Under the pieces are notes generated by a model. The model did not search any database. It was not told the origin of the DNA and saw only the letters and a program-made list of their open reading frames with translations. Source: a virus. From it: a stretch of 35,259 nucleotides of DNA. Below, one piece after another: positions 1 through 35,259 of this stretch (positions within the stretch are counted from its first letter, which is position 1; every line of letters begins with the position of its first letter). Both the position numbers and the translations under genes were made by a program. Location of the stretch: positions 1-35,259 of IMG/VR virus record IMGVR_UViG_3300017724_000023; one strand, written 5' to 3'.

Positions 1-150
1 CTGCAATGGGTTGACCAGACATTAAGTTTGATTGGTATATTTGGTTGGTCTATAGTTTCTTTCTTGTGGAAAGATAGAGCATTGATTCTACTAAATGGAG
101 TTAGTGGCATTATCCTTCTTTCTGGTTTATTAAATAATCTGTTTGGATAA
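1..150 (+). CDS. C-terminal end of a small membrane protein (5' cut off)
   Basis: Frame 1 is open from the first base to a TAA at 148-150 and gives 49 residues. The visible part is hydrophobic, with two likely membrane segments (about residues 8-24 and 28-44) separated by a short charged stretch WKDR. The start lies outside the window. The next gene begins four bases after the stop, so the two are probably co-transcribed. I do not recognise the family. A small integral membrane protein is all that can be supported. Confidence 0.55.
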   Translation: MQWVDQTLSLIGIFGWSIVSFLWKDRALILLNGVSGIILLSGLLNNLFG

Positions 151-153
151 GAT

Positions 154-912
154 ATGCACATAGCACTTGTTGGTTGTGGTTTTGTAGGTAGTACATACTT
201 AGATGCTCTCAAAGATTCCCATGAAATATATGTAATTGATCCAAGTATAAATACTAATAGAGTGGATGATTATGTCTTTGATGGCATCATCTTATGTTTA
301 CCCACTCCCGCTAATGCTGACGGTTCTTGTAACTATTCAAGTCTAGTGGATGTTATCTCTCAAATTAAGAATCATAAAACTCCTATACTTATTAAGAGTA
401 CCATTGATCTAGAGGGTTGGAGATATATAAACAAAAAATTTAAAAATCCATTTGCATTCTCACCAGAATTTTTACGCCAAGATCACGCACAAAATGACTT
501 AAAACAAAATAAAAGAGTTTTATTGGGTGGTGAAAAAACAAATTTTTGGTGGAAAGTATTGTACTCATGTGAAACATTTACATACAAACAATACACTCAT
601 GCAAAAGATGTTGAACACTTGATTATGACAAAGTATGCTATAAACGCATTCTTGGCTACTAAGGTAGCATGGTTCAATCAACTATATGATTTATGTGATG
701 AACTAGGATTAGATTTTGAATCTATTCGAAACCATATAATAGGCGATCCCAGAATTGGAGATAGCCATACGAAAGTAACTAAAGAAAGAGGATTTGGTGG
801 TGCGTGTTTCCCTAAAGATACACTAGCACTTATGTATATGACAAAAAACGTTGATACACTTTCAATTCTAGATTGTGCCATTGGGTACAATGACACCATT
901 AAGTCCTCGTAG
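154..912 (+). CDS. UDP-glucose 6-dehydrogenase-like protein lacking the C-terminal domain
   Basis: UDP-glucose dehydrogenases oxidise UDP-glucose to UDP-glucuronate with two NAD+. The N-terminal Rossmann motif is G7-C-G9-F-V-G12. The family motif SPEFLR is at 103-108, the active-site Lys and Asn in KYAIN at 160-164, and the catalytic loop GFGGACFPKD has Cys218, Lys221 and Asp222. The NAD and central helical domains are therefore complete with catalytic residues intact. The protein stops at 252 residues, against about 390-450 for the family, so the C-terminal UDP-sugar-binding domain is missing. The stop codon TAG (910-912) lies inside the tRNA-Arg acceptor/D region, overlapping that RNA by ten bases. 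It may be a functional short phage version, may act on another substrate, or may be a remnant cut by tRNA acquisition. Confidence 0.85.
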   Translation: MHIALVGCGFVGSTYLDALKDSHEIYVIDPSINTNRVDDYVFDGIILCLPTPANADGSCNYSSLVDVISQIKNHKTPILIKSTIDLEGWRYINKKFKNPFAFSPEFLRQDHAQNDLKQNKRVLLGGEKTNFWWKVLYSCETFTYKQYTHAKDVEHLIMTKYAINAFLATKVAWFNQLYDLCDELGLDFESIRNHIIGDPRIGDSHTKVTKERGFGGACFPKDTLALMYMTKNVDTLSILDCAIGYNDTIKSS

Positions 913-979
913 TTCAGCTGGATAGAACAACGGTCTTCTAAACCGTAGGTCGCAGGTTCGAATCCTGCCGAGGACGCCA
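903..979 (+). tRNA. tRNA-Arg (anticodon UCU)
   Basis: A complete 77-base cloverleaf is visible. The acceptor stem GTCCTCG (903-909) pairs with CGAGGAC (969-975). The anticodon stem ACGGT/ACCGT (930-934, 942-946) closes the loop CTTCTAA with anticodon TCT at 937-939. The T arm GCAGG/CCTGC closes TTCGAAT. Discriminator G976 is followed by an encoded CCA (977-979). It would read AGA codons, which are the dominant Arg codon in the surrounding phage genes. Its first ten bases are also the last codons and stop of the upstream dehydrogenase gene. Confidence 0.96.
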
Positions 980-996
980 TTATAGAGGTATTGCCA

Positions 997-1170
997 GTGC
1001 AAAGAGTAAGAGTAGTGTATAAGCACTACAAGAAAGATAAAGAATTGCAGTGTGAAGGTAAATTGTATGAAAGAGTAAATGATATAAGCGACCGAATAGT
1101 CGTTATTAAAGATGACAATACATATGAAGATATTATTAAGGACACAATCGTGTCCTTGGAGTATATATAG
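997..1170 (+). CDS. Small hypothetical protein, 57 residues, GTG start
   Basis: A short open frame fills the gap between the tRNA and the next gene. I chose the GTG at 997 because GAGG (985-988) lies eight bases upstream; an in-frame TTG at 991 is too close to that site. The product is charged, starting MQRVRVVYKHYKKDK and ending in IVSLEYI. It has no membrane segment and no motif I recognise. It lies 22 bases before the next start. The non-ATG start and short length make this call moderate. Confidence 0.5.
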   Translation: MQRVRVVYKHYKKDKELQCEGKLYERVNDISDRIVVIKDDNTYEDIIKDTIVSLEYI

Positions 1171-1191
1171 TATTGCAAAAAGGAAATAATT

Positions 1192-1506
1192 ATGCCTACG
1201 TATAGTTTTAGAAATAAAGAAACCGGTGAAGAATGGGAAGAGTTTATGTCCATTTCAGCCAGTGAAGAACTGATGGAAAATAATCCAGCAATAGTCAAAG
1301 TACCTACTGGTATTGCAATTATTGGTGGTCGGGGTGATGGTGTGAAACCAACAGGAGATTTTAAAGAAGTATTGTCTCGCATTTCTGAACAAAATCCATA
1401 TTCACCACTGGCGGCTGAGTATGGTAAGAAAGACCCTACTTCAGTAAAAGTCCGTGACACCGTAAAGAAAGTTCGTAAAAAAGTTGGCGGACCAATGAAT
1501 GAGTAA
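1192..1506 (+). CDS. Conserved phage protein with FmdB-like N-terminus lacking the zinc cysteines
   Basis: The 104-residue product starts MPTYSFRNKETGEEWEEF. This follows the pattern of FmdB-type zinc-ribbon proteins (MPxYxYxC..C) but has no cysteine, so no zinc site. From memory, short proteins of this shape recur in T4-like marine phages with no assigned function. The C-terminus is basic (VKKVRKKVGG). AAAGGA upstream supports the start. It overlaps the following membrane-protein gene by eight bases, which suggests translational coupling. A virion or DNA-associated role is possible but not shown. Confidence 0.8.
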   Translation: MPTYSFRNKETGEEWEEFMSISASEELMENNPAIVKVPTGIAIIGGRGDGVKPTGDFKEVLSRISEQNPYSPLAAEYGKKDPTSVKVRDTVKKVRKKVGGPMNE

Positions 1507-1732
1507 GTTTCTTAAAAAAATAGCTGATTGGGTAGACCCCAATTATTGGGCAGAAAAAATTGGTGATAAAACTGGTGCGTATGATAAAGCGCACAATAGT
1601 TCTCTAGCAGAATGGTCACGAAACCTTACCGGATGGAAATGGTGGGCTTGGCAGTTGCTTGGTGGTTTTATCGGATTAGTAATTATAGAAATCTTACTAA
1701 ACTTGGTAGGTATGACAATTATACCATGGTAA
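1499..1732 (+). CDS. Small single-span membrane protein
   Basis: The 77-residue product has an amphipathic N-terminus (KKIADWVDPNYWAEK), a Trp-rich stretch (GWKWWAWQ) around residues 45-52 and one strong membrane segment at about 53-74. The Trp-rich segment before the membrane span suggests interfacial binding. The gene overlaps its upstream neighbour by eight bases. Small membrane proteins of this kind are common in T4-like phages and are mostly unstudied. A role in lysis timing or envelope remodelling cannot be judged from the sequence. Confidence 0.75.
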   Translation: MSKFLKKIADWVDPNYWAEKIGDKTGAYDKAHNSSLAEWSRNLTGWKWWAWQLLGGFIGLVIIEILLNLVGMTIIPW

Positions 1733-1761
1733 GAGTATCGTAGAAGAGGAAATACATAAAT

Positions 1762-2166
1762 ATGACTGATGATGTTGAATCTCCTAAAGAAAAATCTGAA
1801 GGAGAATTATATAATGAAGAGCGAGTGAAAGTACTACAAGATGCATTGCGTGTTGACTATATTGAAAAATTCGATGTTTACGCTCAATTATTAATGGTAC
1901 AAAGAGAATTGGCTGAAGTTACAATAGCTAACAATAAGTTAGAAAAAGTTAATGGCTTATTATCTATGAACAACAAGGCTCTTACAAAAGAAATTGTTGA
2001 ATTGAAAGGCATTGCTAACGACTTAAAAGAAAAAATGAAAAAGTCAAGAGCAGACCTTAAAAAACAAAAAGAGATTTTTACTACCTCAGAACCATATACA
2101 GTTGAGGAAGAAGAAATTAAAGAAAAACCAAAACGCAAACCGCGAGTAAAAGTTAAAGAAGAATGA
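1762..2166 (+). CDS. Coiled-coil protein with basic C-terminal tail
   Basis: The 134-residue product has an acidic N-terminus (residues 1-22), then a long charged helix (about 35-110) with heptad-like leucines, consistent with a coiled coil. It ends in a very basic tail, EKPKRKPRVKVKEE. There is no enzyme motif. The strong site GAGGAAA lies ahead of the ATG. The stop overlaps the start of the next gene by four bases. Its position at the head of the late/virion block and its basic tail would fit a scaffold or DNA-contacting structural protein, but this is inference. Confidence 0.75.
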   Translation: MTDDVESPKEKSEGELYNEERVKVLQDALRVDYIEKFDVYAQLLMVQRELAEVTIANNKLEKVNGLLSMNNKALTKEIVELKGIANDLKEKMKKSRADLKKQKEIFTTSEPYTVEEEEIKEKPKRKPRVKVKEE

Positions 2167-3416
2167 AACGATTCTCAACATTTCTAACTGAAGATGCCCA
2201 AGGTAAGAACTTACACTTGGAACATCTTGAAGATGAAATATTAAATTTTGGAATTGGTGGAGCCAGAGGCTCTGTCAATTTTTTGCGGTCTTTACGAGAT
2301 ATGATGGCTGGAAACTCCCGTACGTCTATTAATATGACAGTAAAGTGGGATGGAGCTCCAGCTATTTTTGCGGGTGTAGATCCTTCTGATGGAAAATTCT
2401 TTGTAGCAAAAAAATCAGTGTTTAACAAAACACCACTTTTATATAAGACTGCAAGAGAAATAGATTCTGATGCAAGGTTACCCGCTCCACTAAAACCTAA
2501 ATTCAAGACTGCTTTAACAGAGTTTAGCAAATTAGGTATTACAAACGTCCTTCAAGGTGACTTGATGTTTACTTCTTCTGACCTAGAAACAGATAGGATA
2601 GATGGTCAGACGTACACAACATTTCAACCTAACACAATCGTTTACGCAATCCCCAAAGGTTCATTCTTAGAGAGAAAAATGAAATCTGCCAAGATCGGGG
2701 TGGTCTGGCATACTACCTATAAGGGAACGTCACTAGAAAACATGAAAGCATCTTTCGGAGCAGATACCAGAAGTCTTAGGAAACCTTCTTCTGTTTGGAT
2801 GGATGACGCAACATATAAAGATAGCAGTGGAACAGCCACATTTACTAAAGCAGAAACAGATCAAGTAACAGCTAAATTGTCTGAAGTTGGAAAAGCATTC
2901 AACAAAATATCATCTGCTGAATTAACAAAGTTTTTAAGAATACAAGCATCATTTGAAGGTAAATTTGTTGGTGCTGGTATAAAAACATATACAAATTCTA
3001 AAGTAAGAGTTGGACAAGAAATTACTAATCCTAGTGAACACGCAAAAGGTTATTTAACTTGGGTCGAAGAAAAATTCGACAAAGAACAGGAAAAAGTTAA
3101 AACTGATAAAACGAAGAAAACGATTGAGGACAGAAAAACAGCGACCCTCCGTGATCTACGTAAGTTGACAGACTTACTTGTAAACGTCATCATCTTCCAG
3201 AACTTATTAATATCTGCGAAGATGATGATAGTTTCCAAACTAAATAAAATAAAACAATTGGCTAATACATTTGTCAGAACTCCAACTGGATTCAAAGTAG
3301 TAAACCCAGAAGGGTATGTTGCTATTGACAGAACATCTGGTAGAGCAGTAAAACTAGTTGACAGAATGGAATTTAGTTACAACAACTTCACAGCAATCAA
3401 AGCATGGGACAGATAG
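2163..3416 (+). CDS. KxDG-motif protein (DUF6267-like), possible covalent nucleotidyltransferase or RNA-ligase fold
   Basis: The 417-residue protein resembles a family conserved in cyanophages and pelagiphages, which I recall as DUF6267 without assigned function. In the sequence, VKWDGAPAIFAG (residues 60-71) contains K61-x-D63-G64, the form of motif I in DNA/RNA ligases and capping enzymes. LQGDLMF (130-136) could be motif III, EGYVAI (383-388) motif IV and AVKLVDR (395-401) motif V. These occur in the expected order, with a long insertion between III and IV. The N-terminus MKRFSTFLTED resembles the T4 capsid-targeting peptide MKTYQEFIAE, with a possible prohead-protease site after LTE. Its start overlaps the previous stop by four bases. 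Catalysis is unproven. Confidence 0.82.
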   Translation: MKRFSTFLTEDAQGKNLHLEHLEDEILNFGIGGARGSVNFLRSLRDMMAGNSRTSINMTVKWDGAPAIFAGVDPSDGKFFVAKKSVFNKTPLLYKTAREIDSDARLPAPLKPKFKTALTEFSKLGITNVLQGDLMFTSSDLETDRIDGQTYTTFQPNTIVYAIPKGSFLERKMKSAKIGVVWHTTYKGTSLENMKASFGADTRSLRKPSSVWMDDATYKDSSGTATFTKAETDQVTAKLSEVGKAFNKISSAELTKFLRIQASFEGKFVGAGIKTYTNSKVRVGQEITNPSEHAKGYLTWVEEKFDKEQEKVKTDKTKKTIEDRKTATLRDLRKLTDLLVNVIIFQNLLISAKMMIVSKLNKIKQLANTFVRTPTGFKVVNPEGYVAIDRTSGRAVKLVDRMEFSYNNFTAIKAWDR

Positions 3417-3429
3417 TTTATTTTTCTGT

Positions 3430-3437
3430 TATAAATA
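3430..3437 (+). promoter_or_regulatory. T4-type late promoter TATAAATA
   Basis: An exact TATAAATA lies in the 57-base gap after the KxDG gene, 36 bases before the ATG at 3474. This octamer is the consensus late promoter of T4-like phages, read by host polymerase with phage gp55/gp33-type factors. No -35 hexamer is needed or seen. It would drive the nucleotidyltransferase, lysozyme and lipoprotein genes. Confidence 0.8.
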
Positions 3438-3473
3438 GTATCAAACGTACTAATTATTAGCAGAGAATAAACC

Positions 3474-4118
3474 ATGAAACTCCGAACAATCCACGAAGAA
3501 AGAGAAAAGCGAATAGTATTTGCTTTTGGTCGACTAAACCCTCCAACTGCTGGTCATAGCAAATTAGTTGACAAAGTAAGAAGTGAAGCCCAGAAGAGAA
3601 GGGCAGATCATCGTGTGATTGTGAGTCATTCTCAAGACAAACATAAAAATCCTCTTACCGCACAAGATAAAATAACTTATCTGAAAAGTATCCATCCAGG
3701 TACTAAATTTCTGGCATCTTCTAGAGCAGAACCACACTTCATTGCACACCTTAAAAAGATGAGTACGCAAGGATTTACTCATGTAGTAATGATTGCTGGG
3801 TCTGATAGAGTTGCAGAGTTTCAAAAAATAGCAGATAAATATAATGGTAAGGATTACACATTCAAAGAAATTTCAATAGTATCAGCCGGTGAAAGAGATC
3901 CAGACGCAGAAGGCGTTACTGGAATTAGTGGCACTAAAATGAGAACTTTTGTTAGCAACAATGACTTTGCATCATTTAAGAAAGGTCTTAATCCTAGAGC
4001 AACAGATGCTAGTGCTAAAAAGTTATTTAACGCGGTACGTAAAGGTATGCAACTTAAAGAGGGTCAAAGTCGCCCCTCTTTCTCAAGGTTCTTAAAAGAA
4101 CAGATAGGAACATTTTAA
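3474..4118 (+). CDS. HxGH-superfamily nucleotidyltransferase (NadM/cytidylyltransferase-like)
   Basis: Members transfer AMP or CMP to phosphorylated acceptors such as NMN. The signature FGRLNPPTAGH (residues 18-28) is the TxGH form of the nucleotide-binding motif, and ISGTKMR (151-157) is the matching ISxTxxR motif near the C-terminus. The core of about 160 residues has the usual length. The extra C-terminal tail PSFSRFLKE (201-209) resembles the capsid-targeting peptide found at the N-terminus of the upstream protein. The gene sits behind a late promoter and overlaps the lysozyme start by one base, so it is expressed late. That is odd for a metabolic enzyme. The acceptor substrate cannot be read from the sequence. 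Confidence 0.85.
   Translation: MKLRTIHEEREKRIVFAFGRLNPPTAGHSKLVDKVRSEAQKRRADHRVIVSHSQDKHKNPLTAQDKITYLKSIHPGTKFLASSRAEPHFIAHLKKMSTQGFTHVVMIAGSDRVAEFQKIADKYNGKDYTFKEISIVSAGERDPDAEGVTGISGTKMRTFVSNNDFASFKKGLNPRATDASAKKLFNAVRKGMQLKEGQSRPSFSRFLKEQIGTF
4056..4081 (+). other. Hairpin near the end of the nucleotidyltransferase gene, ahead of lysozyme
   Basis: AAAGAGGG (4056-4063) and CCCTCTTT (4074-4081) are perfect 8-base inverted repeats with a 10-base loop. There is no T-run after the stem, so it is unlikely to be a terminator. It lies 36 bases before the lysozyme start and could affect mRNA stability or lysozyme translation. Confidence 0.4.
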
Positions 4119-4564
4119 TGAATAGAGAAGCAGTTTTTGAACAACTAAAAATTGACGAAGGAGTAGAATATGTCATCTATAACGACCACCTCGGCTATCC
4201 AACCTTTGGAGTCGGTCACCTTGTCCTCGAAAGTGACGAGGAATTCGGAAGGGCAGTTGGAACTCCAGTTGACGAAGAAAGAGTCCGGGCGTGTTTTGAA
4301 CGAGACCTTGATACTGCCATCTCCGAGTGTAACACTCTATACGGAGAAGGGAACTTTGGAGAACTACCTGACACCGTACAGCAAATCTTGGTCAATATGA
4401 TGTTCAATATGGGCAGACCAAGGCTCAGTAAGTTTAAGAAAATGAATGCCGCTGTACTTGAAGGCGATTGGAAAACTGCCGCAGTTGAAGGTAGAGATTC
4501 TAGATGGTACGATCAAGTAACAAACAGGGCTGAAAGGTTAATGAAACGTTTGGAGGAAACATGA
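4118..4564 (+). CDS. e: T4-type lysozyme (endolysin, GH24)
   Basis: It cleaves the glycan strands of peptidoglycan at lysis. The N-terminus aligns by eye with T4 lysozyme. IDEGVEYVIYND holds Glu14 and Asp23, and YPTFGVGHL holds Thr29; these match the catalytic Glu11, Asp20 and Thr26 of T4. The C-terminal motif SRWYDQVTNRAERL matches the T4 SRWYNQTPNRA stretch. Length is 148 residues against 164 in T4. There is no signal peptide, so a holin is needed for release. The start overlaps the previous stop by one base, and the next gene starts inside its stop codon. Confidence 0.95.
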   Translation: MNREAVFEQLKIDEGVEYVIYNDHLGYPTFGVGHLVLESDEEFGRAVGTPVDEERVRACFERDLDTAISECNTLYGEGNFGELPDTVQQILVNMMFNMGRPRLSKFKKMNAAVLEGDWKTAAVEGRDSRWYDQVTNRAERLMKRLEET

Positions 4565-4935
4565 AAAAAGGAATTATTATTGTAGGAATTGTATTATCGC
4601 TTGCTGGTTGTGCCAATATTGGCAATCTTTTTGCTGATAAATTTGATAACGTAGAATATGGTAAACTAGTAGAACTTAATGTTGATGCTATTACCAGTGA
4701 GGGTAGATGTCCATTGTCACAAGACACTTATAAAAACTCTCTGTGGCTGAAGATATATAGTGCGGGTACGATGAACGATACTAGTACTGATCTTTACAAG
4801 GAGTTACATGGACTAGTTGAAGAGTTTTACAATAGAGAAAATCCTTCAGAAGTTTATTGTAAACTAAAATGGGAAAATATTGTTAAGGCAACAGATGATG
4901 CTATTGCTTTAACGGGATCACGCATCAAAAAATAA
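4561..4935 (+). CDS. Lipoprotein next to the lysozyme gene
   Basis: The 124-residue product has a classic lipoprotein signal: Lys at 2-3, a hydrophobic core at 4-13 and lipobox L14-A-G-C17. The residue after Cys is Ala, so outer-membrane sorting is expected. The mature part has further cysteines (Cys-Pro near 54 and Cys around 101) and no Pro-rich stretch. It overlaps the lysozyme stop by four bases behind a strong GGAGG. Adjacency to the endolysin suggests a lysis accessory such as an outer-membrane spanin, but it is larger and less Pro-rich than typical o-spanins. The signal is clear; the function is inferred. Confidence 0.8.
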   Translation: MKKGIIIVGIVLSLAGCANIGNLFADKFDNVEYGKLVELNVDAITSEGRCPLSQDTYKNSLWLKIYSAGTMNDTSTDLYKELHGLVEEFYNRENPSEVYCKLKWENIVKATDDAIALTGSRIKK

Positions 4936-4950
4936 TGAAGGAATAACATA

Positions 4951-5166
4951 ATGCAAGAAGAAGAATTATTAAAAGAGTACGAAGATAAACTTTTACAACT
5001 ACAGAGTTATCTAAACGAAGGTGATATTACTCGTAGTGAGTATGATGAGTTAATTGCTGATTTTTCTGACGTTGAGGCTATTCGTAGTAGTATCAAAGAT
5101 GAAAAATTGAAAATTCACGCAGAGACTATTGTTTCGGCACTCAGCAAGGTATTAGCTTTAGTTTAA
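4951..5166 (+). CDS. Small acidic helical protein
   Basis: The 71-residue product is mostly charged helix (MQEEELLKEYEDKLLQLQ...). A short stretch LNEGDITRSEYDELI resembles the turn of SHOCT-like oligomerisation motifs. The C-terminus is more hydrophobic (TIVSALSKVLALV). AAGGA precedes the start. It lies between the lipoprotein and the late promoter of the kinase-fusion gene. I do not recognise a family. Confidence 0.7.
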   Translation: MQEEELLKEYEDKLLQLQSYLNEGDITRSEYDELIADFSDVEAIRSSIKDEKLKIHAETIVSALSKVLALV

Positions 5167-5167
5167 T

Positions 5168-5175
5168 TATAAATA
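5168..5175 (+). promoter_or_regulatory. T4-type late promoter TATAAATA, abutting the next start codon
   Basis: An exact TATAAATA lies just five bases before the ATG at 5181. Late transcripts in T4 begin a few bases downstream of this box. The mRNA from here would therefore start at or next to the initiation codon, with no room for a ribosome-binding site. Confidence 0.7.
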
Positions 5176-5180
5176 ACCTT

Positions 5181-7094
5181 ATGGATAAAACATTCTTAGA
5201 TTTTATTGACCCTGTCCCACTTGAAGAGGGTATAAATGACCCTGGAATTTTCAAGGCAGTTTTCCTTGCTGGAGGACCAGGCAGTGGTAAGTCATTTATT
5301 GTGGGTCAAACTGGACTACAATCTTTTGGCTTGAAACTGATAAATTCTGATGATGCTTTCGAAAGAGCCTTAGCTAAAGTGGGCATGGAACCATCACCAG
5401 ACAATATATTTTCTAGCAAAGGTCAGTCTATCAGAGACAGAGCCAAACTTCTTACAAATAAAAGACAAGAACAATGGATAGATGGTAGGCTTGGTTTAGT
5501 AATTGATGGTACTGGTAAAGATTATCAAAAAATAAGCAATCAAGCAAATAAACTCAGATCAATTGGTTATGATGTTGCGATGATATTCGTCAACACTGAC
5601 TTAGAAACAGCACAAGCAAGAAACAAATCAAGACCCAGAACTCTTCCAGATAAAGTAGTAGCAGATTTGTGGAAAGATGTACAAAATAATATTGGTAGAT
5701 TTCAAAACTTGTTTGGTAGATATATGTTTATTGTTGATAACTCAGATGGTGCAAACTATCAGGGTGCCACCATGTCAGTCTACAGAAGAATTGGTGCATG
5801 GACAAGAGAGCCCGTTGCAAACCATAGAGCGAGAACATGGGTAAAAAGCCAGAAAAAATTACGTGGAATAAAAGAAGAAGACATAGGTAGAAACAGAACA
5901 ACAATGCGTAATCGTATTGGCAAGTCTTCAATGCAACGTAAAGCAGAAAAACGTAGGGCAAAACTTGCACAGTTAGCTCCTAAAGAGCCAGAAAATAAAT
6001 TAGCAGAAGATGAAGTTGATGAAGCCTGTTGGGTAGGTTGGAAACAGCAGGGCATGAAAAAGAAGGGGAAAAGAATTGTCCCGAATTGTGTCAAAGAAGA
6101 AGAACTTGATGAAGCACCAAGATGGATGCTTGATCCTCTTGCTAAAACAGTACATAGAAATAAGTACAATGTCGCCAAGAAAATACTAAAGCAAGTATAC
6201 GATAGAAAGAAAAGAGAAGGTGGTGGCAGGACCAGACATGGTATTGAGTGGTATGCCCTCAACGTTGCTGGTCAAGTATCTGATAAGATAGATGCAAGAA
6301 CTCTTGCTAATATGGTTAAAGAAGAATATGACTCAGATATTCACCATTGGGGAACTCCAGAAGGTACTCAACACTACAAAGATATGACTCCTGGTCAGGG
6401 CGACATAGAGTACAAACAAAACAACTCAGACGATGCAGTTTCAGATGCACCAAATGAATTTGAATTTTCAGAAGTAGAAATACTTCAGATGGAAGATGAA
6501 ATTAATAAAATGACATTCGATGATATGGTTGCTCTTGGAATGTATGACGAAGAAGAGTTGCAAGATTTTAAAGACATTGAAGAAATACCAGATTTTGATT
6601 TAGAATTGGAAGATGAATTAGAAGAACAAGTACTTGATGAAGTATTATCTGTTCAAGGTAGAATGAAGCGCAGATTTGCGGCTAGAAGAAATAGACAGAA
6701 ACTTAAAGTTGCTAGAATGAGAGCATCTAGAAGAGCCGCTGATCCAGCTAGAATTAAAAAGAGAGCGCAACGTGGTGCAAGAAACGTAATCAAGCAGAGA
6801 TTTGCTAGAGGTCGTGATGTAAGTAAGATGCCACCACAAGAGAAAGCACGTATCGAAGGCATGGCAAAAAGAATGGCACCTCTAGTAGCGAGATTAGCCG
6901 TTCGTATGATGCCACTAGTACGTAAGAACGAACTACAAAGAATTAAGAAAGGTGGCGGTGGTAAACCACAAGCCGCTAAGAAGTTTAAAATTACAAAAGG
7001 TGGTTCTGGTAGTAAGTATAAAGCTAAGAAGTTTAAAGTCAAAGCACCAAAAAAAGCTAAGCCAGCACCTAAAGCTAAGGCTAAAAAGAAATGA
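5181..7094 (+). CDS. P-loop kinase fused to head-internal structural modules
   Basis: Residues 28-38 read FLAGGPGSGKS, a Walker A motif. With VIDGTGK (107-113) and the following helical region this looks like a polynucleotide-kinase or zeta-toxin type P-loop domain (about 20-205). The rest is unlike a kinase. DEACWVGWKQQG (280-291) with PNCV (301-304) is a module I recall from many marine T4-like structural proteins. Then comes an acidic region (about 430-485), an Arg/Lys-rich region (about 490-595), and a histone-like Lys/Ala/Pro tail. The N-terminus MDKTFLDFIDP is loosely like capsid-targeting peptides. No Shine-Dalgarno site precedes the ATG, which sits directly at a late promoter. A packaged enzyme is a reasonable guess; its substrate is unknown. 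Confidence 0.85.
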   Translation: MDKTFLDFIDPVPLEEGINDPGIFKAVFLAGGPGSGKSFIVGQTGLQSFGLKLINSDDAFERALAKVGMEPSPDNIFSSKGQSIRDRAKLLTNKRQEQWIDGRLGLVIDGTGKDYQKISNQANKLRSIGYDVAMIFVNTDLETAQARNKSRPRTLPDKVVADLWKDVQNNIGRFQNLFGRYMFIVDNSDGANYQGATMSVYRRIGAWTREPVANHRARTWVKSQKKLRGIKEEDIGRNRTTMRNRIGKSSMQRKAEKRRAKLAQLAPKEPENKLAEDEVDEACWVGWKQQGMKKKGKRIVPNCVKEEELDEAPRWMLDPLAKTVHRNKYNVAKKILKQVYDRKKREGGGRTRHGIEWYALNVAGQVSDKIDARTLANMVKEEYDSDIHHWGTPEGTQHYKDMTPGQGDIEYKQNNSDDAVSDAPNEFEFSEVEILQMEDEINKMTFDDMVALGMYDEEELQDFKDIEEIPDFDLELEDELEEQVLDEVLSVQGRMKRRFAARRNRQKLKVARMRASRRAADPARIKKRAQRGARNVIKQRFARGRDVSKMPPQEKARIEGMAKRMAPLVARLAVRMMPLVRKNELQRIKKGGGGKPQAAKKFKITKGGSGSKYKAKKFKVKAPKKAKPAPKAKAKKK

Positions 7095-8014
7095 AGACTT
7101 ATGAAGAATTAGCAGAAGACCTTAGAAAATGGTTTGGTAAAGGTAAGCAAGGCGATTGGGTACGTGTAGGTACCGATGGCAAAATTAAGGGTGATTGTGC
7201 TAGAGAGCCAGGGGAAGGCAAACCAAAATGTATGCCTCGATCAAAAGCACATAGCATGGATAAAGATGATAGAGCATCTGCCGCTAGAAGAAAAAGAGCA
7301 AAAGATCCAGTAGCAGATAGATCGGGTAAAGGTGGAAAGCCCGTTATGGTTTCTACAGATAAAAAAGAGGAGTTTGTTTTGAAAACTTTTGATGAGTTTA
7401 TTTCAGAAGGAAATAAAAAAGGATTGTGGGCTAATATCAGAGCAAAAAAGGCTCGTGGTGAAGCACCCGCAAAGAAGGGTGATAAAGATTACCCAGATGA
7501 ATTAGAAAAGATTCGTGAAGATTATGAACTCTTTTTAGAAAAGAATGTTCCAACAAAGCCTGCATTGTGGTCTAAATACAAGTCACAAGCAAAATCAAAG
7601 TTTGATGTATATCCATCTGCATATGCAAATGGTTGGGCTGCCAAGCAATACAAGAAAGCTGGCGGTGGTTGGAAATCAGTAAGCGAAGAAGTTTGTTGTG
7701 ATGATTGTGCCGCAATGAATGAAGATTTGATATCAGAAGATATTCTAATCATGGAAGAAGGCGAGAAAAAGAAAGTTTCGCTAAATAAAGTTCAACGTGG
7801 TGGTTCAAAGAAATTTTACGTATATGTCAAAAATGCAAAAGGCAATGTAGTTAAAGTTTCATTTGGTGATCCAAACATGGAAATTAAACGAGATGACCCA
7901 AAAGCAAGAGCAAGTTTTAGAGCCAGACATGACTGTGCAAACAAAAAAGACAGAACTAAAGCAGGATACTGGAGTTGCAGACAGTGGCGTGGTGGTGCGA
8001 AAGTCGAGTCTTAA
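7091..8014 (+). CDS. Modular head-internal or structural protein with capsid-targeting-like N-terminus
   Basis: The 307-residue protein begins MKTYEELAED, close to the T4 internal-protein targeting peptide MKTYQEFIAE. A second similar segment, KTFDEFISEG, is at 98-107. Three modules follow. WVRVGTDGKIKGDC with KCMPRSKA (23-53) is one. KFDVYPSAYANGWA (170-183), of the type I recall as DUF5872, is the second. FGDPNMEIKRDDP through RARHDC and YWSC (258-296) is the third and is common at the C-terminus of marine T4-like structural proteins. Conserved cysteines occur in each module and as VCCDDC (201-206). It overlaps the kinase-fusion stop by four bases and is transcribed with it. Confidence 0.82.
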   Translation: MKTYEELAEDLRKWFGKGKQGDWVRVGTDGKIKGDCAREPGEGKPKCMPRSKAHSMDKDDRASAARRKRAKDPVADRSGKGGKPVMVSTDKKEEFVLKTFDEFISEGNKKGLWANIRAKKARGEAPAKKGDKDYPDELEKIREDYELFLEKNVPTKPALWSKYKSQAKSKFDVYPSAYANGWAAKQYKKAGGGWKSVSEEVCCDDCAAMNEDLISEDILIMEEGEKKKVSLNKVQRGGSKKFYVYVKNAKGNVVKVSFGDPNMEIKRDDPKARASFRARHDCANKKDRTKAGYWSCRQWRGGAKVES

Positions 8015-8249
8015 AGAATGGTGGCTCAAGTTCTGGTATGAAGAATTTGAGTTAACCGTTTTCTTTCAAGGCAAGACAACAATCCTACCAGACGGCAGTA
8101 GAGTGACAGAAGGCGCACCTAAAACTTGGCGAGTAAAAAATATTAAAAAACTCTCTCCTAAACATATTATCTTTATTGATATTGACAAAAGGAAACATGA
8201 GATAAAAACAACAGAACCTGTTGGATATAATCTTACAAAAATTTACTAG
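7989..8249 (+). CDS. Small conserved phage protein (start uncertain)
   Basis: The conserved part begins around KEWWLKFWYEEFELTVFF and ends with PVGYNLTKIY. This beta-rich small protein looks familiar from marine T4-like phages and has no known function. No ATG is well placed. Three consecutive GTG codons (7989, 7992, 7995) follow a GGAG at 7971-7974, so the start is one of these and the gene overlaps the previous one by 20-26 bases. The longer frame back to 7863 would overlap by about 150 bases and is less likely. It has about 84-86 residues. Confidence 0.7.
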   Translation: MVVRKSSLKEWWLKFWYEEFELTVFFQGKTTILPDGSRVTEGAPKTWRVKNIKKLSPKHIIFIDIDKRKHEIKTTEPVGYNLTKIY

Positions 8250-8258
8250 AGTTACATT

Positions 8259-9872
8259 ATGGCAGTAGACGTTTTATTGTTTACGGGTATTTCCGCTTAC
8301 TCGTATGAAGTAAGTGAGATGGGTACCGAGCCATCATACGAAATGGCAATGCGAACTTCTGGTACGTACCGAGTTGCCACATACCTCAGAGAAACATATG
8401 ATCTTGATGTAGAAGTAGTTGACTATCTACACTCTTGGACATATGAAGAACTAGTCGAAATAGTCAAAAGCAGAGTAGACTCCAATACCAAAATGGTAGG
8501 TGTTGGTGGAATCTTCTACTTATCCACTCCCAATATAGTACAACTTTTTGAATACGTCAAGAAAAACTATGACGTAATAACAATAGCTGGTAGCCAAGGA
8601 TTATGGTCAATTGCTGGTATACCAAATATAGACTATTGTATTGTTGGATATGGTGAACTGGGTGTCGGTGCAGTACTTGAAGGTAATCCAGAATACGAAG
8701 AAAAAGAAATATATCCTGGCGCACCAAAAATTAAAGTCATAGATTGTATGGAAACGAAAAAGTATAATGCATTTCCATGGCAAAACATAGGCATAGAATA
8801 TCAAAAAAGAGATTTTGTAAGACCAGAAGAAACATTATCATTTGAGACTTCACGTGGTTGTCGTTTTCAGTGTGCATACTGTAACTTTCCAATTCTTGGT
8901 GTGAAGGATGACCATACCAGATCAGCAGAAGACTTTGAGCGAGATATAAAGCGCAACTATGATAAATGGGGTACAACAGATTATATTGTCACGGATGATA
9001 CCTTTAATGATTACACGGATAAGATAACAAAGTATGCAGATGTAGTACAGCAATTACCATTTGAAGTAAATTTTACTGGTTACATACGTGCTGACCTGAT
9101 GACACAGCGCAAAGGCGATCTAGAACAACTGGCTAGAATGCGATTCAATAGCCATTTATATGGAATTGAATCTACTAACAGAGATTCTGCAAAAGCAATG
9201 GGTAAAGGTGGGGACCCTAAAAAGATTCTTGAGGGTATATTAGAAGCAAAAGAATACTTTAAAAAAGAAAATGGGTTTTATAGAGGTGAGATGAGTTTTA
9301 TATGGGGATTGCCAGATGAGACAAGAGAAACTTTAGATTGGACATTTGATTGGATAGATAAGAATTGGCAAAGAGAAGCAATGTCTATGTTCGATTTAAG
9401 TATACCTATGGCAGGACCACACTCTATAATTCGCAGTAATATACTGTCCACAAACCTTGATAAATACAATTATAGAAGGGCACAACCAATAGAGATCGAC
9501 AATATTGATGCAGAGTTTCAAGCAATTCTAGATGATCCAAATGTTGATGATTTCAACAAGAATAGAATGATTAAAATGAAGCCTGATCCAAATAATCCTA
9601 TGTACCATATGCATCAGGTACTTTGGAAAAATGAATATTGGGATGTTATAACTGCGTGGTTAGGGTGCCAACAAGAGTTGTATGGACATAAAAGATACTG
9701 GGAAAGAGGTATTCCAATCTTCAATCAAGCCAACTGGACGTCGGTAGGGTACAAAAAACAAGATTTATTAAAGTCATTTAGTGAGTTGGGTACAACAATG
9801 CACCCACCAGTAGAAGAAAGGAAGAAAGTAATTGAAGAATACAAGCATAAAAAACTTTCCTGGGTATCGTAG
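8259..9872 (+). CDS. Radical SAM protein with cobalamin-binding-like N-terminal domain
   Basis: The SAM iron-sulfur motif is in SRGCRFQCAYCNF, with Cys201, Cys205 and Cys208 (CxxxCxxC). Residues 1-165 form an alternating alpha/beta region (MVGVGGIFYLS, VITIAGSQG, DYCIVGYGE) like the B12-binding domain that precedes many radical SAM cores. The cobalamin-ligand DxHxxG motif is not seen, so B12 binding may be lost. GIEST and EMSFIWGLPDET are typical later strands of the radical SAM barrel. The architecture suggests methyl or methylthio transfer or another C-H modification. It lies between structural genes, so the substrate could be a virion protein, but nothing in the sequence names it. Confidence 0.87.
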   Translation: MAVDVLLFTGISAYSYEVSEMGTEPSYEMAMRTSGTYRVATYLRETYDLDVEVVDYLHSWTYEELVEIVKSRVDSNTKMVGVGGIFYLSTPNIVQLFEYVKKNYDVITIAGSQGLWSIAGIPNIDYCIVGYGELGVGAVLEGNPEYEEKEIYPGAPKIKVIDCMETKKYNAFPWQNIGIEYQKRDFVRPEETLSFETSRGCRFQCAYCNFPILGVKDDHTRSAEDFERDIKRNYDKWGTTDYIVTDDTFNDYTDKITKYADVVQQLPFEVNFTGYIRADLMTQRKGDLEQLARMRFNSHLYGIESTNRDSAKAMGKGGDPKKILEGILEAKEYFKKENGFYRGEMSFIWGLPDETRETLDWTFDWIDKNWQREAMSMFDLSIPMAGPHSIIRSNILSTNLDKYNYRRAQPIEIDNIDAEFQAILDDPNVDDFNKNRMIKMKPDPNNPMYHMHQVLWKNEYWDVITAWLGCQQELYGHKRYWERGIPIFNQANWTSVGYKKQDLLKSFSELGTTMHPPVEERKKVIEEYKHKKLSWVS

Positions 9873-9875
9873 TTT

Positions 9876-9883
9876 TATAAATA
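9876..9883 (+). promoter_or_regulatory. T4-type late promoter TATAAATA
   Basis: An exact TATAAATA follows the radical SAM stop by three bases and lies 31 bases before the ATG at 9915, leaving room for the AGGAGA ribosome site. It should drive the large structural protein and possibly the genes behind it. Confidence 0.8.
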
Positions 9884-9914
9884 TGATTACAAATAATCTT
9901 TAGGAGATAACCCA

Positions 9915-12170
9915 ATGTCAATTGAAAGACAAATTAGAGATGTTATGCAGGGAGAACCACTTCTAGAAGCCGATCAATCTAGGCGTCTAGATATGCTGGT
10001 TCGTCAGGGCTTAATGTCACCTGCTAAACTTCCTATTCTAAAAAGGGGTCTTGCAAAGTTAAATGATGGTAAAGCTATGGCACCCAATGAAAGAGATGCC
10101 GTTAAGTCATTGTTAAATAGCTTTATGTTTATTGTCTTAGGGGACGATGCAGTATTTAATAGAGCAAAACAAAACACCCAAAAGAACAAGTATCAACAAG
10201 AAGAAAAAGAAACTTGTTCATGTGATTGTGATTGTGATGATGCAATCTGTGAGTCTTGTGGTAAACCAAAAGCAGTTAAAGAAGAATTCGAACCTCATAT
10301 GATGTACGATCCTAAAACTGGTAAAGGTTACAAAGCTGATAAAGAAGAAGATCATCTACGCATGAAGAAGATGGGCTATTCGCATGACAAGCCTGAAGTA
10401 AAAGAAGAAGCAGAACAGCTAGATGAATATGGCGCGCCACAAAAACCTAAAAAGATGATTAAAGTTAAGGTCGATCCTAAGAAAATCAAAACAAGAGTAT
10501 CAGACATTGGCGCCGGTGGTAAAGAGTATGTTAGAAAAGATTTCGATGAAGCATATGATACACCAGCAGTGAAGAAGCCAGTATCTCAGATGACGCCAGC
10601 TGAAAAGAAAGCGAACGATGATAGACGTAAAGCGTTCAACGAATTTCAAAAGAATAAGCGCAACGAAGCATTTGATCCAGATGATGAAGAAACATTGACA
10701 GACGAAGATATGGAAGCAATTCTATCTGGTATTGAAGATGCAGATTTCGTAAGCGAAGACGATTTGACTGAAGGTAGCGAATATAAAACTGGTCACAAGT
10801 CCTATACTGATGCAGTCAATCATGCATTTTCACATCATGCAAAAAGAGATAATATTCACTCTAGTCCTGATGATAAAGCACAGCATATTGGATTAGACTC
10901 CAAGAAGCCAGGAAATGGCAAAACAACTAGAGTCAATATTCCTGCTAAACATAAAGAATCTGGTAAGAAGCACATGATTCATGTGCAAGTCTATAATAAA
11001 GGTGGTACTCATCCTTATGAGTTGAATACATACTCAAGTAGTACCAAGTCCATGCAAAAAGAAGGCATGATGGACCGAGATCCAGAATCTAACTCTTTTA
11101 ATCGAACCAAATCAAAAACAACCAAAGTACAAACTGGGCAAAAGAAAAATCCTGCAACTGGTAAAATGGAACCAGTATATGGTAAATCAACTGCCCCACA
11201 AGGATACCCAATGAAAAAAGAAGAGACCGGACCATCCCCGTTAGACGTATGGAAAAAACATAATTTAGGTGAAGGTGCATTTAAAGACATGGCTACTGCC
11301 GCGGAAGAAGATGCAAGGCTAAAAGCACAGAAGAAAGCCGCAGCCGCATCTAAAAAATCAGCCACTGCTGAAAAAGAAACTGATCCTGGCATCAAGAAAG
11401 AAGAAGTTGTTGCTGAAGGTGGAGAAGTTCAAAGAGCATCTGGTCGTCCTATGACTAAGAAAAATCAAATGAATAAGCCGGTTGGTTATGGTATTCCTGG
11501 ATCTAAAACACCAAAGCCAAAAGCAAAGAAAGATACTCTAATTGCTAATCCAAAAACTCAGAAGGTACGCAAAGTAACTGCAAGCCGTGGCGAGATGGCA
11601 GTTAGAAAAGGTTTTGTATACGCTGAAGAGTGGACAACAGAAGAAATTACATCTCTTTTAGAGATGGAGTACAAAGATAAATTTCAAGCGATGCTGAAAA
11701 AGACTGGTAAGAAATTATCAGATATGTCTGACGAAGACAAAAAGAAATTCTTTAATGCAGTAGATGGAGCGCACAACGCAAAGAATGAAGACTTTGAAGT
11801 TGGTTATCTAGACTCATTCAATGAGTATACTGCCGAGCAAGAAGAACTTGCCATTGAAGAAGGTGCCGCAGAAGATGCACGAAGAGATGCCGCGCGGGAC
11901 AGCAGAGGTTTAGCACCTACTAAGCAAGATAAGCCAGACGTAAAGCATAATTCGAAGACGGACAAGAGCGTAGAGCATATCGTCCCTCAGTTGAGAAAGG
12001 CAATGTCTATTGGAAAGAAAGTAACTTTTCAAGACGGAAAATCCCATACAATTAGCAAGGGACACGCCGCTAAATTCTTGAATAAATATATGACAGGTAA
12101 GCCAGCAGACAAAGAAAAAATGCAGTCTCACGGTCATACAAGCATCGATCACTTTAAAAAACACGTATAA
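9915..12170 (+). CDS. Large mosaic, low-complexity structural (head-internal) protein
   Basis: The 751-residue protein is rich in Lys, Glu, Asp and Ala. An ordered N-terminal helical domain (about 1-90) includes RQGLMSPAKLPILKRGL. A cysteine cluster with Cys at 101, 103, 105, 107, 112 and 115 (CSCDCDCDD, CESC) may bind metal. Long charged linkers follow. Late modules are MEYKDKFQAMLKK with KKFFNAVDGAHNAK and the C-terminal KSHTISKGHAAKF with HTSIDHFKKHV, types that recur in marine T4-like virion proteins. AGGAGA precedes the ATG, and a TATAAATA lies upstream. Composition and context suggest a prohead-core or packaged protein; exact location in the virion is inference. Confidence 0.8.
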   Translation: MSIERQIRDVMQGEPLLEADQSRRLDMLVRQGLMSPAKLPILKRGLAKLNDGKAMAPNERDAVKSLLNSFMFIVLGDDAVFNRAKQNTQKNKYQQEEKETCSCDCDCDDAICESCGKPKAVKEEFEPHMMYDPKTGKGYKADKEEDHLRMKKMGYSHDKPEVKEEAEQLDEYGAPQKPKKMIKVKVDPKKIKTRVSDIGAGGKEYVRKDFDEAYDTPAVKKPVSQMTPAEKKANDDRRKAFNEFQKNKRNEAFDPDDEETLTDEDMEAILSGIEDADFVSEDDLTEGSEYKTGHKSYTDAVNHAFSHHAKRDNIHSSPDDKAQHIGLDSKKPGNGKTTRVNIPAKHKESGKKHMIHVQVYNKGGTHPYELNTYSSSTKSMQKEGMMDRDPESNSFNRTKSKTTKVQTGQKKNPATGKMEPVYGKSTAPQGYPMKKEETGPSPLDVWKKHNLGEGAFKDMATAAEEDARLKAQKKAAAASKKSATAEKETDPGIKKEEVVAEGGEVQRASGRPMTKKNQMNKPVGYGIPGSKTPKPKAKKDTLIANPKTQKVRKVTASRGEMAVRKGFVYAEEWTTEEITSLLEMEYKDKFQAMLKKTGKKLSDMSDEDKKKFFNAVDGAHNAKNEDFEVGYLDSFNEYTAEQEELAIEEGAAEDARRDAARDSRGLAPTKQDKPDVKHNSKTDKSVEHIVPQLRKAMSIGKKVTFQDGKSHTISKGHAAKFLNKYMTGKPADKEKMQSHGHTSIDHFKKHV

Positions 12171-12173
12171 ACA
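12166..12173 (+). promoter_or_regulatory. Possible late promoter variant TATAAACA
   Basis: TATAAACA differs from the late consensus by one base. It overlaps the TAA stop of the preceding gene and lies 20 bases before the ATG at 12194. The geometry matches the exact late boxes nearby, but the mismatch keeps this tentative. Confidence 0.4.
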
Positions 12174-12193
12174 AAAACTAGGAGAACACAATC

Positions 12194-12970
12194 ATGTCCG
12201 CATGGGGAAAAACAGACGATAAGACTAGTTCAGGTACCATAGCACTTACTACTGCAGGTGCTGTTACTGGAACTAGCACAGCTTTCACTACTGAAAGCGC
12301 AATTGGTGACACTCTCACCGCAAACTCAATCGATTTCAGAATCACTGCAATTGCATCTGATACTGCCGCTACGGTAGTAAATGCTAATGCCGCTGGTACT
12401 GCTATTGTAGCACAATCTGCAGGCGCCGCTTACACATTGAGCGAAAAGCCTAAATCTATTGGTTCTAATTCAGTTGGTGGTTACACATCTGAAACTACAT
12501 TTGGTGTAGATGAGAACGAAATGGCAGCCAACCCAGATATTGGTGCTGGTCATGCTGGATGGGTTCACGTAAGAACTAACGGATCTCGTAAAATCTCAGA
12601 AACATTAGTAGCATTATCTAAGAATGGTATTACTGGCGATGCTGAAGATACAGAGTTTGAAGACTTCTTGATCTCTATCACTACTCAGCCTTCTGATAGC
12701 ACTAAAGCTAGTGGAGAAGCAGAGTCGTTTGCTGTAGTTTCTACAATTTCTGGTTCTGGTGGCACACAGACATTCCAGTGGCAGTTGCAGACAGGTGGTA
12801 CAGGATCATTTAGTAACATTTCAAATGCCGGTGTATACACCACAGCAACAACAGCTACTTTGAATATTTCAGACAACACAGGTCTTTCAACTAATAAGTA
12901 CCGTTGTGTTATCAGTGCAACAGGCGCAGATGATGTAACATCTACCGCTGCCACACTGACTGAAAGCTAA
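12194..12970 (+). CDS. Virion structural protein with C-terminal Ig-like domain
   Basis: The 258-residue protein begins MSAWGKTDDKTSSGTI and is rich in Thr, Ser, Ala and Gly, as expected of extracellular beta-rich virion proteins. The opening resembles structural proteins of marine T4-like phages. Residues about 160-258 form an immunoglobulin-like domain, with ITTQPSDSTKASG, the core Trp in TFQWQLQ and the core Tyr-x-Cys in KYRCVISATG. Ig-like domains on phage particles often decorate the capsid and bind carbohydrate weakly. A strong AGGAG lies before the start. Head decoration is the best guess; a tail or fibre role is not excluded. Confidence 0.8.
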   Translation: MSAWGKTDDKTSSGTIALTTAGAVTGTSTAFTTESAIGDTLTANSIDFRITAIASDTAATVVNANAAGTAIVAQSAGAAYTLSEKPKSIGSNSVGGYTSETTFGVDENEMAANPDIGAGHAGWVHVRTNGSRKISETLVALSKNGITGDAEDTEFEDFLISITTQPSDSTKASGEAESFAVVSTISGSGGTQTFQWQLQTGGTGSFSNISNAGVYTTATTATLNISDNTGLSTNKYRCVISATGADDVTSTAATLTES

Positions 12971-12978
12971 TATAAATA
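12971..12978 (+). promoter_or_regulatory. T4-type late promoter TATAAATA
   Basis: An exact TATAAATA begins at the base after the stop codon of the Ig-domain gene and lies 23 bases before the ATG at 13002, with an AGGAG ribosome site between. It should drive the structural gene that follows. Confidence 0.8.
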
Positions 12979-13001
12979 CTTTGAACAATAGGAGTATTTA
13001 A

Positions 13002-13448
13002 ATGGCTGATTCGAAAGTAAGTGAACTCACGGCGGCAACATCTGTTGCCGCTACTGACAAATTGTACCTCGTAGCTGGTAGTGATAGTAAAAATATTACT
13101 ATTGCCAACGTATTTGCTACGGTACCTACCCCGGTGTCTTTTTCTGGTAAAGTTAGCATTGCTGGCACACCAGATACTATTGCCGCACCGGGTGCCATCT
13201 CAGTTGCAACTAATACGACACTAATTACAAATCCTTCAACATCAGGAAATTGTACTATTGTTGCTGGTGTAGCTGGCCAGATAAAGAACATCATCATGAC
13301 ATCGAACACTGGTTCTAATACTGTGACGCTTCAAGACTCACAGCTAGGACACAGTTCGATTGCTTTCGCTAACGCCGGTGACACTGCCCAGATTATTTAC
13401 TTGAACGACAAGTGGTATTGCATTGGAGGTACGGCTACCGTATCATAA
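13002..13448 (+). CDS. Beta-rich virion structural protein
   Basis: The 148-residue protein opens with VSELTAATSVAATDKLYLV and KNITIANVFA. This is a repeat-like phage pattern common at the start of fibre-associated and head structural proteins. The rest is Thr/Ala/Gly/Ser-rich and ends in a compact stretch, QIIYLNDKWYCIGGTATV, reminiscent of small beta-domain virion proteins. There is no membrane or enzyme signature. It has its own late promoter. A minor virion protein is well supported; the exact site is not. Confidence 0.75.
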   Translation: MADSKVSELTAATSVAATDKLYLVAGSDSKNITIANVFATVPTPVSFSGKVSIAGTPDTIAAPGAISVATNTTLITNPSTSGNCTIVAGVAGQIKNIIMTSNTGSNTVTLQDSQLGHSSIAFANAGDTAQIIYLNDKWYCIGGTATVS

Positions 13449-13465
13449 TATAAAGAATTTACTTA

Positions 13466-13849
13466 ATGATAGAATTGAATGAAGATACTTTCTTGGTTTA
13501 TGCACTTAAAAATTATAACAATCCAGAATGTTCTGGTATAGATGATTTTGAAGAAGATACTAAGAGATTTAAGTACCTAAAAAGATTATTTAATAGATAT
13601 GAAAGTAGCGGTGTACTCAAAGACAGATTGATTATCAATCATTTGATAGTCTTATACAATGTATTTGATAAATCTGCTACATCAATGTTGTTTTTTAAAA
13701 TAGATAAAGAGCATTGGTCCATATTGAAAACATTTTTGGTATTCTTAAATAGAATGCCAATGGAACAAATTGTGACTGGTGGTGTTAAGATAGAAGAAAC
13801 AGATATACCACTAAATTTTGAGATCATAAATTTACTTAGGAATATTTAA
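13466..13849 (+). CDS. Conserved small phage protein of the structural block
   Basis: The 127-residue product is a compact helical protein with motifs KRFKYLKRLFNRY, RLIINHLIVLYNVF and SMLFFKIDKEHW. I recall close relatives in many marine T4-like phages, always beside structural genes and with no assigned role. No clear ribosome site is visible, and TATAAAGA at 13449-13456 is a weak late-promoter variant. Its stop overlaps the next start by one base. It may act in virion assembly. Confidence 0.78.
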   Translation: MIELNEDTFLVYALKNYNNPECSGIDDFEEDTKRFKYLKRLFNRYESSGVLKDRLIINHLIVLYNVFDKSATSMLFFKIDKEHWSILKTFLVFLNRMPMEQIVTGGVKIEETDIPLNFEIINLLRNI

Positions 13850-14367
13850 TGTCACGTACAATTGATGCACTAATTGTCTACCGAATTCTTAGATTGTTCG
13901 CAACTAAGATTGAGGACTTTGATGCGTATAAATTGGGTGTCATTGATGCTAATGGTAAAAAATTAAGAAATCCTAAGACAGAAGAAGAACGCAACTCTTG
14001 GACAATGCTGACTCGTTTTGTTCTTAAAGTTAAGTCTTCATTGTTAAAATCTTCTGATATGAATGCAAGAAGATTCTTGACATTTGCCGCCGCAGTTGCT
14101 ATACTGAGAGAACATGGCGAAGAAGCAGAAGATAACCTCGATCTACTAGAATTGTATATGCAAGATGAAAATGTTATTAAAGAAGCCACTTTACTAGAAG
14201 ATCATAACCTTATGTCATTTAAGTCATTTCTCACAGACGAAGCCGCAATGTCAGTGGGAGCAGGTGGTATTGATGGCATTGGAATAGGTCCTAAGGGTGA
14301 ACCGGGCAGAGATCCAGTACTGATGCCCATGAACCGAAGAAAGAAGAAGAAGAAAAATGCCAGTTGA
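13849..14367 (+). CDS. Structural-block protein with collagen-like GPKGEPG tail
   Basis: The 172-residue protein has a helical body (MSRTIDALIVYRILRLF, then EEERNSWTMLTRFVLKVKSSLL). A C-terminal segment SVGAGGIDGIGIGPKGEPG is of a kind seen in several marine T4-like virion proteins. It ends in a basic run RRKKKKKNAS. The segment KSFLTDEAAM resembles the targeting or cleavage peptides of other proteins in this block. It overlaps both neighbours (one base and eleven bases). It is probably virion-associated or an assembly factor. Confidence 0.75.
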   Translation: MSRTIDALIVYRILRLFATKIEDFDAYKLGVIDANGKKLRNPKTEEERNSWTMLTRFVLKVKSSLLKSSDMNARRFLTFAAAVAILREHGEEAEDNLDLLELYMQDENVIKEATLLEDHNLMSFKSFLTDEAAMSVGAGGIDGIGIGPKGEPGRDPVLMPMNRRKKKKKNAS

Positions 14368-14851
14368 GTCTGAACTTAATACGAAAGTCGCTCTATTGGA
14401 GCAAAATGTTGATAGCCTTTCGGGGTTGTTTGGAAGATTAGATGACGCCATTGATAAAATGGGTGAAGTTTCTAATTCAATTAACCAATTACTGGCGGTG
14501 CATGAAGAAAGAATAGCGGCTACTGCGATAGATACTGGAGAACTTTTTCAATTGGTAGAAAAACGTAGAGAAGAACAAGATGCAATGGAAAAAGAGTTGC
14601 ATTCTAGAATTACTACCCAAAGTAGAGAAATCAAGGAAGAACTCCGAGATGACTACAAGAGGCTGGTAGATGCCATGAGCGAAATTAAGGGTATGCTCAG
14701 AACTGGTATGGAAGCAAATCAGAAGGTACAGAGCGAGTTGGAAAGTAGATTGAAGTCTGTAGAACGTAGACAATGGATCAGTGTTGGAGCCGCAATGGCG
14801 GGTGGCTTTATTATAGGAACTTTCCTAGAAATTTTATCATTTTTCTCTTGA
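14357..14851 (+). CDS. Coiled-coil protein with C-terminal membrane anchor (XhlA-like layout)
   Basis: Residues 1-125 form a long charged helix with heptads (LEQNVDSLSGLFGRL, LFQLVEKRREEQ, SRITTQSREIKEEL). ESRLKSVERRQWISVGAAMAG then leads into one membrane segment (about 143-162). This matches the layout of XhlA-type haemolysin/holin-accessory proteins, where a helix ending in an Arg/Lys-Gln-Trp step precedes the span. The length of 164 is longer than XhlA (about 90). Its TGA stop is embedded in the -35 box of the primase promoter. A lysis or membrane-tethering role is a hypothesis. Confidence 0.72.
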   Translation: MPVESELNTKVALLEQNVDSLSGLFGRLDDAIDKMGEVSNSINQLLAVHEERIAATAIDTGELFQLVEKRREEQDAMEKELHSRITTQSREIKEELRDDYKRLVDAMSEIKGMLRTGMEANQKVQSELESRLKSVERRQWISVGAAMAGGFIIGTFLEILSFFS

Positions 14852-14876
14852 CATTCTACATAGATCCAGTTATACT
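14848..14876 (+). promoter_or_regulatory. Sigma70-like promoter TTGACA-17-TATACT before primase
   Basis: TTGACA (14848-14853) and TATACT (14871-14876) are separated by 17 bases. The match is 6/6 and 5/6 to host consensus, 26 bases before the primase ATG at 14902. It marks the switch from the late block to early/middle genes. Confidence 0.8.
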
Positions 14877-14901
14877 GTGATCTAAATGGCAGGGTTATAT
14901 C

Positions 14902-15948
14902 ATGAGTTTATATATTGACGTTAAATACCTCAACTTAATATCCCATAGATTCGAAAGATTTAAACGAAAAGACGATTATCTCTTCAACGTGAGATGTCCT
15001 ATCTGTGGCGACTCCCAAAAGAAAAAGAGTAAGATGCGTGGTTACTTTTACCGCAAAGAAGGTGGTATGTTCTATAAGTGCCACAACTGTGATTATGGTA
15101 CAAATTTTGGTAATATGCTGAAGCAACTAGATCAGCTATCTTACAAAGAATATGTCCTTGAGAGATATCAAAACGGACAATCAAAATTCACTTCACATAA
15201 AGAACCAGAACTGCCAGACTTTAAGCCTAAGTTTCGTGAACAGTTTGCACCCATACCACCCAAGCCTAAAAGTCTTATAGATAGTTTAATGGATAGACTT
15301 GATACTTTACCGTATGATCATGAAGCGGTAAAATATTGTGAGTCACGGGCTATACCAAAAAGTGCGTATGATAGATTGTACTATGTTGATAATATCCAAG
15401 ACGTGGTTCAATTGAATCATAAGTATAAAGAGTCTATTAAAACAGAAGAACCCCGGCTAGCCATTCCTTTCTTTGACGGTAATGGAAAACTTCTGTCGGT
15501 AGCACTTAGAGCAATGCGTGGAGAATCTCTACGTTACATTATTATTAAGGTGCATGAAGATGCACCAACAGTATTCGGTCTTGATAAGATCGATGTGAAT
15601 GAGCAAATCACAGTGGTTGAAGGACAACTTGATAGCTTATTTTTGGACAATGCGATCTCTGTATCGGGAACTAGTTTCTCAAAGATAGAGAGTCTCAATT
15701 TGCCCAAAGAACGGTTGAATATCGTATTTGATAATCAACCTAAGAATACTGAAATCTGTAAGTTAATGAAGAAATATATAGATTTGCAGTATTCCATTTG
15801 TATCTGGCCAGACGAAGTTTCTGGTAAAGATATTAATGAAATGGTACTGAGTGGGTTGACACGGCAACGTATTTCTGATATAATACGTAATAATACTTTT
15901 GCTGGTCTTCAGGCTCAGATGAAATTATCTTCATGGAAAAAATGTTAG
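14902..15948 (+). CDS. 61: DNA primase (T4 gp61-like)
   Basis: Primase makes RNA primers for lagging-strand synthesis together with the replicative helicase. The N-terminal zinc ribbon has Cys32-x2-Cys35 (CPIC) and Cys60-x2-Cys63 (CHNC). The TOPRIM domain has VVEGQLDSLFL with Glu240, then the NIVFDNQP strand near 273-280. The length of 348 fits gp61 of T4 (342). It lies behind a strong sigma70-like promoter. It starts the replication and nucleotide-metabolism block. The C-terminal coding region also carries a perfect promoter for the next gene. Confidence 0.93.
   Translation: MSLYIDVKYLNLISHRFERFKRKDDYLFNVRCPICGDSQKKKSKMRGYFYRKEGGMFYKCHNCDYGTNFGNMLKQLDQLSYKEYVLERYQNGQSKFTSHKEPELPDFKPKFREQFAPIPPKPKSLIDSLMDRLDTLPYDHEAVKYCESRAIPKSAYDRLYYVDNIQDVVQLNHKYKESIKTEEPRLAIPFFDGNGKLLSVALRAMRGESLRYIIIKVHEDAPTVFGLDKIDVNEQITVVEGQLDSLFLDNAISVSGTSFSKIESLNLPKERLNIVFDNQPKNTEICKLMKKYIDLQYSICIWPDEVSGKDINEMVLSGLTRQRISDIIRNNTFAGLQAQMKLSSWKKC
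15856..15884 (+). promoter_or_regulatory. Perfect sigma70 promoter inside the primase gene
   Basis: TTGACA (15856-15861) and TATAAT (15879-15884) are both exact consensus with a 17-base spacer, plus an extended -10 TGA (15876-15878). It lies in the last 93 bases of primase coding sequence, 76 bases ahead of the ATG at 15961, and would drive the AT-hook-like gene and thyX. Confidence 0.75.
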
Positions 15949-15960
15949 GAGAAATTGAAC

Positions 15961-16272
15961 ATGACGATTTGGCAAAAGATCAAAGCCTTTTTTGGTGTAT
16001 TAGACTACAACAAAGACGGTGTGGTATCCTCCCAAGATGCGAAAGACGCAGTGGCGGATGCTAAAAATAAGGTAACTGATACCGTTGACGAAATCAAAAC
16101 TGAGACTAAACGCAGAGTTAAGCGAGTCAAAGAAGAGATTTCAGATGTAGCAGAAGCCGCAAAAGATGTCGCTGACCAAGCTGGCGATGTAGTTGATGCT
16201 GTCAAAGGTAAACCAAGACGTGGTAGACCTAAGAAAGCAGGTACTAAAAAAGCACCAGCAAAGAAAAAATAA
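15961..16272 (+). CDS. Small basic protein with EF-hand-like loop and AT-hook-like tail
   Basis: The 103-residue product starts MTIWQKIKAFFGVLD, an amphipathic helix. A single calcium-loop-like sequence follows, DYNKDGVVSSQD (about 15-26), with Asp/Asn/Asp/Gly spacing of EF-hand or dockerin loops. Then comes an alternating Ala/Asp/Val helix (about 28-80), and a basic tail KGKPRRGRPKKAG with the GRP core of AT-hooks followed by Lys/Ala. AGGAGA with 8-base spacing favours the ATG at 15961 over the TTG at 15955. It is probably a DNA-binding accessory made early from a perfect promoter. Calcium binding is a guess. Confidence 0.72.
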   Translation: MTIWQKIKAFFGVLDYNKDGVVSSQDAKDAVADAKNKVTDTVDEIKTETKRRVKRVKEEISDVAEAAKDVADQAGDVVDAVKGKPRRGRPKKAGTKKAPAKKK

Positions 16273-16302
16273 AAACCTAATCCCTTAACCACGGACTATA
16301 TT

Positions 16303-16983
16303 ATGCAACAATCAGTAAAATTGATAGGTTTGACATCCCCAAGTGCTATCACGGGAACAAGAACGGCAGAAGAACTAGTAGCTTATGCCGCCCGTGTTAG
16401 CAACCCAGGGAATCAGAACAACGAAAAAACTGCACCAAAATTACTTTCCTACTTGATCAAGGAGAATCACTGGTCTCCGTTTGAAATGGTATCTATGACT
16501 ATGGAAATAGTTACTACCAGAGACATATCCAGACAGATTATTCGCCATCGTAGTTTTAGTTTTCAAGAGTTCAGTCAGCGGTATGCGGTATCTAACGATT
16601 TCGTAACCCGTGAAGCGCGACTACAAGACAAAAAGAATCGCCAGAACAGTATAGCGATTGACCGTAAAGATGTTAAGCAAATCGAACTTGCTGAAGAGTG
16701 GAATATGCAACAGGTCAAACTAACAGAAAAAATTAAAAAACTATACAAGTGGGCATTAGACAATGGCATCGCAAAAGAACAAGCACGTGCCATTTTACCA
16801 GAAGGTAACACGATGACTACATTGTATATGTCTGGTACACTCAGAAGCTGGATTCATTATTGTCAGTTACGTAAAACAAATGGCACTCAAGCAGAGCATA
16901 TGGAAGTTGCTGAACTAGCTTGGAAAGTTATTGAAGCACAGTTTCCTAATGTGACAGAAGCGGTCGATAATCTTGATTCATAG
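16303..16983 (+). CDS. thyX: FAD-dependent thymidylate synthase ThyX
   Basis: ThyX methylates dUMP to dTMP using methylenetetrahydrofolate, FAD and NADPH. The signature RHRSFSFQEFSQRY (residues 81-94) matches RHRxxSxxExSxRY. Other family positions are HWSPFE (56-61) near the active site and the C-terminal LRSWIHYCQLR region with QAEHMEVAELAW. Length 226 is normal for the family. It supplies dTMP alongside the dCMP deaminase and ribonucleotide reductase encoded downstream. The next gene overlaps its last eleven bases. Confidence 0.95.
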   Translation: MQQSVKLIGLTSPSAITGTRTAEELVAYAARVSNPGNQNNEKTAPKLLSYLIKENHWSPFEMVSMTMEIVTTRDISRQIIRHRSFSFQEFSQRYAVSNDFVTREARLQDKKNRQNSIAIDRKDVKQIELAEEWNMQQVKLTEKIKKLYKWALDNGIAKEQARAILPEGNTMTTLYMSGTLRSWIHYCQLRKTNGTQAEHMEVAELAWKVIEAQFPNVTEAVDNLDS

Positions 16984-17824
16984 CATCTATATACCTACAG
17001 TCAGAAGAGCAGACAATCAAATATTTTTTGAAAGTCTGCCTCGTGAACTTCAAGAGAAAGTCATAATGGTAGTCCAACCAGATGAGCGACACCTGTACAA
17101 CTATGACTGTGAGTACCTTGAGATACCACAGAGTATTGTAGGTAGCTGGACACAACTAGCACAGACTAGACACTTTATTCATAAACACGCTGGTGCCGTA
17201 AAATACGCAGTGGTGGACGATGATATAACCCTAAAGAGAAGAAACTCAAAGTACTGGACAGGCGAATCAAACATGGAGACAAGCAGACAGCCTGCAACTT
17301 CATCTGAGATTTTGCGGTGCTTTGAGCAACTATCATCTTGGTTAGATGAAGACGATATTGGTATTGCGGGTGCATCAAATAGTGAAGCACCACCAGCAAA
17401 TGCTGAATGGGTAGATACCAAAGGTATATTCTCTATGGTATTTGTTGACGGTAGAATGTTATCACCAGTACTTGATGAAATGGATATAACTTCTATTCGT
17501 GTAGCAGAGGATGTGTTGTTCATTTATGAATGTTTATCTAAGGGTATCAATACCAGACAATCTACAGAGTGGATGTATGACAATGGTTCTCTTAGATCAA
17601 GTATGCAAGACTCTAGAGTAATCTGGACTGATATGCATGAAGAGAAGTTGGATGATTATTTTCAGACTGACGAACATTATGGCGCACTTGAATTCATTAG
17701 AAACAAATTCCCAGAAGGTATGAAGATTTACGAAAAAGATGGTAAAAGAAAAAATACCAAGTACTGGAAAAAAGTTTATAAACCACGTAACACACCTTCA
17801 TTAGAGGCATTATTGAATGATTGA
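16973..17824 (+). CDS. Glycosyltransferase-like protein (GT-A type, DDD motif)
   Basis: The 283-residue product has an N-terminal alternating alpha/beta domain (SIYIPTVRRADNQ, VIMVVQPDE) and VVDDDITLKRR (81-90) with three Asp at 82-84. These are the metal- and sugar-nucleotide-binding features of GT-A glycosyltransferases. It lacks a membrane anchor. Possible targets are phage DNA bases, where GT-A enzymes of phages attach sugars to modified pyrimidines, or surface glycans. The best frame start is TTG at 16973 inside the thyX 3' end; no ATG is close. The stop overlaps the next start. The family call is by motif only. Confidence 0.7.
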   Translation: MIHSIYIPTVRRADNQIFFESLPRELQEKVIMVVQPDERHLYNYDCEYLEIPQSIVGSWTQLAQTRHFIHKHAGAVKYAVVDDDITLKRRNSKYWTGESNMETSRQPATSSEILRCFEQLSSWLDEDDIGIAGASNSEAPPANAEWVDTKGIFSMVFVDGRMLSPVLDEMDITSIRVAEDVLFIYECLSKGINTRQSTEWMYDNGSLRSSMQDSRVIWTDMHEEKLDDYFQTDEHYGALEFIRNKFPEGMKIYEKDGKRKNTKYWKKVYKPRNTPSLEALLND

Positions 17825-18674
17825 AACACCATTTGCAAACTCATTTTATGAAACCAGTAATATTTTGCGTAAGGGGTACTGGGATAAATCAGAGGATTCT
17901 CCTGAACTTATTAGTACCATGATGGAAGAATTTAAGTTTGGTTTTCCTCTTGAGTCCATGCGAGAGAGTATGAACCCAGACACTAAATTGGACAACAGAA
18001 AATTTTGGTACTCAACAGACAGTCAAGAAAACTGGGAAAAGAATCAACAACGCCAAGAAGAGATTGAAAGTGCTGGATGGTTAGATTATGAAATTACATA
18101 CGATTTCAATAGTTATGGCTTTAGAAATAAAGAGTTCGTACCAGAAGAAGATGCTATTATTGCTGTAGGAGATTCACTTTCATTTGGCACTGGATTACCT
18201 AGAGAAATGACATGGCCTGACATGATAGAAAAACGCACTGGTAGAACCGTATTTAATTTATCATTACCAATGCATTCGCTTGACTCTTCCTTCAGAATAC
18301 TGTATACTTGGTTAACTACTCTAAAATCTAAGACGGTATTAATGTTAGAAAACTCTCCTATAGTCAGAGAGATTTATTTAGAGAATGTTGGCTCATGGTC
18401 AAATGCAGAATGGAAAACTAATCTACCATTAGACCCGAGCGAGAGAATACTATCTCGCGCAAAGAATTTATTAGCAATACATACTTGGTGCGATATGCAT
18501 GGAGTTGAGTTGATCGTAATAGATTGTAAGACCCGACACGATATGGGTACGAAAGCATATAAAGATAATATAGGTACCAAATATAACATAGCAAGAGACT
18601 TGATGCACCCTGGAATAAACTTTCACAAAGTGCATACAGAACTATTTTTAGAAAAACTTGGAGACATAAATTAA
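17817..18674 (+). CDS. SGNH/GDSL-hydrolase-like protein, paralogue A
   Basis: The catalytic-type motif is AIIAVGDSLSFGTGLP (about 112-127), with the nucleophile Ser in GDS. Block III-like NLSLPMHSLDS follows. The final Asp-His pair is in ARDLMHPG. SGNH enzymes hydrolyse acyl esters, often O-acetyl groups of sugars. Two further proteins (26241 and 33373) share the order GFR, GxSxxFGxG, SLDSxxR, AKNL and ARDxxH. The preceding 100 residues are unique and charged. There is no signal peptide, so it acts inside the cell or on the virion. It overlaps both neighbours by 8 and 1 bases. Confidence 0.8.
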   Translation: MIETPFANSFYETSNILRKGYWDKSEDSPELISTMMEEFKFGFPLESMRESMNPDTKLDNRKFWYSTDSQENWEKNQQRQEEIESAGWLDYEITYDFNSYGFRNKEFVPEEDAIIAVGDSLSFGTGLPREMTWPDMIEKRTGRTVFNLSLPMHSLDSSFRILYTWLTTLKSKTVLMLENSPIVREIYLENVGSWSNAEWKTNLPLDPSERILSRAKNLLAIHTWCDMHGVELIVIDCKTRHDMGTKAYKDNIGTKYNIARDLMHPGINFHKVHTELFLEKLGDIN

Positions 18675-18946
18675 TGAAGAAGAATGATATAATTTCAGTA
18701 GTGACCGCGGCAGGTGAGTTCATAGGAAAATTTAAAGATGAAAATACCACCAAATTAATAATTACAGACCCTCGTATGCTAATCAACACTCCAGAAGGTA
18801 TGGGATTTGCACGTGGAGTCTGTGTCAGTGGAGTAGAAAATCCAGAAGAGATGTCTTTTTATACAGGTGGTATTGTTTTTGTTGCCCCCACGAATGAAGA
18901 TATTCAAAAGTCTTATAGACAGGCAGTCAGTGGTTTAATCGTTTAA
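18674..18946 (+). CDS. Small conserved beta-rich phage protein
   Basis: The 90-residue product reads MKKNDIISVVTAAGEFIGKF, with GMGFARGVCVSG and FVAPTNEDIQKSYRQA. The strand pattern would fit an Sm-like or small barrel fold. I recall near-identical short proteins ahead of nrdA in marine T4-like phages, without a known role. Its start overlaps the SGNH stop by one base. It may bind RNA or another protein, but no evidence is visible. Confidence 0.75.
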   Translation: MKKNDIISVVTAAGEFIGKFKDENTTKLIITDPRMLINTPEGMGFARGVCVSGVENPEEMSFYTGGIVFVAPTNEDIQKSYRQAVSGLIV

Positions 18947-18959
18947 GGGTAACAGAGAG

Positions 18960-20759
18960 ATGGCGAAACAAGAATATTTAGGACTACAAATAGATTTATC
19001 ACGCGATGGTCTGTTTGATAAACTAGGAATACAAAGACTTAAAGAAAGTTATATGCGCGAGGATGAACAGAGTCCACAAGAAAGATTCGCCTTTGTAAGT
19101 AAACAGTTTTCTTCAAATGAAGAACACGCACAGAGATTATACGATTACTCTTCCAAACATTGGTTGTCGTATTCTACACCAATTTTATCGTATGGCAGAT
19201 CCAAAAAAGGTATGCCAATATCTTGCTTTTTAAATTACATTAACGACACTGCGGAGGGGCTAGTTGAAAATCTGTCCGAAACAAACTGGCTTAGTATGCT
19301 TGGTGGCGGTGTGGGGATTGGGTTTGGCATCCGTGCTGCCGATGACAAATCTGTTGGCGTCATGCCTCATCTCAAAACCTACGATGCAAGTAGTCTCGCA
19401 TACAGACAGGGAAAAACTAGACGCGGAAGTTATGCCGCATACCTCGATATTTCGCACCCGGACATTACCATGTTTCTGGAAATGCGTAAGCCAACCGGTG
19501 ATCAAACTGTTCGATGTCTAAATCTACACCATGGTATCAATGTCAGTGATCGTTTTATGGAAATCATTGAACGATGTATGTTAGATCCAGAAGCAGATGA
19601 CGGATGGAATCTATGTGATCCACATTCAGGTGCAGTAAGAGAAACGGTATCAGCAAAAGCATTGTGGCAGAGAATACTAGAAATGAGAATGGAAACTGGT
19701 GAGCCATATGTCCATTACATCGATACTAGCAACAGAGCATTACCAGAATTTCAGAAAGAACTAGGTCTAAAGATTCATCAATCTAATCTATGTTCAGAGA
19801 TCATTCTACCAACTGATAAAGATAGAACTGCGGTATGCTGTCTGTCTTCAGTCAATCTTGAACATTACGATGCTTGGTCAAAAGACCCCATGTTCTTGAG
19901 AGATATGGCAGAGATGTTGGACAACGTATTACAATTTTTCATTGACAACGCACCAGATGAGGTAAGCCGTGCCAAGTTCTCAGCAACTAGAGAACGTAGT
20001 ATTGGAATTGGTGCATTGGGATTTCATGCTTACCTACAGAAAAAAGGACTACCTTGGGAAAGTGCATTGACAAAGGGTGCTAACCTAAGAATGTTCAAAC
20101 TTATTAGGAGCAAATTAGATGAAGCAAACTTACAACTGGGTAAAGAGAGAGGCGAGGCTATTGATGCAAAGGGCACGGGTAGAAGATTTAGCCACGTTAT
20201 GGCTATCGCTCCTAATGCTAGTAGTAGTATTATTATGGGAAACACTTCGCCGAGCATTGAGCCTTATAGGGCTAACGCATACCGTCAGGACACACTTAGT
20301 GGCGCGTACCTCAACAAAAATAAGCATCTGGACAACCTCATTAAAGATAAAATTGATGCTGGCGAAAAGATCGATTATGATGAAACTTGGTCTTCGATAA
20401 TCTCAAATGATGGTTCAGTACAACACTTGAAGTACCTTACAGATTACGAGAAAGATGTGTACAAGACTGCAATGGAAATTGATCAGAGATGGGTTATTGA
20501 ACACGCGGCCACACGCCAAACATTCATTGACCAAGCGCAGTCTCTAAATTTGTTTTTTAGACCAGATGTAAATATTAAATATCTCCACGCGGTACACTTT
20601 ATGGCATGGAAACAAGGATTGAAAACATTATATTATTGTCGCTCTGAGAAACTAGGTAAAGCCGATAAGGTGTCCAAGAGAATTGAGCGAGATGTAATCA
20701 AAGAACTTGATATGTCCGCGCTTGCAAACGATGAGGATTGTTTGGCTTGTGAAGGATGA
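18960..20759 (+). CDS. nrdA: Ribonucleotide reductase large subunit, class Ia
   Basis: It reduces ribonucleotides to deoxyribonucleotides with NrdB. Redox Cys89 (SCFLN) and Cys293/294 (VCCLSSVN) flank the active site NLCSE (276-280), with the thiyl Cys278 and Glu280. Radical-transfer tyrosines are 558-559 (YYC), and the C-terminal reducing pair is Cys594 and Cys597 (CLAC). The length of 599 against 761 in E. coli reflects loss of the N-terminal ATP-cone, so dATP feedback at that site should be absent. That is typical of marine phage enzymes. The next gene starts inside its stop codon. Confidence 0.95.
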   Translation: MAKQEYLGLQIDLSRDGLFDKLGIQRLKESYMREDEQSPQERFAFVSKQFSSNEEHAQRLYDYSSKHWLSYSTPILSYGRSKKGMPISCFLNYINDTAEGLVENLSETNWLSMLGGGVGIGFGIRAADDKSVGVMPHLKTYDASSLAYRQGKTRRGSYAAYLDISHPDITMFLEMRKPTGDQTVRCLNLHHGINVSDRFMEIIERCMLDPEADDGWNLCDPHSGAVRETVSAKALWQRILEMRMETGEPYVHYIDTSNRALPEFQKELGLKIHQSNLCSEIILPTDKDRTAVCCLSSVNLEHYDAWSKDPMFLRDMAEMLDNVLQFFIDNAPDEVSRAKFSATRERSIGIGALGFHAYLQKKGLPWESALTKGANLRMFKLIRSKLDEANLQLGKERGEAIDAKGTGRRFSHVMAIAPNASSSIIMGNTSPSIEPYRANAYRQDTLSGAYLNKNKHLDNLIKDKIDAGEKIDYDETWSSIISNDGSVQHLKYLTDYEKDVYKTAMEIDQRWVIEHAATRQTFIDQAQSLNLFFRPDVNIKYLHAVHFMAWKQGLKTLYYCRSEKLGKADKVSKRIERDVIKELDMSALANDEDCLACEG

Positions 20760-21391
20760 TGATCTCTACTTTTATGAAATTATACATATCAATACCACAT
20801 GAAAAAAGAATTGCGATTGTTGTTTCTGGTGGTTGGGACAGTGCTTGTTTATGGTACATGGTTAAGAAGATTTGTCTAGAAAGAGGACAAGAATGTACTG
20901 CTTATACCGTACCAAAATTAGACGGCGCTGAACATTATGCCAATCTCGTATTAAAATGGGCAAGTGAAAAGTTAGGATATGAATTTGAGCCTACCCGCAT
21001 AGTAGGGCAGATTACCTCAGAAAATCCTTCAGACTACGTAACGAGTGGCGCACATGAAATTTTTGATAAGGGGTACGCAGATTACCTCTTTAATGGAATG
21101 AATGCATACCCACCAGATCAAAGGGATATGATGCCAAAAGGTTATCCTATGCCCAATGATAGGTTTACACCAACAGAACATGAGAAGCAATATGTTTCAC
21201 ATCCTTTTGCCGATTTAACAAAAGACCAAACTATACAACTAGGATTCGACTTAGGCATAGCAGAAGATATTATGCCAATTACCCACAGTTGTACAGAACA
21301 GAACAGAGGCAGGTGTAATAATTGTTGGTGGTGTGCAGAGAGAGCATGGGGTTTTAAACGAATTAACAAACAGGATAAAGGAAATGAGTAA
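20756..21391 (+). CDS. PP-loop ATPase, QueC-like with C-terminal zinc site
   Basis: The PP-loop motif VSGGWDSACLW has Ser24-Gly-Gly-x-Asp28-Ser29. The C-terminus has Cys179, Cys187, Cys190 and Cys193 (CTEQNRGRCNNCWWC), which is nearly the zinc spacing of QueC. QueC makes preQ0 from CDG with ATP and ammonia, for queuosine or 7-deazaguanine DNA bases. The 211-residue length fits. The middle region with DYLFNGMNAYPPDQRD is unusual. It sits between nrdA (overlapping 4 bases) and glutaredoxin. No folE, queD, queE or dpdA partner is seen in this window, so a different adenylating reaction is possible. Confidence 0.75.
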   Translation: MMISTFMKLYISIPHEKRIAIVVSGGWDSACLWYMVKKICLERGQECTAYTVPKLDGAEHYANLVLKWASEKLGYEFEPTRIVGQITSENPSDYVTSGAHEIFDKGYADYLFNGMNAYPPDQRDMMPKGYPMPNDRFTPTEHEKQYVSHPFADLTKDQTIQLGFDLGIAEDIMPITHSCTEQNRGRCNNCWWCAERAWGFKRINKQDKGNE

Positions 21392-21596
21392 AGTTTTAAT
21401 TAAATCAAGGGATGATTGTCATTATTGTAGTGAAGCAAAGATGTTTTTACAGGGAATGGAAGTCGATTTTGAAGTACAGCACCAACCAACAGGACAAGTA
21501 CCACAAGTTTATATAGGAGACCATCATGTTGGTGGTTATAATGACCTAGTGGATTTTTCAATGACACAAGAATTTGACAAACTAATTAACGAATAA
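21384..21596 (+). CDS. Glutaredoxin
   Basis: The 70-residue thioredoxin-fold protein has active site DDCHYCSEA (Cys12, Cys15), the cis-proline loop QVPQVYIG and the GGYNDL motif of glutaredoxins. It supplies electrons to the adjacent ribonucleotide reductase. I chose ATG 21384, which follows AAAGGA and gives MSKVLIKSRDD; a longer frame start at 21333 would lie well inside the preceding gene. It overlaps the QueC-like stop by eight bases and lies nine bases before nrdB. Confidence 0.92.
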   Translation: MSKVLIKSRDDCHYCSEAKMFLQGMEVDFEVQHQPTGQVPQVYIGDHHVGGYNDLVDFSMTQEFDKLINE

Positions 21597-21605
21597 GGAA
21601 AAGAT

Positions 21606-22586
21606 ATGTCACCCAAACTAGGACTCCAAGACCCGAGAGAATATTTCAAACCATTTAATTATCCATGGGCATATGACGCATGGTTAAAGCACGAACAGTC
21701 GCACTGGCTTCACACTGAAGTTCCTATGTCTGAAGATGTAAAAGATTGGAAAAATAAGTTATCTGACGCAGAGAAAGGATTTCTTACTAATATCTTTAGA
21801 TTCTTCACGCAAGGAGATATTGATGTAGCAGGTGGTTATGTAGATAACTATCTACCTCATTTCCCACAACCAGAAGTAAGAATGATGCTTATGGGTTTTG
21901 CCGCACGTGAGGCACTCCACGTAGCCGCGTACAGTCATTTGATTGAGACATTGGGTATGCCAGAGTCAACTTATAATGAGTTCCTGGAGTATCAAGCTAT
22001 GGCAGACAAGCACCAGTATTTTGTTGAGTTATCTTCTACAAATGGTGATAAGCAAAGTATCGCTACCAATATTGCGGCATTTAGCGCATTTACTGAGGGT
22101 ATGCAATTGTTCTCCTCATTCATTATGTTGTTGAACTTTCCGCGACATGGTAAGATGAAAGGTATGGGTCAGATTGTCACGTGGTCAATTGTAGACGAAA
22201 CCATGCATGCCGAATCAATGATTAAATTGTTTAGATCATATGTAAATGAGAACTTGGAAATCTGGAATGATGTAACAAAAGAAAAGATTTACAGTATAGC
22301 AGAAAAAATGGTAGAACTTGAAGATAAGTTTATTGACCTTGCATTTGCTCTAGGTCCTATGGAAGGGCTTACTTCAGAAGAAGTCAAAAAATATATCAGA
22401 TACATTGCAGATCGTAGATTGATATCTCTTGGCATGAAAGGTATCTTTAAAGTCAAAAAGAACCCATTGTTGTGGGTAGAAGAAATGATCAACGCACCTA
22501 CTCATACAAATTTCTTTGAGAACCGTGCTACTGACTATGCTCGGGGTGCTTTGGATGGTGACTGGTCTGACGTATGGGCGGCATAA
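21606..22586 (+). CDS. nrdB: Ribonucleotide reductase small subunit, class Ia
   Basis: It holds the diiron-tyrosyl radical cofactor. REALHVAAY contains the iron ligands Glu and His and the radical Tyr in the spacing of E. coli Glu115, His118 and Tyr122. AFTEGMQLF and VDETMHAESM supply the later ligands (Glu204, Glu238 and His241 equivalents). All ligands and the Tyr are present, so it is a conventional Ia subunit rather than a metal-free or manganese variant. Length 326 is normal. The C-terminus WSDVWAA would dock into NrdA. It lies nine bases after glutaredoxin. Confidence 0.95.
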   Translation: MSPKLGLQDPREYFKPFNYPWAYDAWLKHEQSHWLHTEVPMSEDVKDWKNKLSDAEKGFLTNIFRFFTQGDIDVAGGYVDNYLPHFPQPEVRMMLMGFAAREALHVAAYSHLIETLGMPESTYNEFLEYQAMADKHQYFVELSSTNGDKQSIATNIAAFSAFTEGMQLFSSFIMLLNFPRHGKMKGMGQIVTWSIVDETMHAESMIKLFRSYVNENLEIWNDVTKEKIYSIAEKMVELEDKFIDLAFALGPMEGLTSEEVKKYIRYIADRRLISLGMKGIFKVKKNPLLWVEEMINAPTHTNFFENRATDYARGALDGDWSDVWAA

Positions 22587-22760
22587 ATGGGAGACAGCAA
22601 GCTAAAATATCTGTGGAAATTATGGGCTATGTCTCTTGGTGAGAAAGCATCAGATGACAGTAAAGACGCAGACCGTGTTGCAATCATTCGTAGCATTGTA
22701 GTCTTAGTAAATTTCATTACTTGTTTCTTTATCATTGCAGGAAATATACATAATTGGTAG
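22587..22760 (+). CDS. Small membrane protein, 57 residues
   Basis: An open frame begins with ATG directly after the nrdB stop and runs 57 residues: a charged N-terminal half (MGDSKLKYLWKLWAMSLGEK) and one membrane segment (about 33-54). It is short of typical gene-call cutoffs but fills the nrdB-to-dCMP-deaminase gap exactly, and codon use matches its neighbours. It has no recognised motif. Confidence 0.7.
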   Translation: MGDSKLKYLWKLWAMSLGEKASDDSKDADRVAIIRSIVVLVNFITCFFIIAGNIHNW

Positions 22761-22767
22761 TATACAT

Positions 22768-23178
22768 ATGAATAGAAAATACATTGATTATTTCCATTGC
22801 ATAGCAGAAGAAACAGCAAGACTGTCTACTGCTAAAAAACTAAAAGTCGGGTGTGTTATCGTAAAAGATACACGCATTTTATCTATAGGCTACAATGGTA
22901 CTCCTTCTGGTTGGGACAACGACTGTGAAGTAAACGGAAAGACCAAGCCAGAAGTACTCCATGCAGAAGCAAATGCATTGATGAAACTGGCAAAGTCAAC
23001 TGAAAGTTCAGAAGATGCGGTTCTGTTCATAACGCATTTTCCTTGTATTGAGTGTGCCAAACTGATTTATCAGGCAGGCATATCTAAAGTATATTATGGA
23101 CAATTCTATGAAGCATCGAAAGGAGCTGGTGATTCATTTTTAAAAAAGGCAGGTATAGAATTATATGCAAAAACCTAA
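22768..23178 (+). CDS. dCMP deaminase
   Basis: It deaminates dCMP to dUMP, feeding ThyX. The zinc site is HAEANAL (His65, Glu67) and PCIEC (Cys93, Cys96), the deoxycytidylate deaminase form. GYNGTPSGWDN (41-51) is the family's substrate loop. The ATG at 22768 follows the stop of the small membrane gene by seven bases; an upstream TTG at 22735 lies inside that gene and is less likely. Length 136 is a little short of T4 Cd (193) but has the full core. The zinc-ribbon gene overlaps its last 14 bases. Confidence 0.93.
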   Translation: MNRKYIDYFHCIAEETARLSTAKKLKVGCVIVKDTRILSIGYNGTPSGWDNDCEVNGKTKPEVLHAEANALMKLAKSTESSEDAVLFITHFPCIECAKLIYQAGISKVYYGQFYEASKGAGDSFLKKAGIELYAKT

Positions 23179-23362
23179 AACAATAGAGTGTATGTCTTGT
23201 GAGGCAGTATACCAGATAAAACATGATATGTCTGAGACACATTACTTACCACAGTACTGTGCATTTTGTGGTGAACCTATTGAAGAAGAAGATAGTTTAC
23301 CTGTAGAAGATGAATTCGATGAATTCGATGATAACTCAATTGATCTAGAACAAGAATGGTAG
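23165..23362 (+). CDS. Small zinc-ribbon protein with acidic tail
   Basis: The 65-residue product has two CxxC knuckles, Cys9-x2-Cys12 and Cys32-x2-Cys35 (CAFCG), then a very acidic tail containing a direct repeat (DEFDEFDD, from two tandem copies of GAATTCGAT near 23314). The layout suits a protein-protein or nucleic-acid-binding zinc ribbon. It overlaps the dCMP deaminase gene by 14 bases. No enzyme motif is seen. The role is unknown. Confidence 0.8.
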   Translation: MQKPKTIECMSCEAVYQIKHDMSETHYLPQYCAFCGEPIEEEDSLPVEDEFDEFDDNSIDLEQEW

Positions 23363-23373
23363 GAGAAATACCA

Positions 23374-23820
23374 ATGAATAAGATTTTAATGTACGCAACT
23401 TTTTTTATTGTAGGACTATGGACAGGTGCCGCTCACGGTACACCCGATGCAGAAATCTATGATTTCCCAATCACAAGAGTTATTGATGGTGACACGGTAG
23501 CATTTGAAGCATCATTTCTACCAGCACCTTTGAAACAAGAATTGTCTATCCGAGTTTATGGTGTTGACACACCAGAAAAGTCTTGGCGTGGTTCGTGTGA
23601 CTATGAGAAAGATTTGGGTGAGCAAGCATCTAAATTTACTGAACAGATGTTATTTCACGGTGAAAAAGATATCAAGGTAATGATCATGAAGTGGGACAAG
23701 TTTGGTGGTCGTGTTCTTGGTGATGTAATTGTTGATGGGGTATCCCTCAGAGATGCACTTTTAGCAAACGGTTATGCCAGAGAGTATTTTGGCGACAAAA
23801 AGGAAAGCTGGTGTGAGTAA
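23374..23820 (+). CDS. Secreted staphylococcal-nuclease-like protein
   Basis: An N-terminal signal peptide (residues 1-22, core ILMYATFFIVGLWTGAA, likely cleaved after AHG) precedes an OB-fold SNase domain. RVIDGDT, IRVYGVDTPEK and GGRVLGDV carry Arg60, Asp65, Glu68 and Arg113, matching the catalytic Arg35, Asp40, Glu43 and Arg87 of micrococcal nuclease. It should be an active calcium-dependent nuclease in the periplasm or outside the cell. AGGAGA supports ATG 23374; an ATG at 23356 overlaps the previous stop. It may degrade external DNA or block superinfecting DNA. Confidence 0.9.
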   Translation: MNKILMYATFFIVGLWTGAAHGTPDAEIYDFPITRVIDGDTVAFEASFLPAPLKQELSIRVYGVDTPEKSWRGSCDYEKDLGEQASKFTEQMLFHGEKDIKVMIMKWDKFGGRVLGDVIVDGVSLRDALLANGYAREYFGDKKESWCE

Positions 23821-23998
23821 AGGTAGTAAACAGAGACCCACCAATAAAGAAGCATTCGATAAAAATTATGATGCTATCTTTAATAAAGAAAAAGATAAGA
23901 AATCATTCAAGCACATACAACAAGATTCTACGGAACTCAATGGTGACGGCAACAGAGAGCGTGGTAGATACGGTGAGGACCTGTCTGTAGATGAATAG
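23813..23998 (+). CDS. Small basic conserved phage protein, GTG start
   Basis: The 61-residue product starts MSKGSKQRPTNKEAFDKNYDAIF, a pattern I recall from short cyanophage and pelagiphage proteins. The GTG at 23813 overlaps the nuclease stop (GTGAGTAA) and follows AGGAAAG. A longer frame start at 23774 would sit inside the nuclease gene. The C-terminus is RERGRYGEDLSVDE. There is no domain I can name. It overlaps the next start by eight bases. Confidence 0.7.
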   Translation: MSKGSKQRPTNKEAFDKNYDAIFNKEKDKKSFKHIQQDSTELNGDGNRERGRYGEDLSVDE

Positions 23999-24782
23999 AC
24001 TGTTTGCTTTTGGCTGTAGCTTTACGAACTATTACTGGCAAACTTGGGTTGATTCTATTGCAGATCAATTCAATGAAGTTCAGAATTGGGGTATGACAGG
24101 CGGTGGTAACCAGTCTATATCAATAAGACTTACCCAATGTCATAAGTCTCACAATATTACCAAAGACGATACAGTTCTTATTATGTGGACAAATGTCGCA
24201 AGAGAAGATAGATGGTCAACTATCGGTTGGGAAAATGCTGGTAATAGAAGAACCAACCCAGATGATTTACAATGGTATGCTTTAAGAGACTATACAACGA
24301 TAGCAAATACGGTATGGTTGTTGAATCATATAGGATGTAAGTACGAAATGTACAGTATGATACCAATAACAGAAAGATACGACCAGTATGATTCTGGACC
24401 TAATAATATATTTGAAAAAGCCAAAACTATAGCAGATATTTATGGAAATGAGTTAGAAAGAATTAAACCAAGTGTAATGGATGTTTTATATAATGGTCGA
24501 TGGCCAGATCCTTCTGGCAAGAACGGCACAAGAGATATGCATCCTTTACCAAGTGAACATTTAAAATATATGGACCTCGTGTCATCATATACACCAACTG
24601 AAGATGCAAGAAAAAGAGCATACGAACAAGATACGTGGATCAGAAACAAAATAAAAAGTTTTGGTAAAAGTGATAAGATGTTATTAAGAGAAGAACTGAC
24701 TGAAATCAGGAAAATCATACAGCCCTCTCATAAAAAAATTCGCTCTGGTTTACAATTTTATGATTTAATATCTTATGAATGA
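23991..24782 (+). CDS. SGNH-hydrolase-like protein, divergent member
   Basis: The 263-residue protein begins MNRLFAFGCSFTNYYW, with the nucleophile Ser in GCS. The oxyanion motifs are MTGGGNQSI, and the C-terminal DMHPLPSEH provides Asp and His. This is the SGNH order, but the family details differ from the three mutually similar SGNH proteins in the window (no SLDS or ARDxxH blocks). It has no signal peptide. It may hydrolyse an ester or transfer acyl groups. It sits between a basic small protein and a small membrane protein, overlapping both by eight bases. Confidence 0.75.
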   Translation: MNRLFAFGCSFTNYYWQTWVDSIADQFNEVQNWGMTGGGNQSISIRLTQCHKSHNITKDDTVLIMWTNVAREDRWSTIGWENAGNRRTNPDDLQWYALRDYTTIANTVWLLNHIGCKYEMYSMIPITERYDQYDSGPNNIFEKAKTIADIYGNELERIKPSVMDVLYNGRWPDPSGKNGTRDMHPLPSEHLKYMDLVSSYTPTEDARKRAYEQDTWIRNKIKSFGKSDKMLLREELTEIRKIIQPSHKKIRSGLQFYDLISYE

Positions 24783-24924
24783 GAACGAATTAGAAGAGTG
24801 GGTAAATAAACACCCCGCAAAAGCAAATGCTGTATTGCCTACCTGTATAGTTTTGGGTGCAGTTACCATGCAAGCATTTCTAATATTTTTGATTGACTGG
24901 TGGATATACATACACTCATTTTAA
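24775..24924 (+). CDS. Small single-span membrane protein, 49 residues
   Basis: The ATG at 24775 overlaps the SGNH stop (TTATGAATGA). The frame runs to TAA at 24922-24924, just before the late promoter. An acidic N-terminus (MNENELEEWVNKHPAKA) precedes one long hydrophobic segment (about 20-44) with Trp-Trp at the end. It is shorter than usual gene-call limits; overlap and codon use support it. Confidence 0.6.
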   Translation: MNENELEEWVNKHPAKANAVLPTCIVLGAVTMQAFLIFLIDWWIYIHSF

Positions 24925-24927
24925 TCA

Positions 24928-24935
24928 TATAAATA
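24928..24935 (+). promoter_or_regulatory. T4-type late promoter TATAAATA inside the early block
   Basis: An exact TATAAATA lies four bases after the preceding stop and 29 bases before the ATG at 24965. It isolates a late-expressed pair (GIY-YIG-like protein and membrane protein) within a region otherwise led by sigma70-type promoters. Confidence 0.78.
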
Positions 24936-24964
24936 ATAGTATCGTTAATTATTATGGTGCTATT

Positions 24965-25303
24965 ATGGCTGTGAAGAAAAAGAAACGTAAGGCAAAAGAA
25001 CCCAAAGTACACCGTGTGTACTGTACCTATTTTCCAGATGGCAAATACTACATTGGGTACTCTTGTAAGTCTGAAAAACTTTATGAAAAGTATTTTGGTA
25101 GTTCTAAGTATGTTACCGAGTACGAAGGTGATCTAAAGAAAGAGACTCTAGCGATATATACGCAAAAGTCTTATGCTAAAATGCAAGAATTTTTATTGCA
25201 ATGGCAACAGCGAGAAGACCCCAATTGTCTAAACGATATGTTGAATATCAGATTGCGAAGGAGTCACCTCTCAGATTTTAAACCAATTAAGTGGAAACCA
25301 TAA
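24965..25303 (+). CDS. GIY-YIG-like small protein
   Basis: The 112-residue product starts MAVKKKKRKAKEPK. It then reads VYCTYFPDGKYYIGYSCKSE, which resembles the two-strand GIY-YIG core, with a following YFGSSKYV seen in phage GIY-YIG homing proteins. I find the first Tyr motif and the YIG element but cannot place the catalytic Arg and Glu, so activity is doubtful. I preferred ATG 24965 to the frame start at 24893 because the late promoter (24928) lies between them. It is directly followed by the membrane gene. Confidence 0.65.
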   Translation: MAVKKKKRKAKEPKVHRVYCTYFPDGKYYIGYSCKSEKLYEKYFGSSKYVTEYEGDLKKETLAIYTQKSYAKMQEFLLQWQQREDPNCLNDMLNIRLRRSHLSDFKPIKWKP

Positions 25304-26251
25304 ATGGCATTCTTACTATTACTAATTGCATCCGCACTAGCAGTATCAGCCGTAGCAGGTTGGTTCTCAATTGTAGGTCTTATGGCAATCTTTCCAACAG
25401 CCGCATTTTCTATCATGGTTATGGGTATCGTATTAGAAATAGCAAAATTGGTCACAGCATCTTGGTTGTATAGAAACTGGCAGAAAGCCCGTTTCATCAT
25501 GAAGACTTATTTTACAGCCGCTGTAATAATTTTATCAATCATTACGTCTATGGGTATCTTTGGATATCTTTCCAAAGCACATATAGAACAAACAGTATTA
25601 ACAGGAGGTGGCAATGCACTACAAATCACCAATTTGGAAAGAAAGATCACGGTTGAAGAGAATAAGATCACTACTGCACAACGACAGACCGATCAACTCA
25701 ACACAACCGTTGAAACTCTCATTGAGTATGACAGGATACGGGGTAGGTCGGGCGCGACCGCTGTACGTAAGTCTCAGGAAGAGGAAAGAAAGGCTCTCAG
25801 CTTGGCAATCGACACCGCGGTGTCTAAAATTGAATCGTTTCAAGAAACGTTACTTCCGCTCAAGGCAGATAGGATTGGACTAGAAGCAGAAGTTGGTCCA
25901 TTAAAATATATTGCAGAGTTGATATATGGTGAGTCCAGTACAGAGGTACTTGACAAAGCGGTACGATTTGTTATCATTATGCTTGTATTTGTATTTGACC
26001 CTCTTGCTATACTGCTGGTCATAGCCGCCAACATGAACTTTATGGAACGTAGAGGCGAAAGTATCACGTTTATAGGCGAGGAAGACTTAGAGAAGCCACA
26101 AGTAGATTTTGGTATAGCACCAGAACCAGAACCACAGCCAGTCAAAGATTCACCAAACGTTACAGAAGATGAAGTTGAACAGTTTAAAAGACTTGATCGC
26201 GGACTACGTAAGAAAATGGAATGGATAATTGATAGCAAAGATGAGCAATAA
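25304..26251 (+). CDS. Multi-pass membrane protein with internal coiled coil
   Basis: The 315-residue protein has membrane segments at about 1-20, 25-50, 64-90 and 220-246. KLVTASWLYRNWQKA lies between the second and third. A charged coiled coil (about 105-205) separates the third and fourth. The C-terminal tail is acidic and Pro-rich, with PEPEPQP. I recall the SMGIFGYLSKAHIE stretch from marine T4-like phages. It begins right after the GIY-YIG-like stop, so it should be transcribed late. It may form a membrane scaffold or a holin-like complex; no function is known. Confidence 0.82.
   Translation: MAFLLLLIASALAVSAVAGWFSIVGLMAIFPTAAFSIMVMGIVLEIAKLVTASWLYRNWQKARFIMKTYFTAAVIILSIITSMGIFGYLSKAHIEQTVLTGGGNALQITNLERKITVEENKITTAQRQTDQLNTTVETLIEYDRIRGRSGATAVRKSQEEERKALSLAIDTAVSKIESFQETLLPLKADRIGLEAEVGPLKYIAELIYGESSTEVLDKAVRFVIIMLVFVFDPLAILLVIAANMNFMERRGESITFIGEEDLEKPQVDFGIAPEPEPQPVKDSPNVTEDEVEQFKRLDRGLRKKMEWIIDSKDEQ
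25950..25977 (+). promoter_or_regulatory. Possible internal sigma70 promoter TTGACA-16-TATCAT
   Basis: TTGACA (25950-25955) and TATCAT (25972-25977) are 16 bases apart with an extended -10 TGT (25969-25971). It is inside the membrane-protein gene, 264 bases before the SGNH gene at 26241, and could supply early expression to it. Chance occurrence is possible. Confidence 0.35.
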
Positions 26252-26894
26252 GTACTGTTACGGTGCCAATACACAACACCTGTGTAATTTAAATCAACCC
26301 TTTTATATACCAGACGGCTCTAATAGTAACTGGACTGGTGACCCCATAAACTATACCACAAACTCATGGGGTTTCAGATCAGAAGAGTTTTATGGCGAAG
26401 ACAGAAATTCTATAATATTTTTAGGGTGTAGCCATACATTCGGAATAGGATTACCAGTACATAATATTTGGTGTCATCTAGTAGCAGAAGAGATGGGTTT
26501 ACCATACTACAATTTAGCAGTTGGTGCAGGTAGTCTAGATTCTGCATTCAGAGTATTAGATGAGTGGCTGCCAGTTATGAAGTCTAAGCACGTTTTCTTA
26601 CAGATTCCAAATAACAGAAGAGAGATCATTGATCCTAATGGAAATAGCATCAATGTATTGCCAACTAAATCTAGCAAATGGGACATATTGTTACTCAATG
26701 ATTATGAGATAAACAGAACTAAAAATTTACTGGCAATGAGACAAATTTGCAGTACTTATGGTAGTAAGTTTACTTGTTTAGATTCTGAAAATTTCTTTGA
26801 TGGAGGTCCTATACCACACGAAAAAGCAAGAGATGGTTTACACTATGGTCCTTCACAGCACCGACATTTTGCAAAAATAATACTTGACATTTGA
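26241..26894 (+). CDS. SGNH/GDSL-hydrolase-like protein, paralogue B
   Basis: The 217-residue protein contains SWGFRSEEF, FLGCSHTFGIGLP (nucleophile Ser in GCS), GAGSLDSAFRVL, NRTKNLLAMRQ, and ARDGLHYGPSQH with the catalytic Asp and His. The order matches paralogues A (17817) and C (33373), but it is shorter because it lacks the unique N-terminal region. ATG 26241 overlaps the stop of the previous gene. A strong promoter for the next gene overlaps its last codons. A cytosolic esterase or acyltransferase is expected; the substrate is unknown. Confidence 0.8.
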   Translation: MSNKYCYGANTQHLCNLNQPFYIPDGSNSNWTGDPINYTTNSWGFRSEEFYGEDRNSIIFLGCSHTFGIGLPVHNIWCHLVAEEMGLPYYNLAVGAGSLDSAFRVLDEWLPVMKSKHVFLQIPNNRREIIDPNGNSINVLPTKSSKWDILLLNDYEINRTKNLLAMRQICSTYGSKFTCLDSENFFDGGPIPHEKARDGLHYGPSQHRHFAKIILDI

Positions 26895-26912
26895 TTTTAA
26901 ACCATATATAAT
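26884..26912 (+). promoter_or_regulatory. Perfect sigma70 promoter TTGACA-17-TATAAT
   Basis: TTGACA (26884-26889) and TATAAT (26907-26912) match consensus exactly with a 17-base spacer. It overlaps the last codons of the upstream SGNH gene and lies 13 bases before the ATG at 26926, with AAGGA between. Confidence 0.85.
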
Positions 26913-26925
26913 AAGGATTATGAAT

Positions 26926-27333
26926 ATGAAAGTTGGCTTTACTTGCTCGGCGTTTGACCTGCTTCATGCAGGGCACGTACAAATGTTGCGAGATGCAAAA
27001 GAACAATGTGATTTTCTGATCTGTGGATTACAGGTAAATCCTACCTACGACAGACCAGAGAAGAATAGCCCAATCCAATCCATAGTGGAGAGGTATACTC
27101 AATTGAAGGCTATTCGCTATGTGGATGAAATAATTCCGTATAGTAGTGAAAAAGACCTAGAAGACATATTATCCATGTACTCATTGGATGTGCGAATTCT
27201 AGGGGAAGAGTATAAAGAGAAGGACTTTACAGGGAAAGATATTTGCAAAGCGCGAGACATCGCCCTGTATTTTAATAAGCGGGATCACCGCTTTTCAACC
27301 AGCGACTTACGTAGTCGCGTATGTATCGGATAG
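26926..27333 (+). CDS. Glycerol-phosphate or sugar-phosphate cytidylyltransferase-like protein
   Basis: The 135-residue protein has the HxGH site in FTCSAFDLLHAGHVQML (His14-Ala-Gly-His17) and the RFSTSDLR motif (122-129). Both fit TagD-type cytidylyltransferases, which make CDP-glycerol or a related activated alcohol. The length is near the family's 130. ATG 26926 is chosen for its AAGGA at 8-base spacing; an in-frame ATG at 26920 and a TTG at 26884 within the -35 box are less likely. Its own promoter is perfect. It may support surface-polymer or phage-DNA decoration. Confidence 0.87.
   Translation: MKVGFTCSAFDLLHAGHVQMLRDAKEQCDFLICGLQVNPTYDRPEKNSPIQSIVERYTQLKAIRYVDEIIPYSSEKDLEDILSMYSLDVRILGEEYKEKDFTGKDICKARDIALYFNKRDHRFSTSDLRSRVCIG
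27277..27318 (+). other. Two adjacent hairpins at the end of the cytidylyltransferase gene
   Basis: AAGCGG/CCGCTT (27277-27282 and 27288-27293, 5-base loop) and GCGACT/AGTCGC (27302-27307 and 27313-27318, 5-base loop) lie eight bases apart in the last 60 bases of coding sequence. Neither ends in a long T-run. They may slow polymerase or shield the mRNA end. Confidence 0.35.
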
Positions 27334-27341
27334 GAGATATT

Positions 27342-27578
27342 ATGACAAAAGAAACTTATATTAGCCAGTTGCAATCTGGCACCAAAAAGATCACATTCAC
27401 GAAAGTGGATGGAAGTGAGCGAGTGATGAATGCGACACTTGACCCTGCCGTGCTTAACAAAGTATACGGAGAGCAAGTATCTGCCACGCAGAGAAACGCA
27501 TCAACTTTGACCGTTTTCGATACGGACAAGAAAGACTGGAGAGCCATGAGGCTTGACAGCATCAAATCTTTTGAATAA
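27342..27578 (+). CDS. Small WYL/SH3-like conserved protein (DUF2693-like)
   Basis: The 78-residue product contains KKITFTKVDGSERVMNATL and ends DWRAMRLDSIKSFE. This pattern matches a small phage family I recall as DUF2693, of unknown function. TAGGAGA lies ahead of ATG 27342, which is 21 bases after the frame's first possible start. It lies behind the cytidylyltransferase and just ahead of another sigma70-type promoter. It is probably a beta-barrel protein. Confidence 0.78.
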   Translation: MTKETYISQLQSGTKKITFTKVDGSERVMNATLDPAVLNKVYGEQVSATQRNASTLTVFDTDKKDWRAMRLDSIKSFE

Positions 27579-27584
27579 AAGAGG

Positions 27585-27613
27585 TTGACATTTGGTAGGA
27601 TTCCTGTTAATAT
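27585..27613 (+). promoter_or_regulatory. Sigma70-like promoter TTGACA-17-TAATAT
   Basis: TTGACA (27585-27590) is exact. TAATAT (27608-27613) at 17 bases is 4/6 but has the extended -10 TGT (27605-27607). It leads to the ATG at 27647 with CAGGAG before it. Confidence 0.65.
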
Positions 27614-27646
27614 ATAATATTACAATATACAAACAGGAGTCCTATC

Positions 27647-28201
27647 ATGGCAAAAGTAAAACCAAAGATCAAATACGAAGAGTTTCGTAAAGAACCAAAA
27701 AAAATACGTAAGAAACGTAAGCCGATGACCGAAGAGCAGAAAGCCGCGGCATCTGCTAGACTTGCTAAAGCTAGAGAAGCAAGAGCAAAGAAAAACCCTC
27801 CAAAGAATACTGGTATTCACCCAGATGTATTAGCAAAGCCCGATGATGATCCTTTGTCACTTGTAAAAGTGCGAGAGTGGATTAAGTCCAACAAAGAGAA
27901 GTTGCAGGGTGCCAAACAAGAAGAGCGAAGTGGTGCCAAAGGTGGCATTGCAAAAGTTGCATCTCTTGAAGGGTACATCCGGTCTATGGAACAATATATT
28001 CGTAGTAGTGTATGGAACGATATGTTCTACGGTGAACACCGTTCGATGAGGATTAAACAATCATGTCTCGCAATGGCATACAACCCAGATGGTACACCAA
28101 AAAGAACTAAGGGTATATTCTATCCAGATATTGGTGTGACATGGCAGGGTGAAGATGCTTATGCTGAACACATGGCAAGACTCGAGGAGGAATTAGTATG
28201 A
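27647..28201 (+). CDS. Conserved hypothetical protein with very basic N-terminus
   Basis: The 184-residue protein starts MAKVKPKIKYEEFRKEPKK, and the first 55 residues are Lys/Arg/Ala-rich. A helical region (about 70-110) and a compact C-terminal part with YNPDGTPKRTKG and PDIGVTWQGEDAY follow. The basic N-terminus suggests nucleic-acid contact. It has its own promoter and overlaps the RNase H start by four bases, which suggests a role in replication or repair. I do not recognise the family. Confidence 0.75.
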   Translation: MAKVKPKIKYEEFRKEPKKIRKKRKPMTEEQKAAASARLAKAREARAKKNPPKNTGIHPDVLAKPDDDPLSLVKVREWIKSNKEKLQGAKQEERSGAKGGIAKVASLEGYIRSMEQYIRSSVWNDMFYGEHRSMRIKQSCLAMAYNPDGTPKRTKGIFYPDIGVTWQGEDAYAEHMARLEEELV

Positions 28202-29088
28202 TTGTTGTAGACTATTCCCAAACTGCAATCAGTAACTTTATGGCTGAGATCAATCACCGTAAAGACTCATCCATTGAGGTAAATGTACCTCTCATTCGAC
28301 ATATGATTCTCAATACCCTACGCTCTTATAGAGCCAAGTTTGGTGAAGAGTATGGTGAACTTGTAATCGCCTGTGACAATAGGCACTACTGGCGCAGAGA
28401 AATCTTTCCGCAGTACAAAGCTGGTCGTAAGAAAGGTAGAGATGCAAGTGGACTAGATTGGAACTCTATCTTTGAAGCACTCAATGCAGTGCGAGATGAG
28501 ATTGATGAATTCATGCCTTACCCTGTAATCAATGTACATGGTGCAGAGGCAGATGATGTGATTGGTGCTCTGGCTACTTATAGTCAGACTAATGACCTAA
28601 CTGAACATCCTCTGTTTCAAGAACCACAGCCATTTATGATTATATCTGGTGACCATGACTTCAACCAATTACAAAAGTATAGCAATGTATCACAATACTC
28701 ACCTGGTAAGAAGCGACTGATCAAAATTACTGAACCCGCTGACCATGTTATAATGGAACACATCATTACAGGTGACAAGGGTGATGGTGTGCCTAACATA
28801 CTGAGCGATGATGACTGTTTTGTAGAAGGCAAGCGACAGCGACCTATTCGTAAAACTCTATTAGCAGAGTGGAAAGCAAAACCACCTGAAGAGTGGATTA
28901 CGGGTGATATGGCACATGGGTATACCAGAAACAAAGCACTGGTCGATCTCTCCATGACTCCTACAGCTATCTGTGAAGAGATAGTTGACAGTTACGAGTC
29001 ACAACTTGGACAGGGTCGTGGTGATATGTTTAACTATTTTGTCAAATACCAATTAACCGGCATGATGAATGTCATACAGGACTTTTAG
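28198..29088 (+). CDS. rnh: RNase H / 5'-3' exonuclease (T4 Rnh-like, FEN family)
   Basis: It removes RNA primers and trims flaps during lagging-strand synthesis. The acidic metal sites of the FEN/PIN-like fold are Asp5, Asp60, GAEADD (Glu117, Asp119, Asp120), SGDHDFNQL (Asp152, Asp154) and GDKGDGVPN (Asp193, Asp196). Length 296 is close to T4 RNase H (305). The start overlaps the preceding gene by four bases. It would work with the primase gene at 14902. Confidence 0.93.
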   Translation: MIVVDYSQTAISNFMAEINHRKDSSIEVNVPLIRHMILNTLRSYRAKFGEEYGELVIACDNRHYWRREIFPQYKAGRKKGRDASGLDWNSIFEALNAVRDEIDEFMPYPVINVHGAEADDVIGALATYSQTNDLTEHPLFQEPQPFMIISGDHDFNQLQKYSNVSQYSPGKKRLIKITEPADHVIMEHIITGDKGDGVPNILSDDDCFVEGKRQRPIRKTLLAEWKAKPPEEWITGDMAHGYTRNKALVDLSMTPTAICEEIVDSYESQLGQGRGDMFNYFVKYQLTGMMNVIQDF

Positions 29089-29089
29089 T

Positions 29090-29173
29090 ATGGATCTTTT
29101 TCAGTTTGCTATGTACATTATATTTGGTACACTATTCGTAGTCTGGTGGATAATTGGCTATGAGGATGACTAA
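29090..29173 (+). CDS. Very small membrane protein, 27 residues
   Basis: An ATG one base after the RNase H stop opens a 27-residue frame, MDLFQFAMYIIFGTLFVVWW followed by IIGYEDD. It is one membrane segment with a short acidic tail. It fills the space before the next gene. There is no clear ribosome site. The composition is hard to get by chance in this AT-rich gap, but 27 residues is too short for certainty. Confidence 0.42.
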   Translation: MDLFQFAMYIIFGTLFVVWWIIGYEDD

Positions 29174-29206
29174 ATAGTATTGTTAATATAAAATAGTGGA
29201 GTTGAT

Positions 29207-29698
29207 ATGAAGAAGTTTAGACAAGTTGACGAAGGTTTGACATGGGTACTTGAAGCAAAGTCCGTTGATGATCAAGTCGGTAGATTAAAAGATTGGGCTA
29301 GCACAACACAGTGCCTTGTACCAGTTGTTAGAATTGGTGTAGGAGCAGAAAAACCAGATTTCGGTATACCAGAAGGTATGCCAGACACCGTAAAAATCAA
29401 AGACGATATTCCAGAAGGTATGGGTAATACTACCATTAATCTTGAGTGGCGTAGAATTTCTGGTTTCATAAACCCAGACGCACCAATTCACAACATTAGC
29501 CAAGCAAGGCGTGAAAGCGTATGGGTACAGATACTAGAAGGATTACATCATGCAGAAGCTAAGGTGCTTACTGCGGTAAAAGATGGTAAACTTCTAGACA
29601 TCTATCCAAAACTGGAAAAGATGTTACCTACATTGGGTATTACGGAATACAATAAACCCAAAGCAAAACGCAAACCTAAAGCAAAAAAGGAGAAGTAA
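29207..29698 (+). CDS. Conserved phage protein (DUF6433-like)
   Basis: The 163-residue protein has EGMPDTVKIKDDIPEGMGNTT, LEWRRISGF and RRESVWVQILEGLHHAEAKV, then a Lys/Ala/Pro-rich basic tail. The pattern matches a family I recall as DUF6433, widespread in T4-like phages and of unknown function. A GTGGAG precedes the ATG, and a weak TATAAAAT lies at 29187-29194. Its stop overlaps the next start by one base. The basic tail suggests DNA contact. Confidence 0.78.
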   Translation: MKKFRQVDEGLTWVLEAKSVDDQVGRLKDWASTTQCLVPVVRIGVGAEKPDFGIPEGMPDTVKIKDDIPEGMGNTTINLEWRRISGFINPDAPIHNISQARRESVWVQILEGLHHAEAKVLTAVKDGKLLDIYPKLEKMLPTLGITEYNKPKAKRKPKAKKEK

Positions 29699-29991
29699 TG
29701 AAGACTGAGATGGTTAAAGCCGCACAGGCTTATTTTGAAGGAGCAAAACAAAAGCACGTTTTAAATGCGCTTTTAATTTTAGAAAAACCAGCCGCGGTTG
29801 CAGAACATCCAGACATTATGGCTACACTTGAAACGGAATTAGGTCAAGTAGCACATTATAGTGATCTTCTCAGTGCGTTACAGGAAGTTGGTCCAAGGAA
29901 TGTACAGATGACTTTACAGGAACAAAATATGGATGGTGTATCTGGTGGGTTAGGTACGGATAGGGTAACATTTACACCTCTTGAACCATAG
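29698..29991 (+). CDS. Small conserved hypothetical protein
   Basis: The 97-residue product is helical in the first two-thirds (AYFEGAKQKHVLNALLILEKP, METELGQVAHYSDLLSAL region) and ends VSGGLGTDRVTFTPLEP. GGAG precedes the start. Its last 20 bases overlap the 3' end of the minus-strand NUMOD3 gene, so the two genes converge and overlap. Late minus-strand transcription would be antisense to it. I do not recognise a family. Confidence 0.7.
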   Translation: MKTEMVKAAQAYFEGAKQKHVLNALLILEKPAAVAEHPDIMATLETELGQVAHYSDLLSALQEVGPRNVQMTLQEQNMDGVSGGLGTDRVTFTPLEP

Positions 29992-30502
29992 GTTTGTACG
30001 GATCATAAAATCTACCCCATTGCCAACCATCTGGCAATTCAAATTCTAACAATACAAGGTGCCTCTTGCCATTCGGTTCAACGCACCATTTTCTTTTGGG
30101 TCTCTGAAAAGCCTTCATTCTAATTTTGTTGATGGTATCTTTTGTATGCTTACGACCGTACATAGGGTTAAATTCACCACCTCTGGTGCCAGTCATAGTC
30201 GCAGATATTTTCTTTTTATGATCCTCTTTCAACCCACTTGTGGCTGGGTGATTATCTCCCAACTTGGCTTGCCTAATTCTCTCTCTACCTTCTGGTGTGT
30301 GCCAAGCGGTGCGGTCACGACACTTATCTACTATTGGCAAGTTGGCAGTATTCAGTGTGATTACATAATCACGTATATCCTCAACAGATGATTTCTTAAT
30401 GATCATCTCTCTTGGTTTAGGTACTTGCTGGAGTGAGTCTTCATCAACTATCCAGAACTCTTTTCGGTGCTGGAAGAGAAAGAAACGAGTGGAACGGGGC
30501 AT
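29972..30502 (-). CDS. NUMOD3-motif protein, probable homing-endonuclease-like mobile gene
   Basis: The only minus-strand gene in the window encodes 176 residues. TPEGRERIRQAKLGDNHPA, HKKKISATMTG and NPMYGRKHTKDTINKIRM are NUMOD3-type DNA-binding helices found in phage homing endonucleases. WCVEPNGKRHLVLLEF and YDPYKP form the C-terminal module that I recall from cyanophage homing-like proteins. No HNH or GIY-YIG catalytic signature is clear, so cutting activity is uncertain. A minus-strand AGGA lies ten bases before the ATG, and a minus-strand TATAAATA lies further upstream. It overlaps the 3' end of the plus-strand gene at 29698. Confidence 0.8.
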   Translation of the reverse strand: MPRSTRFFLFQHRKEFWIVDEDSLQQVPKPREMIIKKSSVEDIRDYVITLNTANLPIVDKCRDRTAWHTPEGRERIRQAKLGDNHPATSGLKEDHKKKISATMTGTRGGEFNPMYGRKHTKDTINKIRMKAFQRPKRKWCVEPNGKRHLVLLEFELPDGWQWGRFYDPYKPMVQEV

Positions 30503-30539
30503 AATGTAGCTATCCTGTAAAATATTATCAATTTTCTTC

Positions 30540-30547
30540 TATTTATA
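30540..30547 (-). promoter_or_regulatory. Minus-strand T4-type late promoter TATAAATA
   Basis: The plus strand reads TATTTATA, so the minus strand carries an exact TATAAATA 37 bases upstream of the NUMOD3 ATG. It gives this lone reverse gene its own late transcription. Confidence 0.75.
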
Positions 30548-30559
30548 TGCAAAAAAGGG

Positions 30560-30588
30560 TTGACTTTTACCCAGGAATGGTGCATAAT
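30560..30588 (+). promoter_or_regulatory. Sigma70-like promoter TTGACT-17-CATAAT
   Basis: TTGACT (30560-30565) and CATAAT (30583-30588), both 5/6, are 17 bases apart. They lie 27 bases before the ATG at 30616. The box is divergent from the minus-strand late promoter 13 bases away. Confidence 0.7.
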
Positions 30589-30615
30589 ATACTTGTAAAT
30601 GAGAGAGGATATCAA

Positions 30616-30891
30616 ATGTTAATAGATTATGTAAGTGCGAATAACGGTGGACTTCAGTTCTTTGGTGCATCCGGTGATGCAATCTGGTGTGAAGTTGGTT
30701 ACGGTAAGACTGCCGCTGAATGTCAAGAAATCATTTCTGAGAATGGACTTTCTGACCAAGTAATGGCTTCTTCATCAATGGACTTTGCTAGTGAGTATGG
30801 TTTCGCTAGTAACGATGATGCCAATGCTATGTACTATGAAGCAATCAAGAATTGTTCATCCGACAACTGGAAAGGTCTTTCTGCGGAGTAA
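30616..30891 (+). CDS. Small hypothetical protein
   Basis: The 91-residue product reads MLIDYVSANNGGLQFFGASG at the start and has DAIWCEVGYGK. It has an alpha/beta look and no motif I know. AGAGAGGA lies eight bases before ATG 30616; the frame is open upstream to a TTG-type start inside the promoter, which is not plausible. It is the first gene of a small run of four under the 30560 promoter. Confidence 0.7.
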   Translation: MLIDYVSANNGGLQFFGASGDAIWCEVGYGKTAAECQEIISENGLSDQVMASSSMDFASEYGFASNDDANAMYYEAIKNCSSDNWKGLSAE

Positions 30892-30894
30892 TCT

Positions 30895-31392
30895 ATGAAA
30901 ATCGCTATCTATACCCAAATCGAAGAAAACTACGGTGCCCATGACTGGGATGGCAAGGGTTCTTGTCCTCAGTATTGGAAGATGAAAGGTGGTAATACCT
31001 ATATCATCGATATGGTGTCCGTTGAACAAGCAACAGACTCAGAATTCTGGGATGCCGCCACTCAAGCGATTACCCAATCCAACGAGTCTTGGCAAGAGTA
31101 TGTAATTGGTTCTGACCTACTGGACGATTGTGAAGCGGTCACTATGGATCCATGGGAGTCTGCAATTCATATTGGACCAGATGTTGGGTCCGATGCGTGG
31201 TTAGCACTTCAGACCGAAGTGAATGGTGAGTACAATCACCTGGCACCAGAAGTTGCTAAAAAGTATTCCGCATGGAAACTAATCAATGGTGAGCAGGAAG
31301 ATTTTAAATGTTCACTAGAATTTACCAACGGCAAGATACTGCCATGGGCAGAGGCTTGTGAGTATCTTAGCGAACTGAGGGCAGCCGCATGA
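30895..31392 (+). CDS. Conserved hypothetical protein (YTQIEENYGAHDWDG family)
   Basis: The 165-residue protein opens MKIAIYTQIEENYGAHDWDG and continues CPQYWKMKGGNTYI. This opening is one I recall from plasmid and phage proteins with no assigned function. A Trp-rich acidic body follows. It sits three bases after the previous gene and overlaps the next by four. It is transcribed early with its neighbours. Its role cannot be inferred. Confidence 0.75.
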   Translation: MKIAIYTQIEENYGAHDWDGKGSCPQYWKMKGGNTYIIDMVSVEQATDSEFWDAATQAITQSNESWQEYVIGSDLLDDCEAVTMDPWESAIHIGPDVGSDAWLALQTEVNGEYNHLAPEVAKKYSAWKLINGEQEDFKCSLEFTNGKILPWAEACEYLSELRAAA

Positions 31393-31769
31393 TGGAAATA
31401 TACAATAAGTATGGTTGGAACTTGCAGGGTATGCAAGTCACCGCAGGGTACCTGGATGGTGATCAACCAGTTTCAGGTGTTGTGGTAAATAGCCGCGTAC
31501 AATATGGCGGTAAGGTGTCCCATACAATTCTTTTAGATGATGGTTTTAATTACCAAGGTATCATTTTCCGTGATGCTGGTGAGACCGTCAATGTGGATCA
31601 GGAATTTATAAATTCTGTGTCCGAATGTTCTGGTTCTGTAGTCAGTAACTCCTATGGTAGGTCAATTTCATTTCAAGATGGTAAATCAGCACTTGACTTT
31701 TTTGGCGAAGAAGAGTATACTGCTATTAAGAATGGCACTCATTCAGAGTATAGCTATATGGAGGTATAA
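31389..31769 (+). CDS. Small hypothetical beta-rich protein
   Basis: The 126-residue product has GMQVTAGYLDGDQPVSGVVV, SHTILLDDGFNYQGI and DAGETVNVDQEF. These look like short strands of a barrel resembling SH3 or Tudor folds. It overlaps the previous gene by four bases and its stop abuts the TTG of the next. I recognise no family. Its place in the early operon suggests host takeover, without direct evidence. Confidence 0.7.
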   Translation: MMEIYNKYGWNLQGMQVTAGYLDGDQPVSGVVVNSRVQYGGKVSHTILLDDGFNYQGIIFRDAGETVNVDQEFINSVSECSGSVVSNSYGRSISFQDGKSALDFFGEEEYTAIKNGTHSEYSYMEV

Positions 31770-32315
31770 TTGAACGTATTTTATTTACACGAAAACCCAA
31801 CACTCGCCGCAGAGTACCACGTAGACAAGCACGTGGTCAAGATGGCTGTCGAGTATTCACAACTACTATCTACCGCACACCGAGTACTTGACGGTGTTGA
31901 GTGGTATGACAAGACCGCAAATGGTCGCAAGATCAAGCGATGGCGCCACCCGGATGCCAGTCGAGATGACATCCTATACAAAGCATCCCACGTGAACCAT
32001 CCATCCAATATCTGGTGTCGAGCATCAAAGCAGAACTATGACTGGCTGTACCAGTTGTTCCTCGCTACCCTTGACGAGTACACCTACCGCTATGGCAAGA
32101 TTCATGGTTGTGCTAAAATGGTACACGTCCTACGAGACTCGCCTACCAACATACCAGACATAGGGTTTACTCAACCCACACCAGCAATGCCAGATCAGTA
32201 CAAATCAGATGATTCCATTGAGGCATATCGCAACTACTACATTGGTGAGAAGTCTGGGTTTGCATTGTGGAAAAAGCGTGATGTACCTACTTGGTATCAG
32301 CAAGAAAGTGCTTGA
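31770..32315 (+). CDS. Pyrimidine-dimer DNA glycosylase/endonuclease V-like protein
   Basis: The 181-residue protein starts MNVFYLHENPTLAAEYHVDKHVVKM and contains SQLLSTAHRVL, SHVNHPSNIWCRASKQNY and PDQYKSDDSIEAYRNYYIGEK. It fits a phage family often annotated as pyrimidine-dimer glycosylase/endonuclease V. I am sure of the family but not of its activity. The start is TTG behind a strong GGAGG eight bases away; no upstream ATG exists. Its TGA stop overlaps the next promoter's -35. Confidence 0.82.
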   Translation: MNVFYLHENPTLAAEYHVDKHVVKMAVEYSQLLSTAHRVLDGVEWYDKTANGRKIKRWRHPDASRDDILYKASHVNHPSNIWCRASKQNYDWLYQLFLATLDEYTYRYGKIHGCAKMVHVLRDSPTNIPDIGFTQPTPAMPDQYKSDDSIEAYRNYYIGEKSGFALWKKRDVPTWYQQESA

Positions 32316-32339
32316 CAAAAGCCTAAATCCTGCTATAAT
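32312..32339 (+). promoter_or_regulatory. Sigma70-like promoter TTGACA-16-TATAAT with extended -10
   Basis: TTGACA (32312-32317) and TATAAT (32334-32339) are exact hexamers 16 bases apart, with TGC (32331-32333) just ahead. The -35 contains the stop codon of the previous gene. It leads to the ATG at 32363. Confidence 0.82.
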
Positions 32340-32362
32340 ATGTTATTAAATTGGAGTTTGTA

Positions 32363-32533
32363 ATGAGAAACAGAGAAACACTTGAGGTAATTATTACCAA
32401 ATTGAACAAAGCAATGAAAAGTCCAGATATTTCTATCCAAGAATATGTGTCGCTCAAGCGAGAATGCGACAAGTATTGCCTTGAATTGGCTGAAGTAAAA
32501 CTTGGAGGAACGGGATATGCAAAGTACGCCTAA
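32363..32533 (+). CDS. Small helical protein, 56 residues
   Basis: The product reads MRNRETLEVIITKLNKAMK at the start and CDKYCLELAEVKLGG in the middle, a short charged helical protein. GGAG lies before ATG 32363; an in-frame upstream frame start at 32351 is inside that ribosome site. It overlaps the following HAD gene by 17 bases. No motif is recognised. It is the first gene behind a near-perfect promoter. Confidence 0.65.
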   Translation: MRNRETLEVIITKLNKAMKSPDISIQEYVSLKRECDKYCLELAEVKLGGTGYAKYA

Positions 32534-33128
32534 TAGGGAGAAGTACATACTGGTCGACTGTGACGGAGTATGCCTCGATTGGGAACAAGCATTCTTCATG
32601 TGGATGCACCACAGAACGTTAGAGCCTGCTGTAGAGAACTACAAAGAACTCTACAACGTCAACGAGTGGTACGGACTTGACAGAGAGACTGGTAAGAGAC
32701 TGGTCGCAGAATTCAATGCTAGTGCCGCTATGGGCTTTTTACCTCCTCTGAGAGATGCCCAGTGGTATATCAAAATGCTTGCAGAAAAACATGGGTACCA
32801 GTTTATTGCGGTTACCAGTATGAGTAGCGATCCGTTTGCTCAGAAGTTAAGAATCAGCAACTTAAAAAAGCTATTTGGAGAACATACCTTTGCAGAGTAT
32901 CACATCCTAGGGTGTGGTGATGACAAAGATGAAATCTTGATGGAACTCTCTAATAAATACGAAGGATGCTGGTGGGTAGAAGACAAGCCAGCCAACGCAA
33001 TTGTTGGAAATGATCTTGGGTACAACAGTATTCTGGTAGAACATACTCATAATATGAACATGAACTTACCAGAAGAGATCCAAGTGGTCAGAAATTGGGA
33101 AGAAATTTACGCCCTAATTACGGAGTAA
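32517..33128 (+). CDS. HAD-superfamily phosphatase (5'-nucleotidase-like)
   Basis: HAD motif I is VDCDGVCLDW, with Asp14 and Asp16. Motif II is VTSMS (99-103), and WVEDKPAN (153-160) is motif IV. This matches deoxyribonucleotidase-type HAD enzymes that dephosphorylate 5'-nucleotides. The length of 203 is normal. GGAGG with spacing 9 precedes ATG 32517; the earlier frame start at 32502 overlaps it. It may remove host or modified nucleotides. It follows the small helical gene and is read from the 32312 promoter. Confidence 0.85.
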   Translation: MQSTPNREKYILVDCDGVCLDWEQAFFMWMHHRTLEPAVENYKELYNVNEWYGLDRETGKRLVAEFNASAAMGFLPPLRDAQWYIKMLAEKHGYQFIAVTSMSSDPFAQKLRISNLKKLFGEHTFAEYHILGCGDDKDEILMELSNKYEGCWWVEDKPANAIVGNDLGYNSILVEHTHNMNMNLPEEIQVVRNWEEIYALITE

Positions 33129-33135
33129 TAAATAA

Positions 33136-33372
33136 ATGGTTGATTTAATTGCAGGTAAAGACCTGCTTTATCTCGCACTTTTTTGTGTGGGAATTATCTG
33201 TTCATATGCATCTGGTAAAGCATATGGTTTAAATGTAGGCGGTGTAGTCGGTATGAATCTCATGAAAGAGTTTTTCAAAAGCAAATTAGGCGAAGATGAA
33301 GTCAATGAGATGGTCGACAAGGGACCGTGGAATTACGAAAACTGGTTGAGAAAAGTAAGTAGAGAAGGCTAA
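33136..33372 (+). CDS. Small single-span membrane protein
   Basis: The 78-residue product starts MVDLIAGKDLLYLALFCVGI and has one membrane segment (about 9-27), possibly a second weak one to 40. A cytoplasmic-like tail MKEFFKSKLGEDEVNEMVDK follows. GGAG lies ten bases before the ATG. The next gene starts right after its stop. No family is recognised. It follows the HAD gene by seven bases. Confidence 0.72.
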   Translation: MVDLIAGKDLLYLALFCVGIICSYASGKAYGLNVGGVVGMNLMKEFFKSKLGEDEVNEMVDKGPWNYENWLRKVSREG

Positions 33373-34227
33373 GTGAGTAAGTTATCGGATGACATTTTTC
33401 TAAATAGTTCCTCAGATGGCGCAAAGTCAAACGGACCAGAGATTAGACAATGGTTTCCTAGTGACACACCTGAGAACTGGGACCACAATGTAAAACACAA
33501 CTTGAAGAAACTTCAGGAAAGTGGTTGGATCAAATCTGGTACCAAAGACGAACCAAAAGAAATCTTATATAGAATCAATAAAAATGGTTATAGAACTGAC
33601 CATATCATACCTACCAGAATCGAACATAGGTGTGCATTCTTTCTGGGGTGCAGTAATATGTTTGGTATAGGTATTCATGAGAAGCACACCATACCATATC
33701 TATTTCAACAGGCACTGGATCAAACGCATAATACATTCACCTGTATCAATTTTGGACAGCCAGGTGGTTCGTTAGATTCTTGTGTCCGTACAGCCATGGC
33801 TTGGGCACCAATACTCAAACCACAACTGATATGCTTACTCTTGCCACCTGGGCTGAGAAGAGAGTTATGGAAACCACCATCAATCAATGCTGATATGATA
33901 GACGAAGGTAATACGTGGTTACAGTACGGAGTCAGAAGTAACATTCCTACTAATTACCAAAAGATCGTAGAAGAAATCTTTATCACACCACAAGAAGAGA
34001 TGGTAAACACTGCAAAAAATCTATGGGCATTGAAGGGTCTATCACTCAATCACAATGCTAGGTTTCTTGTAGCATCCGCGTACCAGGTGCCAGAATCTAT
34101 CAGTACAGAAACAACTGGTAAGGCTAGAGACTTGAAACACTTTTCAGCGAAATGGCACGAACATCTATATCAATATTTCTTTACGCAATATACCGAAAAC
34201 AACACCAGCTATATACCACATATCTAA
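33373..34227 (+). CDS. SGNH/GDSL-hydrolase-like protein, paralogue C, GTG start
   Basis: The 284-residue protein has KNGYRTDHI, FFLGCSNMFGIGI (nucleophile Ser in GCS), QPGGSLDSCVRTAM, TAKNLWALKG and KARDLKHFSAKW with the Asp and His. The order matches paralogues A and B in the window. The start is a GTG at 33373, immediately after the TAA of the previous gene. In block I the residue after Ser-Asn is Met rather than Thr/Phe, a small deviation. There is no signal peptide. The substrate is unknown. Confidence 0.8.
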   Translation: MSKLSDDIFLNSSSDGAKSNGPEIRQWFPSDTPENWDHNVKHNLKKLQESGWIKSGTKDEPKEILYRINKNGYRTDHIIPTRIEHRCAFFLGCSNMFGIGIHEKHTIPYLFQQALDQTHNTFTCINFGQPGGSLDSCVRTAMAWAPILKPQLICLLLPPGLRRELWKPPSINADMIDEGNTWLQYGVRSNIPTNYQKIVEEIFITPQEEMVNTAKNLWALKGLSLNHNARFLVASAYQVPESISTETTGKARDLKHFSAKWHEHLYQYFFTQYTENNTSYIPHI

Positions 34228-34245
34228 GGAGAACTGTATCAGCGC

Positions 34246-34557
34246 ATGGAGAAAATACTCAGGGTAGCCTTTACTACAACACTAATGGTTATTTTTTTCT
34301 GGTCATGGCCTGCTCGGCTATTTACAGACAAAAGTAATTGCTATTTTTGGACACTGGAACAACTGATTACCCGAGGTGGTACAGCGAGATGGTACAATTC
34401 ACAGAGATGGTTCGGACATCATGTGATATGGATAGACAAAGAAGGACAGGGTTGGGAGTACACCATACCAAAAATGGCAAGAAATACACCATGGTACAAG
34501 ATGCTCTATTATAATGGTACGGTTCGTAAATTCAGACAGAGCCGCAAAGATCAGTAA
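34246..34557 (+). CDS. Small membrane-anchored protein
   Basis: The 103-residue product has one N-terminal membrane segment (about 5-25, VAFTTTLMVIFFWSWPARLF) that could be a signal anchor. A Trp/Tyr/Arg-rich body with WFGHHVIWIDKEGQGWEY follows. It is probably anchored in the inner membrane facing the periplasm. AAGGAG lies 12 bases upstream. I do not recognise the family. Confidence 0.65.
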   Translation: MEKILRVAFTTTLMVIFFWSWPARLFTDKSNCYFWTLEQLITRGGTARWYNSQRWFGHHVIWIDKEGQGWEYTIPKMARNTPWYKMLYYNGTVRKFRQSRKDQ

Positions 34558-34582
34558 CTTGAACTAGAGAGGAGTCCACTTC

Positions 34583-34780
34583 ATGAGCAAAAATACATCC
34601 ACCTTTCAAGTCAGAAAGACGCGCCACAACAGTCTTACGGATTTTCGTGAATGGCTCCTGAAGAACACCAAAGAGAAGCTGGTGTCATTTGATGGGTGCA
34701 ATTTGGTAATGAAACGTGGAAGAAAGCATATCACATATGGTATGATCGACAGTGAGGTATATGAACATGAATCGAAATGA
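34583..34780 (+). CDS. Small hypothetical protein
   Basis: The 65-residue product reads MSKNTSTFQVRKTRHNSLTD and ends KHITYGMIDSEVYEHESK, a basic alpha/beta protein. GAGGAG precedes the ATG. It overlaps the start of the sugar-nucleotidyltransferase gene by 14 bases. There is no identifiable motif. Confidence 0.65.
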   Translation: MSKNTSTFQVRKTRHNSLTDFREWLLKNTKEKLVSFDGCNLVMKRGRKHITYGMIDSEVYEHESK

Positions 34781-35259
34781 GTACAGAATCGCAGTGGTGT
34801 CAGGTGGATTTGACCCTCTCCACAGCGGGCATATAGACTACCTAGAGAGCGCATCAGAACTAGGGCACGAATTAGTGGTTCTTCTCAACTCAGACGAATG
34901 GCTCATACGGAAGAAGGGCACCGCGTTCCTACCATTCGCAGAACGCAAAGCGATCCTCGAGAGCCTGGGTTGCAGACCTCGCGTATTTGCACATGACGAT
35001 AGCGATGGATCAGCACGAAACGGACTAGAAGACCTGGTAGGAGAAAAGCTATATAGCGAAAAAATCATATTCTGCAACGGCGGAGATCGCACAGAAGCCA
35101 ATATACCAGAAGGTGGACTTGCTGGTGTGGAGTATGCATTCAACGTAGGCGGAGAAAAGACGGAATCCAGCACCCAGATTCTCACCAATTATCTCAATAA
35201 CACTGCAAGTTTGGTGACAACACCGAGAGAATGGGGTCATTATTCCGTATTATGGCAAG
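34767..35259 (+). CDS. Sugar-nucleotidyltransferase/cupin fusion (3' cut off)
   Basis: The frame runs off the window after 164 codons. VVSGGFDPLHSGHIDYL (residues 10-26) has the HxGH site (His19-Ser-Gly-His22), and RKAILESLGC and CNGGDRTEANIPE follow. This is the HldE-C-terminal/RfaE-type adenylyltransferase pattern used to activate heptose phosphates. After about 150 residues the sequence reads TTPREWGHYSVLW, which looks like the opening of a ManC/phosphomannose-isomerase-type cupin domain (RPWGxYxxL). GAGG with 9-base spacing supports ATG 34767. The complete domain set cannot be seen here. Confidence 0.85.
   Translation, partial: MNRNEYRIAVVSGGFDPLHSGHIDYLESASELGHELVVLLNSDEWLIRKKGTAFLPFAERKAILESLGCRPRVFAHDDSDGSARNGLEDLVGEKLYSEKIIFCNGGDRTEANIPEGGLAGVEYAFNVGGEKTESSTQILTNYLNNTASLVTTPREWGHYSVLWQ

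Follow-up and report, generated by a model that had tools for sequence, protein, structure and literature searches.

A short peptide motif carried by several proteins of a marine T4-like myovirus most likely acts, in this phage group, as a head tag equivalent to the capsid-targeting sequence (CTS) of T4, and it very probably can do so from either end of a protein. Because the tags are of the T4 type and mass spectrometry has detected relatives of one tagged enzyme and of one protein module in virions, these phages probably carry a prepared set of enzymes along with their DNA; delivery of the enzymes into the next host is less certain than the head-tag role. The window, meaning the whole stretch of DNA analysed (35,259 nt), is a 35 kb fragment of the phage genome, and the closest isolates that we found were Methylophilales phages (Melnitz, 65% identity in the DUF6267 protein). 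The block at 2163-8014 codes for a DUF6267/KxDG protein, a HIGH-type nucleotidyltransferase, a lysozyme, two small proteins, a P-loop kinase-like protein and a modular Lys-rich protein (Table 1). In T4, the internal proteins IPI, IPII and IPIII share the register M-K-T-[FY]-x-E-F-I-x-E (MKTYQEFIAE in IPIII) and an (L/I)xE site, and the presence of a CTS on diverse T-even internal proteins is established (PMC3012670). Mutagenesis in T4 assigned residues 4 and 7 mainly to targeting and residues 8 and 10 to processing (PMC9026906), and it is these residues that are conserved here.

Table 1. Tagged genes, tags and late-promoter-like sequences in the block, with positions in the window.
Feature	Position	Strand	Remarks
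DUF6267 protein, 417 aa, PF19782, VKWDGAP (KxDG) motif	2163..3416	+	Pfam E 5e-99
N-terminal tag MKRFSTFLTE, putative cleavage after LTE	2163..2192	+	F4, F7, L8, E10
Late-promoter-like TATAAATA	3430..3437	+	precedes nucleotidyltransferase gene
HIGH-type nucleotidyltransferase, cytidylyltransferase/NMNAT-like, GRLNPPTAGH	3474..4118	+	PF01467 E 7e-6; phrog_3041 E 8e-66
C-terminal tag FSRFLKE, residues 203-209 of 214	4080..4100	+	kept near C-terminus of short-form homologues
Late-promoter-like TATAAATA	5168..5175	+	5 nt before P-loop ATG
P-loop kinase-like protein (zeta toxin/AAA_33/PNK-like fold) with basic, modular C-terminal extension	5181..7094	+	Pfam, AF2, Foldseek
Split N-terminal tag MDKTFLDFIDPVPLEE	5181..5228	+	FLDFI as targeting half, LEE (before GINDP) as cleavage half
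Modular Lys-rich protein, DUF5872-like FDVYPSAYANGW module and KKFYVYVKN/RARHDC module	7091..8014	+	
Weak N-terminal tag MKTYEELAE	7091..7117	+	short form Yxx[L]xE
Internal tag KTFDEFISE before G	7382..7408	+	between two modules

A preliminary description of this DNA had named five tag-like strings in the block, and all five occur in the translated sequence. The predicted proteins of the window contain the strict motif [FY]xx[FY][IL]xE three times, and three of the block's four candidate proteins have one copy apiece. What had been claimed for all of these genes was too strong: MKTYEELAED is a weak match, and the intervening genes for the lysozyme and the two small proteins (4118-5166) have no terminal tag. 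The description of the genes as late-promoted applies to the nucleotidyltransferase and P-loop genes, but a scan of the window revealed no TATAAATA directly before 2163 or 7091. Across the window, TATAAATA occurs six times on the + strand versus once on the - strand.

The start of the DUF6267 protein, MKRFSTFLTED, places F4, F7, L8 and E10 in exact register with T4 MKTYQEFIAE. Examination of the 80 IMG/VR homologues confirmed that the termini are conserved and that the (L/I)xE site is kept. Although the first residues vary, an (L/I)xE lies no more than 10 residues before the conserved core GKNLHLEH (in the window, GKNLHLEHLED) in 61/61 distinct N-termini, compared to 5.8% in other stretches, usually with Fxx[FYL] upstream, and E10 is invariant in 27 aligned sequences ranging from the window to HTVC008M. 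Some homologues keep LxE but lack FxxF (MISLMENKAGKN, and MYNDLLVEDKN in HTVC008M), suggesting that loss of the tag is tolerated in parts of the family. The AF2 model of the protein is of moderate confidence (pLDDT 76), with residues 1-17 below pLDDT 50. Both KxDG and a later EG[YF]V are present, and we looked for a ligase-like fold, for which a PDB fold search with this moderate model and a profile search returned no match.

In the P-loop protein, the N-terminus MDKTFLDFIDPVPLEE, followed by G, contains the FxxF[I] element that had been reported, but the element is shifted by one residue and the (L/I)xE stands apart from it (LEE at residues 14-16). The same split layout is found in T4 IPI (MKTFKEFTSTTTPVSTITE). 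An (L/I)xE directly precedes G[VILP][NY]DP in 47/48 distinct homologue N-termini, compared to 0.7% for a fixed position in other parts of these proteins; the middle residue of the (L/I)xE varies, as does the length of the spacer to the FxxF part. The folded domain was predicted with confidence (residues 1-233, pLDDT 86), and Foldseek matched it to adenylate kinase (5e-7), zeta toxin (2e-6) and bacterial polynucleotide kinase (2e-6). Together with the Walker A motif GGPGSGKS, this predicted kinase fold identifies the protein as kinase-like. In both AF2-modelled proteins, DUF6267 and P-loop, the tag falls outside the confidently folded domain.

The nucleotidyltransferase, which had been said to end in PSFSRFLKE, does contain SFSRFLKE at residues 202-209 of 214, but the protein continues for five more residues and ends FLKEQIGTF. 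Short-form homologues have endings such as SFSQFLRG, SFTSFLKG and SFASFIQE and for the most part lack an N-terminal leader, and long-form homologues start with MKTFKDIREA, MKKFSEIIEA or FNEYITEAK. Since the tag swaps ends within a single family, we interpret it as an address tag and not as a component of the fold. Sequence searches of the PDB with the nucleotidyltransferase and with the P-loop protein returned no match. We also considered whether the KxDG protein, the kinase and the nucleotidyltransferase form an RNA-repair kit; the evidence does not reach that far.

The modular protein does carry the KTFDEFISE that had been noted, then G, at residues 98-106 and in exact register, but its N-terminal MKTYEELAED fits only the shorter Y4-x-x-L7-x-E9 form seen in the long nucleotidyltransferases (MKTFKDIRE). 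Of the modules, KKFFVYVKN also stands alone, as a protein with its own N-terminal tag (MKKFKQYIAE). Modules that occur alone with a tag, or concatenated in many orders, would be in keeping with an extension of the main explanation in which the modular fusions are true polyproteins that gp21, the prohead protease, cuts into separate effectors inside the head, an idea that we find possible, if somewhat doubtful. Compared to shuffled sequences, [LI]xE is enriched 1.8-fold in the nucleotidyltransferase extensions and 1.55-fold in the modular proteins and is depleted in the P-loop core (0.31), but E.[LI] is equally enriched in the modular proteins and [LI]xE is also elevated in the nucleotidyltransferase core (1.63). 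The linker enrichment was therefore rejected as proof of polyprotein cutting, as it is not specific.

We then asked how general the tag is. Melnitz contains the strict motif five times in 45,221 residues, with three of the occurrences at protein residues 4-7 (0.08 expected). In the loci analysed, the strict motif was present 2-9 residues after an ATG in 102 distinct sequences versus 4 for the reversed motif, and in IMG/VR a late promoter followed by M-K-x-F-x-x-F-[IL/M]-x-E was found in at least 120 places versus 1 for a scrambled pattern of the same bases, with a further search for the late promoter and the Tyr-4 form of the tag giving 92; these counts come from sequences of shared ancestry and are not independent events. 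Among the matches listed, 74 distinct tagged proteins had S or T at position 3 in 54/74 cases, I at position 8 in 50/74 and A or S at P1' in 29/74, so that tagged positions left partly or wholly free by the search pattern lean to the T4 sequence. The 68 tagged proteins of at least 70 aa among the matches listed have bodies that fall into 43 clusters without detectable similarity to each other, and the bodies in that set include a glucosaminidase, an ADP-ribosyltransferase, a GNAT acetyltransferase, a SAM lyase, a kinase, and methyltransferase-like and phosphatase-like proteins. In a T4 control, the strict N-terminal motif matched only ipII, ipIII and 61.1 among 257 proteins. A position-weight matrix built from DUF6267 N-termini only was set aside: it failed to rank the T4 internal proteins, which is probably explained by the absence of Tyr at position 4 from the matrix; the same matrix placed S-CREM2 gp154, gp13, gp14 and gp6 near the top.

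Virion proteomes of two related phages associate the tag with virion proteins. S-CREM2 has 219 proteins, 52 of them in the virion (PMC10665884), and S-SCSM1 has 282 proteins, 48 of them flagged as virion proteins in the record (PMC9602691). Exactly three S-CREM2 proteins (gp6, gp14 and gp154) have a strict N-terminal tag, and 3/3 are virion-listed; they comprise a SAM hydrolase, a kinase and a cytidylyltransferase, and they are three of the six virion proteins that the authors call non-structural (PMC10665884). The six also include a Cas9-like protein with LRFASFMAE close to its start and KTFRDFLN at its very end. S-SCSM1 has one strict N-terminal tag, on ORF91, a virion protein and the NMNAT-like counterpart of the window nucleotidyltransferase; gp154 and ORF91 are the same kind of nucleotidyltransferase as that of the window, and both are strictly N-tagged. 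For the two phages together, a strict N-terminal tag coincided with virion listing in 4/4 proteins, all of them enzymes (stratified exact p = 0.002). The S-SCSM1 protein at 44215-44535 (MKTFKQFMSE) is tagged and not virion-listed. ORFs 89-93 around the S-SCSM1 NMNAT gene are all virion-flagged, a 69-aa virion protein of the same phage ends KRTFKEFLEYIE, and the S-CREM2 virion protein gp160 carries a module like FDVYPSAYANGW, the DUF5872-like module of the window's modular protein. When a tag at any end was counted, the association with virion listing gave p values of 0.003 and 0.036, which are supporting only, because this definition was set after S-CREM2 gp12 and S-SCSM1 ORF93 had been seen, when part of the data was already known.

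The preliminary description had suggested a set of enzymes packaged in the head and injected, and the first half of this claim gains support from mass spectrometry studies in which nucleotidyltransferase homologues, and homologues of one modular-protein module, are listed as virion proteins. S-SM1 virions likewise contain a putative cytidylyltransferase, T4-GC190 (Sullivan et al., PMC3037559). The virion proteomes found belong to other relatives, with none turning up for this phage or for Melnitz. The homologue data come from CsCl-purified particles, with contamination named by the authors as an alternative, the S-CREM2 nucleotidyltransferase was represented by only 3 peptides, and none of the data used showed cleaved termini; in their available parts, the S-CREM2, S-SCSM1 and S-SM1 reports give no targeting mechanism for the virion enzymes and leave contamination open.

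The prohead protease itself appears to carry the same signal. A gp21-type protease is encoded by 5/6 long IMG/VR relatives, among them the nearest to the window (165 kb), and by Melnitz; no gp21-type gene was identified in the window, itself a fragment. The gp21 C-termini of the IMG/VR relatives and isolates (VFSSFLDRLSKI, VFESFMKRLSKI, EYKNFLSLIKNK, FAKFLSKL and LFNDFLNSL) contain Fxx[FL][LM], which is the same as the C-terminal cargo tag, and the docking site is therefore probably common to protease and cargo. Propeptides of gp21 were already suspected of targeting the enzyme to the core (PMC9026906; compare PMC5694885), and Fxx[FL][LM] is a concrete candidate sequence for this function.

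We envisage that the tag, a short disordered or weakly helical segment with the consensus MK[ST]FKEFITE followed by A, in which a Phe/Tyr and a Phe/Leu stand three residues apart, would bind the prohead core during head assembly late in infection, so that the protein fused to it would be trapped inside the head. Cleavage after the (L/I)xE by a gp21-type protease would then release the enzyme, and at the next infection it would exit together with the DNA. The tag could be placed at the N-terminus (DUF6267 and P-loop proteins), close to the C-terminal end (nucleotidyltransferase) or internally, separating two modules (modular protein). We infer that the proteins of this phage are packaged, cleaved at these sites and injected; the prohead core as the binding partner of the tag, and activity of the enzymes in the new host, are presumed. 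More tentatively, with confidence a little short of even, we propose that a general cargo system operates in T4-like phages other than the coliphages, in which one interchangeable tag, placed at either end or between modules and common to the prohead protease, loads dozens of unrelated enzyme families, and the protease frees them (and splits concatenated modules) for delivery with the DNA.

Alternatively, the tagged proteins may be head-resident structural or core-associated components that use the same docking peptide and stay behind in the capsid or core debris. The use of the C-terminal motif by gp21, a core protein, is compatible with this, and the modular and P-loop proteins have very basic, low-complexity tails that may do no more than bind the packaged DNA. 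We nonetheless think this reading unlikely, given that the catalytic motifs GGPGSGK and GRLNPPTAGH are kept, that a SAM lyase, an ADP-ribosyltransferase, a glucosaminidase and a kinase make improbable building blocks, and that T4 ejects its internal proteins and Alt into the cell (PMC5694885, PMC3012670). It is considerably less probable that the motif docks onto a different partner, for instance the DNA sliding clamp, and that detection in virions reflects carry-over. The C-terminal SFSRFLKE and FSSFLDRL superficially resemble clamp-binding ends, and T4 gp55, gp33 and gp43 end in or near SLDFLYE, TLDFLL and SLDFLFG, but these T4 peptides have L-D-F-L without a Phe three residues before it (the Melnitz polymerase ends TTLEDFFG), and binding to the clamp would explain neither the (L/I)xE site and the N-terminal form, which matches the mutagenised T4 CTS at each residue, nor the association of the tag with virion listing. 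Common descent of the proteins, or chance, can hardly account for the similar N-termini even though several tagged genes lie side by side and have modules in common, considering the 43 body clusters, the exchange of ends within one family and the scrambled control (1 versus at least 120).

Reading the motif as a head tag of the T4 type invites comparison with other proteins carried in phage heads. The T4 internal proteins are small, with IPI and IPIII acting against host defence, whereas the cargo here consists of enzymes and modular fusions and, unlike in the T4 internal proteins, the tag is also found inside proteins and close to their C-termini; when the window proteins were scanned with Pfam and PHROG, no internal-protein family was detected. 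T4 Alt, a head-carried ADP-ribosyltransferase whose propeptides are cut at ITE-6 and LTE-619, at both ends (PMC5694885), is similar in its short N-terminal propeptide, its cleavage by gp21 and its known C-terminal propeptide. Its N-terminus, MELITELFDE, differs in not being of the Fxx[FY][IL]xE form, and no Alt-like protein was seen in the block at 2163-8014. The N-terminus of P1 DarB and the propeptides of the giant phage SPN3US are likewise terminal head-loading signals, but the Dar proteins have no common consensus, and most giant-phage propeptides are far longer and have other cleavage motifs. Polyvalent proteins are multidomain and are thought to enter the host with the DNA, as cited in PMC7824862; the proteins described here differ in their small modules, head tags and T4-type protease site. 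A search for literature naming both capsid targeting and cyanophages, with most subscription journals outside its reach, returned only a T4 review. Within the searchable literature, most subscription journals excepted, it appears to be new that the CTS extends to marine T4-like phages and to enzymes, and that it is used at the C-terminus and on the protease.

The head tag offers a mechanism for a puzzle in marine phage biology, namely the presence of NMNAT-like nucleotidyltransferases and other enzymes in purified cyanophage particles. It also provides a sequence rule by which the head-carried proteins of T4-like phages may be predicted from genomes alone. During the first minutes of infection, plausible targets of the tagged enzymes are host defence, transcription, or the pools of NAD and nucleotides.

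S-CREM2 gp12, a large cyanophage virion protein annotated as a Cas9-like nuclease, carries a tag-like FASFMAE close to its N-terminal start and ends in KTFRDFLN; a Pfam search at E 0.001 found no domain in it. It also contains a module, AERLGLVSDGHG...VARTVNGELVF, that follows the tag in NMNAT-type proteins, the nucleotidyltransferase family that includes S-SCSM1 ORF91. The common pattern, KKLGL..DGHG.W.D..GEFVAKT..GKLKF, comes after the tag in gp12 as well, and recurs in ORF91 and at loci L321, L313, L320, L330, L360, L367, L368 and L376. This module may be a second head-related domain.

Tags were also observed on other proteins, among them a Melnitz enzyme and a protein whose ADP-ribosyltransferase domain (PF03496, E 4e-12) recalls the function of T4 Alt. 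T4 gp61.1 (54 aa), annotated solely as hypothetical, begins with a perfect tag. Within the window, the radical SAM protein directly adjoining the end of the block has no tag, and FKSFLTDE occurs internally, at about residue 124, in a 172-aa protein whose C-terminus is basic.

Coordinates of the proteins discussed
Protein	Coordinates	Tag
S-CREM2 gp12	L086:7704-10313	
S-SCSM1 ORF91	L291:38819-40048	
S-SCSM1 106-aa protein	L298:44215-44535	MKTFKQFMSE
Melnitz RimK-like ATP-grasp enzyme	L083:82-1131	MTQKFSQFITEE (N-terminal, strict)
ADP-ribosyltransferase-domain protein	L344:4968-5669	
GNAT acetyltransferase-like protein (178,563-base record)	L332:1201-1593	MKTFDEFLTEG (N-terminal)
T4 gp61.1	L287:18966-19130	MKTFKEFIKED (N-terminal)
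Radical SAM protein	window 8259-9872	
172-aa protein	window 13849-14367	

The tagged 106-aa protein of S-SCSM1 lies among virion genes and carries no virion-protein flag. It is a test case for the rule that a tag predicts a virion protein: its detection may have been missed, or the rule may have given a false positive.
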